From NCBI GenBank assembly GCA_018645005.1, contig JABGPJ010000110.1, positions 39,429-103,428 of the forward strand: a stretch of DNA of 64,000 nucleotides, written 5' to 3'. Below the pieces are notes generated by a model. It was not told where the DNA came from, did no database searches, and saw nothing but the letters and a program-made list of their open reading frames with translations. Source of the DNA: Deltaproteobacteria bacterium (lineage in GTDB: Bacteria; SAR324; XYD2-FULL-50-16). Shown here in pieces: positions 1 through 64,000 of the stretch; positions within the stretch are counted from its first letter, which is position 1; each line of letters opens with the position of its first letter. Both the position numbers and the translations under genes were made by a program.

Positions 1-659
1 ACCGCAATGATGGTTCCGGCATAATTCTGAAGATGGATCTCCAACCAGGCTACGGTTTCAGCGTCAAGATGGTTGGTCGGTTCGTCCAATAAGAGAATAT
101 CGGGTTTTTGCAACAAAAGCCTGCAGAGGGCGACCCGCCTCTTTTCCCCACCGGAAATCACCCGGATGGGCGTATCCCCTTCAGGACAACGCAGGGCGTC
201 CATAGCCATTTCCAAGCGGGAATCGAGATCCCAGGCATCCATGTTGTCGATTTTTTCCTGCACGGTCCCTTGTCTTTCAATCAAATCATTCATTTCATCG
301 TCCGACATGGGCTCTGCGAATTTCTCATTGATTTCGTTGAACTCTTTCATCAGGTCAACCGCTTCCTGGATCCCTTCCTCAACAATTTCTTTGACAGTTT
401 TATTCTCATCCAGCTCGGGTTCCTGCTCCAGCAGACCCACGGTATGACCCGGACTCAGAATCGTCTCCCCATTGAATTCACTATCTTTTCCTGCCATAAT
501 GCGCAGCAATGAGCTTTTCCCGGACCCGTTCAAGCCGAGCACGCCGATTTTGGCTCCGTAAAAATAGGAGAGGGAGATATCCTTGATGACCTGTTTTTGA
601 TTGTGGAATTTATTTACACCTATCATTGAATAGATGATCTTATTCGGTTCAGCTGCCAT
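1..659 (-). CDS. ettA: Energy-dependent translational throttle protein EttA (ABC-F ATPase), N-terminal part
   Basis: The first 219 codons are visible on the minus strand; the rest lies beyond the window's left edge. ABC-F proteins of this type bind the ribosomal E site and couple translation to ATP/ADP status. Seen: a Walker A of the form GLNGSGKSS near residue 44, the EttA-type arm insertion rich in acidic and Met residues, a signature ISGGEKRRVALCRLLL and Walker B/D-loop LLLDEPTNHLDAE followed by VAWLE, which is very characteristic of EttA rather than Uup or EF-3. The start is the ATG at 659. It is divergent from purF. An extended -10 element (TGTTATAAT, complement of 941-949) would give a leader of about 270 nt. 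Confidence 0.93.
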   Translation of the reverse strand, partial: MAAEPNKIIYSMIGVNKFHNQKQVIKDISLSYFYGAKIGVLGLNGSGKSSLLRIMAGKDSEFNGETILSPGHTVGLLEQEPELDENKTVKEIVEEGIQEAVDLMKEFNEINEKFAEPMSDDEMNDLIERQGTVQEKIDNMDAWDLDSRLEMAMDALRCPEGDTPIRVISGGEKRRVALCRLLLQKPDILLLDEPTNHLDAETVAWLEIHLQNYAGTIIA

Positions 660-940
660 TTTGTTGAATCTCTCTCCTGTCAGGTTTTGGACTTTTTAGT
701 TGCCAAATGTAAGTTCCGGCATTGCAGTCTTTAGCCCCATTTCTATCAGAATAATTGAAAATTGAAAAGCGAATCCATTGGAACAAACCTCCGCGTCAAA
801 ACTATTGCAGGTCATATTTTTTGAAAATTTTACCCGGGAGTTCATCTGGTTTTTAAAATCACTGAAAAGTAAATGATAAATTGAGGGCTTTTCTCCTTCT
901 GTTAACCCCATCAGTGGTTGCAGGAAGAGAATAAAAAACT

Positions 941-949
941 ATTATAACA
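941..949 (-). promoter_or_regulatory. Extended -10 promoter element upstream of ettA
   Basis: The minus strand reads TGTTATAAT here, a perfect -10 hexamer with the TGn extension. No good -35 lies 17 bp upstream, as is common for extended -10 promoters. It would drive ettA. This is inferred from motif only. Confidence 0.4.
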
Positions 950-1069
950 GTCAATAATGAGAATTTATTTGATTTTATTGGTTCGACCGAAAAAAATTTG
1001 ACAAACTATCATATCAGTCAGCGAATTGCCACACCAGGTTGAAATCGGACCTGTCGCAACTTGCACTTA

Positions 1070-1169
1070 GGGATCGTACAAAAATAACCTGGTAAAATCT
1101 GTCCGCAAAAGTCCCGTAAAGACTGGACATTTTGCAGACAAAATGCCAAGTAATTTTTGAGCCAACCCC
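1070..1169 (+). mobile_element. MITE-like palindromic repeat, copy 1
   Basis: An element of about 100 bp in the ettA-purF divergent region. Its ends form imperfect terminal inverted repeats: the left end reads GGGATCGTACAAAAATAAC, the right end on the other strand GGGGTTGGCTCAAAAATTAC. The core is a hairpin with arms at 1100-1114 and 1125-1140 (TGTCCGCAAAAGTCC against GGACATTTTGCAGACA, one mismatch and one bulge). A second copy with compensatory base changes lies at 63851-63991. No coding capacity. It sits about 70 bp upstream of purF. It could be a non-autonomous transposable element or a REP-like structured repeat. Confidence 0.6.
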
Positions 1170-1241
1170 CATTAATTTAACTGATTCATCAGAATACAGC
1201 CACCGGTTACAATTCCGTCAATACTTAAGAGATAGAGAAAA

Positions 1242-2660
1242 ATGTGTGGAGTTTTCGGCATCGTTGGTCATCCCCAAGCGAAACAATTTTTTCCAACTGT
1301 CCTGGCATCACTGCAGCATAGAGGACATGATGCCGCTGGCATGGCTGGATTTCTGACAGAAGGCCCGGTGTGTATTGAGACTGTCAAAGGCATCGGTAAA
1401 GTTGCAACCGTCATCACAAAAGATGCATTAGAAAAATTTAAGGGGACCACATTCATCGGGCATACCCGTTATTCAACCAGAAACAAGGCCGGTTCCGTCA
1501 GGGAGATTCACCCTCACTGGGCGCAGAGCATGAGGGGGAAGCTGGCAATCGTGAGCAATGGTGATATTATCAATATTGAGGAACTGAAACAACACGTCGC
1601 TTCCAAAGAAGTAAAAGTCTACACTTCCAATGATGCTGAAATGATCGCAACCCTGATCAATATACAGATTCGCAGGGCTGGCAAAAAGGTTTTTCAGGCC
1701 ATTAAGGAAAGCATGAAGCAATTGAAAGGAGGATATGCTGCGTTGGTGATTATGGAGGATGACAACCGGATTTTTGCGTTCAGGGATCCTTGGGGAATTC
1801 GCCCCTTGCATGTGGGGGAATTTGTGATCAACGGTCAGAAGTGTGTGGCTTTTGCTTCTGAAACCTGTGCTTTTGATGTTATCCAGCGTTATAATGAAGC
1901 CCGGTATCCGGAAAACAAAATCTCGTATACCCATCGTGAGGTGCTTCCCGGGGAAGTTGTTGCGGCAGATGCCAATGCCCTTGTGGAATCGTCCCTGTTC
2001 CAGAATCCGGCAGCTGACCGGATCGGATGTGTTTTTGAGGGGATCTATTTTTCAAGGCCTGACAGTCAGCAAAGAGGAGAATCCTTTCAGGTACTCCGGG
2101 AACGAATGGGTATGGAGTTGTTCAAGGAATCTCCGATTGATGCAGATATGGTCACATCCGTTCCCAAAGGGGGGATTCCATCAGCTGTCGGATTCTCCAA
2201 GGTTTCGGGGCTACCTTATAGTATCTCGATACTTGAAGAACCCACTACGGGAGGCATACGATCCTTCACCACCAATTCTGACGAAAGACAAGCTCTGGCA
2301 ACAATGAAGTATAATATCCTCCCGGATGTAGTTACAGGAAAGCGGTTGATTGTGATCGATGATTCCATCGTCAGGGGGACGACGACCCGTTTGTTGGTCC
2401 GTAATTTGTTCCGGGCTGGAGCCAAAGAGATTCATCTGCGTATCCCCTGCCCACCCTACAATTACCCTTGCCACTACGGCATCGCGACCCGCGATCCGGA
2501 AACACTGATTTCCCATAATCGGACTGTAGATGAAATCTGTCGAGAGATCGGGGCAACAACCCTGGCATACTTAAGTCTTGAGGGCCTGTATCGGGCCATC
2601 GCCAAGCAGAGGACACAATTCTGTGACGAATGTCTATCTGGTCGCTCCCCACTTAACTGA
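1242..2660 (+). CDS. purF: Amidophosphoribosyltransferase (PurF), 4Fe-4S type
   Basis: Catalyses the committed step of purine synthesis: glutamine plus PRPP to 5-phosphoribosylamine. Seen: Cys2 directly after the start Met, so the Ntn nucleophile is exposed by Met removal alone with no propeptide; a glutaminase domain over about residues 2-240 (HRGHDAAG, HTRYST, SNGDI); and a PRTase domain with the PRPP loop VIDDSIVRGTTT near residue 371. Cysteines at 263, 410, 461 and 464 match the four cluster ligands of the Bacillus-type enzyme, so an oxygen-sensitive Fe-S cluster is likely. The length of 472 aa is normal. Start ATG with upstream AGAGA. It is monocistronic, ending before a perfect-stem palindrome at 2902-2927. 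Confidence 0.96.
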   Translation: MCGVFGIVGHPQAKQFFPTVLASLQHRGHDAAGMAGFLTEGPVCIETVKGIGKVATVITKDALEKFKGTTFIGHTRYSTRNKAGSVREIHPHWAQSMRGKLAIVSNGDIINIEELKQHVASKEVKVYTSNDAEMIATLINIQIRRAGKKVFQAIKESMKQLKGGYAALVIMEDDNRIFAFRDPWGIRPLHVGEFVINGQKCVAFASETCAFDVIQRYNEARYPENKISYTHREVLPGEVVAADANALVESSLFQNPAADRIGCVFEGIYFSRPDSQQRGESFQVLRERMGMELFKESPIDADMVTSVPKGGIPSAVGFSKVSGLPYSISILEEPTTGGIRSFTTNSDERQALATMKYNILPDVVTGKRLIVIDDSIVRGTTTRLLVRNLFRAGAKEIHLRIPCPPYNYPCHYGIATRDPETLISHNRTVDEICREIGATTLAYLSLEGLYRAIAKQRTQFCDECLSGRSPLN

Positions 2661-2952
2661 CCGGTTTAAGGAGGCGGTGTTTTGACTTGATTTCCAGATC
2701 AACGTTCCGTCACGAAGGTCAATCGGGGCAGCGAGCCAGAAAATGAAAAACCTGAAATTTAGGAGATAGATTTGTATCTGTTCAGCTCACTTGCCAGATA
2801 TCCGGCAAGCCCTTGGTAGTACTTTCACTCAACGCTGCCGCTTAACTTCCCTGAAGCACCACCAGTAGCTTGGCTTCATTGGTGTATTTGGCGAAAAAGG
2901 TGGATAGTTATTTAAATTTAACTATCCCCTGAAATTGCAATTTGATCTATTC
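2661..2952. other. Convergent intergenic region with two hairpins
   Basis: No convincing gene. It carries a small hairpin (CTTGCC/GGCAAG, 2790-2809) and the longer palindrome at 2902-2927. The rest looks unstructured and non-coding to the eye. Confidence 0.5.
2902..2927. terminator. Bidirectional palindromic terminator candidate
   Basis: GGATAGTTA and TAACTATCC flank an AT-rich centre, a 9-bp perfect stem. It lies between convergent purF (plus) and the outer-membrane protein gene (minus). No strong T tract follows on either strand, so termination is inferred from position and symmetry. Confidence 0.45.
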
Positions 2953-4041
2953 TTAAAAGTTCCAACCCAAATTAACCCGGTATCCTTTGGGTTCAAAGGT
3001 AATTTCGGTTCCATCTGTGAGAGATTTTGTTGTTTTAGCATTCCACATGTAGGCAGAAACTATCAGGCCTTCTTCCGGCATCCAACCCGCACCAAAGAGT
3101 GTGATTTGAACTTTTTCTTCATCATCTAAAGCATCAAGATCCAGGCCACTGTCTGCAATATCATATTTTGAAGTTTCGCTGATGTAACTCAGTAAGACGT
3201 CGCCAAACTGGGCTTCAAGAGACATAGTGTTATAATCGGTTTTGTAGTGGCTGTGTGCGGTTTTTCCTGTTTCGGCGGCTTTTACGGATTCAGGAGACTG
3301 AATGATGGCATATTCTACCCTGAATCGGCTCTCGCCAGGGTCTCCAACCAATAAACCCAATCCAACGATTGTATTGGTCCAGGCATTATCAACCGAGTCG
3401 GATCCGATGTCCGAGCTTTTTTTGATATCGACATTCTCCATCCCTCCTGCCACATAAAAAATATCCGCCAGTTTGAGTGACGCACTGACCATAAGACCGG
3501 TTTCCGTCTCCTTTCCATCCACACTTGTGACTGGAGAAGAAAGGGGAATAGCACCAAGGACTGGGAGGATGAGGGATCCAGAAATTGTTTGCTCCTCTTT
3601 AGTTTCGTTTAATCGATATCCCAGTCCGACAGAGAGTGCTTCCCCAAAAACATATGCCAGATTCAACCGGTTTTCGGGTAGTTTCTGTTCAGTTTTAACT
3701 GCTTGATTTGGGATACCAGTTGCAATTGGAATATTCAGATCCACTTTTTTAGTGGTATCAGTTGACACAAACAATTCCAACCCGATCGCTTCACCTTTGA
3801 AAGCGGCGAGAACTGCAGGAATGCTTCCTCCAATTTCAACTTCACCGAGCTCAAAAGAGTCCGCTTTTACCTTACCTGTCGCAGAAAAAGCCTGTAGACC
3901 TACGGTACTCTTATCCCGCCATCCGGCTGCAGCAGAACTCTGGACTTTCATTGTACGATCCAGCAGTGGCGTCGCAACCTGAGCGCTGGCGCTCAAATAA
4001 CTTAAAACCAGTAACATAGTTATCGTTAAACGTTTAATCAT
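2953..4041 (-). CDS. Predicted outer-membrane beta-barrel protein
   Basis: 362 aa. An N-terminal signal peptide is visible (Lys/Arg, hydrophobic run, ASAQ cleavage site near residue 21). The body alternates short amphipathic strands rich in Gly, Ser, Thr and aromatics, such as LNLAYVFGEALSVGLGYRL, and the protein ends in RVNLGWNF with a C-terminal Phe, as in the beta-signal read by the BAM complex. I do not recognise the family or substrate. The AAAGG Shine-Dalgarno sits 6 nt before the ATG. Monocistronic. It could be a small-solute porin or a structural barrel; the sequence does not tell. Confidence 0.72.
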   Translation of the reverse strand: MIKRLTITMLLVLSYLSASAQVATPLLDRTMKVQSSAAAGWRDKSTVGLQAFSATGKVKADSFELGEVEIGGSIPAVLAAFKGEAIGLELFVSTDTTKKVDLNIPIATGIPNQAVKTEQKLPENRLNLAYVFGEALSVGLGYRLNETKEEQTISGSLILPVLGAIPLSSPVTSVDGKETETGLMVSASLKLADIFYVAGGMENVDIKKSSDIGSDSVDNAWTNTIVGLGLLVGDPGESRFRVEYAIIQSPESVKAAETGKTAHSHYKTDYNTMSLEAQFGDVLLSYISETSKYDIADSGLDLDALDDEEKVQITLFGAGWMPEEGLIVSAYMWNAKTTKSLTDGTEITFEPKGYRVNLGWNF

Positions 4042-4692
4042 ATTTGCCTTTATAATGCAATTAAGGATAAAAGAGGAAAACTTTTCAAAGCATTTCCTTT
4101 TGCTCAGAATACAAAATAAAATGCATGGAATATACCGCTACATCCAAAATATGGAATAATAAGTTATATTATAGATGGATATTATACTCCGTTGCGGACG
4201 TCTTCATTTGATTTATCTGACACCGTTCAGGAAACTCTGTGAAAGCTCAAGTGGATTTTTTTTGGCACTGACTATTCCCGGAGAGCCGCTGGCGAAGAGT
4301 AAGAAAACGATAATTTTGATTTGAAAGCGTTGTTTCACATTGAGAGTTTCAAAATTTGTTAAGTAAAAGAGAGTGATATAAAGATAACACATGATCGGCT
4401 TGCATCTTTCATATCCCGGGTCCAATGTCAAGGTGTTGATTTGGAGGATCAGAAGGCAATGAGTTCGAGACGCCTTGCAGAACGATACAGGGGTAGGCAA
4501 TCTACCATATGTCTGATATCAGACATGTTTGAATTGATAAAATAGTTTGTATGGTTCAAGATGATAGAAAATATTAGACTATTCGAATGAAAGGAAGTAT
4601 CCCCCCATTGCCCTACCAAATGAAAAAATTATCAGAGGATTTTTGCGAGGGGCGATGCGGGTATTTTATAAAACGAGCAGGGAGATTAGTTA
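4042..4692. other. Long AT-rich intergenic region
   Basis: 650 bp between divergent genes. The only strong signal is an 18-bp perfect palindrome at 4509-4526. A 95-codon minus-strand reading frame (4213-4500) has no ribosome-binding site or recognisable features and is not called. Confidence 0.4.
4509..4526. promoter_or_regulatory. 18-bp perfect palindrome, candidate operator
   Basis: ATGTCTGATATCAGACAT is its own reverse complement. With no spacer it cannot form a good hairpin loop, so a dimeric repressor site is the more natural reading. It lies 167 bp upstream of the HEAT-repeat gene at 4693. No candidate regulator is adjacent. Confidence 0.4.
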
Positions 4693-5115
4693 ATGAGTAA
4701 AATGAACATCAGCGAAGCAGACGAAAGGGAGTTCACCAAGCTGATTGCAGATGATCTGGAAAGTGGTGCTCTGGAAAAAGTCATCGAACTGTTTCGATAC
4801 AATAAGACTCTTTTCCTGGTTGTTGGCAACCTGTTGAGGGATGACCGCATGAGAGTTCGCCTGGGAGCAAATATGTTGATGGATGAACTCCTTGAGGAGA
4901 AACCGGATGATGTCAAACTGGCATTACCCCATATTCTGCCTTTGTTGCGGGATCAAAGTCCGACTATCCGAGGAGACGCAGCGGACATGCTTGGTATGAT
5001 TGGCTCTGTTGAACATATTGGTTTACTCCAGGACCTTCTCAACGACAGTAATCATCAAGTGGTGGAAATCGCAACCGATGCGATTGATCTAATTCATGAG
5101 AAAAACTCACCCTAA
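4693..5115 (+). CDS. Small HEAT-repeat protein
   Basis: 140 aa, all-helical. Two to three HEAT/PBS-lyase-like repeats are visible: MRVRLGANMLMDELLEE, PTIRGDAADMLGMIG and HQVVEIATDAIDLIHE, each with the Ala/Asp pattern of the second helix. No catalytic domain, so a scaffold or binding role is likely. Start ATG follows GGGAGATTAGTTA. The stop is 21 bp before the hydrolase gene, which is followed after 14 bp by a metallophosphoesterase, so the three are probably cotranscribed. The function is unknown; the HEAT call rests on repeat pattern only. Confidence 0.78.
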   Translation: MSKMNISEADEREFTKLIADDLESGALEKVIELFRYNKTLFLVVGNLLRDDRMRVRLGANMLMDELLEEKPDDVKLALPHILPLLRDQSPTIRGDAADMLGMIGSVEHIGLLQDLLNDSNHQVVEIATDAIDLIHEKNSP

Positions 5116-5136
5116 CCAGTATCGATATAATTTCAC

Positions 5137-5652
5137 ATGCCTACATTAATGTTTCTGCATGGGATGGAGAGCAGCCCTCTGGGAACCAAATCTCAGTTTA
5201 TTAAAAGTCATTATCCGGACAGCCTGATTCCGGAACTGCCTCCGGATATCCACGAGCGGAAGTCGGTTATTGAGAAAATTGTCAAAAAATCCGTGCGTAT
5301 CGTAGGATCTTCTCTAGGGGGTCTGAGCGCATTGCTTTATGCCATGTCTTTCCCGGAACGTGTTGAAGGTATGATTCTAATCGCGCCGGCTGTCGGATTT
5401 TTCGATCAGACAGTTTTCAATGAAAATGACAAGGCTTTGATCCGTCAGACCTGTATTCCTGCAGGTATCCCTTGTACGGTGATGATTGGGAAAAAAGACG
5501 ATGTCATACCCCAGGCAGACATTGAGGCGATGATTGCGCGCTCACCCGACCAGGGAATAATCAAAGTCATCAAGCAGGATGATGATCATACCCTGAACCA
5601 ATCGCTGGATCTCTTGCTGATGGAGATTAAAGAGATGATGGCCAGGGATTGA
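5137..5652 (+). CDS. YqiA-like alpha/beta-hydrolase (UPF0227-type esterase)
   Basis: 171 aa, a compact alpha/beta-hydrolase. Seen: FLHGMESSPLGTKS at the N-terminus (oxyanion-side HG), nucleophile elbow GSSLGG near residue 60, an acid in GKKDDVIP near 128 and the catalytic His in DDDHTL near 151. This is the minimal esterase layout of E. coli YqiA/YcfP-type proteins, with no lid domain. The substrate is unknown. It sits second in the HEAT-hydrolase-phosphoesterase run. Confidence 0.8.
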   Translation: MPTLMFLHGMESSPLGTKSQFIKSHYPDSLIPELPPDIHERKSVIEKIVKKSVRIVGSSLGGLSALLYAMSFPERVEGMILIAPAVGFFDQTVFNENDKALIRQTCIPAGIPCTVMIGKKDDVIPQADIEAMIARSPDQGIIKVIKQDDDHTLNQSLDLLLMEIKEMMARD

Positions 5653-5666
5653 ACAAGGATGGGTAG

Positions 5667-6629
5667 ATGAAGCTGATAGAAGAACGGCTCGATAAAGTAA
5701 ATGAGACCCTTGAAAAAGAATCTGCAGAATGGCGGCCTAAAGATCGAGAGGGCAGATCCGGCGGCCTCATTCTGTTACGTCAGGATATTCCAACTCTGAT
5801 CGTTCCTGATTTGCACGGTCGGCGTAATTACCTGCCGGACTTGTTGCGTTACAAATTTAAAGATAAAACTGTTTTTGAACTTTTGAAAACAGACAGGATT
5901 CAGGTCGTCTGCGTCGGTGACGGGATGCATTCGGAAAGAAGAGGCAAGGAGAGGTGGCAGACCGCTTTTGCTGAGTATAAAAACGGGTTTGAAGATTGCC
6001 CGGCCATGACTGAGGAAATGACTGAGAATTTTCAGACGATGGCGATGGTCATGAAACTTAAAGTGGCGTTTCCACAACAGTTCCATTTTCTGAAAGGTAA
6101 CCATGAGAACATTCTGGACGAAGCCGGTAATGGCAACCATCCGTTCAGAAAGTTCGCGGCTGAAGGACCTATGACGGCCTCTTATGTCAAAAAGTTCTAT
6201 GGCGATGCTTTTTTAAACAGGTATGATCGATTTGAGAAGAATCTGCCGCTGTTGACCCGTGGCAAGTATTTTGTGATCACCCACGCTCGTCCCAAGAAAG
6301 TGTATTCGATAGATGAGGTGATCAATTTCCGGTCTGAACCCGCAGTGACCGAAGGACTCACCTGGACCCGCAGTCAGAATGCTGAGGAGGGAGCAATTCC
6401 GAGTATGCTGAACGAACTGATTGATAGCTCAATTACTCCCCGTTTCTGGTTTTGTGGACATACGTCCCTGAAAACCAGATACAAGTATTGGCCTGAGGAC
6501 GCTTTGATCGAAATTCACAACCCTGACTTAAGGACTGTGGTAATCCTGGATCCGTTAGTGCTCTTTGATTTGGAACGGCATATTGTCGATCTTTCACAAT
6601 CCGCCAACGAAGCCCACCAGCCTGAATAA
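5667..6629 (+). CDS. Calcineurin-like metallophosphoesterase with GDxxHxER signature
   Basis: 320 aa. Metal-site motifs in order: VPDLHG, VGDGMHSER, KGNHEN, THA and CGHT, matching the five blocks of the PPP/calcineurin-like fold. The second block departs from the usual GDxxDRG: it reads GDxxHxER, as in the second paralogue at 55028-55984. The overall pattern recalls spirochaetal phosphoesterases of unknown substrate. No signal peptide, so cytoplasmic. AAGGA sits 8 nt before the ATG. The gene is followed by a GC-rich hairpin at 6675-6690. Confidence 0.85.
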   Translation: MKLIEERLDKVNETLEKESAEWRPKDREGRSGGLILLRQDIPTLIVPDLHGRRNYLPDLLRYKFKDKTVFELLKTDRIQVVCVGDGMHSERRGKERWQTAFAEYKNGFEDCPAMTEEMTENFQTMAMVMKLKVAFPQQFHFLKGNHENILDEAGNGNHPFRKFAAEGPMTASYVKKFYGDAFLNRYDRFEKNLPLLTRGKYFVITHARPKKVYSIDEVINFRSEPAVTEGLTWTRSQNAEEGAIPSMLNELIDSSITPRFWFCGHTSLKTRYKYWPEDALIEIHNPDLRTVVILDPLVLFDLERHIVDLSQSANEAHQPE

Positions 6630-6674
6630 TGGTACTCTTTTGCACACTGGTAATTCAGTACATTTTTGATCAGC

Positions 6675-6690
6675 GGCGGATTTTTCCGCC
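6675..6690 (+). terminator. Hairpin terminator after the metallophosphoesterase gene
   Basis: GGCGGA-TTTT-TCCGCC, a 6-bp GC-rich stem with a T4 loop, 46 bp past the stop. The tail (TCTTAC) is only weakly T-rich. Confidence 0.55.
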
Positions 6691-7246
6691 TCTTACAAAC
6701 ACAGCTGACGAGTATATGTTAATCCTTTTAAAATAGTTAGATAGACTTTAAGAGATAATATGTAATCCGTAAAACAGGTCCTGATCGGCCTAATAAAAAT
6801 TGGATTAAATTATCCAAATTGATTTAAATCAATTTGTTGTTGATTTCACCGCTTAAAAAAATGAGTTCTCTACCTGATTTGCCACTCAAGCAATATTAAA
6901 GGTATGTAAAACAACCTGTTCCGTACTAAATACTAGAAAACACGAAACTTTACAGAAAAAGCCTTGTCAAATGGGGCCGTCGATTTTCTAATATACTAAA
7001 ATTGCAGAAAAAAGTTTTTGATATGACTTTTTTTGTTTTTTAAAGAATATCTGCTTGCATTTTAAAAATAGCACTGATAATATCGGTTGATTACGTCAAA
7101 TTTATTTTCTGTTACTCTCAAGTGGCGGAGAAAACGTAAGGGAGTCTGTTAACTAATTAATATTTCATGTTATTCAGCTGTTCAGCAGGCAGCTGTTATC
7201 CCGGCCTGGGATTTTGGAAAATCAAATTTACTAAAGAAACCGAGAA
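6691..7246 (+). other. Str-operon leader and promoter region
   Basis: AT-rich, no gene. It holds the promoter at 7055-7083 and a second possible -35 (TTGTCA, 6964-6969) followed by TCTAAT/TATACT. Close to rpsL are two small inverted repeats (CAGCTG at 7175-7180 and 7190-7195; TCCC/GGGA at 7199-7211), possible targets of ribosomal-protein autoregulation, though nothing proves this. Confidence 0.45.
7055..7083 (+). promoter_or_regulatory. Sigma-70-like promoter of the str operon
   Basis: TTGCAT, 17-bp spacer, TAATAT. It lies 163 bp upstream of rpsL and is the best match in the leader. Confidence 0.5.
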
Positions 7247-7615
7247 ATGCCCACACTAAGTCAGTTGGTTCGAAAAGGTCGAAAGCGGATTCAGGTAAAA
7301 AACAATGTACCTGCTTTACAAGCGTGCCCTCAAAAACGAGGTGTCTGCACACGCGTCTACACAACAACCCCGAAGAAGCCGAACTCCGCTTTACGGAAAG
7401 TTGCACGGGTTCGTCTGACTAACGGAATGGAAGTAACATCCTATATTCCAGGTGTCGGGCATAATCTGCAGGAGCACTCTGTTGTTATGATCCGGGGTGG
7501 TCGGGTAAAAGACTTACCAGGTGTAAGATATCATATTATCAGGGGAACGCTGGATACGCAGGGAGTTGATAGTCGAAAACAGGGCCGTTCCAAATACGGA
7601 ACCAAAAAAGGATAA
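7247..7615 (+). CDS. rpsL: Small ribosomal subunit protein uS12
   Basis: 122 aa. A decoding-centre protein of the 30S subunit. The conserved [12 protein letters not shown] and [14 protein letters not shown] loops are intact, with lysines at the two positions where changes usually give streptomycin resistance, so the allele looks wild type. First gene of the str operon, 12 bp before rpsG. Confidence 0.97.
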
Positions 7616-7627
7616 GAGGATAGAGGC

Positions 7628-8101
7628 ATGTCAAGAAGGCACTCAGCTGTAAAAAGAAAAATTATGCCGGATTCCAAGTATAATAGTCTGTCATTAAGCA
7701 GGTTTATTAACTGCATGATGTTTGACGGGAAGAAGAGCATTTCAGAAAGTATCGTGTACGGGGCTTTGGAACAAGTAGAAGAGAAAATCGAGGGGAAAAC
7801 CGGGATCGAGATTTTCAACGCCTCGATCAACAATGTTCAACCCATGCTTGAAGTGAAGTCAAGACGCGTCGGTGGTTCGACTTACCAGATTCCAGTAGAG
7901 GTTCGTGATGAGCGGCGTTTGGCACTTGCTATTCGCTGGATTATCAACGCGGCACGCTCTCGGGGCGGAAAATCTATGGAAGGGAATCTGGCTGCAGAAC
8001 TGCATGATGCGTTTAACGCCAGAGGTTCTGCTGTTAAGAAGAAAGAGGATACCCATCGCATGGCTGACGCAAACAAAGCTTTTGCTCACTATATGTGGTA
8101 A
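7628..8101 (+). CDS. rpsG: Small ribosomal subunit protein uS7
   Basis: 157 aa, full length. Primary binder of the 16S rRNA 3' major domain. Typical MSRRHSA start, [11 protein letters not shown] and the C-terminal [21 protein letters not shown], ending before the long tail of E. coli S7. An AGAGG-type Shine-Dalgarno precedes the ATG. In many bacteria S7 represses its own operon. Confidence 0.97.
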
Positions 8102-8116
8102 TCCGAGCTCAAAAAG

Positions 8117-10171
8117 ATGGAACGGACTCCGAAACTTTTGAGCGTACGTAATATCGGCATCATCGCGCACATTGACGCGGGGAAGACGACCACAACGGAA
8201 AGGATACTTTACTACACCGGCAAGAGTCATAAGATCGGTGAGGTTCATGACGGTGCCGCCACGATGGATTGGATGGCACAAGAACAGGAACGGGGTATCA
8301 CTATCACGGCGGCTTCCACAAGTTGTTTCTGGAAGATGGGAGATCAGGTCAATCAAATCAATATTATTGACACTCCCGGCCATGTTGATTTTACGGTGGA
8401 AGTTGAAAGAAGCTTGCGGGTGCTGGACGGGGCTATTGTTGTGTTTTGTGGTGTTGCCGGCGTAGAGCCGCAATCTGAAACAGTTTGGCGGCAAGCGAGT
8501 TCCCATAGTATACCGCGGATTTCATTCATCAATAAGATGGATCGAACCGGTGCTGATTATGAGAATGCCGTTACAAAGATAAAAGAAGTGCTGGGGGCAC
8601 AACCCCTTTGTATCAATATTCCATTAGGGCAAGAAGAGGGCTTTGAAGGAGTGATTGATCTGATTCGTATGAAGGCGGCCTATTTCAGCGAAGAGAGTCT
8701 CGGGGCGAATGTGGTTTGGAAAGAGATCCCCGCTGCGGATCAGGAGAGAGCCCAGACTGCAAGGGAAAAAACGATAGAGACCCTGACACTGTTCGATGAC
8801 GAATTGCTTGAAGCGGTTTTAGAAGAAGATGATTTAAGTGAAGAACAATTGTTGCAGAGTATCCGCGTTGCTTGTCTTCGAGATGATATAACTCCGGTAT
8901 TTTGTGGTTCCGCTTTCAAAAACAAGGGCATTCAGCCATTGCTTGACGGCGTTGTCAATTTCTTACCTTCTCCGCTGGATCGACCTCCTATTCAGGGAAC
9001 GGACCTGAAGGGAAAGAAGACATTGGAGCGGAAGCCTGACGCTGACGAGCCGCTGGCAGCATTGGTTTTCAAGCTTCAGGCGGATAGTTTCGCAGGGCGA
9101 ATCAGCTATCTGCGTATCTATTCAGGATCTCTGGAAGTGGGGCAACAGGTATACAATCCTGTTAAAGAAAAGAAAGAACGCGTTAGCAAGATTTTCTTGA
9201 TGCACGCCAACAAAAGGGAAGAGGTTGACAGCGCTTCCGCAGGAGAGATTGTGGTAGTGGTGGGATTCAATTTCTCCACCACGGGCGACTCGATCTGCCA
9301 GAAAGGTCATGAGATTGTGCTGGAACGGATTGATAGTCCGATGCCGGTCATCTCAATTGCGATCGAACCTAAGACCAAGGCCGATCAGGACAGGCTGGAC
9401 GATAGTCTGCAAAAGCTTGAAATCGAGGATCCCTCCTTTTCGGTGGGAAGAGACAAGGAGACCGGTCAGATTCTAATCTCGGGTATGGGCGAACTTCACC
9501 TGGAAGTCTTGGTGGACCGACTAAAACGCGAGTTCGGGCTAAACGTCAATACCGGCAAGCCGCAAGTTGCCTATCGGGAAACCATCAAGAAAGAAGTGGT
9601 TGCCAGAGAGGTTTTTGATAAGCAGATCTCAGGCAAAGCAGTTTATGCCGGATGCGTACTGAAAGCAGAACCGCTGTCCCAGGATGAGAAGAACATTATC
9701 GAGGTCGTACCGGATCTCAAGATTAACGATGGCGTACTAATGGCCATTCGAGCCGGAATAGAAGAGGGGCTTGTTTCAGGTGTCATCTCAGGCTACCCGG
9801 TTTTAAAAGTAAAAGTGACAGTTAAAGAAGTAGAGTTCAAGGAGGAGGAGGTCGATCCCACGGCATTCAGAATTGCCGCTGCACTGGCATTACGTAAATG
9901 CCTGCTATCAGGGAACCCCGTCCTTTTGGAACCGGTCATGAATGTCGAAATTACAACCCCACCGGAATTCACCGGAGATATAATTGGTGATTTAAATTCA
10001 CGGAAAGGGAGAGTTAGATCAATTGAAGATAAAAAAGAAATACAGATTCTCTCTGTAGGTGTTGCTTTATCGACCATGTTCGGGTATCTTACAATATTAC
10101 GCTCATTAAGTCAGGGTAGGGCATCTTTTTCCATGATGTTTGATCATTATGAGGACGTTCCTCCAACTTAA
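8117..10171 (+). CDS. fusA: Elongation factor G with divergent domain IV
   Basis: 684 aa. The G domain is canonical ([29 protein letters not shown]) and domains II, III and V align well ([52 protein letters not shown]). Domain IV is unusual. The GGxGQYGxV block is replaced by [10 protein letters not shown], the GGVIPGEYIP loop is shortened to [12 protein letters not shown], and the tip loop bearing His583 in E. coli is two residues shorter and reads EEEVD with no His. Those features resemble recycling-type EF-G2 (mitochondrial EFG2/spdEFG2) more than translocating EF-G1. It lies in the normal fusA position between rpsG and tuf. Confidence 0.93.
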
Positions 10172-10246
10172 TTTTCAAATGTTTTTGTTTATAAGGTCGG
10201 CAGAAAATTAATTTTCAACTCACATTATTTATAAGAGGGAGATGGT

Positions 10247-11446
10247 ATGGCGAAGGAAGCATTTAAGCGCGATAAGCCGCATGTTAACGTAGGAACAATC
10301 GGTCATGTTGACCACGGTAAAACAACGCTGACTGCCCAGATAACGAGAGTCCTTGCCCAGCTGGGGCGAGCCGAATATAAAGGGTACGGTGCTATCGACA
10401 ACGCGCCTGAAGAGAGAGAGCGCGGGATTACGATTGCAACAGCACATGTTGAATACTCCAGTGAAACTCGACATTATGCCCACGTGGACTGCCCAGGTCA
10501 TGCTGACTACATTAAAAACATGATTACAGGTGCCGCCCAGATGGACGGATCAATCCTGGTCGTATCCGCAGCAGACGGTCCGATGCCCCAGACTCGCGAG
10601 CATATCCTTCTTTCCAAGCAGGTGGGGGTTCCTTATATTATCGTTTTCCTGAACAAGGTTGATCAGGTGGACGATGATGAACTTCTGGAACTTGTAGAAA
10701 TGGAAGTGCGGGAACTATTAAGTGAGTATGGTTTTCCAGGGGATGACACACCCGTGATTATGGGAAGTGCATTGAATATGGAAGAAACCAAGGAGGACGA
10801 CCCAAATCAGGAAGTATTCAAGCCCATCCACGATTTAATCGCTGCTCTTGACAGTTACATCCCAGTCCCCGAACGCGAAATCGACAAGCCATTCTCCATG
10901 CCGGTTGAAGATATCTTCTCAATTCAGGGACGTGGAACAGTCGCTACCGGCCGAATCGAGCGGGGTGTTATCAAGGTAGGTGAAAAAGTCGAAATCGTAG
11001 GAATCCGCCCGACCCAAGATACAGTAGCAACAGGCGTGGAAATGTTTCGCAAGTTGCTGGACAGAGGAGAGGCAGGTGATAATATCGGATTGCTGTTAAG
11101 AGGAACCAAACGGACAGATATCGAACGAGGGCAGGTTATCTGCAAGCCTGGATCCATTACGCCGCACACCAAATTCAAGGGTGAGGTTTATGTCCTGACC
11201 AAGGATGAGGGTGGACGACATACGCCGTTCTTTACAAATTATCGGCCTCAATTCTATTTCAGAACAACCGATGTGACCGGTATGTGCCAGTTACCAGAAG
11301 GTGTGGAAATGGTGATGCCGGGCGACCATATCACAATGTCGGTTGAACTGATTTCAAGTATCGCTATGGAACTTGGGTTGAGATTCGCCATTAGAGAAGG
11401 CGGTCGAACCGTCGGTTCTGGAACGATTACTGAAATTACCGAATAG
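10247..11446 (+). CDS. tuf: Elongation factor Tu
   Basis: 399 aa. Delivers aminoacyl-tRNA to the ribosomal A site. G1 [11 protein letters not shown], switch [14 protein letters not shown] and GSAL are present; domains II and III are full length with [17 protein letters not shown] and the C-terminal [16 protein letters not shown]. Shine-Dalgarno GAGGGAG precedes the ATG. A 75-bp AT-rich gap from fusA contains the palindrome AAAATTAATTTT but no clear promoter. The only tuf in the window. Confidence 0.97.
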
Positions 11447-11461
11447 ATCTGACGAGGATTA

Positions 11462-11770
11462 ATGACTCAAAAAATACGTGTTAACTTTAAGGCCTTTGAT
11501 TCAAAGCAGTTAGACAAGGCCGTAAAGGAGATTGTTTCCATTGTGAAAAGGTCCGGGGCCAACGTGATCGGCCCCGTTCCATTGCCGACCCGAAAGCAGA
11601 AGATTTGTGTTCTTCGGTCTCCGCATGTAAACAAAAAATCGAGAGAGCAGTTTGAGTTCAATACACACAAACGGCTTCTGTATATCACCGAAACGACGCC
11701 GCAGACGATGGACTCGCTGATGAAGCTGGACGTGTCGGCCGGGGTTCAGGTGGATATCAAACTCAAGTAG
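11462..11770 (+). CDS. rpsJ: Small ribosomal subunit protein uS10
   Basis: 102 aa. A 30S head protein and NusB partner in antitermination. Typical [14 protein letters not shown] start and [29 protein letters not shown] block. ACGAGG precedes the ATG. The next gene is rplD after 33 bp; the usual rplC is absent. Confidence 0.96.
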
Positions 11771-11803
11771 TAATTCAACATACAGTAAAGTTTAAAGGAT
11801 TTC

Positions 11804-12427
11804 ATGACTATTTTAAAGGTGTACAATCTTGGAAATCAGGAGACCGGCACCGTTGACCTTCACGACAGCATCGCCGAATCGAAGCTGAATCCTTTTGTGA
11901 TAAAGGATGTAGTGGTTTCCTATATGTCTGAGAGACAACAGGGGACGCACAAGGTCAAAGGTAGATCGGAAGTGGCAGGTACTAGAAAAAAGTTGTTTCG
12001 CCAGAAGGGAACAGGTAACGCCCGGGTAGGATCCCTGCAGTCACCGACACGGAGACATGGTGGAGTTGCTTTTGGTCCCGTTCCAAGGAGCCATGCGGTA
12101 GCCGTCAATAAGAAAGTGCGGAAGAAGGCATTGGTATCCGTCATCGGATCCAAAATCAGAAACGAAGAGATGCTGGTGGTTGAGGACCTGAAACTCCAGG
12201 ACCATAAAACCAAAAACCTCGTAACAATCCTTGAGGCATTAAAACTCGAAAAAACGCTGGTCGTTTTCTCCGAAGAAGACCCTAATTTTGCACTTGCCGC
12301 GCGAAATATCCCAACAATTAAATGTGTACACAGCAAGGGTTTGAGTGTGTATGACGTTCTGAATCACAAGAATCTGGTTATGACGAAAGACGCACTACTT
12401 GATGTTGAGGGGAGGATGTTGAAATGA
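11804..12427 (+). CDS. rplD: Large ribosomal subunit protein uL4
   Basis: 207 aa. Binds 23S rRNA and lines the exit tunnel with its extended loop. Seen: RQQGTHKVKGRSEVAGT, KLFRQKGTGNARVGS and GGVAFGPVPRS, the invariant tunnel loop, then the globular C-terminal half. In E. coli L4 is the S10-operon autoregulator. It directly follows rpsJ, where rplC normally intervenes, and overlaps rplW by 4 bp. Confidence 0.95.
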   Translation: MTILKVYNLGNQETGTVDLHDSIAESKLNPFVIKDVVVSYMSERQQGTHKVKGRSEVAGTRKKLFRQKGTGNARVGSLQSPTRRHGGVAFGPVPRSHAVAVNKKVRKKALVSVIGSKIRNEEMLVVEDLKLQDHKTKNLVTILEALKLEKTLVVFSEEDPNFALAARNIPTIKCVHSKGLSVYDVLNHKNLVMTKDALLDVEGRMLK

Positions 12428-12714
12428 AAAATCAATTCGGGTTTATTTCCAATCCATATATTACGGAAAAGGTTCTGTTCCTCAACGAAGAGCAGAACAA
12501 GGTCGTGTTCAAAATTGACAGAACCGTGAACAAGATCGAGCTGAAAAAAGCTATTGAATCTATCTTCAACGTGACTGTCGAGGCTATCAACACCTTGAAT
12601 GTCAGAGGAAAGAAAAAGAGACTTGGAAAGTGGGAAGGACGCCGCGCCGATTGGAAAAAAGCGGTTGTAACGTTGAAAGAAGGTGACACCATAGAATATT
12701 TTGAAGGCGCCTAA
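12424..12714 (+). CDS. rplW: Large ribosomal subunit protein uL23
   Basis: 96 aa. An exit-site protein that docks trigger factor and SRP. Seen: NPYITEKVLFL, VVFKIDRTVNKIELKKAIESIF and the internal loop GKKKRLGKWEGRRADWKKAVVTL. The ATG overlaps the rplD stop (ATGA), so the two are translationally coupled. Confidence 0.95.
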   Translation: MKNQFGFISNPYITEKVLFLNEEQNKVVFKIDRTVNKIELKKAIESIFNVTVEAINTLNVRGKKKRLGKWEGRRADWKKAVVTLKEGDTIEYFEGA

Positions 12715-12764
12715 CCGGCGATCAACGGTTTTTAGAGTTGCACAACAAATACAGAAGATAACAG

Positions 12765-13589
12765 ATGTCTATTAAAAAATACAAACCGACTTCGCCCGGA
12801 CAGAGAGGGATGAGTGTTTCCGGCTTCGATGAAATCACCACTTCGAAACCGGAGAAAAGTTTGCTGGCGCCAAAAAAGAGAATCAGCGGGCGCAATAATA
12901 ACGGTAGAATCACAACCCGACATCGCGGAGGCGGTCATAAAAGACGATATCGCATTATTGATTTCAGAAGGGAAAAATTTGATATTCCCGGAAAGGTGGC
13001 GACCATTGAGTACGATCCCAATAGAACTGCACGGATCTGCCTGATTCATTATGCTGATGGTGAGCGACGCTATATTTTGGCCCCGGACCGCATCAAAGTC
13101 GGTGACACTGTTATTTCTGGGGATAATGTGAATATTGACATCGGCAACACCATGCCGCTGAAAAACATCCCCCTCGGAACACTGATCCACAATATAGAGC
13201 TTAAACCACTCAAGGGCGGGCAATTGGTTAGAAGTGCCGGTACGGCTGCGACCTTAATGGCTAAGGAAGGGCGATTTGCCAACATCAAACTCCGGTCAGG
13301 AGAGATGCGGCTGATTCATCTGGAATGTCGCGCGACGATTGGCCAGGTAGGAAACACCGATCACTCTCTCATAAAAATTGGTAAAGCGGGGAGATCCCGT
13401 CACAAAGGCATCCGACCGACGGTAAGAGGGGTTGCTATGAACCCTGTTGACCATCCGCATGGTGGTGGTGAAGGCCGGACCAGTGGTGGACGTCATCCGG
13501 TATCCCCTTGGGGAAGCCCGACGAAAGGTGCTCGAACACGTAAAAACAAGCGGACCGACCGCTATATTGTAACTAGAAGAAAAAAATAA
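12765..13589 (+). CDS. rplB: Large ribosomal subunit protein uL2
   Basis: 274 aa, full length. A peptidyl-transferase-centre protein. Seen: [35 protein letters not shown] (contains the conserved His implicated in peptidyl transfer) and the basic C-terminus [11 protein letters not shown]. 50 bp after rplW. Confidence 0.97.
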
Positions 13590-13615
13590 TCTCATAGCCA
13601 ATAAGGAGATGACAA

Positions 13616-13900
13616 GTGCCTAGATCTTTAAAAAAAGGCCCGTTTATAGACGAGCATCTATTAAAAAAATGCACGACAGCAAAAGCGCAAGGAGACCGCA
13701 AGGTCATTAAGACCTGGTCAAGGCGATCTGTGGTCATGCCTGAATTTGTCGGACTTAATGTTGCTGTCCATAACGGAAACAAATTTATTCCCATTTTTAT
13801 TACTGAGAATATGGTGGGACATAAATTTGGGGAATTTTCGCCTACCAGAACCTATCGAGGACACGTTACCAAATCCGATAAACGCAGTAAAAAGGCATAA
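13616..13900 (+). CDS. rpsS: Small ribosomal subunit protein uS19
   Basis: 94 aa from a GTG start preceded by [47 protein letters not shown] and [13 protein letters not shown] are typical. A 30S head protein paired with S13. It abuts rplV with no gap. Confidence 0.95.
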
Positions 13901-14263
13901 ATGAAAAAGAATCTTGATAATTCTAAAAAGAAGACGATTGCCAAGGCGTCGATGAGTCATGCACGGGTGGCGCCGCGAAAAGCAAAATTGGTAATCGATC
14001 AGATTCGTGGTTCAAACGTCACGCTGGCGTTAGCAACACTTGAACACACCAGAAGAAGCTCGAATCCGATCGTTAAAAAAGTGTTGGAGTCGGCTATTGC
14101 AAACGCCGTCGAAAAGGACAGCAGCGTTAACCCGGATGAATTGGTGATTACCGAAGCCCGGGTGGATAAAGGCCGAACATTGAAAAGAATTAGGCCCAGA
14201 GCCATGGGACGCGCATCGCAGATTTTGAAACGATCGAGTCATATCTCCCTGTCAGTGGGTTAA
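13901..14263 (+). CDS. rplV: Large ribosomal subunit protein uL22
   Basis: 120 aa. Lines the exit tunnel. A short basic N-terminal extension precedes the core SHARVAPRKAKLVIDQIRG, and the tunnel hairpin region GRTLKRIRPRAMGRASQILKRSSHISLSV is intact. Its start codon directly follows the rpsS stop. Confidence 0.95.
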   Translation: MKKNLDNSKKKTIAKASMSHARVAPRKAKLVIDQIRGSNVTLALATLEHTRRSSNPIVKKVLESAIANAVEKDSSVNPDELVITEARVDKGRTLKRIRPRAMGRASQILKRSSHISLSVG

Positions 14264-14315
14264 GATCGCATCAGTCAAAGATAACAAAATCCTGTAAAAT
14301 ATTGGGAGGAAAAAG

Positions 14316-14990
14316 TTGGGACAAAAAGTTAACCCCATTGGACTTAGGTTAGGAATTACAAAGTCCTGGCAATCCAATTGGTACGCGGAAAAGAAGTACG
14401 GCAGTATTCTTTTGGAAGATATCAAAATTAAGAAGTATATCAGTAGGACCCTGAAACATGCGGGTATCGCAAACATCGAGATTGAAAGGGCTGCAAAAAG
14501 TCTGAAAATCTATATTCACGCCATGCGCCCCGGTATCATCATCGGTCGCAAAGGTGAGGAAGCAGACAAAGTCAAAAAGAACATCGCGAAAATCGTTGGT
14601 CATGAAGATCTGGTCGTCAATATTAAAGAAGTCAGAAGACCGGAAATCGACGCCCAACTGATCGCGAATAACATCGCCATGCAGTTGGAACGCCGGGTAG
14701 CGTTTCGCCGGGTGATGAAAAAGACACTGCAAAATGTGATGCGGTTCAATGTGACGGGTTGCAAGATCATGGTTGCGGGAAGACTGAACGGTGCAGAAAT
14801 GGCACGGACCGAATGGATTCTGGAGGGTCGAATACCTTTGCACACGCTAAAAGCGGATATCAATTATGCGGTTTGCAAGGCCAAAACAATCTACGGAATT
14901 ATTGGTGTAAAAGTTTGGGTCTTCAACGAACAAATAGAAGTCGAATCGCAGGTGCGAAGAAGACGAAGAAAGTTTAAAAGGGAGAAATAG
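14316..14990 (+). CDS. rpsC: Small ribosomal subunit protein uS3
   Basis: 224 aa. The start is TTG, chosen because GGGAGG lies 7 nt upstream and the N-terminus [13 protein letters not shown] is universal. KH-domain loop [11 protein letters not shown] and the mRNA-entry basic patch ([14 protein letters not shown]) are present. The C-terminus ends in an Arg/Lys cluster. Confidence 0.96.
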
Positions 14991-14992
14991 TC

Positions 14993-15403
14993 ATGTTAAT
15001 GCCGTCAAGGACGAAATATCGAAAACGCCAAACCGGACGTAACCGAGGTGAAGCTTCTCGAGGCAACCAGATTAGTTTTGGTTCCCTGGCGATCCAGGCG
15101 ACCGGTCGTGGATTTTTGAACTCCAGACAAATTGAAGCTGGAAGACGGGCAATGACCCGTTTTGTAAAAAGGGATGGAAAGATCTGGATTCGCGTGTTTC
15201 CGGATAAACCAATCTCTAAAAAGCCTGCTGAAACGAGGATGGGAAAGGGAAAAGGATCTGTAGATCAATGGGTCTGCGCAATCAAACCGGGACGTATTAT
15301 TTTTGAGATAGAAGGCGTCAGTCCAGCAATCGCAAGAGAAGCATTCAAACTGGCACAATATAAGTTGCCTATTAAGACAACCATCATCGAAAGAGAGGAT
15401 TAA
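14993..15403 (+). CDS. rplP: Large ribosomal subunit protein uL16
   Basis: 136 aa. A 50S A-site region protein. [63 protein letters not shown] and [13 protein letters not shown] match the family throughout. 2 bp after rpsC and 2 bp before rpmC, so translation is coupled. Confidence 0.96.
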
Positions 15404-15405
15404 TC

Positions 15406-15588
15406 ATGAAAGCTTCCGAACTCAGGCAGCTCTCAAAGGAAGATCTGAAGGCAAAAGTTGTTAGCCTTGAGGAAAACCTTTTTCGATTACGCTGTAATAA
15501 GAGCATTGGACAACTGGAAGACACATCAGCTTTAAAAATTGCCTGTAAAGATATCGCCCGGGCGAAAACCGTGTTGAACGAGAATTGA
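15406..15588 (+). CDS. rpmC: Large ribosomal subunit protein uL29
   Basis: 60 aa, a helical hairpin protein beside the exit tunnel. MKASELRQLSKEDLKAKV, ENLFRLRCNKSIGQLEDTS and KIACKDIARAKTVL fit L29. Tightly spaced within the S10 operon. Confidence 0.94.
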   Translation: MKASELRQLSKEDLKAKVVSLEENLFRLRCNKSIGQLEDTSALKIACKDIARAKTVLNEN

Positions 15589-15621
15589 AATCGATGTTTA
15601 TATTTTGGACAATAAACGAGT

Positions 15622-15894
15622 ATGAGTGACAATAAAAAAACAATCCAAAGACGGAAAAAGGTTCTTCAGGGTGTGATCGTCAGTGACAAGATGGAAAAAA
15701 CCGCTGTCGCGCTGGTCAAACGAACCGTTCAGCACCCTCTATATAAAAGAACAGTCAGAAGATCCAAAAAGTACAAGATCCACGATGAGCAGGACGTATG
15801 TCAGATTGGAGATCATGTACGTCTGATCGAATGCAAGCCGATCAGCAAAGACAAACGCTGGCGTCTGCTAGATGTTGTACGGAAGGCGGTCTAG
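15622..15894 (+). CDS. rpsQ: Small ribosomal subunit protein uS17
   Basis: 90 aa. An OB-fold 16S rRNA binder. RKVLQGVIVSDKMEKTAVALV, HPLYKRTVRRSKKYKIHDE and GDHVRLIECKPISKDKRWRL are diagnostic. Confidence 0.95.
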   Translation: MSDNKKTIQRRKKVLQGVIVSDKMEKTAVALVKRTVQHPLYKRTVRRSKKYKIHDEQDVCQIGDHVRLIECKPISKDKRWRLLDVVRKAV

Positions 15895-15935
15895 GAGAAC
15901 CCGTCTTAATTATTTGAAAAACAGGAGATTATTCG

Positions 15936-16304
15936 ATGATTCAAACACAATCACGGATGGAGGTCGCTGATAACTCGGGCGCCAAAGAGATTATGTGTAT
16001 TAAGGTGCTCGGTGGTTCAGGTAGACGCTACGCGAGAATCGGTGATGTCATCGTGGCGTCGGTCAAACAGGCTGCACCCCGCGGGAAAGTGAAATCCGGT
16101 GAAATCGTCAAGGCAGTTATCGTGCGTACCGCTTATGCAACACAAAGAAACGATGGGACGGCCATTCGTTTTGATACTAACGCTGCAGTCATTCTGGACC
16201 CTAAAATGGAACCGATTGGTACCCGGATTTTCGGACCAGTCGGTAGGGAACTGCGGTCAAAAAACTTTATGAAAATCGTTTCGTTAGCCCCCGAAGTGGT
16301 TTAA
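15936..16304 (+). CDS. rplN: Large ribosomal subunit protein uL14
   Basis: 122 aa, the canonical length. [48 protein letters not shown] and [13 protein letters not shown] are typical. An AGGAGATTATTCG Shine-Dalgarno precedes the ATG. First gene of the classical spc operon. Confidence 0.96.
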
Positions 16305-16322
16305 CGCTAGATCGAGATACTT

Positions 16323-16679
16323 ATGAAAAAAAGCAATAAAAAGGGAGAAGTCCGTCAAAAGATGAAACTCCTTTTAAAAAAAGACGATGTAGTGGAGGTG
16401 ATCAGTGGCAAGGATAAAGGCACCACAGGGAAAATCCTCAGTATAGATCGCTATAACGCCCGCGTGATTGTCGAAGGTGTCAATATTGTCACCAAGCACG
16501 TAAAACCGACTCAGGCCGGGCAGGAAGGGAGAATTGAAAAATTTGAAGCCCCCATTCATTACTCCAACGTATTGTTATTTTGCAAAGAGAGCGGAAAAGG
16601 CGAACGGCTGAAAATTCGAATCAACGATGATAAATCCAAAACCAGGATGTTCGCAAAATCCGATATTGCAGTCGATTAA
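16323..16679 (+). CDS. rplX: Large ribosomal subunit protein uL24
   Basis: 118 aa from this ATG. An internal ATG at 16362 would give 105 aa starting MKLLLKKDDVVEVISG, nearer the usual length. Neither has a strong Shine-Dalgarno, so the true start is uncertain. KOW motif GKDKGTTGKIL is present near the N-terminus, then NIVTKHVKP. An assembly-initiator protein of the 50S subunit. Confidence 0.92.
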   Translation: MKKSNKKGEVRQKMKLLLKKDDVVEVISGKDKGTTGKILSIDRYNARVIVEGVNIVTKHVKPTQAGQEGRIEKFEAPIHYSNVLLFCKESGKGERLKIRINDDKSKTRMFAKSDIAVD

Positions 16680-16691
16680 TTGAGGTCAAAC

Positions 16692-17234
16692 GTGTCTACA
16701 CTAATTGAAAAGTATAAAAGCTCCGTCATTGATATCCTGCAGAAGGAGATCGGCTATAAAAATACCCATCAGATCCCGAAAATAACCAAAGTCGTGATCA
16801 ACGTTGGTGCCGGGGAAGCGATCCAGAATGTCAAATGCCTGGATGTGATTCAAGAATATATCGGAGAGATTGCCGGGCAGAAACCGATAGTCAGAAAAGC
16901 AAAAAAGTCAATTGCCGGGTTTAAGTTGCGCGAAGGGATGCCTATAGGTGTCAAGGTCACTTTACGCAGGCAGCGTATGTACGACTTTCTGGAACGGTTG
17001 ATCAATACGACACTACCACGGGTACGGGATTTCAACGGAATCTCTGCGAAAGCCTTTGACGGTGCGGGAAATTACACCCTCGGAATCAAGGAACAGCTCG
17101 TTTTTCCAGAAGTCAACTACGAAAAAATCGATCAAGTGCGTGGAATGAACATCACGATCGTTACAACTGCTAAGTCCGATGATGAAGCCAGATTATTGCT
17201 TTCATCTTTAGGGTTACCATTTAGAAAAAGTTAG
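16692..17234 (+). CDS. rplE: Large ribosomal subunit protein uL5
   Basis: 180 aa. A 5S rRNA-binding protein. A TTG at 16680 is in frame but overlaps the rplX stop region; the GTG at 16692 is preferred because GAGG lies 6 nt upstream and the product starts near the conserved [40 protein letters not shown] and the C-terminal [19 protein letters not shown] are typical. Confidence 0.95.
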
Positions 17235-17243
17235 GATATCGAT

Positions 17244-17429
17244 ATGGCGAAAAAGTCTTGGATAGCAAAACAAAAAAGACCAAAAAAGTTCAAAGTTAGA
17301 GAATACAACCGATGTGCCATTTGCGGCAGATCCAGGAGCTACATCAGAAAATTTGGTGTCTGCCGGATCTGTTTCAGAATTCGAGCGGGGTTCGGTCAAT
17401 TGCCGGGTGTTACAAAATCCAGCTGGTGA
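17244..17429 (+). CDS. rpsN: Small ribosomal subunit protein uS14, zinc-binding form
   Basis: 61 aa, the short zinc-ribbon (C+) version. Two CxxC pairs are visible: RCAICGR and [22 protein letters not shown] closes the protein as in other type-Z S14. The S4 and L36 in this cluster also keep their zinc cysteines. Confidence 0.95.
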
Positions 17430-17485
17430 TCAAAATTCTATTCTTGAAAATCAAACTGTTAATTCAGTAGTTACTGAGAGTACAT

Positions 17486-17884
17486 ATGTCAATGTCTGAT
17501 CCGATTGCGGATATGCTGACGCGCATTCGCAACGCAATACTGAGAGAGCACAAACAAGTTACGATCCCCTCCTCAAAAATTAAGGAGAACATCGCCAAAG
17601 TGCTGGCGGCAGAGGGATTTATCAACGATTACAATGTTCAAGCAGCCGGTGTCGGGAACGAACTGGTCATTCAACTGAGATACGATAGCAAGGGCGAACC
17701 GGTCATAAGAAGCGTCCAGCGTGTGAGCAAGCCCGGACTTCGAATATTTAAAGGGGCTAAAGAGATCAAACCGCTGTTGAACGGACAGGGAATCTACATC
17801 ATTTCCACATCCAATGGCGTCATGTCAGATGCCCAGTGTCGACAAGAAATGGTCGGTGGCGAAGTGATGTGTGCCGTAAGCTAA
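17486..17884 (+). CDS. rpsH: Small ribosomal subunit protein uS8
   Basis: 132 aa. A central-domain 16S rRNA binder and, in E. coli, the spc-operon autoregulator. DPIADMLTRIRNAI at the N-terminus, RVSKPGLRIF in the middle and GIYIISTSNGVMSDAQCRQEMVGGEVMC at the end fit the family. Confidence 0.95.
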   Translation: MSMSDPIADMLTRIRNAILREHKQVTIPSSKIKENIAKVLAAEGFINDYNVQAAGVGNELVIQLRYDSKGEPVIRSVQRVSKPGLRIFKGAKEIKPLLNGQGIYIISTSNGVMSDAQCRQEMVGGEVMCAVS

Positions 17885-17917
17885 AGGTGGCGCTAAATAG
17901 ATCAAGGAGAAATAGTA

Positions 17918-18460
17918 ATGTCAAGACTGGGAAAACTGCCGATCGCTTTTGATTCAAAAGTCAAGGCTGATTTTAAGGACGATGTGCTTAAAATCAAAGG
18001 GAATAACGGGGAGATGACTTTCAAAGTCCCCGCAGATGTCTCTTTGACTGTCACAAAAGAGAGTATTAAGGTCGATGCTGACCTGGAAACCGCTAATGGC
18101 CGGTCAATGGTCGGTACTGTAGCGTCCATTATCAAGAGCATGATTCATGGTGTGACAGAAGGATTTACGACCGTTTTGGAACTGGTTGGTGTCGGGTACA
18201 GAGCGCAGATTAGCGGGCAGAAATTGACTCTTCTGCTGGGATATTCCCATCCTGTAGAGTACAATCTGCCAAAAGTGGTTAAAGGTGAAGTTGAAGCGAC
18301 GACTAAGATCATTCTGAAAAGCTGTGACAAACAGGTTTTGGGTCAAACAGCGGCGGAAATAAGGAAATACAGACCACCCGAGCCATACAAGGGCAAAGGA
18401 ATCCTTTTTGAAGGCGAACAGGTCAAACGCAAGGCAGGAAAAGCGGCTAAGGCGTCTTAA
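17918..18460 (+). CDS. rplF: Large ribosomal subunit protein uL6
   Basis: 180 aa. Two related domains at the sarcin-ricin loop side of the GTPase centre. MSRLGKLPI, GTVASIIKSMIHGVTEGF, LELVGVGYRAQ and the diagnostic RKYRPPEPYKGKGI are present. AAGGAGAAATAGTA precedes the ATG. A 125-bp gap follows, long for this operon. Confidence 0.96.
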   Translation: MSRLGKLPIAFDSKVKADFKDDVLKIKGNNGEMTFKVPADVSLTVTKESIKVDADLETANGRSMVGTVASIIKSMIHGVTEGFTTVLELVGVGYRAQISGQKLTLLLGYSHPVEYNLPKVVKGEVEATTKIILKSCDKQVLGQTAAEIRKYRPPEPYKGKGILFEGEQVKRKAGKAAKAS

Positions 18461-18504
18461 GAAACTGTTTGGGTTTATCACATCATAGTATACTGAAAGC
18501 GGAT

Positions 18505-18541
18505 TTGCCGGATATCAGAACCGGTGTGTTACTGCCGGCAA
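18505..18541 (+). promoter_or_regulatory. Intra-operon hairpin between rplF and rplR
   Basis: TTGCCGG (18505-18511) pairs with CCGGCAA (18535-18541) across a 23-nt loop. It lies in the longest gap of the L14-L15 segment. It might be an mRNA-processing or translational control structure; no T tract, so probably not a terminator. Confidence 0.35.
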
Positions 18542-18585
18542 CACTGCTCACAGAGTTAACCGATCAATTATAGCTTGGTAAGTTA

Positions 18586-18957
18586 ATGGAAGCTGCAAAG
18601 AAAAGAATTCTGACAAGAAAAAGAAACAAGGTGCACGTCAGAAAACGCATCAGTGGGACAGAATCCCGTCCCAGGGTATCCGTATTCAGAAGCACAAAAC
18701 ATATCTACGTACAAGCCATCGATGACGTCAATGGCGTTGTGATCGCCTGTACCTCCTCGCTGGGAAAAGATGCGAAGGGAAAAATTGCAGGATACACCGG
18801 GAACAAAGCGGCAGCAGAAACTGTCGGCAAGATGTTCGGAGAAGTGTTGAAAACGAAGGGCGTCGAAAAAATAGTCTTTGACCGTAACGGATTCCTCTAC
18901 CACGGCAGGATAAAAAGCCTGGCAGACGGTATTCGAGAAGCGGGTTTACAATTCTAA
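18586..18957 (+). CDS. rplR: Large ribosomal subunit protein uL18
   Basis: 123 aa. A 5S rRNA-binding protein of the central protuberance. RKRNKVHVRKRISGTESRPRVSVFRSTKHIYVQ, NKAAAETVGK and VFDRNGFLYHGRIKSLADGIREAGLQF match the family end to end. Confidence 0.96.
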   Translation: MEAAKKRILTRKRNKVHVRKRISGTESRPRVSVFRSTKHIYVQAIDDVNGVVIACTSSLGKDAKGKIAGYTGNKAAAETVGKMFGEVLKTKGVEKIVFDRNGFLYHGRIKSLADGIREAGLQF

Positions 18958-18989
18958 AAAGCGAAAAATTACAAATTTTGAGGTAAATT

Positions 18990-19493
18990 TTGGCAGAAAA
19001 AGAAAAGAGCGATCTGATCGAAAAAGTCATTGAGGTCAAACGGGTCTCAAAAGTTGTCAAAGGTGGACGCCGGTTCAGTTTCAGCGCACTTGTCGTGGTT
19101 GGAGATGGCAAGGGACGTGTCGGTACCGGTTTGGGTAAAGCCAACGAGGTAATCGAAGCCGTGCGTAAAGGTACGGAAAAGGCTCAAAAGGCGATGAACG
19201 CATACAGCCTATACAAAAACAGTATTCCGCACCACGTGATCGGAAAACACGGTGCTGCCAAAGTATTAATGAAACCCTCACAGCCCGGGAGTGGAATTAT
19301 TTCGTCAGGCGCTGTCAGGGCTGTTGTAGAGGCGATTGGCATAAAAGATATCAACGCTAAGGCGCTGGGATCAGCTAATGTTAATAATCTGGTTCAAGCA
19401 ACAGTGAACGGGTTGAAACAGCTGAAGAGCTTCGGTGAAGTTGCCGAGAGAAGAAACAAAACCACTGAGGAAGTTTGTTTAATTGACTTTTAA
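18990..19493 (+). CDS. rpsE: Small ribosomal subunit protein uS5
   Basis: 167 aa from a TTG start with GAGG 9 nt upstream. An accuracy protein of the 30S body. [60 protein letters not shown] and [13 protein letters not shown] are conserved. Confidence 0.96.
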
Positions 19494-19502
19494 GAAAAAA
19501 TC

Positions 19503-19685
19503 ATGGCTGGAAAAATCAAAGTAACACAAATCAGAAGTGGAATCGGCTTTACAAGGAAACAGCAGGAAACACTCAAGGGACTGGGTCTGCGTAAAATGCA
19601 CCAGACCCGTGAGTTGGAAGACACACCAGCTGTTCGCGGGATGGCCAAAAAGATATCCCACCTCGTTAGGCTCGAGGAAGCATAG
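19503..19685 (+). CDS. rpmD: Large ribosomal subunit protein uL30
   Basis: 60 aa. [43 protein letters not shown] is the bacterial L30 pattern. 9 bp after rpsE. The retained L30 argues against lineages that have lost rpmD. Confidence 0.95.
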
Positions 19686-19763
19686 CACTATCAACACCAC
19701 CCGGTCGGTTTGATCTAACCAGAAACCTGCCACACACTGAAAAATCTAACGAAATGACACAAG

Positions 19764-20216
19764 ATGCTGCATAACTTGGAAAACGCGCCTGGGGCTGAAA
19801 ATAGAAAAAAACGCAGAGTCGGAAGGGGTCCCGGGTCAACACTCGGAAAAACCTCTGGGCGTGGACATAAAGGGCAAAACTCCCGATCAGGTAGTAGACG
19901 TCGGGTCGGATTCGAGGGTGGACAGATGCCACTGCACCGTAGACTTCCAAAGCGGGGTTTTAAGAATATCTTCCGGAAAATATACAATATTGTGAATCTG
20001 GGAGATATTGTTGAGTGTAAAAAATTGAAACTTGATGGCACGATCAATAGCGATGTATTAGCTGAGGCCGGCCTGATCAGGGACAATAAACTGCCGCTTA
20101 AGGTACTGGGAGAGGGAGCGGTAGAAGCCGCACTCACTATTGAGGCTCACAAATTCAGCGCATCTGCAGAAAAGAAAGTGACCGACGCGGGTGGAAAAAT
20201 ATCTATTATCGAATAA
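19764..20216 (+). CDS. rplO: Large ribosomal subunit protein uL15
   Basis: 150 aa. RKKRRVGRGPGSTLGKTSGRGHKGQNSRSG and FEGGQMPLHRRLPKRGFKN are the conserved extended region, followed by the globular C-terminal half ending near HKFSASAEKKVTDAGG. 6 bp before secY, as usual. Confidence 0.96.
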   Translation: MLHNLENAPGAENRKKRRVGRGPGSTLGKTSGRGHKGQNSRSGSRRRVGFEGGQMPLHRRLPKRGFKNIFRKIYNIVNLGDIVECKKLKLDGTINSDVLAEAGLIRDNKLPLKVLGEGAVEAALTIEAHKFSASAEKKVTDAGGKISIIE

Positions 20217-20222
20217 GAGCGC

Positions 20223-21536
20223 ATGCTAGAAATATTTAAGAATATTTTTAAAATAGAAGAACTGCGTAATAGAATTGCTTTTACCTTGGCCATGTTGGTC
20301 GTATTTCGTCTGGGCGCTCATATTCCTGTACCCGGGATTGACAGTGCTGCTCTGGCTGAGTTCTTTAATGCGAACAGTAAGGGCTTATTGGGAAATATTG
20401 ACATGTTTTCCGGTGGGGCTTTTCGGAACATGACTATCTTCGCGCTTGGTATTATTCCTTATATCAGCGCCTCCATTATTATGCAGTTGCTGACGGCGGT
20501 TTTCCCATACTTTGAACGATTGTCCAAAGAGGGAGACGCCGGTAGGAAAAAGATCACCCAATACACCCGTTACGGAACCATCCTGTTAAGCGTAATTCAG
20601 GGATTCGGCATTGCCGCAACTCTTGAAAACGCAGGCCTGCAAGGGAACCGGTTGGTATTGGCCGGAATTGATTCCTGGGCCTTTCGTTTAAGTACCGTCA
20701 TCACACTGACAGCCGGCACGGCCTTTGTTATGTGGATGGGGGAACAGATGAGTGAGCGTGGCGTGGGGAATGGTGTTTCTCTGATCATATTCGCCGGGAT
20801 TGTTGTCGGTTTGCCGACAGCTTCGCTGCAGTCGATCGCGTTATTCCAGACAGGTGAACTGACGATTTTTATTCTACTGACGATAGCGATTATCGCACTG
20901 GCTGTGATCGGTGCTGTGATCTTTGTGGAAACCGCCAATCGGAAAATACCGATACAATATGCCAGGCGGCAGCAGGGAAACCGGGTTTTTGGTGGACAGT
21001 TTACTCATTTGCCACTGAAAATCAATTCAGCAAACGTCATTCCACCCATATTTGCCTCATCAATATTGATGTTTCCCGCCACGATTACAAGTTTTACCAG
21101 TATTGAATGGTTACAACGCATGGGGAATAGTCTCATGCCAGGGCGGTTCTTTTACAACGTCCTGTTTGTGATGATGATATTTTTCTTCTGCTTTTTCTAT
21201 ACAGCTATCCAGTACAATCCTGTTAAGATAGCAGATGAAATTAAGCGGGGCGGCGGTTTTATCCCTGGGATCCGTCCAGGTAACAAAACAGCCGTGTATT
21301 TGAACAATGTTTTACAACGATTGACTTTCGGCGGTGCGATCTACCTCTCTGCTGTCTGTGTATTGCCTACTGTGCTCATCACCTACTTCAACGTCCCGTT
21401 CTACTTTGGTGGAACGGCGCTGTTGATTGTTGTTGGGGTCGCTATTGATACAAATATGCAGATCGAAACCTTCTTGCTGAATCAAAACTATGATGGTTTT
21501 ATCCGCAAAAGTAAAAAGAGAAAAAGACGATTTTAG
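20223..21536 (+). CDS. secY: Preprotein translocase subunit SecY
   Basis: 437 aa, the membrane channel of the Sec translocon. About ten hydrophobic helices are visible, with RLGAHIPVPGID near residue 30, the plug-region FSGGAFRNMTIFALGIIPYISASIIMQLL, RRQQGNRVFGGQ and the cytoplasmic RPG loop GFIPGIRPGNKT. The C-terminus is basic. adk, map and infA, which often follow secY, are absent; a hairpin-rich 194-bp gap leads to rpmJ. Confidence 0.97.
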   Translation: MLEIFKNIFKIEELRNRIAFTLAMLVVFRLGAHIPVPGIDSAALAEFFNANSKGLLGNIDMFSGGAFRNMTIFALGIIPYISASIIMQLLTAVFPYFERLSKEGDAGRKKITQYTRYGTILLSVIQGFGIAATLENAGLQGNRLVLAGIDSWAFRLSTVITLTAGTAFVMWMGEQMSERGVGNGVSLIIFAGIVVGLPTASLQSIALFQTGELTIFILLTIAIIALAVIGAVIFVETANRKIPIQYARRQQGNRVFGGQFTHLPLKINSANVIPPIFASSILMFPATITSFTSIEWLQRMGNSLMPGRFFYNVLFVMMIFFFCFFYTAIQYNPVKIADEIKRGGGFIPGIRPGNKTAVYLNNVLQRLTFGGAIYLSAVCVLPTVLITYFNVPFYFGGTALLIVVGVAIDTNMQIETFLLNQNYDGFIRKSKKRKRRF

Positions 21537-21555
21537 ACTTGGGTTATGTAATGCC

Positions 21556-21632
21556 ATTTGGATTCAAGCAAAAACGATTGAATCCAAATTACGGCTTGCA
21601 AAACACTAATGGGGATGTTAACATTAGCGTTT
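21556..21632 (+). promoter_or_regulatory. Tandem hairpins between secY and rpmJ
   Basis: Hairpin 1: ATTTGGATTCAA (21556-21567) pairs perfectly with TTGAATCCAAAT (21578-21589), a 12-bp stem, and can extend by GCC/GGC over a 3-nt bulge. Hairpin 2: AAACACTAATG (21601-21611) with CATTAGCGTTT (21622-21632), 11 bp with one mismatch. No U tract follows either. They may stabilise or process the spc mRNA, or attenuate entry into the alpha operon. Confidence 0.5.
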
Positions 21633-21730
21633 AACTTTGATTTTAAGGACCTCAGGCGATTTTGGTGCAAAGTCATCAGAAATGAAAGACGCTTGGGGTG
21701 GTGGAAGCTAACAAAAAAGAGAATGAAGAG

Positions 21731-21844
21731 ATGAAAGTAAGAGCCTCAGTAAAACCTATCTGTCCAAAATGTAAGATAGTAAGACGTAAAAGGGTCTTGC
21801 GCGTAATTTGTGAAAATCCACGGCATAAACAACGACAAGGTTAA
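21731..21844 (+). CDS. rpmJ: Large ribosomal subunit protein bL36, zinc-binding form
   Basis: 37 aa. Translation from the ATG gives [20 protein letters not shown] and continues to HKQRQG. Zinc ligands Cys11, Cys14, Cys27 and His32 are all present. 11 bp upstream of rpsM, the usual order. Confidence 0.94.
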
Positions 21845-21855
21845 GGGAGGAAAAT

Positions 21856-22221
21856 TTGGCGCGTATTGCAGGGGTCGATTTACCGGATAACAAACGGGCA
21901 GAAATCGCATTAACTTATATTTACGGGATCGGTCGCAGCGTTTCTAACAAGATCCTGAAAGATGCTGAAGTTGATAAAAACACCCGTATGAAAGACCTCA
22001 AAGAAGATGAATTGGGGGCTATCCGGAAGATCATACAGTCTTTAATCGTTGAGGGGGATTTAAGACGAACGAGAACAATGGATATTAAACGACTCCTGGA
22101 TCTGGGGTGTTACAGGGGACTTCGACACAGAAGGGGTTTGCCCTGTCGCGGACAGCGTACGAAAACTAATGCGAGAACTCGCAAAGGTCCTCGAAGATTA
22201 GCAGTCGGTAAAAAGAAATAA
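21856..22221 (+). CDS. rpsM: Small ribosomal subunit protein uS13
   Basis: 121 aa from a TTG start with GGGAGG 6 nt upstream. [58 protein letters not shown] and the basic tail are diagnostic. It contacts S19 and P-site tRNA. Confidence 0.96.
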
Positions 22222-22240
22222 ACTTCAGTGAGTAAAATAA

Positions 22241-22636
22241 ATGGCCAAAGCAGTTAAGAGAAAGAGCAGTAAGAAAAAAGAGAAGAAGAATATTCCAAAC
22301 GCGAGAGTGTATATCAGTGCAACATTTAACAATACGATTGTGAGTGTGACTGATTTGGAAGGGAATGTAATTAGTTGGTCGAGCACTGGACTACACGGTT
22401 TTAAGGGGTCCAGAAAAAGCACCCCCTACGCAGCTAGAATAGTTGGTGAAGATGCAATCACCAAAGCGTTGGAGCATGGTGTAAAACAGGTGGAGATAGT
22501 GATTAAGGGCCCGGGAAGTGGCAGAGAGTCAGCTCTAAGAGCCGTCGCGAGTTCAGGAATCAAGGTCAGCCAGATTAGGGATACGACACCTGTGCCTCAC
22601 AATGGATGCAGACCTCCAAAAAGAAGAAGAATTTAG
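22241..22636 (+). CDS. rpsK: Small ribosomal subunit protein uS11
   Basis: 131 aa. A platform protein beside the mRNA exit. [44 protein letters not shown] and the C-terminal [18 protein letters not shown] are typical. The N-terminus is a Lys-rich stretch. Confidence 0.96.
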
Positions 22637-22684
22637 AGTAACATGACCTTGAAAATCTGATTATAAAGTACAGGAGAATCGAGA

Positions 22685-23317
22685 GTGTCTAGATATAGAG
22701 GATCTGTCTGTCGGCTTTGCAGAAGAGAACAACTGAAACTGTTTCTAAAGGGCGATCGGTGTTATACCGATAAGTGTTCTATGGAAACCAAGCCTTATGT
22801 TCCAGGGCCGCACGGCGTCAATCGCAGAAGGGGAAAGCAGTCCGAATACGGGTCTCAACTGCGGGAAAAACAAAAGGTAAAACGGCTTTACGGCGTTCAG
22901 GAAAAGCAATTTCGTTTGATATTTTCCAAAGCTGCTGGCCAAAAAGGGAAAACGGGTGCAAACCTGTTGATCCTGCTGGAAAGAAGATTGGACAATATCG
23001 TTTATCGTATGGGTTTTGCACGATCTTTGGCAGAAGCAAGGCAGTTGGTAAAGCATTCGCACATTCGAATTAACGGCAAAAAGAACAACATTCCATCAGC
23101 GCTGGTCAAAGTAGAGGATGTGGTGTCCGTTCGGGAAAAAAGTCAGAATGTCGCGTTTATCAAGGAATCTCTTGAGTCTTCAGACCGCAAGGGTTTACCG
23201 GGCTGGCTGAGCGTTGACTCAAAAGCATTCAGTGGCAGAGTAGTTGCCTTTCCGAAACGAGATCAGATTACAATTCCTATACAAGAGCAGTTCATTGTAG
23301 AGCTTTATTCGCGGTAA
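22685..23317 (+). CDS. rpsD: Small ribosomal subunit protein uS4, zinc-binding form
   Basis: 210 aa from a GTG start with AGGAGAATCGAGA upstream. The N-terminus carries the four-Cys zinc motif (CRLC near 9-12; RCYTDKC near 25-31) of C+ S4 proteins. The S4 RNA-binding domain [23 protein letters not shown] follows. In E. coli S4 represses the alpha operon. Confidence 0.96.
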
Positions 23318-23322
23318 TCGGT

Positions 23323-24357
23323 TTGGATAAAAATACAAATATATTGCAAAAAAGCTGGGAAGGCCTAGAAATCCCGGACGATCTGCAAGTTGGACGGGAA
23401 TCCTTCAGTCAAGAATACGGTAAATTTATTCTGGAACCGCTGCACAAAGGATTCGGAGTAACCATCGGTAACGCGATGCGACGAGTACTTCTCTCTTCTC
23501 TACGTGGGTGTGCAGTATACGGAGTTAAGATAGAAGGTGTTTCCCACGAGTTCGAAACGGTCAAGGGCATCCGCGAGGATGTGCTTCAGATCGCGCTGAA
23601 TTTGAAAGGATTGGAGTTAAGGCAGTTTGAGGAAGGTGATATTGCGTTGGAGTTGGTCGTGGCTGGACCTAAAGTCGTAACAGCTGGTGATATCTCCACT
23701 TTCGGAAAAATCGAAGTGATGAATCCTGATCATGTTATTTGTCAATTGGACCAGGAAGCCACACTGGAAATGACATTGTTTGTCCGATTAAACAGAGGGT
23801 TTATATCTGCCGAAGAAAATAATGACAAGGACCTGCCGGTGGGCACGATCTTTTTGGATTCTAATCACTCTCCGGTGAAACGGGTTCAGTATGAGATTAA
23901 AAATACCCGCGTTGGGCAGAAAACCGATTTTGAAAAACTGGTCATGCAGTTGTGGACAAACGGTGGTGTTAGACCGGATGATGCAATGGCGTACGCGTCT
24001 AAAATCCTGAAGGAATATTTTAATCCTTTTATAAATTTTGACGAAGATGCCATTCGGCCGATCGATGAAATTGTTGAAGAGGAAGAAAAGGGTTATGAAA
24101 ACCCGCATCTATATCGCAGCGTGAACGAGTTGGAACTTTCAGTCAGATCGATCAACTGCCTTCAAAACGCAAAAATCGATACCATTGGTGACCTGGTGCA
24201 GAAGACAGAGGCGGAGATGCTAAAAACAAAGAATTTCGGCCGCAAATCGCTGCAGGAAATCAAAACCGTATTAGCATCGATGGGTTTGACGCTGGGTATG
24301 AAGTTAGAGAATTTTGATAATATCACTAAAGACAAACAGAGTCAGTTGACCTACTAA
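23323..24357 (+). CDS. rpoA: DNA-directed RNA polymerase subunit alpha
   Basis: 344 aa. The start is TTG, 5 bp after the rpsD stop. Alpha-[57 protein letters not shown], and the dimerisation region [16 protein letters not shown]. Alpha-[29 protein letters not shown] and [24 protein letters not shown], the UP-element and activator surface. Intact and of normal length. Confidence 0.97.
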
Positions 24358-24426
24358 ACAACTCTATTATAGGGTCGGCAGGCACGCTGGATAATTGAAT
24401 AAGCGTATTGGATCGGGTTTAAGCGT

Positions 24427-25068
24427 ATGAGACATTTAAGAGCGGGAAAAAGGCTGGGGGTTACTACCAGCCATCGAAAAGCAATGATGAGAAACTTGGT
24501 GACTGCTCTTTTGGAGCATGGTGAGATAAAAACAACGATCACCAGAGCCAAGGAAATGCGAAAGTATTTCGATAAAATGATCGGTCTGGGGAAGAAGCAG
24601 GATCTACATTCCCGTCGGCAGGCGTTGGCTTTCGTCAAATCAAAGGAAGCAATCAAGAAATTATTTGATGAATACGGACCGTTGTACGAAGACCGAAACG
24701 GTGGCTACACCAGAATTTTCCGATTAGGGCAGCGTCTTGGCGACAATGCGCAAATGGCTTTGATACAAATGGTGGATATAAAGGAGGGCGAAAAGCCCGT
24801 CCAAAAAGATGCGCCAGAGGCTATCGAGGAAATTAAAAGTGAATTAAAAAGCGAAGAAACTGCTGAGGTGACTGCGGTCGAAGTTGAAGCAGATGTTGCT
24901 GAGGTGACTATTGACGAGCCAAAAGCTGAGAAAGCAGAAGAACCGATTGTTGGCGAGCCTGCAGATACGCCTGAAGAGCCAGTTGTTGCGGAGGCACCAG
25001 TAGAAGTAGAACCAGCAGTGGGCGAAGCAACAGAGACCAAAAAAGATTCAGATTCAAAACCTGAATAG
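24427..25068 (+). CDS. rplQ: Large ribosomal subunit protein bL17 with acidic C-terminal extension
   Basis: 213 aa. The L17 core covers about residues 1-117 (MRHLRAGKRLGVTTSHRKAM, RNLVTALLEHGEIKTTITRAKE, GGYTRIFRLGQRLGDNAQMALI). Beyond it comes a tail of about 95 residues of low complexity, rich in Glu, Ala, Val and Pro (AEVTAVEVEADVAEV, EEPVVAEAPVEVEP) with net strong negative charge. E. coli L17 is 127 aa and lacks it. The reading frame is continuous. Last gene of the cluster, followed by a 14-bp hairpin. Confidence 0.95.
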   Translation: MRHLRAGKRLGVTTSHRKAMMRNLVTALLEHGEIKTTITRAKEMRKYFDKMIGLGKKQDLHSRRQALAFVKSKEAIKKLFDEYGPLYEDRNGGYTRIFRLGQRLGDNAQMALIQMVDIKEGEKPVQKDAPEAIEEIKSELKSEETAEVTAVEVEADVAEVTIDEPKAEKAEEPIVGEPADTPEEPVVAEAPVEVEPAVGEATETKKDSDSKPE

Positions 25069-25100
25069 ACTATCCCATCGTACCATCCCACCAACACGTA

Positions 25101-25132
25101 TCACTAACGTTGAAGATATTCAATGTTAGTGA
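25101..25132. terminator. Terminator-like hairpin at the end of the ribosomal cluster
   Basis: A 14-bp stem (TCACTAACGTTGAA with TTCAATGTTAGTGA, one G-T wobble) and a GATA loop. It lies between convergent rplQ and the minus-strand gene at 25155. No T tract on either side, so bidirectional termination is inferred from the strong stem and its location. Confidence 0.55.
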
Positions 25133-25154
25133 CGACCTTCAAGCAAGCCTCCAC

Positions 25155-25700
25155 TTATTCAGAAGTGCACAATGACGCATACTGGATGATAGCTGCAAGC
25201 AGCAGTTCAAATTTAAACGTGTTGTCTGTTACGGCAATGGATTTGAGCAGTGCCATAAAATCTTCCCAGCTCTCGATCCTGTCGAACGCTTCAAAACTCG
25301 GGATTGGCAGTTCTTCTTCAAGGCAGACTTGACGGATGGTGTCCGCTTCGAGAAACAAATTCTGGGGATTTTCTTGCAGACGGAGGAGGATATATTTGAC
25401 GAGTTTTGAGATGCTAAATCTGATTTGGCGATCATTTCCGATCAGACTGTTTTCACTTGGATAACCAGCATTAGAAGAAGTGGACTTTTCTTCCGGATTG
25501 AAATATTGGTTTCTGGAGAGATAGCTCTCTTTTTCATTGGAAAAAAAAAGTTCGTAGTAGCGGTTTCTAACGGTCAGTATTTTAGCCTTGGTTTTACTAT
25601 CGTGTGCAAAAACCACCTGGCTGCGTTTCGAGAAAGGGCTTTCATTTTCGATTTTTCGGCGATAATTTGTATCACCGGGCTTAAATTTTATTTTTTTCAT
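25155..25700 (-). CDS. Hypothetical protein
   Basis: 181 aa, not recognised. The first half is polar and basic (KIKFKPGDTNYRRKIENE, SKRSQVVFAHDSKTKAKIL); the second half looks helical (RFSISKLVKYILLRL, SWEDFMALLKSIAVTDNTFKFELLLAAIIQYASL). No signal peptide or transmembrane segment. It is divergent from slt with 53 bp between starts and convergent with rplQ. It is called because it fills the only gap here and its composition is protein-like. A real gene is likely but not certain. Confidence 0.55.
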   Translation of the reverse strand: MKKIKFKPGDTNYRRKIENESPFSKRSQVVFAHDSKTKAKILTVRNRYYELFFSNEKESYLSRNQYFNPEEKSTSSNAGYPSENSLIGNDRQIRFSISKLVKYILLRLQENPQNLFLEADTIRQVCLEEELPIPSFEAFDRIESWEDFMALLKSIAVTDNTFKFELLLAAIIQYASLCTSE

Positions 25701-25753
25701 TCCGGTTTCAAAGGAATGTCGTCATACGCACTGGGTTCATTCGGGATCTCAAT

Positions 25754-27862
25754 ATGGTCTTCCAGACTTTGAAGCTACTTTTGAAAGCAAGTAAGTTACC
25801 TGTTATAATAGTTGCATGCCTGCTTTACACCTCAAATATGAGTGCCGCAGAAAAAAACCTTCTGGCTTTGTCACGGGCCAATATCTCCGGCTATATTGAA
25901 TCACTCCAATTTGATGAGAATCACCGCTACAATGTGTCGCAGTTGTATCTCCTCAACCGTAAATTGTCAAAGTCTGAAGATACTCAGAAAAATGGTGCCA
26001 TTCTTAACCGCCTGGAAAAAATCGCTGATTGGTCAATTAAGCCGATTGTAACAGTTGAACGAATAAACGTGTACCTCAAAAAGAGGGATAAGTTACAATT
26101 ATCAAATTTTTTAGTAGGTCTGGCAAAATCCCCGGAAGTCTCTCTTTACGAGGAAAAAATTTTCAATGTCCTGGTAGAGGCCTATGCTGTCAACCCAGAG
26201 CCGATAGAAATTCGAAGGGTCTTAAAACAGTTGCTCCCCGCTCTGAACTGGTGGCGGCAGGATTCAAGATTTATTATCTGGGCCTTGGGTTATCTGAATG
26301 TTAACGACGCAGAATATGCCAGTCTGATAAAGCAACTATGGGCAATCACTGATGTTATGACCTTTCCGGCATTGTACAACCCTTATCTGACTAAACTAAA
26401 AAAAAATCCTGCCAACGCTCATGAGATCGTGGCGGATCATTTTACCAAACAATATCAAATTAAAAACTGGTCTTATATCATCGCCGAGGCCCCTTATTAT
26501 TTGTCCCGTTTGCCCCATGTGAGTGCTGGATTTTCGAAAATCAGAGGGATCTACATTAAGACGTTTTTTCGGAAACGACAATACTCACAACTTATTCAAC
26601 AGTTGAACTCTTCAAAACAGATACGGCTGTTGTCTTTTACAGATGAGGAGAAGGCGGCATTGCTGTTCCGGTTGTGGCTAAAAAAAGGATGGGCAAGCAA
26701 AGCTGCAGAATATCTCAATTTACTTGAAAAGACAGCATCGGCTAAAGAATTGGCTGATAAGTATTTTGAAATGGCTGAATTTTACTATCAGAAAGCACAG
26801 TTTAAGAAAAGTCTGGGATATTTTAATCGGGTTAAGTTCGGGACGGCTCGTGAACACCTTGTGCCAGTGGTCCAGTGGCGGAAACTAAGGATTTTTGAGG
26901 AATTAAAACAACCCCAGGAGATGGCAAAAATCGCTATCTGGGCTGATTCGTATCTGTTTCAGAGTCGGGAGATCGCGGCTAAATTCTGTTATTGGGGTGT
27001 GAAGTTGAAGCTGTATGGCAAACCCAGAGCTTTAACCTGTTATCAACAATATCCGCATACTTACTACGGATTTCGGTCGCTTCAAATGGGAGCGACTTAT
27101 GCAGGTGTCGAAAAAACAGTTTTAACAAATCTTAAAAAAGGAAATAAAGGCCGCCTGAGTCAACTTGAACACTCTTTCCTTGGATTTGTGCATGTATTAT
27201 ATTTAACTGATGAAACAGCTCTGGCTGATGCATTGGTGATGCGATATTTGAAGAAACGTATCAGCCCACCATTTTTTGCGCATATGGCAGCTGTTCTGTA
27301 TCAGGCTGAACGGTTTTATCTTCAACAGCTATTGATTGATCTGTATTTTAAAGAATACTTATACAACGGGAACAGTGTACAAAGTCAGCTATTAATGGCC
27401 TACTATCCTGCTGGATATCGAGGGGAGGTGGCTCGCCATGCCGGTCAGTCAAAAATGTCACCTATGCTGGTTTATGCCGTTATTCGAGAGGAATCGAATT
27501 TCAGGGCGGAGGTGGAATCGCCTGCAGGTGCTGTGGGGTTGATGCAGCTGATGCCGTCAACGGCCAAATATATTGCGAAAATCAAGCGGATGAAATATGA
27601 ACCAGACCATTTGATTGATCCGGATATCAATGTCAAGTTGGGTGTGGCTTATCTCAACCGTTTGTTGAAGCGTTATAAAGGTAATTTATTCTATACCCTG
27701 GCTGCATATAATGGAGGGGCAACAAATGTCAAACGCTGGATTCGCATAACCGGAGCCAGGGATTTGGACGTTTTTGTTGAATCCATTACCTTCATTGAAA
27801 CCCAGAACTATGTTAAGCGCGTCCTGCGCTCCTATTACATTTATCAGATGCTATATGACTAA
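25754..27862 (+). CDS. slt: Soluble lytic murein transglycosylase, Slt70-like
   Basis: 702 aa. A hydrophobic N-terminal segment (KLPVIIVACLLYTSNMSAA) suggests export. The middle is a long all-helical region like the Slt70 superhelix. The C-terminal GH23 domain starts near residue 570: SPMLVYAVIREESNF holds the catalytic Glu, then AGAVGLMQLMPSTA, DPDINVKLGVAYL and TLAAYNGGATNVKRW. It cleaves the glycan strand to 1,6-anhydromuramic ends. Its stop overlaps the start of the lipoprotein gene (ATGACTAA), indicating coupling. Confidence 0.9.
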   Translation: MVFQTLKLLLKASKLPVIIVACLLYTSNMSAAEKNLLALSRANISGYIESLQFDENHRYNVSQLYLLNRKLSKSEDTQKNGAILNRLEKIADWSIKPIVTVERINVYLKKRDKLQLSNFLVGLAKSPEVSLYEEKIFNVLVEAYAVNPEPIEIRRVLKQLLPALNWWRQDSRFIIWALGYLNVNDAEYASLIKQLWAITDVMTFPALYNPYLTKLKKNPANAHEIVADHFTKQYQIKNWSYIIAEAPYYLSRLPHVSAGFSKIRGIYIKTFFRKRQYSQLIQQLNSSKQIRLLSFTDEEKAALLFRLWLKKGWASKAAEYLNLLEKTASAKELADKYFEMAEFYYQKAQFKKSLGYFNRVKFGTAREHLVPVVQWRKLRIFEELKQPQEMAKIAIWADSYLFQSREIAAKFCYWGVKLKLYGKPRALTCYQQYPHTYYGFRSLQMGATYAGVEKTVLTNLKKGNKGRLSQLEHSFLGFVHVLYLTDETALADALVMRYLKKRISPPFFAHMAAVLYQAERFYLQQLLIDLYFKEYLYNGNSVQSQLLMAYYPAGYRGEVARHAGQSKMSPMLVYAVIREESNFRAEVESPAGAVGLMQLMPSTAKYIAKIKRMKYEPDHLIDPDINVKLGVAYLNRLLKRYKGNLFYTLAAYNGGATNVKRWIRITGARDLDVFVESITFIETQNYVKRVLRSYYIYQMLYD

Positions 27863-28559
27863 AAAATCCATTTTGTTAATCCTGCTTATCGCAGTTGTCA
27901 CTCTGGCGGGATGTCAACAACAGCGAGTCAGGATAGCGACTATAAAAGATGAATCATTCGTCAGGACGTTTGCAGCGCTTCAATCTTACCAGGTCAGTCA
28001 GATAGACCTCGACTATTCAGCCAAATGCAGAATACGGATTAAAACCCCTACCCTGGATGAGAATGGGGTCTGTCAAATTGTCATCACCCGTGACAACCAT
28101 TTTAGTATTACTGTGTTCTCTCCTGTAGGTGGAACCCTGCTGATGGTGTATCAGGACGAGGTCCAGATTCAGGTGTTGAATTATCATGATAAAACCTATC
28201 TGCAATTGAAAAACAGTGAAAAAAATAGAGACAAGGCTTTCGAGATTGTCAACCTCAATGTGGCTGAATTCCGATCGATTTTCTGGGGGAGAGAAATAGA
28301 CGAGGAGGACACCCGGTTGCGCTTCCGTTATAAGGGGGAAAAGCCTGTTCAAATCCGGAAACCGACGCGCCATTCAGATCAGTTGGTAACGATTAAAAAA
28401 TGGCTGTCATATCAGGGAGCATGGTTTCCAAGGACAATCGAATTCGAGGACCGCAGGAGGCAGATATTCTTAAAAGTCGTGATTACATCCTTTGCCCCCG
28501 GCCTGACTGATAAACTGGTGCCGGCGGAGGTCCCGGAAAATTTTCAGATCAAACATTGA
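27855..28559 (+). CDS. Putative lipoprotein, LolB-like fold
   Basis: 234 aa. An upstream in-frame ATG exists within slt, but the ATG at 27855 overlaps the slt stop and yields a clean lipoprotein signal: MTKKSILL, hydrophobic run, LAGC lipobox with Cys near residue 20. The body alternates beta-strand segments (CRIRIKTPT, CQIVITRDNHFSITVFSPVGGTLLMVYQDEVQIQVLN), as in LolB/LppX-type half-barrels that bind lipids or lipoproteins. The LolB relation is inferred from strand pattern only. Probably cotranscribed with slt. Confidence 0.7.
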   Translation: MTKKSILLILLIAVVTLAGCQQQRVRIATIKDESFVRTFAALQSYQVSQIDLDYSAKCRIRIKTPTLDENGVCQIVITRDNHFSITVFSPVGGTLLMVYQDEVQIQVLNYHDKTYLQLKNSEKNRDKAFEIVNLNVAEFRSIFWGREIDEEDTRLRFRYKGEKPVQIRKPTRHSDQLVTIKKWLSYQGAWFPRTIEFEDRRRQIFLKVVITSFAPGLTDKLVPAEVPENFQIKH

Positions 28560-28573
28560 GTCCTGCCCACGGT

Positions 28574-29473
28574 TCAATGATCTCGTTTCAGGACAAAGTT
28601 CGCAAGCTCTCTTAAGCGGACCGTATCCAGCTGAGTTTTCTCCAAGTGGTTCAATGCATTTTCATAACACAGGTTTGCCAACTGTTTTGATTTTTCAAGG
28701 CCAAATACCTGTGGATATGTCAAAGTCTGATTTTTCTGATCGGTCCCCGGTGACTTCCCGAGCCGTTCCTGGCTTCCGGTGACGTCCAGAATATCGTCTT
28801 GAATCTGAAAGCATTTACCAATCTCGGTCCCGAATCCAGTAAGTTGTGCAAAGCCCGCTTCATTTATATCAGCCAACAGAGCCCCTATCTGGATGGCTGC
28901 GGTGATCAGAGCCCCGGTTTTATGGGTGTGGATAAAACTCAGGGCATCTTGCGGTGCCAGCGCCTCCTGCCTTTGAATATCTGCCACCTGACCGGAAACC
29001 ATGCCGAACACCCCGGCGTTTTTCGATAGAATATGGATCGACTTCAGGATGGTGGTGGCGGATGTCTGCTCCAGAAGCGTCGGAGAACTCATGAGTGCAA
29101 AACAGTGCGTTAGCAGCGCATCTCCCGCCAATAGTGCTATATTCTCTCCGTATTTAATATGGTTGGTGAGTTGACCTCTTCTCAGGTCATCATCATCCAT
29201 ACAGGGTAAATCATCATGGATCAACGAATAGGTGTGGATATATTCAACGGCACAGGCCAGAGGCAAAGCGAAGTCGGCGTTTTTTCCGGTACATTCAATA
29301 GTGGTGATTAGTAAAACCGGACGCAGTCTTTTACCTCCCGCTAAAAGAGAATACCGCATTGATTCTTCAAGGATTGCCACCGGCTGCGGAATTTCAGGAA
29401 AGGTAGCAGCCAGAGAGTTTTCAAACTGAGCCACCTTTTCTTTGTAGTAATCTGTAAAAGAAAGTTTTTCCAT
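28574..29473 (-). CDS. ispA: Short-chain polyprenyl (farnesyl/geranyl) diphosphate synthase
   Basis: 299 aa. Condenses IPP with DMAPP/GPP. Seen: GGKRLRPVLL near residue 50, the first Asp-rich motif DDLPCMDDDDLRRG near 92, HTHKTGALI near 185 and the second Asp-rich motif FQIQDDILDVTG near 238 followed by KNQTLTYP. These are the features of proteobacterial IspA. ispF of the MEP pathway is at 37865. The minus-strand run ispA-prmC-pdxA is spaced 81 bp then overlapping. Confidence 0.93.
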   Translation of the reverse strand: MEKLSFTDYYKEKVAQFENSLAATFPEIPQPVAILEESMRYSLLAGGKRLRPVLLITTIECTGKNADFALPLACAVEYIHTYSLIHDDLPCMDDDDLRRGQLTNHIKYGENIALLAGDALLTHCFALMSSPTLLEQTSATTILKSIHILSKNAGVFGMVSGQVADIQRQEALAPQDALSFIHTHKTGALITAAIQIGALLADINEAGFAQLTGFGTEIGKCFQIQDDILDVTGSQERLGKSPGTDQKNQTLTYPQVFGLEKSKQLANLCYENALNHLEKTQLDTVRLRELANFVLKRDH

Positions 29474-29554
29474 AGGTTATCCGTCTGTTCACAGCCCTTT
29501 GTGATTTCTTAGCTAGCTGCGTTTAAAAATGTATTTTTGTGGTTTCTGGGAGCA

Positions 29555-30460
29555 TCAGGAACCCGATTTTCTGAATATCAGGACCCGATCATGTTCGGCA
29601 TAGTCTTTGATACTTTTAAATAACGTCAGCTCGGTGCTGCGGCTCATCATCTGCTGAATTGACTCACGTTGGTCAAATCCGTGTTCAAAAATTAGAAAAC
29701 CGCCAGGCTTGAGTAACGATTCAGCCGCTTTTTGGAGATAATGGTAAAACGCCAGCCCATCGTCTCCGCCATTCAAGGCGTTTCTGGGCTCCCAGAGTCG
29801 AACCTCTTCCTGGAGCAGGTCGATCTCTTGTGTTGGGATATAGGGTGGATTGCTGACGATACAATCATAAATGGGTTGTCTTTTAATGGAATTGAATCGG
29901 TCACCCTGAATCAGATAGACACGATTTCGCTGATTTTCAATCTCTGCCTGGTAATAGTTAATATTCATCCTGGCGAATGCCAGTGCCTGTTCGCTGATAT
30001 CAGTAGCGATTATAACAAGCTGCTGTTCTTCACTCGAAAGAGCCAGAGGGATGGCTGCGCTGCCAGTTCCAAGCTCAAGTATTTGAAATGTGGATGTCGA
30101 TCTGCTATTTGAGCGAATCAGCTTCAACATAGCGTCGACGAGTACCTCGGTCTCTGGTCTGGGTATCAGTACACCGGGCCCCACCGCCAGGGACAGTGAC
30201 CAGAATTCACAAGTCTCCATCAGGTAAGAACACGGTTCACGGTTACGTCGTCGAATGACCAGTTGCCGGATCGCCTCCTGCTCTTCGAGTGTACATGGTT
30301 TGTCGTATTGCAGATAAATATCCAGACGGGAAATTTTTAATGCATGGCTCACCAGTCTCTCTGCTTCGAGGCGGAGAGAACCTGGGAATCCTCGCTTGGT
30401 GAAATCAGCGCGCATCCATTGGACTAATTTCGGCGGTGTCCAAATATCATCCTTTTTCAT
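29555..30460 (-). CDS. prmC: Peptide chain release factor N5-glutamine methyltransferase
   Basis: 301 aa. Methylates the GGQ glutamine of RF1 and RF2. Seen: an N-terminal helical domain, EFWSLSLAVGPGVLIPRPETEVLV, SAM-binding ILELGTGSAAIPLALS and the catalytic NPPYIP near residue 206. Its ATG overlaps the pdxA stop by 4 bp. prfA, often next to prmC, is not adjacent here. Confidence 0.93.
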   Translation of the reverse strand: MKKDDIWTPPKLVQWMRADFTKRGFPGSLRLEAERLVSHALKISRLDIYLQYDKPCTLEEQEAIRQLVIRRRNREPCSYLMETCEFWSLSLAVGPGVLIPRPETEVLVDAMLKLIRSNSRSTSTFQILELGTGSAAIPLALSSEEQQLVIIATDISEQALAFARMNINYYQAEIENQRNRVYLIQGDRFNSIKRQPIYDCIVSNPPYIPTQEIDLLQEEVRLWEPRNALNGGDDGLAFYHYLQKAAESLLKPGGFLIFEHGFDQRESIQQMMSRSTELTLFKSIKDYAEHDRVLIFRKSGS

Positions 30461-31461
30461 TCACTATCCAGCTTGGTACGAATTGTTGCCATTCTGAAGG
30501 CGTAATCAATGGCTGATCTCATATTCCTGTGGTCGGCAGCAGCCTGGCCGGCAATATCAAATGCGGTGCCGTGATCCACAGAGGTCCGAATGATGGGCAG
30601 CCCGACAGAGATGTTAACCGCTGTGTCAAAAGCGATCATTTTGATCGGAATCAGTCCCTGATCGTGATATTGAGCCACAACCAGGTCGAATTCTCCTTGA
30701 ATAGCCCGTCGGAAAATCGTATCCGCCGGGAAAGGTCCGGAAGCAGAAATGCGCTCATCGGCTGCAAGTTGAACCGCTGGTTTAATGATCGACTCATCCT
30801 CCATCCCAAAAATTCCGCTCTCTCCAGCGTGCGGATTTAGACCACATACAGCTATGCGGGGAGATGATATTCCCAGTTCCTGCAGAAAACGATCAGCCAA
30901 CCGAATCGTTTCATGAACCCGTTCGATGGACAGCGATCGGGAAACTTCATGCAGAGGAATATGGGTGGTTGTCAGCATGACATTGAGTTTGCACGATGCA
31001 AAGGTCATGCGGTAGTTTTCACACCGGGTTAGTTTGGCCAGGAGGCCCGTATGACCATCAAAATGATGGCCCGCGGTATGCCAGGCCTCTTTTGATATAG
31101 GGGCGGTTACCATTGCGTCGATCTGATGGGTCAAACCCAGGTTGACCGCTTTGATAACAGCTTGATAAGAAAAATTCCCACACCAAAGGTTGACGTGGCC
31201 CATTTGAAACGTTTCTTTCTTTATTTCAGCAAGATCTAAGACGGGAAGTGCCCCCTGTCGGCTTTCAAAAACCGGTTCTGTAATCTGAATGACATCAAGG
31301 TCAAGCCCGAGTTGCCTGACGGTATCACGCATGATGGTGGTGCTGCCGATGACAAAAGGCTGGTAATCGATGCCTGGATTTAGATCGGCATAGGTCTTGG
31401 CGATAACTTCAGGTCCGACTCCAGCCGGGTCGCCCATGGTTATTGCGATAATGGGGCTCAT
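30457..31461 (-). CDS. pdxA: 4-hydroxythreonine-4-phosphate dehydrogenase
   Basis: 334 aa. An NAD-dependent step in pyridoxal phosphate synthesis. MGDPAGVGPEVIAK at the N-terminus, the metal His in GHHFDGHTG near residue 133, NPHAGESG near 210 and YHDQGLIPIKM near 267 with the second metal His; SVGLPIIRTSVDHGTAFDIAG closes the active site. Normal length. Confidence 0.95.
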   Translation of the reverse strand: MSPIIAITMGDPAGVGPEVIAKTYADLNPGIDYQPFVIGSTTIMRDTVRQLGLDLDVIQITEPVFESRQGALPVLDLAEIKKETFQMGHVNLWCGNFSYQAVIKAVNLGLTHQIDAMVTAPISKEAWHTAGHHFDGHTGLLAKLTRCENYRMTFASCKLNVMLTTTHIPLHEVSRSLSIERVHETIRLADRFLQELGISSPRIAVCGLNPHAGESGIFGMEDESIIKPAVQLAADERISASGPFPADTIFRRAIQGEFDLVVAQYHDQGLIPIKMIAFDTAVNISVGLPIIRTSVDHGTAFDIAGQAAADHRNMRSAIDYAFRMATIRTKLDSE

Positions 31462-31756
31462 GAGGATCGTGTCAATTGTTTTTTGATCAGGAATAAAGCA
31501 GGTGAGAGATTGGGTTTCGAGCTATTCATCGTACTCTAACACACTTTGGACTTCTTTTAAAGCACCAAAAATGGTAATTATACATCAGGGACAGCTGATA
31601 TAGAGCGGGTTTTTGATGCGTTGTATAGGGCTCGTTTCTTCTTTTTCGATACAGTATCAACCGAACCGGGTACTTTTTTTGCCGGTATTGCAGCAAAGAT
31701 TTTGGATTTCTGCAATCCGGAAGGTATCCATAATTGCTGAGGAGTCTTTTAAGATT

Positions 31757-34102
31757 ATGGACTTTCGCTCTTTCATATGCGGCGCACTAAAGCTGCCGGT
31801 TCAGTCAACAGCTGTCCCTCCAATACGCTGCAGACAAACGATTCAACTCGAAAAGGCCCTGAATCAACAGATTCAAAAAAGGCAGGATCTAAAAAAGGTC
31901 CTGATACAGACCCTGGCAAATCTACGGACGCTGATTCTGGATCGCGGCTCTATTATGACCCAAGACTGGCAACCTATTTGTCAGGAAACTGAAAATTTGG
32001 GGTTAGGGGATATTACCTGTTTCATTGAAGGACTAATTGTTCTGAAGACTCAACCCGAATATCTGGGGTGTCTGGATGTCGACCTGTTGCATCAGAATCT
32101 GAATGGTTGCCTGGATCAACTTGACGAAACGATTCGCAATCTTGACAGTTACGGTTTCTTTGAGGACAAGGACGACAGTGCGGATTCAAATCTACTGGAA
32201 AATAAAAATGTCTTGATTGCTGAGGATATGCCTTATAATCGAATTCTATTGAAGAAAATCCTGCAGCGACTCAATTGTATTACCAGTGAAGCAGAGAATG
32301 GCAAAGAAGCAGTTGAGCAATGGACGCAGAATTCCTCATTTGATCTGATTGTCATGGATATGAACATGCCAGTGATGGATGGATTTGAAGCAACCCACGC
32401 TATTCGTCAATATGAAGCCGAAAATGCACTGAAAAGAACCCCGATTATTGCTGTGACGGCACTGGCCATGAGAGGTGATCGGGAAAGATGCCTGGATGCG
32501 GGTTGTGATGAATATATCACAAAGCCGGTTGTTGCCAACCTGTTGATCAATATCTGCCAGCAACTTTTAAGTGGAGTCGAAGCACAATCAGAACCGGCTG
32601 AAGTACAAAGAACAATTGATATTCAGAAAGTTCTGTTGAAAACAGATAATCAGGTATATGAATATATTTTGAAATCTATTCTGGGATCGCATGGTATCGT
32701 TTTTGACCAACTGGACAGCTTAGTGGATATTCAAATAAGCCTGTTAGAAGATCGCTATGATTTTGTGATTTTGGAAGCGGCAGTCGACCTGGCGCTTGCC
32801 TATTTCATAAAAACTCATTTTCCGGATAAGTATGTTATTTTAATCACGACGAAAGAGCATGACAGCAGTATTTTTTCTGCAAAATCAGAGAATAATATCC
32901 TATATCCGTTTGACAGGGATCAGATATCTGCGGTTCTGAACCACTGCTTTCATATGCAGCAATTAGCCAGAAAAAGAGCGGAAAGTATCGCTGATGCTGA
33001 TTCACTGGGCAGAATCAAAGGACGAGCCAGTATCAAAGAGGCTGTTCAGAAGTCGAATCAACAGCTGGCGGTCTGGCAGAAGGCGTTTCGCAAAATTGGT
33101 GGAGACCTGGTCCTCAGCCATGAGTTCAATTTTCATGGCAAGTACGGATTTATCCTGGGTGATGTTTCCGGGCATGACATACAAAGTGGTTATACTGCTT
33201 CATGGTTCGCGGGTCTGGTCAAAGGTGTCTGGGGACAATACAGCAACCCGTACGATCTATTGTGCAATCTGAACAGCTTTTTTGATCATGATGCGGATGA
33301 GGAAGATAAACGATTCGTGTGTGCGCTAATATTGCTCTGGGACCCTCTGCGTCACAAGCTTTACTATGCTAATGCCGGCATTCCCGGCGGAATTCTGGTG
33401 GAGAAAAAAACCGGCCAGACTACATTGATAAAATGGACAGGGATGCCCATTGGATTGTTTCCCGAAATGGACATGTTCGACCATGCCGAAATAGATTTTT
33501 TGCCTGGAGATCGGTTGTATATCGCTACTGATGGTGTTTTAGAAGCAATTCCCAGTGAAATAATCTCAGGTATCGGTGAGTCGAAAAGCAATCAACCACC
33601 GCAGCAGGCGTTGGATTCCATTGTGGACTTTGTCAAACGCTCTATTGAGGTGACCGATGACCTCACCATTGCTGTTTTCGAAGGGCACAATTTCGATGAA
33701 CCGCAAAGGGGATTTCGCAAAGCAATTAAATCCACTTCTGCAGAAATTGAAACAGTACTGAAGTATATCGAACAGTATATCAATGAGCATGACTTAAATA
33801 AGTTTGGTGGAGGCAAAATTTCAGTGGCGGTGCGGGAAGCTTTAATCAACGCTTTGGAACACGGAAACGGCAATGTTGAAGAAAAATCAATCGATATTGA
33901 TCTCGAAATATTTAATAACACGATACAAGTGAGGGTTTCTGATAGTGGTGGTGGTTTTGATCTGAATAGCGAAAAAAAACGATTGAAAGAGGAAGGTGAA
34001 TTGCGCATACACGGGCGTGGAATCGATATGATGGAAACCATCTGCCAGTCCGTGTCTTTTAATGGCGGGGGTGTCTGTCTGGAGTTTGTCGAAACTGATT
34101 AG
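31757..34102 (+). CDS. Response regulator with pseudo-receiver, PPM phosphatase and anti-sigma-type kinase domains (HsbR/RsbU-like)
   Basis: 781 aa from the ATG at 31757, which has GAGGAG 12 nt upstream. An in-frame ATG at 31616 would add 47 poorly featured residues. Domains from this start: an N-terminal helical/coiled region (about 20-135); a receiver (about 150-270) with acid pocket Glu156/Asp157, phosphoacceptor Asp201 in MDMNMP and Lys256; a degenerate receiver (about 290-395) with Glu in place of Asp (DFVILEA); a PP2C/SpoIIE phosphatase (about 430-640) with GGDLV and LGDVSGHD; and a GHKL kinase (about 655-780) with EALINALEHGN, DSGGGFD and HGRGIDMM. Phosphatase plus kinase in one chain implies partner-switching control of a STAS protein. 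No STAS or sigma gene is adjacent. Confidence 0.87.
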   Translation: MDFRSFICGALKLPVQSTAVPPIRCRQTIQLEKALNQQIQKRQDLKKVLIQTLANLRTLILDRGSIMTQDWQPICQETENLGLGDITCFIEGLIVLKTQPEYLGCLDVDLLHQNLNGCLDQLDETIRNLDSYGFFEDKDDSADSNLLENKNVLIAEDMPYNRILLKKILQRLNCITSEAENGKEAVEQWTQNSSFDLIVMDMNMPVMDGFEATHAIRQYEAENALKRTPIIAVTALAMRGDRERCLDAGCDEYITKPVVANLLINICQQLLSGVEAQSEPAEVQRTIDIQKVLLKTDNQVYEYILKSILGSHGIVFDQLDSLVDIQISLLEDRYDFVILEAAVDLALAYFIKTHFPDKYVILITTKEHDSSIFSAKSENNILYPFDRDQISAVLNHCFHMQQLARKRAESIADADSLGRIKGRASIKEAVQKSNQQLAVWQKAFRKIGGDLVLSHEFNFHGKYGFILGDVSGHDIQSGYTASWFAGLVKGVWGQYSNPYDLLCNLNSFFDHDADEEDKRFVCALILLWDPLRHKLYYANAGIPGGILVEKKTGQTTLIKWTGMPIGLFPEMDMFDHAEIDFLPGDRLYIATDGVLEAIPSEIISGIGESKSNQPPQQALDSIVDFVKRSIEVTDDLTIAVFEGHNFDEPQRGFRKAIKSTSAEIETVLKYIEQYINEHDLNKFGGGKISVAVREALINALEHGNGNVEEKSIDIDLEIFNNTIQVRVSDSGGGFDLNSEKKRLKEEGELRIHGRGIDMMETICQSVSFNGGGVCLEFVETD

Positions 34103-34125
34103 GAAAAAAGAGGAGATGAGGTACG

Positions 34126-35451
34126 GTGCCAACTGAAAAAAGTCTTGATCGATTTATACTCGATGCGAATGTGCTGCTCTATGAACCGGACTGTATTTAT
34201 GCCTATCCGGATGCCCATGTCGTCATTCCCATCTCAGTGATCGAGGAGATCGATCACTTTAAAAAAGAGTTCAACGAGATCGGTCGAAATGCCCGCCTGA
34301 TGTCACAAATTCTGGATAAAGTCCGCATGCGCGGATCTTTGACTGAAGGGATCAAGCTTGAAAATGGGGGTTTACTGAGTGTTTTTATCGTCGAAGAGAG
34401 GACAATCCATCTGCCTGCCTTTGTCAATATGAACAAAAATTCCAACAGGGTGCTGGCGGCGACGATGCTGATTCATCAAAAATATCCGCGACAGACTGTT
34501 CTGGTTACCAACGATACCAATCTTCGGGTCCGAGTCTCTGCCCTGGGAATTAAAGTCACGGCCTATGAAGAAAAACTGCCAAATCTGGAAAAATTTTACG
34601 AGGGGATTGTCACCCGTAGAGTTAACGACGATGAGTTTGAATCTGTTGTGCAAAGCGGTGAGCTGAAAGTTCCGGGTAGTGAATATCATGCCAATCAGAA
34701 TGTCCTGCTGCAGTCGTCTGAATCCGATCAGAACAGGGTCTGCCGCTATCATCTGGAAAAAGGAAAACTGGGACTTATAGAGCACTATCCGGACGGTATC
34801 TGGGGTATCAGGGCAAGAAACAGGGAGCAGGAGATTGCCCTGGACCTCCTGATGGACGAATCCATTCATATTGTCATTTTGGCCGGTAAGGCTGGCACAG
34901 GGAAAACCTTGCTGGCACTGGCGGTAGCACTGGAATTAATGCTCTCAGCCAATCAGTACCAGAAAATCTTGGTCTCTCGTCCCATTTTCCCTATGGGAAG
35001 GGATATGGGGTACCTGCCGGGGGATATCGAAAAGAAAATGGAGCCCTGGATGCAACCCATATTTGATAATCTTGAATTTCTCTCGACCAATCATTCCTCG
35101 CCAGGGAGTAAAACAGGCGGCTATCAACGATTGCTGGACATGGGGCTAGTCGAACTGGAACCATTGACATATATTCGCGGTCGGTCCATTCCCCATCGAT
35201 TTATGATTGTTGATGAGGCTCAAAACCTGACGCCCCACGAGATCAAAACCATCGTCACCCGTGTGGGAACCGGTACAAAACTGGTTCTGACAGGGGATCC
35301 TTATCAGATAGATAATCCATACGTAGATGCCGGTTCAAACGGGCTTTCACATGTGATTGAGAAGTTTCAGAATTACAGCCTTTCCGGACATGTTAATCTG
35401 ATTCATGGTGTTCGTTCCAAACTGGCGGAACTGGCATCGAATGTTCTTTAA
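34126..35451 (+). CDS. PIN-domain PhoH family ATPase (PhoH2/YlaK type)
   Basis: 441 aa from a GTG start preceded by GAGGTACG. The N-terminal PIN domain (FILDANVLLYEP, IEEIDHFK, LVTNDTNLRVR) carries the acidic nuclease residues. The C-terminal PhoH ATPase has Walker A LAGKAGTGKTLLALA near residue 252, SRPIFPMGRDMGYLPGD and Walker B FMIVDEAQNLTPHEIKTI. This fusion is known as an RNA helicase/RNase in other bacteria. 24 bp after the regulator gene. Confidence 0.9.
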   Translation: MPTEKSLDRFILDANVLLYEPDCIYAYPDAHVVIPISVIEEIDHFKKEFNEIGRNARLMSQILDKVRMRGSLTEGIKLENGGLLSVFIVEERTIHLPAFVNMNKNSNRVLAATMLIHQKYPRQTVLVTNDTNLRVRVSALGIKVTAYEEKLPNLEKFYEGIVTRRVNDDEFESVVQSGELKVPGSEYHANQNVLLQSSESDQNRVCRYHLEKGKLGLIEHYPDGIWGIRARNREQEIALDLLMDESIHIVILAGKAGTGKTLLALAVALELMLSANQYQKILVSRPIFPMGRDMGYLPGDIEKKMEPWMQPIFDNLEFLSTNHSSPGSKTGGYQRLLDMGLVELEPLTYIRGRSIPHRFMIVDEAQNLTPHEIKTIVTRVGTGTKLVLTGDPYQIDNPYVDAGSNGLSHVIEKFQNYSLSGHVNLIHGVRSKLAELASNVL

Positions 35452-35534
35452 TCTAGTGCGCTCCGAATCGTCACCGTTTCCATGTATTTGTCGTTTTCAA
35501 CCCTTTTCCGGCTGGCTCGGATTGAAACATCAGA

Positions 35535-36878
35535 ATGATTGTCAAGCAGGTTATGCAGAAAACTCGGATCAAAAAAAGTTTTAATTCCAGGCAAACAGCC
35601 GCTCTTGATCTCCTGGAATGGCTTCGAAGCGGTAGAATTGTTTACCGTCGTCGCGAGGATCTCGCTACCCCACAGGATTATGCGCTTTATCGCAATCTGG
35701 TCAGTAGCGTCATTCGCCATAAGGGAAAATTTGTTTTTTTTATTGAGGTTCTGACCGACCGTTCTCTGGAGAAGTTGGATCGGGAAGTAGTTATCTGTCT
35801 GCTGCTCGGCCTGGCACAATTGGATCAGTTATCAGGCATACACGAGTACGCAGCTGTTAATGAAACGGTTGAATTAATCTCCTTTTTTAAAAAAAATCGT
35901 CTTAAAGGTTTTATCAACGGCAACCTGAGATCATTTCTGCGCAGGCGGGACGAACTGGAGGAAAAGCTTAAGCAGCAACCACTGTCTGCTCGGTCAAGCC
36001 ACCCTGAGTGGATGGTTAAACGTTGGCAAAATCAATATGGCAGGGATAAAACGGAAAAAATGTGTACCGCCAACAATCTGCTTCCCAGAATTCGGGTGAT
36101 TGTAAATCCGGCATTTGACAGGGAAAACATTGAAGCAGACCTGGCGAGTCGGTATGAAATTGATGAACAGCATTCAGAAGGCTTCACTCTGAATAATCCC
36201 GCGGGCTTATTCGAGACGCAATGGGCAGATAAGGGGGCTTTTCTGGTGCAGGATCATTCATCCCAACAGATCAACCGCTTAATCCAGCTGCTGCCGAAAA
36301 TGTGTGTTTTGGATGCATGTGCCTCCCCCGGGGGGAAACTGTTTCATATGGAATGGCGATTTGAGAAGGAGATCGACCAGCTTGTCGCCCTCGAAATTTC
36401 AGAAATGCGTCTTGAGCGGTTGAAAGCAAATAAAAAAAAATATCGGAGTCGGGCGCAGCTTGTGCGGATGGATGCTGCCTGCCCAGCTCTGACAACTGGC
36501 TTCGATTTGATACTGGTCGATGCACCTTGCAGTGCGACCGGTACGATCCAAAAACATCCGGAGTTAAAATGGCAACGGTGTGAAGCGGATATTTTACAGA
36601 ATCAACAAAAGCAGCTTGCAATCTTGAATGGCTTACGGGAGGTGGTTAAGGTAAACGGATACCTGCTCTACGTCACTTGTTCACTTGAAAAGGAGGAAAA
36701 TCAGATAGTTATACAGAAGTTTCTGGAAAGGCAATCTCACAGATACAGTCTGATTCCCTTTTCTCCTGCACAGGTTGATGAAAGTAATTTAACTCCAGAT
36801 GGTTTTTATCAGTGTTTGCCCCAGGAATCCACGATGGGTCTTTTTGCAGCCCTGCTGCAGAGAACGGCGGAAAAATGA
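35535..36878 (+). CDS. rsmB: 16S rRNA m5C967 methyltransferase RsmB
   Basis: 447 aa. An N-terminal NusB-like RNA-binding domain (about 1-140; DYALYRNLVSSVIRH, LGLAQLDQLSGIHEYAAVNETVEL) and a C-terminal Nol1/Nop2 methyltransferase. SAM loop VLDACASPGGK near residue 258, catalytic-site Cys332 in DAPCSATGT and nucleophile Cys382 in VTCSLEKEEN. The usual partner fmt is not adjacent; rpe follows after 246 bp. Confidence 0.92.
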   Translation: MIVKQVMQKTRIKKSFNSRQTAALDLLEWLRSGRIVYRRREDLATPQDYALYRNLVSSVIRHKGKFVFFIEVLTDRSLEKLDREVVICLLLGLAQLDQLSGIHEYAAVNETVELISFFKKNRLKGFINGNLRSFLRRRDELEEKLKQQPLSARSSHPEWMVKRWQNQYGRDKTEKMCTANNLLPRIRVIVNPAFDRENIEADLASRYEIDEQHSEGFTLNNPAGLFETQWADKGAFLVQDHSSQQINRLIQLLPKMCVLDACASPGGKLFHMEWRFEKEIDQLVALEISEMRLERLKANKKKYRSRAQLVRMDAACPALTTGFDLILVDAPCSATGTIQKHPELKWQRCEADILQNQQKQLAILNGLREVVKVNGYLLYVTCSLEKEENQIVIQKFLERQSHRYSLIPFSPAQVDESNLTPDGFYQCLPQESTMGLFAALLQRTAEK

Positions 36879-36927
36879 GTGGCTTGCCTCTCTTTCTGAA
36901 TCCGCTTAATATAAACAAAAGTTAAAA

Positions 36928-36958
36928 ACAGCTTAATTTCGAATTGAAATCCAGCTGT
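36928..36958 (+). terminator. Imperfect hairpin after rsmB
   Basis: ACAGCT with AGCTGT and inner ATTTC with GAAAT, 50 bp past the rsmB stop. No T tract. A weak terminator candidate. Confidence 0.3.
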
Positions 36959-37124
36959 TGTCATCTGGTGAATCTCCTTGGGGGGATATTGATTTCTACC
37001 CACTTGTTTTGACCCCGGGAAGCAAAGTCTTGTGTATATGAAATACATCGCGCGAATGGGCAGACGTACTGAACAGTGTTCTGGAGTCATCATTTTTTTT
37101 AAATTCTGACAATACGGATTTATT

Positions 37125-37772
37125 ATGGTTAAAGTCGCACCTTCCATTCTTTCAGCTTCCTTTAACAACCTGGCATTGGAAATCGACAATGTTGTAAAGG
37201 CGGGAGCGGATCTTATTCATCTGGATGTCATGGATGGTATTTTTGTTCCTAACGTAACCTTCGGTCCTTTGATATACAAAGATATTCCCAGATATGAAGG
37301 GGTCGAATTCGACGCGCATCTGATGGTGACGCAACCGGAGAAAAATATTCACTCTTTTCTGGAAAGTGGGCTTGATCGAATCTCAATCCATGCAGAATCA
37401 ACCGATCATCTGCATAGATTGCTGCAGATGATCCGCAACCATCAAATAAAACCCGCAGTTGCTCTCAATCCTGCGACACCGCTTGCCGCTGTGAAATGGG
37501 TTTTGGAAGATCTGGATATGGTTCTGATCATGTCTGTTAATCCCGGATTTGGCGGGCAGTCGTTTCTCAAGGGTATGCTTGGAAAAATAGAGCGACTCAA
37601 GGAGATGATTCAACAGCAAGGGCTCACGGTTGAGATTGAAGTCGATGGTGGTGTTTGTCCTGATAATATCAGAGACGTGGTCAATGCGGGTGCCGATATC
37701 GTTGTCGCTGGTTCAGCGGTTTTTGGAAAACCTGATTACGCTGAAGCCATTCGAGCACTTAAGAACCATTAA
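37125..37772 (+). CDS. rpe: Ribulose-phosphate 3-epimerase
   Basis: 215 aa. Interconverts ribulose-5-P and xylulose-5-P in the pentose phosphate pathway. VAPSILSASFNNL, HLDVMDGIFVPNVTFGP (metal Asp), FDAHLMV (metal His), MSVNPGFGGQSF and EVDGGV (metal Asp) are all present. A TIM-barrel of normal length. Near ispF and the class III FBPase but not in one operon with the latter. Confidence 0.96.
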   Translation: MVKVAPSILSASFNNLALEIDNVVKAGADLIHLDVMDGIFVPNVTFGPLIYKDIPRYEGVEFDAHLMVTQPEKNIHSFLESGLDRISIHAESTDHLHRLLQMIRNHQIKPAVALNPATPLAAVKWVLEDLDMVLIMSVNPGFGGQSFLKGMLGKIERLKEMIQQQGLTVEIEVDGGVCPDNIRDVVNAGADIVVAGSAVFGKPDYAEAIRALKNH

Positions 37773-37864
37773 CAGTCCGTGCCTACAAAACTTGATCTCG
37801 GATAGCGGGTGGGCGCGAATGGATTTAGGTGGAAATCATCAACAAATCAGCGGGGAAAAAGCGG

Positions 37865-38350
37865 ATGAGAATCGGTCTCGGATATGATGTTCATCAGTTG
37901 CATGAGGGTCGTAAACTGGTTTTAGGGGGTGTTCAGATCCCCTTTAAAAAGGGTTTGCTGGGCCATTCAGATGCGGATGTGCTGGTCCACGCAATTATCG
38001 ATGCGCTGCTGGGTGCGCTGGCTATGGGTGATATCGGAGTACTTTTCCCGGACAATGACGACGGGTACAAAGACATCAGCAGCATCGGACTGCTGGATCA
38101 GGTTGTTGATCGCATCATGCAGAAAGGTTGGTCTGTGGGCAATATCGATGCGGTTATCATGGCAGAACAACCTAAATTACGTCCGTTTATCTCCGAAATG
38201 TCCAGTAGAATTGCTAAATGTTTGCATATCGAAACAGAACAGGTCTCAATTAAGGCAACAACTACCGAGAAACTTGGTTTTGTCGGAAGAGAGGAAGGAA
38301 TTGCAGCTCAGGCGGTTGCTTTACTCATGAAGCGCCACTCCCGGAGTTAA
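37865..38350 (+). CDS. ispF: 2-C-methyl-D-erythritol 2,4-cyclodiphosphate synthase
   Basis: 161 aa from ATG 37865. An in-frame ATG at 37829 would add 12 residues not seen in the family. [12 protein letters not shown] supplies the Asp and His metal ligands, [19 protein letters not shown] the third His, and [17 protein letters not shown] the C-terminal signature. Fifth step of the MEP isoprenoid pathway. No fused or adjacent ispD. Confidence 0.95.
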
Positions 38351-38421
38351 CCGGAAATGGGTCCCTTTCAGAGAATTCCCCTGGAAAGGTCGGTGCTGAT
38401 CGGTTTTGCAAGTGATATGAC

Positions 38422-41028
38422 ATGAATGAGACAAAGAAGACTATTATCAACCTGCAGACGTTCTTCATCTTCATGAATCGCAGAACGATTCAGAAGTTCC
38501 TGCTGTTTCTAATTATCAGCGCTGTTATCGGCTACCTCATTTCCCCCCGCGTGATTTTTCTGCCGACCGTTTATGAAGAGGGGGACATCATATTACAGAC
38601 CCTGGTGGTGGAAGAGGACCTGCTGATCCCTGACAAAGTTTCAACCCGGCTGAAGCAGGAGAAATTAGTCGAGGAACAACGCCCGGTGTATGATTTTGAC
38701 CCCAACATCCTGGCTAAAAAACGGCAGAATATCGCGCAATCATTTCAATTCATTCGGTCCGGAATGGCGCATCTGGCAGATGAGGAAAAGGAACTGAACA
38801 GTAAGAACAGGCTGCTGGGTCTCGACTATTTTTCATCCATCAAAACACAACACGAAATCGCCGACCAGATTTCGTTTTATAGTAAATATAGACGACTGCT
38901 GCAAAGTCAGTTAAAAACCTTTCAAAAAGGTGTGAAACTGACATCGAAAGGGTTCGAGAAAAAGAAAAAACTGGATGCAGATCTCAATACAGTCAACCAG
39001 TTGTTGTCCGAATTCAAAGAGAAATTAAGCTATTTCAAGACAGAACAGAAAAGTTTTAAGGAACGATTTCAAAAAGCGGATGAAGCGGATATTCAGCAGA
39101 AGAGTCGTATTGAGGAAAAAAAAGAGTCGATAACCCGGGAGTTTATGGATTCCCTGAATATTGATATCGATGAAGTTGGTCAAGATCTGCTGGCGCTCCC
39201 TCTCTTGACGAAAGAGATTGAAGAGAGGTTAATGGCGCTGCTGAACAGCCTGTTGACCAAAAGAATAGTCGCCTCAAAAGGAATTCTGGCACAGGCTGCG
39301 GACAATCGTATTGATATCCGTAATCTGGTCACGGGAGAGGTTGTCATGGTCGAGAGCCTCCAGGCTTTGTACGACATACAAGATGTCAGCCGGATGGTTT
39401 CCGATCTTGCAAAATCCTATTTTCCCGATGATGAAACCGGGCGGAAAAAACCTCTGATCATCATGCTGGCGCAAAAACTGATCAAACCGAATATCACAGA
39501 AAACAGGCTCGAATTTAAGAAGAGAAAAACGGATGTAATCGCCAACATGAGTCCGGTCTATTTCGGTGTCAAAAAGGGAGAAATAATCGCCCGGGCCGGA
39601 GACCGTGGCACAGCGCATCAGGTTGAGTTGATCAGAAGCTATTATGAGGTCGTCTCCAATATGGATAAACTGCCACAGATGGTGGGGAATGTCCTGATCG
39701 TATTGGCTAGCCTGCTTTTGATTTCATTTGCGTTCAGGGTCAATGGCGCGCTTCAACCGCTTCTTTTTAAGAATCAATTGCTGATTATTTCAGCAGTGGT
39801 GATTACACTGATTCTAATTAAAGGGGGTATCGTCCTGGGGGAAATTGTCGAGACTCGCTATGCGGATCTTCCCAGGGAAATATATATCTACATGCTGCCT
39901 ATCGCTCTGAGTTCGATGTTGGTCGGGATCCTCATCAATTTTGAATGTGGGGTGCTGGCAGGTCTGTTAGCAGGCCTTTTTGCCTCCATCATGCTTCAGG
40001 GAAGCCTCTACTATTTTTTCTTTGCTGTTATGGGCAGCACTGTCGCCTCTTTGCCGGTGACCCGTTTTGAATCCCGTTATTCACTGCTGACCCACGGGTT
40101 TAAAATCTCGATGATGAACCTGCCAGTCGTGATTATCATTTACCTGGTCGAAAGAAACCAGATCGGGAATATGATCTGGTTCGATATCTTTTTTGCACTC
40201 ATCGGCGGATTGCTGACTGCTATTGTGACCTCCATACTTTTGCCGTTTTTCGAGTCGATTTTTGACATTACCACCCATCTTAAGCTCCTTGAGTTGTCCA
40301 ATATGAACCACCCGGTCTTAAAGGATTTGATATTCAAAGCCCCTGGAACGTATCAACACTCAATCATCGTTGGGAATCTAGCTGAATCCGGGGCCTTGAA
40401 AATTGGGGCGAACTCACTCCTGGCTCGTGTAGCTTCATACTACCACGATATTGGTAAAGGGGAAGATGCCGTCTATTTTGTGGAAAATCAAGCTCCGAAT
40501 ATGCCGAATATTCATAATAATTTGGCACCCCTGGATTCAGCACAGAAAATCATCGGTCATTTGCGGGATGGGGCAAAAATAGCAGAAAAGCATCGATTGG
40601 GCTCCGCGATTAAAAATATCATGTTGCAGCATCATGGAACCAACCGGGTGACATATTTCTATAAAAAAGCGGTCAAGAATATAGACGAATCCCAGGGTGA
40701 ACCACCGGTTGATGAGAATCTCTTTCGCTATCCCGGACCCAAGCCCCAAAATCTGGAAGCTGCAGTGGTGATGATGGCAGATATCGCCGAAGCGGCTACT
40801 CGAAGTATTGACAATCCTTCTGTTGAGTCCATCACGGAAATGGTGGATAAAGTCTGCTGGAGTATACTCAGAGACGGTCAACTGGATGAATCTGGAATTA
40901 CACTACAAACTTATCATGAAGTTGTTCAGGTCTACAGCAGCATGTTGATCAGCATTCACCACCCCCGAATTAAGTACCCTGAAGACAGTCTGGTTTCGAC
41001 GACTGACTTTCGCGGGCCAAATCGTTGA
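38422..41028 (+). CDS. PgpH-type 7TM-HD phosphohydrolase (candidate cyclic-di-AMP phosphodiesterase)
   Basis: 868 aa. One N-terminal membrane helix (about 25-45), a large extracytoplasmic 7TMR-HDED-like domain with coiled-coil stretches (to about 410), seven hydrophobic helices (about 415-610) and a cytoplasmic HD domain with TYQHSIIVGNLAESGA, YYHDIGK, ENQ, DSAQKIIGHLRDGA and MLQHHGTN. In Firmicutes and Listeria this architecture degrades c-di-AMP. No diadenylate cyclase gene lies in the window. 16 bp before ybeY, the conserved pgpH-ybeY pairing. Confidence 0.9.
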   Translation: MNETKKTIINLQTFFIFMNRRTIQKFLLFLIISAVIGYLISPRVIFLPTVYEEGDIILQTLVVEEDLLIPDKVSTRLKQEKLVEEQRPVYDFDPNILAKKRQNIAQSFQFIRSGMAHLADEEKELNSKNRLLGLDYFSSIKTQHEIADQISFYSKYRRLLQSQLKTFQKGVKLTSKGFEKKKKLDADLNTVNQLLSEFKEKLSYFKTEQKSFKERFQKADEADIQQKSRIEEKKESITREFMDSLNIDIDEVGQDLLALPLLTKEIEERLMALLNSLLTKRIVASKGILAQAADNRIDIRNLVTGEVVMVESLQALYDIQDVSRMVSDLAKSYFPDDETGRKKPLIIMLAQKLIKPNITENRLEFKKRKTDVIANMSPVYFGVKKGEIIARAGDRGTAHQVELIRSYYEVVSNMDKLPQMVGNVLIVLASLLLISFAFRVNGALQPLLFKNQLLIISAVVITLILIKGGIVLGEIVETRYADLPREIYIYMLPIALSSMLVGILINFECGVLAGLLAGLFASIMLQGSLYYFFFAVMGSTVASLPVTRFESRYSLLTHGFKISMMNLPVVIIIYLVERNQIGNMIWFDIFFALIGGLLTAIVTSILLPFFESIFDITTHLKLLELSNMNHPVLKDLIFKAPGTYQHSIIVGNLAESGALKIGANSLLARVASYYHDIGKGEDAVYFVENQAPNMPNIHNNLAPLDSAQKIIGHLRDGAKIAEKHRLGSAIKNIMLQHHGTNRVTYFYKKAVKNIDESQGEPPVDENLFRYPGPKPQNLEAAVVMMADIAEAATRSIDNPSVESITEMVDKVCWSILRDGQLDESGITLQTYHEVVQVYSSMLISIHHPRIKYPEDSLVSTTDFRGPNR

Positions 41029-41044
41029 ATATTAGGCGAACAGT

Positions 41045-41518
41045 ATGGAAAACGAACATATTCAAATTACCTACGAACTCCCATCCGAGACTCTGCCGTT
41101 GCAGACTGAAAAAAGGATAATGGATGTACTTGGCTTATTGATGATGAAACTGGGTTTGAATTGCCGGATTCTTTCACTGTTTTTCTGCTCTGTTGAGACC
41201 ATGATTCAATTGAATGGAACCTATAGAAGTCAGGAAAAACCAACCGATCTTTTGTCCTGGCTTTATCAGGATGTTGAAGCCGAGTTGATTACACCTGATG
41301 AACCATGGGGGGAACTGGTCTACTGCCTGGAGCTGATTCGGAAACAAGCCACTGAGTCCGGCTGGGAACTTGAAGACGAGTTACTGAGACTGACTGTTCA
41401 CGGACTGACACACCTGCTCGGTTACGATCATGAAGACGAGGCGGACGAGGCTGTGATGCTTGCTTTTGAAAAGGATCTCTTGGAACAGATTGGATTGACG
41501 GGGGTTTATGAATCGTGA
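41045..41518 (+). CDS. ybeY: Endoribonuclease YbeY (rRNA maturation factor)
   Basis: 157 aa. The zinc motif HGLTHLLGYDH near residue 119 has the His-x3-His-x5-His pattern. NGTYRSQEKPTDLLSW near residue 58 is the conserved substrate-side loop. Involved in 16S rRNA 3'-end processing and ribosome quality control. It runs directly downstream of pgpH and converges on rpmA. Confidence 0.93.
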   Translation: MENEHIQITYELPSETLPLQTEKRIMDVLGLLMMKLGLNCRILSLFFCSVETMIQLNGTYRSQEKPTDLLSWLYQDVEAELITPDEPWGELVYCLELIRKQATESGWELEDELLRLTVHGLTHLLGYDHEDEADEAVMLAFEKDLLEQIGLTGVYES

Positions 41519-41574
41519 GCGCACATAACGGATCGGAAATCTGTTTTCGATCCGTTAAACAAACCGTGCTTTTG

Positions 41575-41835
41575 CTATGCTTCCGCCGGAACAATATTGA
41601 TCAGTTTCCGGCTTCTGTTCTTTTTGGTGAACTTGACAACACCATCACAGAGCGCGAACAATGTGTAGTCCTTGCCTGTACCAACGTTGCTTCCTGCGTG
41701 AAATGTATTGCCGACCTGCCTGACTATGATGGTGCCTGCCGTCACATTCTCTCCGCCAAATCTTTTGACACCCCTATGCTGCGGATTGGAATCTCTACCG
41801 TTCTTAACGCTACCTTGACCTTTTTTATGAGCCAT
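41575..41835 (-). CDS. rpmA: Large ribosomal subunit protein bL27
   Basis: 86 aa. [47 protein letters not shown] and the basic C-terminus. The N-terminal tail that reaches the peptidyl-transferase centre begins right after Met, with no cleavable prosequence as found in Firmicutes. It follows rplU in the usual operon. Confidence 0.96.
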
Positions 41836-41958
41836 TTTTACCTCACATTGCTGATGATAAAACCAATTAATCTAACCGGATTCTTTTAAGTCATCACTGC
41901 CTTCAACTGTAATATTCCGTTGAAAAAAATCGTCTGCTTCGACGGGCAATAGAATTGC

Positions 41959-42273
41959 TTAAACTTTAATATCCGCTATCTGAATTTTAGTATAGTTCTG
42001 CCGGTGACCGGCAGTTTTGCGGTACCCTTTTCTTCTCTTCTTCTTGAAAACAACAACTTTCTTATCTTTGAAGTGATTCAAAATTTTTCCGCTGACTTTT
42101 GCACCGTCAACAAACGGAGTACCAACTTTGTAATCATTCTCTCCGGTTTTTACAAACAATACCTGATCCGATTCAAACACCGAACCCTCTTCTTGATCTA
42201 GTAAATCAACGGTCAGAATATCGTTTTTAGCTACGCGATACTGCTTGCCGCCTGTTTTTATTATTGCGTACAT
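41959..42273 (-). CDS. rplU: Large ribosomal subunit protein bL21
   Basis: 104 aa. MYAIIKTGGKQYRVAKNDILTV, KVVVFKKKRRKGYRKTAGHRQNYTKIQI are diagnostic. First gene of rplU-rpmA, 123 bp before rpmA. A promoter with a consensus -35 lies just upstream at 42336-42364. Confidence 0.96.
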   Translation of the reverse strand: MYAIIKTGGKQYRVAKNDILTVDLLDQEEGSVFESDQVLFVKTGENDYKVGTPFVDGAKVSGKILNHFKDKKVVVFKKKRRKGYRKTAGHRQNYTKIQIADIKV

Positions 42274-42335
42274 ATCTTGACTGCTTATGTGGGTGAGTGT
42301 CGCTAATAACGACTGCAGAATAAGTGAATCCTTTA

Positions 42336-42364
42336 AAAATAATGAAATCTGAAGACTTTGTCAA
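42336..42364 (-). promoter_or_regulatory. Sigma-70 promoter of rplU-rpmA
   Basis: The minus strand reads TTGACA (42364-42359), a 17-bp spacer and TATTTT (42341-42336). The expected transcription start is about 56 nt before the rplU ATG. Confidence 0.6.
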
Positions 42365-42464
42365 TCGTAAGCTTCAGTTTATTGGCAAGTTGCCGATATT
42401 GAGATGCGTCAGGGGTTTTAATGCCTGGCGCTGGTAGAATTACAGAGATATCCCGGGATTTGGA

Positions 42465-43715
42465 TCAAAACGAAAAACTGTACCCGATCCTGACTTCGCC
42501 CAGTTCGGGTCGAATTTTTAAATCGAGGTATCCTTTATAGCGACCTTCATCTATTAATTCATTATAGCGGCTTCTTACTGTAAAATACTCAAAAGTACTG
42601 TAGGCAAATACACCCAGTGATCCCAGAAGTTTCAAGTCATCACCTGACTGAAATTGACTCAGAAAATAGCCAGATACAACCCCGGAACTCAGCAAGACCA
42701 GTTGCCAGAATTCTCTTTCGTATTTCACTTGTCGTACTTTGAGGATCCATTTTTTTCGAGCAATATCCTCCAGTTGAATGGGAGAGAGCACCACCGATTT
42801 TTTGATCTCGTAGACGTTCCGCTGCTGTGTATCCAGCTCCTTGCGAATTTCAACGATTAGTTGGATTTGCTTGCGTTTGTCCAGATAAGAAGAGACCCGT
42901 TGACCGGGTTTAGGCGTCTCAATAGTCTGGAAATAAACCCCTTCACTTACTTTTTTACCAACTCGGGTGATTTTCAGAATACCGATGTTGTGTCTTCTGA
43001 CAATGTTTGAATTGGCGTCTTCCCCTTCGCCCACTTTTTTATTTCGGTATATTACCAACTGGTCGCCAACCGAAATGCCATGCTGTTCCCCCAGATCGAT
43101 GACAGCGATTTTGTTATTGGCCGTGATCACATTGCCGGTCAGGGGGGCGTTGTTGGCAATCCGGTTGGAGAGCTGATAAAAGCGCCGATCCATATTTTCG
43201 TCTGAAAACCGGATCGTATCTTCAAAAGCGAGTGCGTTATCGAAAATGTGAACCAATTTCACATTGAGACTGAAAAGACCGGAAGGGGTCAGAGATATGT
43301 GCCCTGACAGAACCCAATCAAGATTCGTGATCTTTCCAATTTGTATACCACACCCAATTTCGAAGCAGGGGAGAAGGGAGGGGGCCTGTTTTTGAATCTC
43401 CTCTTCCACAGCATCCAGGGAGATAATTTTAAAACGGCTTGTATTGTCCAGATTCCGCGCAATCATACCACTGAAGGCTCTGGCGGCTGATTCTGTCATT
43501 CCGGTGGAACTGAACTGCAGCACAAAAAGCTTTCGGTCGTCACTTTCAGGTGCCTCCAAAACTTTCTGTATTACCTCTTCAGGATTTGTCTGGGCGAATA
43601 CAGGGACCGTCAACAGTTGAAAAGTACTCAGAACAAAAAGAAAACAATAGAGACTGAATTTATGTATTGGGTTTCCGCTCATGGGCGATTTGCAGATTGA
43701 ATTTTCGGTTTTCAT
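42465..43715 (-). CDS. Secreted TolB/CsgG-like protein of unknown role
   Basis: 416 aa from ATG 43715 (a TTG lies one codon earlier; a Met 12 codons in gives a tidier signal peptide). A hydrophobic export signal ending VFAQ is clear. The N-terminal half (DRKLFVLQFSSTGMTESAARAFSGMIARNLDNTSRFKIISLDAVEEEIQ) resembles TolB-N/CsgG-type domains, followed by LDWVLSGHISLTPSGLFSLNVKLV. The middle (IAVIDLGEQHGISVGDQLVIYR, GILKITRVG) recalls the FlgT C-terminal module. The end has a hydrophobic stretch and finishes IGYSFSF. Family relations are inferred from pattern only. Confidence 0.62.
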   Translation of the reverse strand: MKTENSICKSPMSGNPIHKFSLYCFLFVLSTFQLLTVPVFAQTNPEEVIQKVLEAPESDDRKLFVLQFSSTGMTESAARAFSGMIARNLDNTSRFKIISLDAVEEEIQKQAPSLLPCFEIGCGIQIGKITNLDWVLSGHISLTPSGLFSLNVKLVHIFDNALAFEDTIRFSDENMDRRFYQLSNRIANNAPLTGNVITANNKIAVIDLGEQHGISVGDQLVIYRNKKVGEGEDANSNIVRRHNIGILKITRVGKKVSEGVYFQTIETPKPGQRVSSYLDKRKQIQLIVEIRKELDTQQRNVYEIKKSVVLSPIQLEDIARKKWILKVRQVKYEREFWQLVLLSSGVVSGYFLSQFQSGDDLKLLGSLGVFAYSTFEYFTVRSRYNELIDEGRYKGYLDLKIRPELGEVRIGYSFSF

Positions 43716-43937
43716 CAATCGTCTCCCGGACCTTCCCGTTTTTTTGAGCCCGTGTTCCCGGATTCACAGTTTGCTGCTCTGTTTTCGAGTCTATTCAAGG
43801 GCTGGAGAGAGACGGACGATTCTCTCATTCTGGAAATGCAGGAATCAGGCTAAAACTGATATCTGAATTGCCAAAGGATGAATCGAAGTCAGCAGGATCC
43901 ATCCTTAAAGCCCTCTTTGGGAAGCTTCAGCGCTTTT

Positions 43938-46526
43938 TTAGTCCGCTGGTGTTTCTGCCTCTTTATTTGCTTTTGAGGCTCTTTTTTTTGCTGTTGCCGG
44001 TTTTTTATCAGAACTGGCATTATTGCCCTGAGCTTTTTTCAGAGACTCTTTTTTGGCAGTCGGTTTTTTCGGCTTGCCAGGAGTAGCCTTTGGCTTTTTA
44101 ATAGTTCCAGCTGCTTTTTTCTCGCTCGCTTTGGGTTTCTGAGCCACAGTTTCGACAACGGATTTTTTATCGTCGGCCGCTTTTCTGGTTGCGCCTGCTT
44201 TAGGCGCCGATTTTTTGGGTCGGCTTCTACTGGGGCTCTTTTTTTGTGTTTTAGCCGGTGATGTCTTAGTTACCGTCTCTTTTTCAGCCACCGGTTCCAC
44301 CTTTTCTTCCGATGGTTTCTTGGGCTGACTGGAATCCGACTTCTTCCGTCCGGCTGATTGGGCTCTGCCCGTGGTTGCTTTACGGGGACCCCCTCTTTTT
44401 GGTTTAGAGCTCTGTTTGCGAGACTCACCCGTTTTTCGACCCTCTGCATCCTTCGCTACATCCGTTTGTGAGTCTTCAGGGATGGCTAACGCTTCTGCCT
44501 GTGGGAGCTTGCTAGTCGTTGAATCCGACTCTTTTTTGCTCCCATTATCCCGGTTCTTCCAGAGATACTTCTGATCAATCGGATGGGGGGCTTGATTGTC
44601 GGGTTTGCCTTTGAGGCGGTTTTCAAAAGCGATGGTCATCTCTCCCAGCACTTCAGCGTCAGGTTCCTGAATGTCTAAGAACAGGCACGAAGGATAGATG
44701 GAGCCGTCGGTTGAATGGGCCGGTTTTTTAGCAGCTTTGGGTGGGATTGGTCTGACTGCATCTGGCTTTTTGACGTCCGCAGGCCTCTCATTATCAGCTT
44801 TTGGTTCAGCATCAGCCGAGACGGGAGCCGGTTGCTGTTCGGTGGCTGTTTGTTTCAATTCTTCAGGCACCGTTTCTGTATGTGGCGCCTTTTTGCTGCG
44901 CGAGTCGTCTCTTTTCTCAGGTGGTCTCTTTTTTTTATCTACGGCTTCAGATTTCTTATTGACCCCTTTATCTTTCTGCTGGGATTTCTTTTTTCTGTCA
45001 TCCTCCTTCGGGAATTCCTTTTCAGGCGCGGAGTCCTCTTTCGAATCTTGCGGTGTCTTGTCGAAGATTGTTTTGAGATGTGATTCATCAAAAACAACCA
45101 TTTGAGGTTCACCACGCAGGATGATATCGATTCCGAATTCCAGCTCCAGGTCGGTGATTGACTGACGTCTTTCATTGAGGAGGTGATTGGCCAGTTCCAA
45201 AGGCAAAACCCCTTCAATCTGGACAAGATTCCCCTTGGCGGCAGCTTCACGGATGGATCGCAAAATGAGGTTGGTTGAGGCCAGCAGGGATGGTATGCGC
45301 CCTTTTCCGTTACAAACCGGACAGTTGCTTTCAACAGTACTGGATATTCTGACTGTCATCCGTTGCCGACTCATTTCCAGAAGACCGAATTGGGAAATGG
45401 GGTTGTATTTACGCTGGGCTTTATCTCTGGACATGGCGTTTTGCAACTCCTCTTCCACTTTTTTCCGGGCTTGATCGTGTTCCATATCGATAAAATCGAT
45501 AACGATTAAGCCGCCCAGATTACGCAATCTCAGATGTCGTGCGATCTCATTGGCTGCTTCCAGATTGGTTCGCAAAGCAGTCGCGTCGATATCGCCTTCC
45601 TGATTCGATTTGCCTGAATTAACGTCAATCGCTACCAATGCTTCTGTCTGGTCGATGACAATTGAGCCGCCGGAGGCCAGTTTGACTTCCCGAGAGGTCA
45701 GCTGCTCGACCTGTCTCTCGATTTTGTACGTTGAAAAGAGAGAACGATCACTGATAAACAATTTCAGGTCCTTTTGCCTTCTTGGGGCGACCTGTTTGAG
45801 GAAATTCAGGGATTTCTGAAAGGTTTCCGGGTTGTCTACCCAAATCTCTTCGATGTCCTCAGCATAGTAATCCCTCAGTGTTCGCGTGACGACGTCCGCT
45901 TCCTCAAGGATAATGCCCGGTTTTTTGGTCTCCTTGAAGGACCTGTGAATCTCTTCCCAGGTTTTTTTCAGCGTTGTATAGTCTTTTTTCAGTTCCACCA
46001 GATCTCTGCCAACGCCAGCTGTACGGATAATGACCGCATGTTTTTCTGCGTCAATAGCGGCAGTGAAGCTTTTCAGTCGATCCCGCTCTTCCGAATCATC
46101 TATCTTTTTTGAGATGCCTCCCTTATTGGAATTTGGCATCAATACCATGAAACGTCCTGGCAAAGAGATATTCGTTGTCAGGGCAGCGCCTTTTTGGTCA
46201 ACAGCCTCCCGTGTGACTTGAACCAGTATGGGTTGTCCCTTTTTCAGCTTTTGCTGGATGGGACTACTGTTATGCAGGCCTTTTCTCTGGTACATGGAGG
46301 AATTGATTTCACTGCTGGGTAAAAACCCGTGCTTTTTATTTCCGAAATCAACGAATGCAGCTTGCAGGGAGGATTGGATCTGAACGACCGTTCCTTTGTA
46401 AATATTGTTTTTGGTTTGCTCTATGGTTCGATGTTCAATGAGCATTTCCTGGAGCACGCTATCTTCGGCGATGGCGACTCTGCTCTCATCATCTGTTTCA
46501 TTGATGAGAATGATTTTTTTTGTCAT
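43938..46526 (-). CDS. rne: Ribonuclease E/G with long disordered C-terminal tail
   Basis: 862 aa. The catalytic half (about 1-480) has the S1 domain (YKGTVVQIQSSLQAAFVDFGNKKHGFLPSSEI), RTAGVGRDL, the metal Asp residues in VAIDVNSGKS and VIDFIDMEHD, and the zinc-link CPVCNGKG. The second half is low-complexity, rich in Lys, Glu, Pro, Ala and Ser, typical of a degradosome scaffold, interrupted near residue 610 by a short ordered-looking island (SIYPSCLFLDIQEPDAEVLGEMTIAFENRLKG, described here in two parts: positions 44610-44710). Residues YLW near the island end may be a partner site. Major mRNA decay and rRNA processing enzyme. Confidence 0.93.
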   Translation of the reverse strand: MTKKIILINETDDESRVAIAEDSVLQEMLIEHRTIEQTKNNIYKGTVVQIQSSLQAAFVDFGNKKHGFLPSSEINSSMYQRKGLHNSSPIQQKLKKGQPILVQVTREAVDQKGAALTTNISLPGRFMVLMPNSNKGGISKKIDDSEERDRLKSFTAAIDAEKHAVIIRTAGVGRDLVELKKDYTTLKKTWEEIHRSFKETKKPGIILEEADVVTRTLRDYYAEDIEEIWVDNPETFQKSLNFLKQVAPRRQKDLKLFISDRSLFSTYKIERQVEQLTSREVKLASGGSIVIDQTEALVAIDVNSGKSNQEGDIDATALRTNLEAANEIARHLRLRNLGGLIVIDFIDMEHDQARKKVEEELQNAMSRDKAQRKYNPISQFGLLEMSRQRMTVRISSTVESNCPVCNGKGRIPSLLASTNLILRSIREAAAKGNLVQIEGVLPLELANHLLNERRQSITDLELEFGIDIILRGEPQMVVFDESHLKTIFDKTPQDSKEDSAPEKEFPKEDDRKKKSQQKDKGVNKKSEAVDKKKRPPEKRDDSRSKKAPHTETVPEELKQTATEQQPAPVSADAEPKADNERPADVKKPDAVRPIPPKAAKKPAHSTDGSIYPSCLFLDIQEPDAEVLGEMTIAFENRLKGKPDNQAPHPIDQKYLWKNRDNGSKKESDSTTSKLPQAEALAIPEDSQTDVAKDAEGRKTGESRKQSSKPKRGGPRKATTGRAQSAGRKKSDSSQPKKPSEEKVEPVAEKETVTKTSPAKTQKKSPSRSRPKKSAPKAGATRKAADDKKSVVETVAQKPKASEKKAAGTIKKPKATPGKPKKPTAKKESLKKAQGNNASSDKKPATAKKRASKANKEAETPAD

Positions 46527-47091
46527 TAATTCTCCGACAAGATAATTAGAAGACGCTCCCTCAGTCTTAATCCGGGTGTTGTTCTAAGAACAACTCCTTT
46601 GCTGGGTCGGGTCATCACTAAATAAACGATTTTTATCGGATTGAGTCCTGGAGGCAGGAGAAGCGGATAGGCAGAAGACAGCTGTCAAAAGCAAGAGTCT
46701 GTCACACTTTTATGTCCATCTGTGGCAGCAAAAAGCGTTTCAGCAGCTCTATTTGTCCTGAATGCTTTTTGGCCGATACTTCTATAAATACCTTTAAGCT
46801 GTATTTGTCGGGTTAACCTATTTCTTCACGTTTTCTCTTCGACGTTGCGAACAGCTTTTATCAATATTTTCTTCAGGAGATATACTCCTGAGATCCTCCT
46901 GACTCGATCCGAATCGTTACAATTGGATTCGAGCTATTTGTTTTTCGTCATGCTTTTCAAAAAAGGCCGGTGTTCCCGGCTTTGCCAATCATTATTCTTT
47001 TTAGATGATCCCGATTTCAAATCGGAAGCGATTTGGCTTTCGGGTTTTTTAAAACCACCGCATTTGGTTGTGGGTAGAAAATACCTGGTGT
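46527..47091. other. Intergenic region between rne and map
   Basis: 565 bp with no supported gene. It holds the rne 5' leader, a 7-bp hairpin (TCAGGAG/CTCCTGA, 46873-46891) and the map terminator. A plus-strand frame of 95 codons (46845-47132) overlaps the map 3' end and is not called. Confidence 0.45.
46959..46983 (-). terminator. Rho-independent terminator of the leuS-map operon
   Basis: On the minus strand GCCGG-GAACA-CCGGC is followed by CTTTTTT. It lies about 110 bp past the map stop. The clearest intrinsic terminator in the window. Confidence 0.75.
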
Positions 47092-47976
47092 TCAGGTCAG
47101 CACCTCTACTCCTGATTCAGTCAGAAAAATAGTATGTTCGAACTGAGCCGAAAGTTTACCGTCAATCGTGACAGCGGTCCAGTTATCCTCTAAAATGTAT
47201 AAATCCTTATCTCCCAGATTAATCATGGGTTCAATGGTAAAAAACATTCCAGGGGTTAATCTGACCCCAGTTCCCCTTCTTCCAAAGTGGGGAACCTGTG
47301 GGTTTTCATGAAACTGTTTGCCGATTCCATGTCCGACAAATTTTTCAACAACTGAGCATCCCATGGAGTGAGCGTAGGCTTGAATTGCCGCACCGATATC
47401 TCCCATTTTGCCATTCGGTGTCGCGGCCTGAATGCCCCTTTTCAAACACTCTTCGGCAACGGCCGTAATCTTTTTGGCGTCTGGAGAACACTCGCCCACC
47501 AGAAAGGTTTTACTCGTGTCACCAAAATATCCGTTAAGATTGCAGGTGATGTCGACATTAATGATGTCACCATCCTTGACGATGGTATCGTCGGGAATGC
47601 CGTGGCAGATGACACTGTTGAGTGATGTACAGGTTGATTTCGGGTACCCTTTATAGTTTAATGTGGCAGGGATAGCGCCATGATCGAGCGTGTATTCATG
47701 TACCCAGGTATTGATAGTGTCCGTGGTAATGTCAGCTCGTATATTTTCACCCACCATTTTCAAAGTGTCCGCTGCAAGTCTGCAACTTTCTCTCATCCCT
47801 TCAATGTATTCACTACTTCTTTCCATCCTGTCAAGCTGGGTTGCGGGTTCTTTACTTCCACCCAGTCGTTGTTTGTCTGAAGCCAGGTGGCATTTTTTAT
47901 ATTTTTTCCCACTACCGCACCAGCAAGGGTCATTGCGTTGCATTTTCCCTAGGTGATTCGGTGCTGAATTTTTCAT
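47092..47976 (-). CDS. map: Methionine aminopeptidase type I with N-terminal SEC-C zinc motif
   Basis: 294 aa from ATG 47976. A TTG at 48012 would overlap leuS, and an ATG at 47943 begins just before the zinc motif; the exact start is unsure. SEC-C motif RNDPCWCGSGKKYKKCH near residue 14-30. Catalytic metal ligands follow in VICHGIPDD, INVDITCNLNGYFGDTSKTF, GHGIGKQFHE, FTIEPM and QFEHTI. Removes N-terminal Met from new proteins, including presumably PurF. Normally after secY; here it is downstream of leuS. Confidence 0.93.
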   Translation of the reverse strand: MKNSAPNHLGKMQRNDPCWCGSGKKYKKCHLASDKQRLGGSKEPATQLDRMERSSEYIEGMRESCRLAADTLKMVGENIRADITTDTINTWVHEYTLDHGAIPATLNYKGYPKSTCTSLNSVICHGIPDDTIVKDGDIINVDITCNLNGYFGDTSKTFLVGECSPDAKKITAVAEECLKRGIQAATPNGKMGDIGAAIQAYAHSMGCSVVEKFVGHGIGKQFHENPQVPHFGRRGTGVRLTPGMFFTIEPMINLGDKDLYILEDNWTAVTIDGKLSAQFEHTIFLTESGVEVLT

Positions 47977-48001
47977 CGATGGGTGAGGGGTAACCAAAAC
48001 T

Positions 48002-50416
48002 TTACCTGACAACGATGTTCATAATTTTATTCTGAATAAAAACAACTTTAACGACGTTTTTATTATCGAGGTACTTTTGAATCTTGGGGCTCGCATTGGC
48101 AACGGCAAAGACCTGATCTTGGTCGCTCCCTTGCGGTATCGTGATATTATCCCTGACTTTCCCATTCACCTGGACCGGAATCTGATAGGATTCAGTGATC
48201 AGTTTGGTTTCGTCGTGCTGCGGCCATGGTTCGTAGGCCAGACTCGTCTCACCGCCCAGACGCTGCCAGAGTTCCTCCCCGATATGCGGTGCGAATGGAC
48301 TCAGTAACAAAACGAATGTTTTTAAATGATTACGATTCTGCTGCGGCGAATTGATCAGTTCGTTAGAAAGAATCATCAATTGGGAAATGGCCGTGTTTAA
48401 ACGCAGGTTTTCGATATCGTCAGTTACCTTTTTGATGCTCTGGTGCAGTAGTCTGTCCAGTTCTTCGGTTGAAGCTTCGTCAGTGATTGAAGGTGAAAGG
48501 CTTCCCTCATCATCGATCATCAGGCGCCAAGTACGTTTTAAAAACCTGTCGATTCCTTCCATTCCTGACGTATTCCAAGGTTTAGCTTTTTCCAGTGGTC
48601 CCAGAAACATCTCATACATTCGCAGGACATCGGCTCCGTATTCCGAAACGACATCGTCCGGATTAATGACGTTGCCAAGGGATTTCGACATTTTAACCCC
48701 GTTTTCTCCTAAAATCATACCCTGATTGACCAGTTTCTGAAACGGCTCCTTGGTAGAGACGTATCCCAGATCATACAGCACCTTGTGCCAAAAACGAGAG
48801 TATAGCAGGTGCAATACGGCGTGCTCGGCACCGCCAATATAAATGTCAACCGGCATCCAGTAATTTTCAGCCTCCTTTGACCAAGGCTCATCATTGTTAT
48901 GGGGGTCCACAAAGCGGAGAAAATACCAGCATGAACCAGCCCATTGGGGCATGGTGTTGGAATCCCGTTTCATTGGCGTACCATCCGCTAGTGTCGTGTT
49001 GATCCAGTCTGTGACATTGGAAAGCGGGCTTTCACCAGATTCTGAAGGTTGAAAGGATTCCGTTTCCGGAAGCGTTAGCGGAAGCTCATCTTCTGAGAGG
49101 GGAACAACCTCACCGTTTTCTTTGATTGAAAGAGGAAAAGGTTCGCCCCAGTATCGTTGTCGGGAAAAAAGCCAATCGCGTAGTTTGTAACTGATCGCTT
49201 TTTCCCCTTTACCGTTCTGCTTGAGCCACTCACACATTTTCTCTTTGGCGTCATCAACCGTCAGCCCATCCAGGAATTGGCTGTTCATCAGGATGCCGTT
49301 ACCGGTCCAAGCTTCCTTGGAAATATCCTGATCGACAATCAGTGGGATGATTTCAAGATTAAACTTTTGAGCAAACTCGTAATCACGCTGATCATGCCCG
49401 GGAACTGCCATGATCGCTCCTGTACCATAGTTGAGCAGCACATAGTCTGCAATCCAGATGGGTATGGGAGCGTTATTGGATGGGTTAATGGCATAAGCGC
49501 CGATAAAAACCCCTGTTTTCTCCTTGGAAAGATCGGTTCGGTCCAGATCACTTTTGGATTCGCACGCCATTTTATAGGCTCGTACCTGCTCTATATGATC
49601 GGGGGACGCTATTTGGTCAACCAATGGATGTTCTGGTGCCAACACACAATAGGTACTCCCGAAAAGTGTATCGGGTCTTGTGGTGAACACGTCGAAACTA
49701 TGTGTGCTCTCCGCGATGTTGAAGGTTGTCGTTGCTCCAAAAGATTTACCGATCCAGTTACGCTGCATCTCTTTGATCGAATCAGGCCAATCCAGATCAT
49801 CCAGGTCTTCCAGTAACCGATCTGCATACTCTGTGATCTTTAGCATCCATTGACGCATAGGGCGACGAATCACCGGGTGGTCTCCCCGTTCGGATTTGCC
49901 GTCGACCACTTCCTCATTGGACAAAACCGTTTTCAGAGCGGGGCACCAGTTTACAAGTGCGTCTGCCTGGTATGCCAGTCCTTTTTTATAGAGCTGCAGA
50001 AAAATCCACTGTGTCCAGCGATAGTATTTGGGATCGGTTGAGTTAATCTCGCGGTCCCAATCATACGAAAAGCCAAGAGATTTGATCTGGGTGCGGAAAT
50101 AATCGATGTTTTTTGCTGTGGTCTCTGCAGGATGTGTCCCGGTCTGGATAGCATACTGCTCTGCAGGCAGGCCGAATGCATCCCATCCCATAGTGTGCAG
50201 GACGTTGACCCCTCGCATGCGCTTATAGCGTGCGGTAATATCCGTTGCTGTATAACCTTCAGGATGTCCGACATGTAACCCTTGCCCTGAAGGGTAAGGA
50301 AACATGTCCAGGATATAAAATTTTTCCTTGGAATCATCGATTTCTGCTTTGAAAGTTTTGTTGTCTTCCCAATACTTCTGCCATTTGGGCTCGGTGATCT
50401 TTGGATTATAGGACAT
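48002..50416 (-). CDS. leuS: Leucyl-tRNA synthetase
   Basis: 804 aa, the compact bacterial form. HIGH motif variant [12 protein letters not shown] near residue 47, CP1 editing domain with [12 protein letters not shown] and [33 protein letters not shown], the KMSKSLGN loop near residue 575, and a C-terminal anticodon/tRNA domain ending [19 protein letters not shown] strong promoter precedes it at 50513-50541. Confidence 0.97.
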
Positions 50417-50512
50417 TTTTGAAAGCTTTGAAATAAATGTTATTCAAGGAAACGGACGAAGTTGAATGCGCCTTGAGGCTGGAATGAAGATGAAGTTGTT
50501 TCAAATCCCTTT

Positions 50513-50541
50513 ATAATACCTATTCGTGAGTTTGATGTCAA
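50513..50541 (-). promoter_or_regulatory. Sigma-70 promoter of leuS-map
   Basis: The minus strand reads TTGACA (50541-50536), 17-bp spacer, TATTAT (50518-50513): a consensus -35 and a 5/6 -10. The start should lie about 90 nt before leuS. Confidence 0.72.
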
Positions 50542-50580
50542 ATAGGGCCTTTGAAGCACATGGATGGTTCGGAAAAACAC

Positions 50581-51495
50581 TTAACGAGGTGGCAGGGAAT
50601 TAAAAATAGAGACATACCCATCGTAAAGTATCGGGTGGATAACTTTTGTGGTCACCGCATCCTTGACGGCACATTGGGGTTCGTGAACATGTCGACAATT
50701 TCTGTGTTTGCACTGCTGTTGAAATGTTTGAATTAAAGGATAGTATTCGTTCAGGTTGGCCTGGGTGATATTCCAGAGGCCGAACTCCCTGATGCCGGGG
50801 GTATCGATCACAAATCCATTTTCCGCAATTTGGTGTGAAATAGTGTATGTTGTCGTGTGGGATCCTTTGTGGGTTTTTAAACCGACATCACCGATCTTGA
50901 TCGAGAGCGCGGGAAAATATTTGTTTAACAGCGATGATTTTCCGGCACCAGATTGACCAGCCAGGACGCTGACGCTATTTTTCAGCAATTTAGAGAGTTT
51001 TGGGTTTTGCTCAAGTTCCAGGGTGGTTGATAAAAAATATTCCAACTCCAGATCGCGAAACGGAGCCAGGAGGTGATCGATCTCTTTTTTCGGGACTAGA
51101 TCCGTTTTTGTGATCACGAGAATGGGTGTGATCCTCCCCACGGACGCAGCAACCAACATTCGATTGATAAGGTTGAATCGAAAAGCGGGATCTTTGGTCG
51201 CTGCGACTATCAGAAGATAGTCGATATTTGCTGCGATGACTTGTTCTGCCTCTTTGCCGACCCTGGTTCTTGAAAGAAAGCTGTTTCTTGGCTCGATTTC
51301 GATGATGAGACCCAGATTGTCTGTTTCGGATTTCTGATAGATAACTCTATCTCCGACCGCTACTTGATTATCAAAACGGCTGTTTTTAAACAAAAGTCCC
51401 TTGATTTTACATTCAACTGTTTGATTGAGGTTATTTCTCAAATAGTAAAAGCCTTTTGTTCTTCTGATAACGGTCCCGAGTTCCCTTTTTGTCAT
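50581..51495 (-). CDS. rsgA: Ribosome small subunit-dependent GTPase RsgA
   Basis: 304 aa. A 30S maturation GTPase. An N-terminal OB-fold (GFYYLRNN, NQVAVGDRVIYQ), a circularly permuted G domain with G4 ITKTD before G1 GQSGAGKSSLLN and G3 DTPGIREFGLW, then the zinc-binding CKHRNCRHVHEPQC (Cys-x4-Cys-x-His-x5-Cys). Full length. Stop 40 bp before the leuS promoter. Confidence 0.95.
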   Translation of the reverse strand: MTKRELGTVIRRTKGFYYLRNNLNQTVECKIKGLLFKNSRFDNQVAVGDRVIYQKSETDNLGLIIEIEPRNSFLSRTRVGKEAEQVIAANIDYLLIVAATKDPAFRFNLINRMLVAASVGRITPILVITKTDLVPKKEIDHLLAPFRDLELEYFLSTTLELEQNPKLSKLLKNSVSVLAGQSGAGKSSLLNKYFPALSIKIGDVGLKTHKGSHTTTYTISHQIAENGFVIDTPGIREFGLWNITQANLNEYYPLIQTFQQQCKHRNCRHVHEPQCAVKDAVTTKVIHPILYDGYVSIFNSLPPR

Positions 51496-51815
51496 AGGTA
51501 GTTCACATTAACGTTGGCGTCCTGTCCGAAGAGTGCATTGTTATTTCCCGGGACAGCTGTCGCGATCTAAAAAGGCCAATTAGTATATTCGTTGGAAGGT
51601 ATTGCTTTCCTTTCAGGATTAACAAAACAATCCCGTATTGAAAAGGCATCATTTCGGCCAAAAGGCGGGATTGGCAACAATTCAGTTTGATAACCAAATC
51701 AAATAGGTATAGTATAGCTGAAATAAATAGTTTTCGTTGACAAAACGAACCGTATGTGGTTGAAATTTAGTGACTGAATAAAGCGGTTCACTATTGAATT
51801 TTTTCAAAAAATGTG
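51496..51815 (+). other. Divergent intergenic region upstream of the paralogue cluster
   Basis: About 320 bp between rsgA and the first paralogue, AT-rich and without a gene. It contains the promoter at 51737-51766 and a further TATAGT-like -10 near 51709. Confidence 0.4.
51737..51766 (+). promoter_or_regulatory. Candidate promoter of the four-paralogue cluster
   Basis: TTGACA, 18-bp spacer, TGAAAT. A consensus -35 and a 4/6 -10, 50 bp before the first start codon. Confidence 0.45.
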
Positions 51816-52478
51816 ATGAGATTGCAATCAAACGAAAATTTTAAGGATTCTTGGGATGAAGCCCTTGTACAAAAACTTCACGGTGAAATAGCTTTAGACT
51901 TTCTTCGTTGTGAGAATGATCATGCGGTCAACGCATCGGTTGAATTTGTGAAGTTTTTGCACCAAAAAGGTCTGGATAACCAAAATTATCCCTTTTATAT
52001 GCCGCTATTTCTTCACGAGAATGAGAAGGTCATCAGTGCTTTTTTAAGTGACGGGAAAATTCTGAATAGCTTAAAAAAACTGAAACGAAGCCGGCATTTC
52101 ATCGGGCTTTGTTTTGATTTACTGAGGCAGTTTTCTCTGGATACTGTTTATGAAAAGACATTAGAGACCCTTCTTTTGGTTCTCAATCTTAGTTATCGTG
52201 ATGCAGTGTTCGGTTTCGCAAGTTATCCACTATCCCTGAACGAGTTGAATTATATCAGCAAGTTTCTGGATAAGGGCAAACCGCAAGCTAGTAAAATAAA
52301 CAGGATAATTCTTGACATACTCGCGGATTTAGGCGACTTAACTACGAAAGATACAACTGAGCCAACGTTGCTGGAAGTTTGTGCCCGGGCAAATAAGATT
52401 CGAAACGTCTTTTTTGACAACAGAGCTTCTATGGCCGAAATTATTCCGGAGACCATGTTGGTCAAGGGTATCAAATAA
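51816..52478 (+). CDS. Uncharacterised paralogue family, member A
   Basis: 220 aa, unrecognised. Predicted all-helical, cytoplasmic, no signal. It shares with the next three genes a set of blocks: ENYPL-like NQNYPFYMPLFL near residue 55, a YxKTLETLLLVLNLSY segment near 113, SLNELNYISKFLDKG near 140, INRIILDILADL near 165, and ANKIRNVFFDNRASMAEIIPETMLVKG at the C-terminus. It is the most divergent with member D. Start ATG 51816 (a GTG lies one codon before). First gene of a probable operon; 67 bp before member B. Confidence 0.8.
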   Translation: MRLQSNENFKDSWDEALVQKLHGEIALDFLRCENDHAVNASVEFVKFLHQKGLDNQNYPFYMPLFLHENEKVISAFLSDGKILNSLKKLKRSRHFIGLCFDLLRQFSLDTVYEKTLETLLLVLNLSYRDAVFGFASYPLSLNELNYISKFLDKGKPQASKINRIILDILADLGDLTTKDTTEPTLLEVCARANKIRNVFFDNRASMAEIIPETMLVKGIK

Positions 52479-52545
52479 TGTAATTTGTTGAGAATGCGTG
52501 CTTTCTGAACTGAGAAGTCCAAAAAATAGTTTACAAGGAGATGAA

Positions 52546-53238
52546 ATGGCCGAAAATAGCGAAACGATTCGCCCAGAGTGGACAACAGAGTCTACCCATC
52601 GGGTTGAAAGCCTCATTTTAAGGAATGCTTTTTCAAGCAGAACCCCCGATGCGACAGAGACCGCCATGGCATATACCCGGTATCTGAGACTGGCAAGAAT
52701 GACAAGCGAAAACTACCCACTGTTTCTGTCACTGTTGGAAATTGAAAACCACTATGTCATCGATTCATTGATCGGTGATGACGACCCTTTTGTCTTTTTT
52801 ACGCCGATTCAACCGACACGCCACTTGCTGAGGGAGTGTTTCAGGTTGCTGACCTTCTGGCATCCGGGCGGCATTTACCCTAAGACCATTTCTATCGTCT
52901 TGGGCGTTTTACAGGCGGCTTATAACCATGCTAAAGACGGCAACGAGATTTACAGGGTTTCTATCAATGACATCAATAACCTTGGAAAGCATTTGAATAA
53001 GGATTCTGGTCAGACGGATCCGGTCAACCGGGCAATTTTAGACGTTCTGGATCGCCTTTCTCTGCTTGAAGGTCAGGGCGACGAAGAGATTGAAGAGTTA
53101 GCCAGGCATTGTCACAATATCAGAACCTATTTCTTTGATCGCAGACGAAAAATGGAAGATATTATCCCACAGGTTCTTCTTGTGAAATCAGACTATCTTG
53201 TGAAAACGGTCGGCCCAAATTTTGTTTTTGAAGACTAA
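52546..53238 (+). CDS. Uncharacterised paralogue family, member B
   Basis: 230 aa from ATG 52546, chosen for AAGGAG 6 nt upstream over a GTG at 52498. Blocks: SENYPLFLSLLEIENHYVIDSLIGDDDPFVFF, YPKTISIVLGVLQAAYNHAKDG, VSINDINNLGKHLN, VNRAILDVLDRL and HNIRTYFFDRRRKMEDIIPQVLLVKS (quoted as family marks, each near residues 50, 108, 140, 160 and 190). Closest to member C. All-helical, charged, no membrane segment. Not a recognised enzyme. Confidence 0.82.
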   Translation: MAENSETIRPEWTTESTHRVESLILRNAFSSRTPDATETAMAYTRYLRLARMTSENYPLFLSLLEIENHYVIDSLIGDDDPFVFFTPIQPTRHLLRECFRLLTFWHPGGIYPKTISIVLGVLQAAYNHAKDGNEIYRVSINDINNLGKHLNKDSGQTDPVNRAILDVLDRLSLLEGQGDEEIEELARHCHNIRTYFFDRRRKMEDIIPQVLLVKSDYLVKTVGPNFVFED

Positions 53239-53256
53239 TAAAAACCGGAGGTAATC

Positions 53257-54111
53257 ATGTTATTGACTGATAGACGTAAGATTTATTCGCAGATAGAAAT
53301 AGAACAGATACGAAACGACGTTCTGCAGCAGATTTTGAAGTGTGGTACCCCGGATGCTGTAGAGGCATGCATCACTTACGCTCGGTTTCTGAGTCTGACC
53401 GGTATTACTAATGAGAACTACCCGCTTTTCATTAAGGTGCTGGAGGCTGGTAATCACTGGGTGGTTGACGGACTGATCGGTGATAGGGACCCCTTTCTCT
53501 TTTTGAGTTCCATTCAACCCAATTACAATATTCTTGAATCGTGTTTTAAGCTTCTCACCGAAAAACATCCGGGTGAGCTCTATCCCAAATCTCTTTCGGT
53601 AGTCCTTGGTGTTCTTCAAGCGACATACAATGTTCCTGAAGACGGATACAACATTTACCGGCTCACAATTTACGACTTGAATACACTGGGCAAGCATCTG
53701 AACGAAGAGATTGGCCAGGAAGACTCTTTAAACCGGGTGATTTTAGATATTCTTCATAAAATTGCGCAGCTTAAAGGGATGCTGGGAGCAGAAGGACTGG
53801 AAGGTGAAGACCGGGACAAGGAAGAGCTTGCGATACACGCTAATGAAATCATGAGTCATTTTTTCGATGACACTAAACGCCTCTTCCAGGTGATCCCACA
53901 GGTGCTGCTGATCAGAAAGGATTACCGTAATTATGAAATACAGCCGAGAGCAGAAGTACGTTTTGAGGATTCCAGTATTTATGACCTTGACAATATGGCC
54001 GACGATCCATACAGCGACTCTGCATCCGATGAGGAGTTTGAGGAGGAGGTCTACGAAGAGGAAGAGGTAGTGGAAAGCCCCGAGGAAAATCTTGAGCCCG
54101 ATCCGGCATAG
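53257..54111 (+). CDS. Uncharacterised paralogue family, member C, with acidic tail
   Basis: 284 aa with GGAGG 5 nt before the ATG. The core (about 1-225) matches member B block for block: NENYPLFIKVLEAGNHWVVDGLIGD, LYPKSLSVVLGVLQATYN, NTLGKHLNEEIGQ, NRVILDILHKI and FFDDTKRLFQVIPQVLLIRK. It then adds about 50 acidic residues (EEFEEEVYEEEEVVESPEEN) absent from the others, probably disordered. 18 bp after member B, so cotranscribed. Confidence 0.82.
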   Translation: MLLTDRRKIYSQIEIEQIRNDVLQQILKCGTPDAVEACITYARFLSLTGITNENYPLFIKVLEAGNHWVVDGLIGDRDPFLFLSSIQPNYNILESCFKLLTEKHPGELYPKSLSVVLGVLQATYNVPEDGYNIYRLTIYDLNTLGKHLNEEIGQEDSLNRVILDILHKIAQLKGMLGAEGLEGEDRDKEELAIHANEIMSHFFDDTKRLFQVIPQVLLIRKDYRNYEIQPRAEVRFEDSSIYDLDNMADDPYSDSASDEEFEEEVYEEEEVVESPEENLEPDPA

Positions 54112-54127
54112 AATTTAAAGATATCAA

Positions 54128-54147
54128 GGCCGGTTTCTGAACCGGCC
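54128..54147 (+). terminator. GC-rich hairpin after member C
   Basis: GGCCGGTT-TCTG-AACCGGCC, an 8-bp perfect stem and tetraloop, 17 bp past the stop. No T tract. It may end the A-B-C transcript or protect its 3' end. Confidence 0.5.
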
Positions 54148-54294
54148 GGGAACCGATCGTGCAGATTAAAAAGAAGTAAGAATTTACCCCGTGATTTGGT
54201 TCCTCTCTGTGCTTTCGGGAAATCTTTCAACCACCTAATAACTCTGTCTCATTCGAGATATCTGATCAAGAAACATTGTACGCTGGAAACGCAT

Positions 54295-54963
54295 ATGGCT
54301 AAAGAAGAATTCAATCGTTTCATTCAGAATACGATGCTTGAAATTATCGAGTGCAAAGATGTCAGGAGTTCGAGCGCCCTTTATGCCTACGCAAATTTTC
54401 TTAATAGAAAAAAGACCCGCTACGAAGATATCCCACTTTATCTGAAGATTCTCAAAACGAACAACCAATACGCCATCGATGCATTAATGAGGGGCCATGT
54501 CGCTGTAAAATTCTTCGATTTCATTCGAGTTCCCAATATTTATGTGCTGAAAGGTATTTTTGAAATTCTTGAGCTTTATGGGAAAAATAGTCTTTCGAAC
54601 CAGACATTGAAATCTTTTTGTGGCTTTTTCAAGCGGGTGTACCGGATGGCTGCTGAAGGCTTTAGAATCTGTCCACTGACGGTTGCCGAAGTGAACAGTC
54701 TCGGGAAATATCTGGATGAGAAAAAAACACAAAATTACTATTTTAATCGTGAAATACTGGATATTCTCTTCTTTTTAACCGAGCTGGATGATGATTGTGA
54801 GAGTAGTCCTGAGATGAGAGTCGTTGCACGTCAGGCCAGTCGAATTCGTTCCGATTTCTTCGATCAGAAGCGCTCACTCGCTCAGTCCATGACGGAAGTC
54901 GCCCTTAATAAATCAACCGATGAAGGCCCTGGTATCTCACCCGAAGGCGCATTCGTCGAGTGA
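54295..54963 (+). CDS. Uncharacterised paralogue family, member D
   Basis: 222 aa from ATG 54295. An in-frame start at 54196 would add 33 residues unlike the family, so it is not used. Shared blocks: YEDIPLYLKILKTNNQYAIDALMRG near residue 43, GFRICPLTVAEVNSLGKYLDEK near 120, FNREILDILFFLTEL near 146 and ASRIRSDFFDQKRSLAQSMTEV near 182. It diverges most in the centre. Separated from member C by 183 bp and the hairpin at 54128, so it may have its own promoter. Confidence 0.76.
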   Translation: MAKEEFNRFIQNTMLEIIECKDVRSSSALYAYANFLNRKKTRYEDIPLYLKILKTNNQYAIDALMRGHVAVKFFDFIRVPNIYVLKGIFEILELYGKNSLSNQTLKSFCGFFKRVYRMAAEGFRICPLTVAEVNSLGKYLDEKKTQNYYFNREILDILFFLTELDDDCESSPEMRVVARQASRIRSDFFDQKRSLAQSMTEVALNKSTDEGPGISPEGAFVE

Positions 54964-55027
54964 CCTTGTTTCGTTCGCTGCCCTGAAAACCTGAGGATCC
55001 CTCCCCGAATACCCGTGACAACACCGG

Positions 55028-55984
55028 CTACATATCACCTAATAGATATTTCTGTTTTTTCTGTTTCAGGTCAGCATGTCGAATCTTATATTCCAGGCTG
55101 TTATTGAAGGTAAGATAGGTGCTTTTATCGACCAGATTACTATATAGAATAACATGATTTTTAGAGTCCAGGATATCGACCCAGACAGAATCATCTGTTC
55201 CCCATTTCCACATGGGATTGTGGCCGACGATAAACGGATGTTCCTTTGAGCATCCCAAGGCAGCTCTTTGTCTATCGAGATCATCCGGGCCGTACTCTTT
55301 TTTACTGGGCGAGGAACGCGTTTCGTTCAGGCGGTTCCAGGTGAGTTGTCTCAGCAGCGGTCCGGATTCGGCGCCACGGATGTCGATAAGCTCATCTCGG
55401 TAAATACCACCTCTCACAGGGCCCGCATGGACTGCCAGGAAATGCTTGTGGATAACAAAAACCGGCAGTGAATTGTAGAAAGTCTGCATCAGGTTGACAT
55501 AGTCTTTTCCCCTGGTTTCCTGGACGGCATTGTGGTACGCCAGCCCCTGTTTGATACCGCTCTTTCCGAGAAGTTCACTGAAGGTGTCATGATTGCCAAG
55601 CAGATAAAAAACGTTATCCGGATAGTCATTGATCAAATGGATAATGATATCCATAATTTCAATTGAGGTATCCATTTCCTGGAGATGTCCTACCCTTTCA
55701 TCATGAACTGAGTCTCCCAGAAATATCATGATGGCTTTATTTTGTTTCAGTTTGTACAGGTTCTGGGAATCCATCAGTATCGCCTTTAAATTCTGCTTGT
55801 TTGCATGTAAATCTCCAACGATGATCACCTCGCGATTATCATCTTCCGGAAATTCCAGCAGTCCGCCCGGTTTTTTGTTCGTGTTGAGTGGTCGGATGGA
55901 TGGGTCGATTGCTAATACGTTTCTGATGGCCAACTGTACTTTTTGATGATGTGTTAGTTCGCCGTAGGTGTAGTAGTCAGGCAT
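55028..55984 (-). CDS. Calcineurin-like metallophosphoesterase, second GDxxHxER paralogue
   Basis: 318 aa. Metal motifs in order: VGDLHANKQN, LGDSVHDERVG, LGNHDTF, VHAGP and VGHNPMW. As at 5667-6629, the second block is GDxxHxER rather than GDxxDRG, so the two are probably relatives. No signal peptide. The C-terminus is Lys/Gln rich. It is convergent with member D, 64 bp apart. The substrate is unknown; a Ser/Thr phosphatase or a diadenosine-polyphosphate hydrolase role would both be guesses. Confidence 0.84.
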   Translation of the reverse strand: MPDYYTYGELTHHQKVQLAIRNVLAIDPSIRPLNTNKKPGGLLEFPEDDNREVIIVGDLHANKQNLKAILMDSQNLYKLKQNKAIMIFLGDSVHDERVGHLQEMDTSIEIMDIIIHLINDYPDNVFYLLGNHDTFSELLGKSGIKQGLAYHNAVQETRGKDYVNLMQTFYNSLPVFVIHKHFLAVHAGPVRGGIYRDELIDIRGAESGPLLRQLTWNRLNETRSSPSKKEYGPDDLDRQRAALGCSKEHPFIVGHNPMWKWGTDDSVWVDILDSKNHVILYSNLVDKSTYLTFNNSLEYKIRHADLKQKKQKYLLGDM

Positions 55985-56645
55985 ATCTTCAACTGATGGT
56001 TCCGCTTTTCCTTGTACGTCATTCCAGGCAAAGAAAAGTGAGATTAACTGTCTGAAAATGGATTGATTTTGGCGCCTTTAAAGATCCGACCAGTATCTGT
56101 TCAATGTATCTAAAGTCGTTGTTCACAATTAATAAACTGGTAGAAATTCGGGCCAGAAAATAAAATCGGTCTTGGGATTGATCTTTGCTGTTAAGAAGCT
56201 TTATCATTCTAACCTTTTAATGATTAATAAGGCAAATATCAAATAACAGTTAATAACACCATATGGATAGCGGGCATGATAGGGAGGCCGGATTCTGTGT
56301 TCTCTGGAATCATTTACTTAGATGTCTATCTGTGTAATACTTCTCCAAAACAGACATCAGAGTACTGTAATACACAGATATTTCAGAAAATACAACGGAT
56401 CAGGCCGCACCTCAGAATGGATGCGTCTTTAGCAATCTGGTTGTCAACTGTAGATGATCGGAAGCTATGCTGAAACTGTTTCAATCAAACCACTGAACCG
56501 GTTTCCGCCATGGACGCTCTTTTCCTGTTATGATAGGGTAACAGAGTGTTCACCGCGTTTGATAGCCTGAATGGAAATAGAGATATCCCAAGCAGATTTT
56601 AAATCTTATCTGAAAACAAATAACAGCTTCAGTGATAGGAGCCCT
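55985..56645 (+). other. Intergenic region upstream of the PilZ gene
   Basis: About 660 bp, AT-rich, with no convincing gene, hairpin or repeat seen. A 65-codon frame at 56276-56473 looks random. If translation begins at ATG 56571, the PilZ gene would extend 75 bp into this stretch. Confidence 0.35.
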
Positions 56646-57020
56646 ATGTCAGAAAATAGACGTCATTTTAGCCGGGTGGGTTTTCAATCAACCGTAATCG
56701 TAGGGATTCAGGAACAGGAATACCAGGCGGAGTTGATTGATATCTCGCTTAAAGGCGCATTAATAACATTGGAAGGTGATTCATCATTCGAAAATAACAA
56801 ACGGTGTGTCTTTGAACTCAAACTCGATGCAAATTCCATTGCTGTGAAAACGGATGCGCTGATTGTCTACAGTCACGAAAATCAGCTGGGATTGAAGTTT
56901 CAAAATCTGGACCTGGAAAGTATGACCCACTTACGCCGTTTGCTGGAGTTGAACCTGGGCGATTCTGATAAGATCCAGAATGAGCTGTTTTTTCTGGTGA
57001 ATCCGACGCAGGGAAGTTGA
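56646..57020 (+). CDS. PilZ-domain cyclic-di-GMP-binding protein
   Basis: 124 aa from ATG 56646, with AGGAG 4 nt upstream and a family-typical MSENRRHFSRVGF start; ATG 56571 would add 25 residues without a ribosome site. Both c-di-GMP contacts are present: the Arg-rich RRHFSR and DISLKGAL (D/NxSxxG). A single-domain adaptor, cytoplasmic. It precedes the class III FBPase by 324 bp. The output partner is not visible. Confidence 0.88.
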   Translation: MSENRRHFSRVGFQSTVIVGIQEQEYQAELIDISLKGALITLEGDSSFENNKRCVFELKLDANSIAVKTDALIVYSHENQLGLKFQNLDLESMTHLRRLLELNLGDSDKIQNELFFLVNPTQGS

Positions 57021-57344
57021 CTTCTCCCCCAATCCGGGGAATATGATGTGTTACTGTGCGTTAAAAAGATGAATTACCGCAGCGATTTTATTTCGTCGTG
57101 ACCTGTGTTACGAGGCGAAGATCGCATCCGAAATTACCAGGTAGGGAGGGTTTTCAGGTTTATTAGCTCAGGATCGCTATTTATGCCGCAAATGGTATAA
57201 AACTGGCTTATCCTAAATAGCCAAATAAAAGGGTTCATTCATCCTGACCGCCGCGATTCGTTGCAAAAAAACGAACAGCCATTAACTGATAATGAACCTT
57301 CCTGAAAAACCGCCTGAACTGTTCAACGAATGAGAAGGGAGATC
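57021..57344 (+). other. Intergenic region upstream of the class III FBPase
   Basis: No gene. It holds a weak hairpin (TCCCC/GGGGA, 57025-57040) right after the PilZ stop, which may be its terminator. The remainder shows nothing clear. Confidence 0.4.
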
Positions 57345-59168
57345 ATGAGTCCGCTGAAACCTGTCGAACGGTCTTTGAGAAGCCAGAACGGCTCCATCAT
57401 TGACGATTTATCCCAACAAATGCTTCAGCTTGATATTCAACTGAACTCAAACATTCCGTCGACCCTGTTTATCAGTGATCTTCACGGGGCCGGAGACCGC
57501 TTTATTTCGATTCTGCGGGGACGTTTCGGCATGTTGTATCAGACCTGTATCGAGGCCCTGCCCAAAACCTTCAGCTCGCACAAAATCCAGTATATCGTCG
57601 ATATCATCCGCAAACAGCGTTATTTTAAGGACGATAGTGTCAATATGGATATCCAGGACATAATCACCTGCTTTGTTCAGATTCTGAAATATAAATTCAG
57701 CACAATTGAACACAATATTAATGATGTAATTCAGGATGAATACCGTGATATCATAAGCCGGATGATATCCGGCTTGCCAGTCCCAGACCCGGTTTATGAA
57801 GTGAGTATCGTCTCTCATCGAATTATCGAACATCTGGCGTCTGCCATCAAACGGATTCTGCTGGATCGTATCATGGTTCTGGGGGATGTATTTGATCGAG
57901 GGCCGCAACCTGACAAAATAATTCGAATTTTGGCATCCAAGTGGTACCGGAACATGATCCATTATGTCTTTGGCAATCACGACATTTTATGGATGGGAGC
58001 CGTCGCCGGCAACCGGTCTCTTATTGCCGAAGCTATGCGCATCTCCAGTCGTTATGATCACATGGAACTGCTGAAGCGCCTGGGGTTCGATACCTCAAAA
58101 CTGGTAAAATTTGCCAAAAAGGTCTATCCACCTAAAAAGGTTACTGGGAACTTCAAGGCCCAAACCTCCCAGGCTCGAAGTATGGAAAAGGCCCTGGCGA
58201 TCATTCAGTTTAAGCTTGAGGAAGAGACGATTAAAAAACACCCTGAATATGAGATGGACTCGCGGCTCTGGCTGAAAAGACTCATGAAAATGATTGTGGA
58301 TGATGATGTGAAAGAGTTGAACGACACCCATTTCCCGACAATCGATCTGAAAAACCCGCGCCTGCTGTCAAAAGAAGAAAAAGTGGTCATCGACGATCTG
58401 GAGATACAGTTCAAAACCAACAAAAAGCTCAAAAAGTTGATGCGATTCTTCTTTGAAAAGGGGGAAACATTTATTATTCACAATAATATGCTGAATATTC
58501 ATGCGTTGATTCCCTCAACTGAAAACGGTGAGTTTGACGAATTTCTGAGTCGCAAGGGACAAAACTTGTTGAACCATATCCAGAGGAGCATCAAGCGGAT
58601 TGGACAGGCCTACCTTTCAGGTAAAAAACAGAAGGAGGTCGATTTGGCGTTGATGTTTTATCTATGGTGTGGACCAAAGTCTCCTTTTTTCGGCAAAGAT
58701 GCCATGAAAACCTTTGAACGGTATTTTCTGATAGACAAGACGACCCATAAGGAAAAGACCCTATACTGGTCTAAAAACATGGAGAAGAAAGAGTTCAAGA
58801 AAAAAATTATGGATGAGTTCGGCATTAATCGTGTTATTTATGGTCATACTCCGGTTGACTTTACGAAGGGAAAGAGTATGGCCAGTGAAGATGGGGTCGC
58901 AATCAATATCGATGGTGGTTTTGCTGCCGCCTACTATAACCGTGGTCATGCGTTGGTGCACACACCGCATCAGCTATATGGTATTATTTTGCCTACACCG
59001 GAGGAGATGAAAAAGGCCTCCACCAATCTGGAGACCGTTCCATTATCTGTAGAAATCATAGATGAATTCACCTCTCCGGTTAAGTTCAGAGATACCGCCG
59101 AGGGCAAGATAATTAAGAAAAGACGGGACGAGATTCTGAAAGAGCTGAAAACGATTCAACCTGAATAA
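57345..59168 (+). CDS. fbp: Fructose-1,6-bisphosphatase class III
   Basis: 607 aa from ATG 57345 with AGGGAG just upstream (ATG 57330 also possible). It hydrolyses fructose-1,6-bisphosphate in gluconeogenesis. It belongs to the metallophosphoesterase superfamily: [54 protein letters not shown] and [14 protein letters not shown], then [28 protein letters not shown] at the C-terminus, diagnostic of the Firmicutes-type enzyme. Canonical GDxxDRG is kept, unlike the other two phosphoesterases here. 50 bp before the GlpX-like gene. Confidence 0.93.
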
Positions 59169-59218
59169 CGATTCTTAGGAAAGACCTTTGGCCACAATGT
59201 ATCAAAGTGCGAGGAATA

Positions 59219-60166
59219 ATGGATATTAACTTTGGGATGGAAATGGTACGTGCGACCGAGATCGCAGCATTGAGTGCCGCACGCCTGCAGGGACTGGGAG
59301 AAGTGAGTAACATTCTCAATTCTACCAGGGAAGCCTTTTATAAAACCCTCAATCGGTTACAGATTGAGGGGGTGATTAAGAATGATAGATTTATGGGCCG
59401 GGAAAATACCTTCCAAATGCCCATTAAAGTGGGAAAGGGCGGATTGAAGAAAGATATCCTGGCAATCGCTCTTGAAGGTCACAACGCTGCTGCAATTGGA
59501 CGGAACAATGCCATGTCCTGTGGTGTTTTGACAGTTGAGGGGGGTATTCAGGCCCTGCCGAACCTGAGTATGTTTAAAATTGTCGTTGGTCCGGAAGCAT
59601 ACGGTGTAGTTGATATCTTGCAACCCCCTGCGATTAACATTAAACGGGTCTCCCGGGCCCTGAAAAAGTATACCGAGAGTGTCACGATTTGCATTCTGGA
59701 CCATGCACGCCATCACCGTCTGATTCACGAAGTAAAAGAGACCGGCGCCCGGATCAAACTGATAACCGAGGGAGAGATTTCCGGCTGTCTGGCCGCTATC
59801 ACGGGTAAAAAAGTCGATATGTTCATGGGGTACGGTTTTGCACCAGAAGGCGTGATGATCGCTGCTGCCGTTAAATGCCTTGGTGGTTATTTTGAAGGGA
59901 AGATATTTTATGAAAACGAGCGAGATAAAGAATTTGCCCGATCAGAAGGTATTGATGATTTTGAGAAGATTTTCAGAGCTGAAGATTTGATTTTGACCAA
60001 TGATGTTGCTATCGCAGCCACCGGTGTGACAGATGGAAAATTTTTAGAAGGTGTTGATTTAACTCCCAATGGAGCGATTACGCACTCCTTTATCGCCAGG
60101 GGGGAATCCCACACATATCGGAAGCTTGAAACACGACACTTTTTTGACTATAAACCGGTTTATTAG
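59219..60166 (+). CDS. GlpX-like protein (class II FBPase fold) lacking metal ligands
   Basis: 315 aa from ATG 59219, with GAGG 4 nt upstream. It aligns end to end with GlpX: MVRATEIAALSAARLQGLG, IVVGPEAYGVVDI, TICILDHARHHRLI, YGFAPEGVMIAAAV, TNDVAIAATGVTDG and RGESHTYRKLETRHF. Aligned to E. coli GlpX from memory, active-site residues are lost: Asp33 is Leu33, Lys29 is Val29, Glu57 is Arg57, Asp85 is Ile83, Thr90 is His88; Glu88 (Glu86 here) and the APEG Glu are kept. FBPase chemistry is therefore unlikely. It sits directly behind the intact class III enzyme, so a regulatory or ligand-binding role is plausible. Confidence 0.85.
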   Translation: MDINFGMEMVRATEIAALSAARLQGLGEVSNILNSTREAFYKTLNRLQIEGVIKNDRFMGRENTFQMPIKVGKGGLKKDILAIALEGHNAAAIGRNNAMSCGVLTVEGGIQALPNLSMFKIVVGPEAYGVVDILQPPAINIKRVSRALKKYTESVTICILDHARHHRLIHEVKETGARIKLITEGEISGCLAAITGKKVDMFMGYGFAPEGVMIAAAVKCLGGYFEGKIFYENERDKEFARSEGIDDFEKIFRAEDLILTNDVAIAATGVTDGKFLEGVDLTPNGAITHSFIARGESHTYRKLETRHFFDYKPVY

Positions 60167-60266
60167 TAGATCGTCGGGTTTTAAACAGGCCTTCCGGACC
60201 GTTGTAATTTAATAAACACTCCCCGTAGACCTCCCGATAAATAGTACTGATGACTTTTTTGGCCCT

Positions 60267-60367
60267 CTCCTGGCGCTGTCATGAACAGCTATGCAGGAGA
60301 AGCGGAAAATCAGTGATTTTAAACGACGGCCAGCCAGTAGCTGGCGTCACAGAGAAATGGGTTTCTC
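60267..60367 (+). promoter_or_regulatory. Structured leader upstream of the polysaccharide-deacetylase gene
   Basis: Four consecutive inverted repeats in 100 nt: CTCCTG/CAGGAG (60267-60272, 60294-60299) enclosing GCTGT/ACAGC (60275-60279, 60285-60289); AAAATCA-G-TGATTTT (60306-60320); GCCAGC-CAGTA-GCTGGC (60329-60345) extended by GAC/GTC; and GAGAAA-TGGG-TTTCTC (60352-60367), which ends 3 nt before the ATG. No recognisable Shine-Dalgarno is outside the last hairpin. It does not match a riboswitch I know. Confidence 0.45.
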
Positions 60368-60370
60368 CCA

Positions 60371-61615
60371 ATGAATAAGCTTGTTGAAATAGTACGAAAA
60401 AACAGAATTGGATCTGTAATTGTGGGGATTGCAATTCTGGTTCTTCTCATCGTTGCTATTAGTTTGTTTCGCTCCCCTCGGTTTCCTGATACTATTCCTT
60501 CGGCTGAAAAAAGTGAGATACGGGACCGTGCCTATCAGTCAAGACTGAAATATTTTCAGCAGTTTTCCCGCTATCTCAGGGAAAATCATGGTGGGATGTT
60601 GCTGGCGGAAGCGATTGACCAACAATCACCAACGGGTGAGACATTCGCTGGGGAGTCAAACGTTTATACTTTCAGGCAGCAGTACAAATTTTTGAATCAG
60701 CCGCTGCTAATTGATTTGTCTACCGAATTCTCTGGGAAACATCAAATGCAAGTGGAGATTCGAGACTTGTGTCGTGGCCAAAGTCGGACCACTAGCTGTT
60801 TTGAAATGGACATTAAGAAAGCAGATGCGGTCTGGATACGAGTTCTTCTGGAATCACCAAAAAGTAAAAAAACAACTGAACCGGGCAAGGTTGTTTATAA
60901 AGACAGGGGCGAAACCGACCGCCCGGAGGAGAAGCTTCCAGTACCGGTTGGAAGCGCAAAACTCGTAATTGTAATCGATGATCTGGGGTATCAGATGGAT
61001 GTCTTCAGCAATCTGGTGAAGCTTGACTACGAAATTACCTATTCCATTTTGCCCCAATTGGCATACAGCCAAGATACGGCCGAGATTGCCACTCAGGCAG
61101 GTCGGATGGTTATGCTCCATTTACCCATGCAGCCCAAAGACCAGTCTTTATTCAATCCTGGTCCGGGAGCACTTTTGATCCAGGATTCTTCGGCACAGAT
61201 CAACGCGAAAATGGTCCTAAATCTGAGTACGGTACCTTATGCATTAGGAGTCAACAATCATATGGGATCCGCTTATACGCAATACGCGGAGGGTCTTGAT
61301 ACTATGATGCGTGTCTTGAATGAAAATGAATTGTTTTTTCTGGACAGTAAAACAGCTCCTGGTGATACAGCAAAGCGGGCTGCAAAAAAGCATTCTGTGA
61401 CTTATCTGTCCCGTGACATATTTCTAGACAATGATAAAGAAGAAGCTTTGATACAAAAGCAGCTGTTCAAAGCAGTCAGACTGGCTAGGAAAAGAGGGTG
61501 GGCTATTGCTATCGGACATCCCTATCCCACAACCTACGCTGTGCTGGCAAAATACCTGCCAGAGCTGGAAGCGCAAAGTGTGGTTGTGACGAAGTTAGCA
61601 GATCTAGTGAATTGA
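60371..61615 (+). CDS. Divergent polysaccharide deacetylase (YibQ/DUF610 family)
   Basis: 414 aa. One N-terminal transmembrane anchor (about 13-34), a periplasmic linker region and a C-terminal deacetylase-like barrel from about residue 195: LVIVIDDLGYQ, MLHLPMQPK, GVNNHMGSAYT, LFFLDSKTAPGD, SRDIFLDND and IAIGHPYPTTYAVL. These are the family marks. In many proteobacteria it follows envC/ctpA; here the nearest M23 gene is 63133-63834 on the other strand. The substrate is presumed to be cell-wall or surface glycan. Confidence 0.88.
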   Translation: MNKLVEIVRKNRIGSVIVGIAILVLLIVAISLFRSPRFPDTIPSAEKSEIRDRAYQSRLKYFQQFSRYLRENHGGMLLAEAIDQQSPTGETFAGESNVYTFRQQYKFLNQPLLIDLSTEFSGKHQMQVEIRDLCRGQSRTTSCFEMDIKKADAVWIRVLLESPKSKKTTEPGKVVYKDRGETDRPEEKLPVPVGSAKLVIVIDDLGYQMDVFSNLVKLDYEITYSILPQLAYSQDTAEIATQAGRMVMLHLPMQPKDQSLFNPGPGALLIQDSSAQINAKMVLNLSTVPYALGVNNHMGSAYTQYAEGLDTMMRVLNENELFFLDSKTAPGDTAKRAAKKHSVTYLSRDIFLDNDKEEALIQKQLFKAVRLARKRGWAIAIGHPYPTTYAVLAKYLPELEAQSVVVTKLADLVN

Positions 61616-61693
61616 CAGTGTTGGCTGGAGTGGTGTTAGAGACGGCGTGCTAGTGACTGAGGTGTCCTTTCAAATCGCCATCTCCCTGTTTGC

Positions 61694-62917
61694 TTAAACT
61701 TTCACTTTTTCAGGTGAAGGCGTGCTTTCGCTTTGTCCAGGTGAAGGTACACGAAGATTTTCACTAGGGGGTTGAGGTACTTGAACCCTTCCCCGTAAAG
61801 AGTTGTTTTCTCCCTGGGGCAGACCAGGAGCGCTTCTCTGGGGCTGCACCTGACTGGCTGATGCGATATCCCCTGGATGCTGGGCAGATCCTGCACGCGT
61901 CCTTCTGACTGGCTCCATTGATTCTGCGTTTGCGATCTCCTCATTTGCTTCACTTGCCTCTTCTTCCGGCATTTCATCCAAGGCGTGCACAGCTTCTCGG
62001 AGATAAGTAACGTACAGTTCTCTGGACTGTTCGGTGGCTTTTTGCAGTTTTGTATCCTGAATTTGGTTGAGCAAATCGAGAAGGCTGTCTCCGTCCAACA
62101 TTTCAAGTTCCGGAGCGATCTTTCTCTTTTCGATGGTGCTGAACTGCAGATTATTGAGGATCTTGTTCCGGGTTATCTCTTTTGACTTGGCGCGCTTGAG
62201 AGTGGCTTCCAGGTCTTTGAAAATCAATGTTTCACTGAGGGAAAGGTATCGTTCTCCGGTTTCATCGTAAGTGACGAAATTGTGATGCAGAATCTGCTCA
62301 AGGTTGTAGTAGACATGATCGATAATGTCCTGCCCGCCTTCGATCGGTAGAAAAATTTTGGTATAGTTGATATCACTGCCGGCAATAAATATTCGAAAAC
62401 CGATATGAATATCCAACCCTTTTTTGATCGTCTCAGACAGAAATAAATCCCCTGGTTTGGGAACCGGCACTTTATTGACCATTTCTACATGACTCAGCAG
62501 TCTGCCGGCCATGTCCGGCCGCTCTTGCAGTTGACCCATTAATTTTTCTGCCTCTCGCTTGTAAAGGCTATTGAGCTTGCCTTCCAGCAGCACGTTGGCG
62601 ATCCCAAAATGGCTTGAGCGAGGTTCTGCACTAAGATAGTAACCCAGAACAGACTGATAGAGGAGTTGGGCGAAGTTGGACAGTATTTGTTCGTCATCGG
62701 CTTGGAGGGGAACAGCGATAATTGCACGCTCCGGGTTGCTCAGTTCAGTATCCAGGGTCAGACGGACAGCGGCCTTGATATGTAGAAAGCTTCTCAGACT
62801 CTCTTTAATGGACTCTATGATGGTTTCCTGATCATCAAATTTAACATAAGGATCTGTTCCCAGCATATAATTTCTGCCAGGACTGCAATCACTGCGTTGC
62901 CAAATAGATTCACTCAT
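61694..62917 (-). CDS. Hypothetical protein with disordered C-terminus
   Basis: 407 aa, not recognised. Residues 1-300 look folded: PERAIIAVPLQADDEQILSNFAQLLYQSVLGYYL, DIHIGFRIFIAGSDINYTKIFLP and HVYYNLEQILHHNFVTYDETGERYLSLSETLIFKDLEATLKRAKS are mixed helix and strand. After an acidic stretch (EEEASEANEEIANAES) the last 90 residues are rich in Pro, Gln, Ser and Gly. No signal peptide or membrane segment, so cytoplasmic. Divergently placed to nothing obvious; 215 bp downstream of the M23 gene on the same strand, possibly cotranscribed. Confidence 0.7.
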   Translation of the reverse strand: MSESIWQRSDCSPGRNYMLGTDPYVKFDDQETIIESIKESLRSFLHIKAAVRLTLDTELSNPERAIIAVPLQADDEQILSNFAQLLYQSVLGYYLSAEPRSSHFGIANVLLEGKLNSLYKREAEKLMGQLQERPDMAGRLLSHVEMVNKVPVPKPGDLFLSETIKKGLDIHIGFRIFIAGSDINYTKIFLPIEGGQDIIDHVYYNLEQILHHNFVTYDETGERYLSLSETLIFKDLEATLKRAKSKEITRNKILNNLQFSTIEKRKIAPELEMLDGDSLLDLLNQIQDTKLQKATEQSRELYVTYLREAVHALDEMPEEEASEANEEIANAESMEPVRRTRAGSAQHPGDIASASQVQPQRSAPGLPQGENNSLRGRVQVPQPPSENLRVPSPGQSESTPSPEKVKV

Positions 62918-63132
62918 ATATTCTCCGGGTCTGTTGATGATTCAGAAAACGCTCTTGTTCTGAGATGGACGTTGTCCTCAGTGGATGGGAGGGGGGTCTC
63001 ATTCACCGGGCTCGGCAGTCAAAAAAAGCGAAGTCATGATTTTTTCTATAACATATTGTGAAAAAAGCGATCTGTCAATAAAAGTGCATGACAAAAACGG
63101 CAAGATGAAGCGTGCAGATCTGTTGAGTTCGG

Positions 63133-63834
63133 TTAACGTACAGGTAGATAACGCAGTGGGTTTTGTGGTTTGTTTCTCAGCCGGACTTCAAAATGTAGAT
63201 GGACCCCGTTGGATTTACCGCTGTTGCCCATTTTAGCGATGATAGTGCCTCGCCTGACACGGTTCCCTTTTTTGATGTAAAGTTTGGCATTGTGGGCGTA
63301 AAGGGTGGTTAACCTGTTGCCATGGCTGATGATAATTGTCCGGCCATAGCCTTTTTTAATGCCTGAAAAAACAACCGTCCCAGCGGCGGCGGAACGGACT
63401 TCTCTGTTGCCGTCTTTGGTGATATCGATACCATCGTGCATTCTTCCATGTCGCAAGCCGAAGCCAGATGAGATGGTTCCCTTTGCCGGCCAGTTAAACT
63501 TGAGGGCTGTTTTGGTCGCAGAGGTCTCTTTGACAGGCTTCTGCGGTTGAACTTGTTTTACACGGGGAACAAATATCCGCATCCCGATGTTGATATCGCC
63601 AGGATCATAAATATCATTTAGCTGCTGTATCTCAAGCTTAGTGACCGCATATTTTTTACTAATCGTATCCAGGTTTTCTCCCGGCTGGACCGTGTGCCAC
63701 ACCCCATGTTCGATGTATGGCGGTTCGGGCTCGATCTTTGAACAGGAGACGACACTCAGGACAAAGATGAGCGCGACGATGATAAATCTGGAACGTTTCA
63801 AAACGGATAAATTAAATTGGTGAATAGTGGTCAT
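63133..63834 (-). CDS. LysM-M23 peptidase lipoprotein (NlpD-like)
   Basis: 233 aa. A lipoprotein signal ends in VVSC (Cys near residue 31). A LysM domain follows (HTVQPGENLDTISKKYAVTKLEIQQLN, about 47-90), then a linker and the M23 domain (about 115-230). The metal and catalytic residues are present: GRMHDGID (His-x3-Asp), YAHN and HLHFEVR. This differs from the amidase activator NlpD of E. coli, which has lost them, so real endopeptidase activity is possible. Confidence 0.88.
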   Translation of the reverse strand: MTTIHQFNLSVLKRSRFIIVALIFVLSVVSCSKIEPEPPYIEHGVWHTVQPGENLDTISKKYAVTKLEIQQLNDIYDPGDINIGMRIFVPRVKQVQPQKPVKETSATKTALKFNWPAKGTISSGFGLRHGRMHDGIDITKDGNREVRSAAAGTVVFSGIKKGYGRTIIISHGNRLTTLYAHNAKLYIKKGNRVRRGTIIAKMGNSGKSNGVHLHFEVRLRNKPQNPLRYLPVR

Positions 63835-63850
63835 TTTTCAAGACGGGAAG

Positions 63851-63991
63851 TTAGGGATCGTAAAAAATAACTTCACATAATCTGTTTGCAAAAGTCCCAA
63901 AAGCACTGGACATTTTGCAAACAGAATGTGACAGCAACGTGTTTCCTTTTCATTAATGGGAAACACTTGACTAATTTTTGAGCCGACCCTT
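63851..63991 (+). mobile_element. MITE-like palindromic repeat, copy 2
   Basis: About 140 bp, same orientation as copy 1 at 1070-1169. Left end TTAGGGATCGTAAAAAATAA; the right end on the other strand is TAAGGGTCGGCTCAAAAATT. Core hairpin arms at 63882-63897 and 63908-63924 (CTGTTTGCAAAAGTCC with GGACATTTTGCAAACAG). An extra segment absent from copy 1 carries a second hairpin (GTGTTTCC 63939-63946, GGAAACAC 63959-63966). TTAG at both edges could be a target duplication. No coding capacity. Confidence 0.6.
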
Positions 63992-64000
63992 AGTGTTTAA

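Follow-up and report, generated by a model that had tools for sequence, protein, structure and literature searches.

The window analysed here, a 64,000-nt stretch of a SAR324 contig (JABGPJ010000110.1) from a 3.28-Mb assembly with 68% completeness, contains two adjacent genes that encode, respectively, a class III fructose-1,6-bisphosphatase (FBPase) and a protein related to the class II FBPase GlpX (Table 1). The GlpX-like reading frame is intact from its ATG at 59219 to the stop codon ending at 60166; an alternative in-frame GTG at 59207 is an unlikely start because it overlaps the ribosome-binding site. No terminator-like site was seen on the + strand of the spacer that separates the two genes. 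The encoded protein matches the Pfam GlpX family (PF03320) from end to end (292 bits, E 4e-87) and scores below the cut-off of the NCBIfam class II FBPase equivalog TIGR00330 (189.6 vs 259.3 bits).

Table 1. Positions in the window of the two genes, their spacer and the active-site codons discussed in the text
Feature	Coordinates	Strand	Basis or remark
Class III FBPase (PF06874), 612 aa, distinct subfamily always preceding the GlpX-like gene	57330..59168	+	Pfam 363.5 bits
Spacer, 50 nt, with Shine-Dalgarno-like GAGGAA	59169..59218	+	Between class III and GlpX-like genes
GlpX-like putative pseudoenzyme of class II FBPase fold, 315 aa	59219..60166	+	Catalytic metal and nucleophile positions lost
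Leu33 codon (E. coli Asp33)	59315..59317	+	Alignment
Asp56-Arg57 codons, at E. coli Glu57, clade-invariant	59384..59389	+	Alignment
Ile83-Ala-Leu-Glu-Gly-His88, replacing the metal/nucleophile motif DPIEGT (E. coli 85-90)	59465..59482	+	Alignment
Arg164-His165, kept (E. coli Arg166-His167, 6-phosphate site)	59708..59713	+	Alignment
Glu184-Gly-Glu186 for the furanose-binding DGD (E. coli 186-188)	59768..59776	+	Alignment; DGD role from PMC10289334
Glu210, kept (E. coli Glu213, APEG)	59846..59848	+	Alignment

The upstream partner carries the metal motifs and signature blocks of the class III family (Bacillus subtilis Fbp type, PF06874). Its motifs DLH, GDVFDRG, GNHD, NIH and GHTP show little or no variation among 16 orthologues, with D50, H52, D186, N216, H217, H391 and H506 unchanged in all of them, and align with those of canonical class III enzymes, so that every calcineurin-type metal motif is kept. 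Unlike the canonical enzymes, however, the partner belongs to a divergent subfamily (~344-385 bits to the Pfam profile, compared with 916 bits for a canonical copy from Desulforhopalus) and is accompanied by an apparently dead class II protein. Its AlphaFold2 model was poor (pLDDT 66.5). In-frame stops or a frameshift interrupt the class III gene of one genome (G589:C76:4406-6213), whose GlpX-like gene has an open frame; this may be an assembly error or a real loss.

Several other reading frames of the window deserve mention. A 407-aa ORF at 61694-62917 (-) lacks a Pfam match and is kept beside the pair in SAR324 relatives. Four consecutive paralogous ORFs of ~220-285 aa, with 26-45% mutual identity, occupy 51813-54963 (+); the one that was scanned (54196-54960) gave no hit in Pfam. 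The ORF at 55028-55984 (-), close to the FBPase pair, encodes a calcineurin-like phosphoesterase distantly similar to the product of 5667-6629 (+) (25% identity, E 6e-13).

Residues of the GlpX-like protein were numbered by reference to GlpX of E. coli MG1655 and paired by MAFFT, hhalign and phmmer. In the window protein, Asp33 is replaced by Leu, Asp85 by Ile, Thr90 by His, Tyr119 by Ser and Lys29 by Val, and Glu88, Arg166, His167, Gly187 and Glu213 are kept. The initial annotation had described a protein that retains the GlpX fold, length, Glu88 and the APEG glutamate (Glu213), lies 50 bp behind an intact class III FBPase and has lost Lys29, Asp33, Asp85 and Thr90, and these points held up: the family match spans the full length, the predicted fold is intact (see below), the gap is 50 nt, the partner combines PF06874 membership with its metal motifs, and the four substitutions are unambiguous, with Asp33, Asp85 and Thr90 restored by none of the alignments made. 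The loss of Tyr119 adds to that list. The further claim that Glu57 has become Arg stood only in part, since hhalign and one MAFFT run pair Glu57 with Arg57, whereas phmmer and the other MAFFT runs pair it with Asp56; the assignment depends on the alignment because the loop is one residue shorter in the GlpX-like protein, and both Asp56 and Arg57 are invariant across the clade described below. The change at Lys29 carries little meaning, because functional-looking GlpX proteins vary at this position too (Asn, Glu or Arg were seen).

The published roles of these residues give the losses their significance. In E. coli GlpX, metal ions are held by Asp85 and Glu213, and by Asp33 and Glu57, and in the M. 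tuberculosis enzyme the 6-phosphate is bound by Arg159, Arg161 and Tyr114 (PMC5892879). The DPIDGT segment constitutes the one needed metal site (M1), its threonine being the proposed nucleophile, and DGD binds the sugar hydroxyls (PMC10289334); replacing the equivalent threonine by Ala is enough to inactivate the class II FBPases of M. tuberculosis and F. tularensis. In the sugar and 6-phosphate pocket of the GlpX-like protein, Arg166-His167 and Gly187 are kept, DGD reads EGE, with Glu for Asp at both 186 and 188, Tyr119 is lost and Lys164 is mostly lost across the clade. Read against these roles, the aligned residues indicate that the catalytic half of the class II site is gone and suggest that the binding half is partly kept.

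To place the protein, its sequence alone was searched against ~85,000 species genomes, which yielded 28 relatives with 61-91% identity from SAR324 and from Desulfobulbales or Desulfocapsaceae, complete genomes and type strains among them. Genome-by-genome searches added further members, and 54 distinct orthologues from one SAR324 family and Desulfobulbales were readable. Cultured strains with the gene are Desulfofustis glycolicus, Desulfoprunum benzoelyticum, Desulfopila aestuarii and Desulfosediminicola flagellatus. Scores against the clade profile fall into two groups, 490-620 bits within the clade and at most 291 bits for all other proteins; in another phylum (that of genome G055), none of 291 genomes carried a clade member, every match being ≤267 bits. 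Asp33, Asp85 and Thr90 are lost in all 54 orthologues, whereas Asp33 and Asp85 are present in 39 of 39 canonical relatives. The Asp33 position is always Leu or Val, the Asp85 position always Ile, Val, Leu or Phe, and the Thr90 position is His or Tyr in 51 of the 54 and never Thr. The orthologues retain Glu88, Gly187 and the Glu at 188 and have Glu or Asp at 213, and two changes in the pocket are fixed in the clade (NDRF for GEGE, and D188E). By this comparison of sequences, the pattern of catalytic-residue loss is far beyond chance.

In a quickly built, midpoint-rooted tree, a single branch, fully supported by SH-aLRT, sets off the GlpX-like clade, whose stem is long (1.6 changes per site); within the clade, SAR324 members split first and the Desulfobulbales are nested. 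The branch support, the long stem and this branching order suggest a single origin, probably in or near SAR324, followed by transfer, the direction of which is tentative given the quick tree and its midpoint root. A clade-specific docking site in the conserved C-terminal tail was considered and dropped, as a similar PVY end occurs in a canonical GlpX, L091 (L137:3468-4421; G163:C3:203467-204417). This canonical-clade protein itself has Ala in place of both Thr90 and Pro86, Pro in place of Glu59 and Gln in place of Glu213, possibly a second, independent inactivation. Its genes next door resemble those for homoserine dehydrogenase, threonine synthase and phosphoglycerate mutase, and the genome encodes another GlpX.

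The clade is under strong constraint. For the eight pairs in which both genes could be measured (two of them near saturation), dN/dS was 0.02-0.08 for the GlpX-like gene and 0.04-0.14 for its class III partner, the former being lower in seven of the eight; at the protein level, the GlpX-like member was better conserved than its partner in 84% of pairs (53 members). An AlphaFold2 model computed from the clade alignment reached a pLDDT of 90.9 and a pTM of 0.89, and Foldseek matched it in the PDB (E ≤0.001) exclusively to class II FBPases, with query TM-scores of about 0.87-0.93 and one entry at 0.80. Thus, as expected of a regulatory pseudoenzyme, a conserved catalytic loss coincides with a predicted fold maintained under purifying selection.

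These data bear on two alternatives. Loss of catalytic residues is what a decaying pseudogene or a local sequence error would produce, but 54 distinct orthologues with open frames and the same losses, the low dN/dS and a long stem followed by slow evolution lead us to reject both as having a negligible chance of being correct. The argument of the initial annotation against decay is thereby borne out, and so are its predictions of purifying selection and of relatives that share the losses, each adjoining a class III FBPase. It is also very improbable that the protein is still a working class II FBPase that relies on substitutes, with Asp56 standing in for Glu57 and His or Tyr for Thr90: although the predicted fold is intact, as are Glu88 and Glu213 and apparently some of the substrate pocket, uncharged residues occupy the Asp33 and Asp85 positions in every member, and a single change of the threonine suffices to inactivate the known enzymes.

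The linkage of the two genes is strict. A class III match lies directly before the GlpX-like gene at every locus holding the latter, with a gap of 0-243 nt, commonly 0-20 nt in Desulfobulbales. Across an order-level set of 194 genomes, both genes were found in the same 43 genomes, neither in 151 and only one in none (canonical GlpX was present in 7 other genomes of the set); because the genomes are related, the 43 joint occurrences are not independent events, and the value from Fisher's exact test (~4e-44) should not be taken for a probability. The distances among the GlpX-like proteins and those among their partners are correlated (r = 0.89), as expected from co-inheritance alone. A wider conserved operon was rejected, since neighbours beyond the pair, among them genes for a hydrogenase, a sensor kinase, OmpA, MotA/TolQ and a polysaccharide deacetylase, differ between lineages. 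Linkage to, and co-occurrence with, one specific, active-looking partner is the second feature expected of a regulatory pseudoenzyme.

As to the metabolic setting, each of 16 genomes had a single PF03320 gene, so that the GlpX-like protein is their sole GlpX and no second, true GlpX was found elsewhere in them. Class I FBPase was absent from 17 of 17 genomes checked and class V from 15 of 15, and there was one class III FBPase per genome checked, except in Desulforhopalus IMCC35007. The genomes checked thus yielded no other recognised FBPase of classes I, II, III or V except the second, full-length canonical class III copy of this strain (L135, G065:C118:78025-79941, the 916-bit copy mentioned above), which makes Desulforhopalus IMCC35007 a natural case for what the pair adds. 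Phosphofructokinases are present, and the copies that were read carry GGDGS or GGDGT, which we take to mark the ATP-dependent enzyme. A cell with this type of phosphofructokinase needs a separate FBPase and has to avoid a futile cycle, for which a regulatory partner would make sense.

Taken together, the comparisons favour, with a probability of roughly 0.6, an obligate two-gene module in which an active class III FBPase is regulated or stabilised by a class II pseudoenzyme that is conserved and probably inactive. The two genes would form one operon encoding an obligate pair, with the class III enzyme hydrolysing fructose-1,6-bisphosphate in gluconeogenesis. The GlpX-like protein, derived from a class II FBPase, has neither the M1 metal site nor the nucleophilic threonine and for this reason would most likely be incapable of class II catalysis; it would probably keep a partial sugar-phosphate pocket (Arg164-His165, Glu-Gly-Glu, Glu86 and Glu210 in its own numbering), in which the invariant Arg57 possibly substitutes for the metal charge. 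We infer that this protein lacks activity, that it forms a complex with the class III enzyme, that its ligand is a hexose phosphate and that, according to which hexose phosphate is bound, it activates, inhibits or stabilises its partner, so that the class III FBPase would not run against the ATP-type phosphofructokinase of the same cell. As far as sequence goes, the initial annotation is supported in its view of a conserved pseudoenzyme obligately paired with a non-homologous, apparently live isozyme, which it may sense for or regulate in the proposed division of labour.

The main rival, and a real alternative, albeit an unlikely one, is that the protein is a neofunctionalised enzyme with a new, probably metal-independent activity on a sugar phosphate, such as isomerisation or a different mechanism of hydrolysis, required beside the class III FBPase. 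The obligate linkage is also expected if such an activity is co-required, and the substitutions in the pocket are fixed rather than random, His or Tyr dominates at the Thr90 position and the gene is strongly constrained. However, the alternation of His and Tyr at the nucleophile position and the free variation of Lys29, Asp61, Tyr119 and Lys164 across the clade would be unusual for a working site, and strict pairing with one isozyme fits a subunit better than an independent enzyme. Less likely still is a purely structural or assembly subunit that, free of any ligand, would hold the class III enzyme or help it to fold; the same linkage data and the short intergenic gaps fit this possibility, but the constraint on the sugar-phosphate positions E88, R166, H167, G187 and E213 has no obvious explanation in a scaffold. 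The regulatory pair that we prefer also has to accommodate Asp56 as a potential stand-in for Glu57, which, with several remaining carboxylates, may allow some metal binding. The more specific scenario, in which a class II FBPase turned into a dedicated allosteric subunit or sugar-phosphate sensor of a non-homologous class III FBPase, and in which the pair passed as one unit between SAR324 and Desulfobulbales, where it serves as nearly the sole FBPase system, we consider tentative, at somewhat under even odds.

The GlpX-like protein shares fold, length, ~30-33% identity and apparently part of the pocket with the class II FBPases of E. coli (3d1r), M. tuberculosis (6ayu) and F. tularensis (7txg), and is set apart from them by the absence of Asp33, Asp85, Thr90 and Tyr119 and by its score below the TIGR00330 cut-off. 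Loss of catalysis with retention of a phosphatase fold recalls pseudophosphatases such as the receptor PTPRU (PMC7320164), which, however, has an unrelated fold and acts in eukaryotic protein signalling rather than in central metabolism. The closer model for regulation by a pseudoenzyme is provided by the AdoMetDC prozyme and the dead paralogue of deoxyhypusine synthase of trypanosomes, conserved inactive homologues that accompany an active enzyme (PMC5201418, PMC3663545). The enzyme-activating dead paralogues that we found in the literature pair with homologous live enzymes, whereas the GlpX-like and class III proteins are non-homologous isozymes of one reaction; the open-access papers searched included none that describes a GlpX pseudoenzyme. 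Because cultured strains carry the GlpX-like gene, the idea of a pair is directly testable. Family-based annotation would label this gene a class II FBPase, so that FBPases would be miscounted in the genomes that carry it. If our reading is correct, Desulfobulbales and SAR324 would have an inactive enzyme tied to a non-homologous enzyme of the same reaction at a control point of gluconeogenesis.
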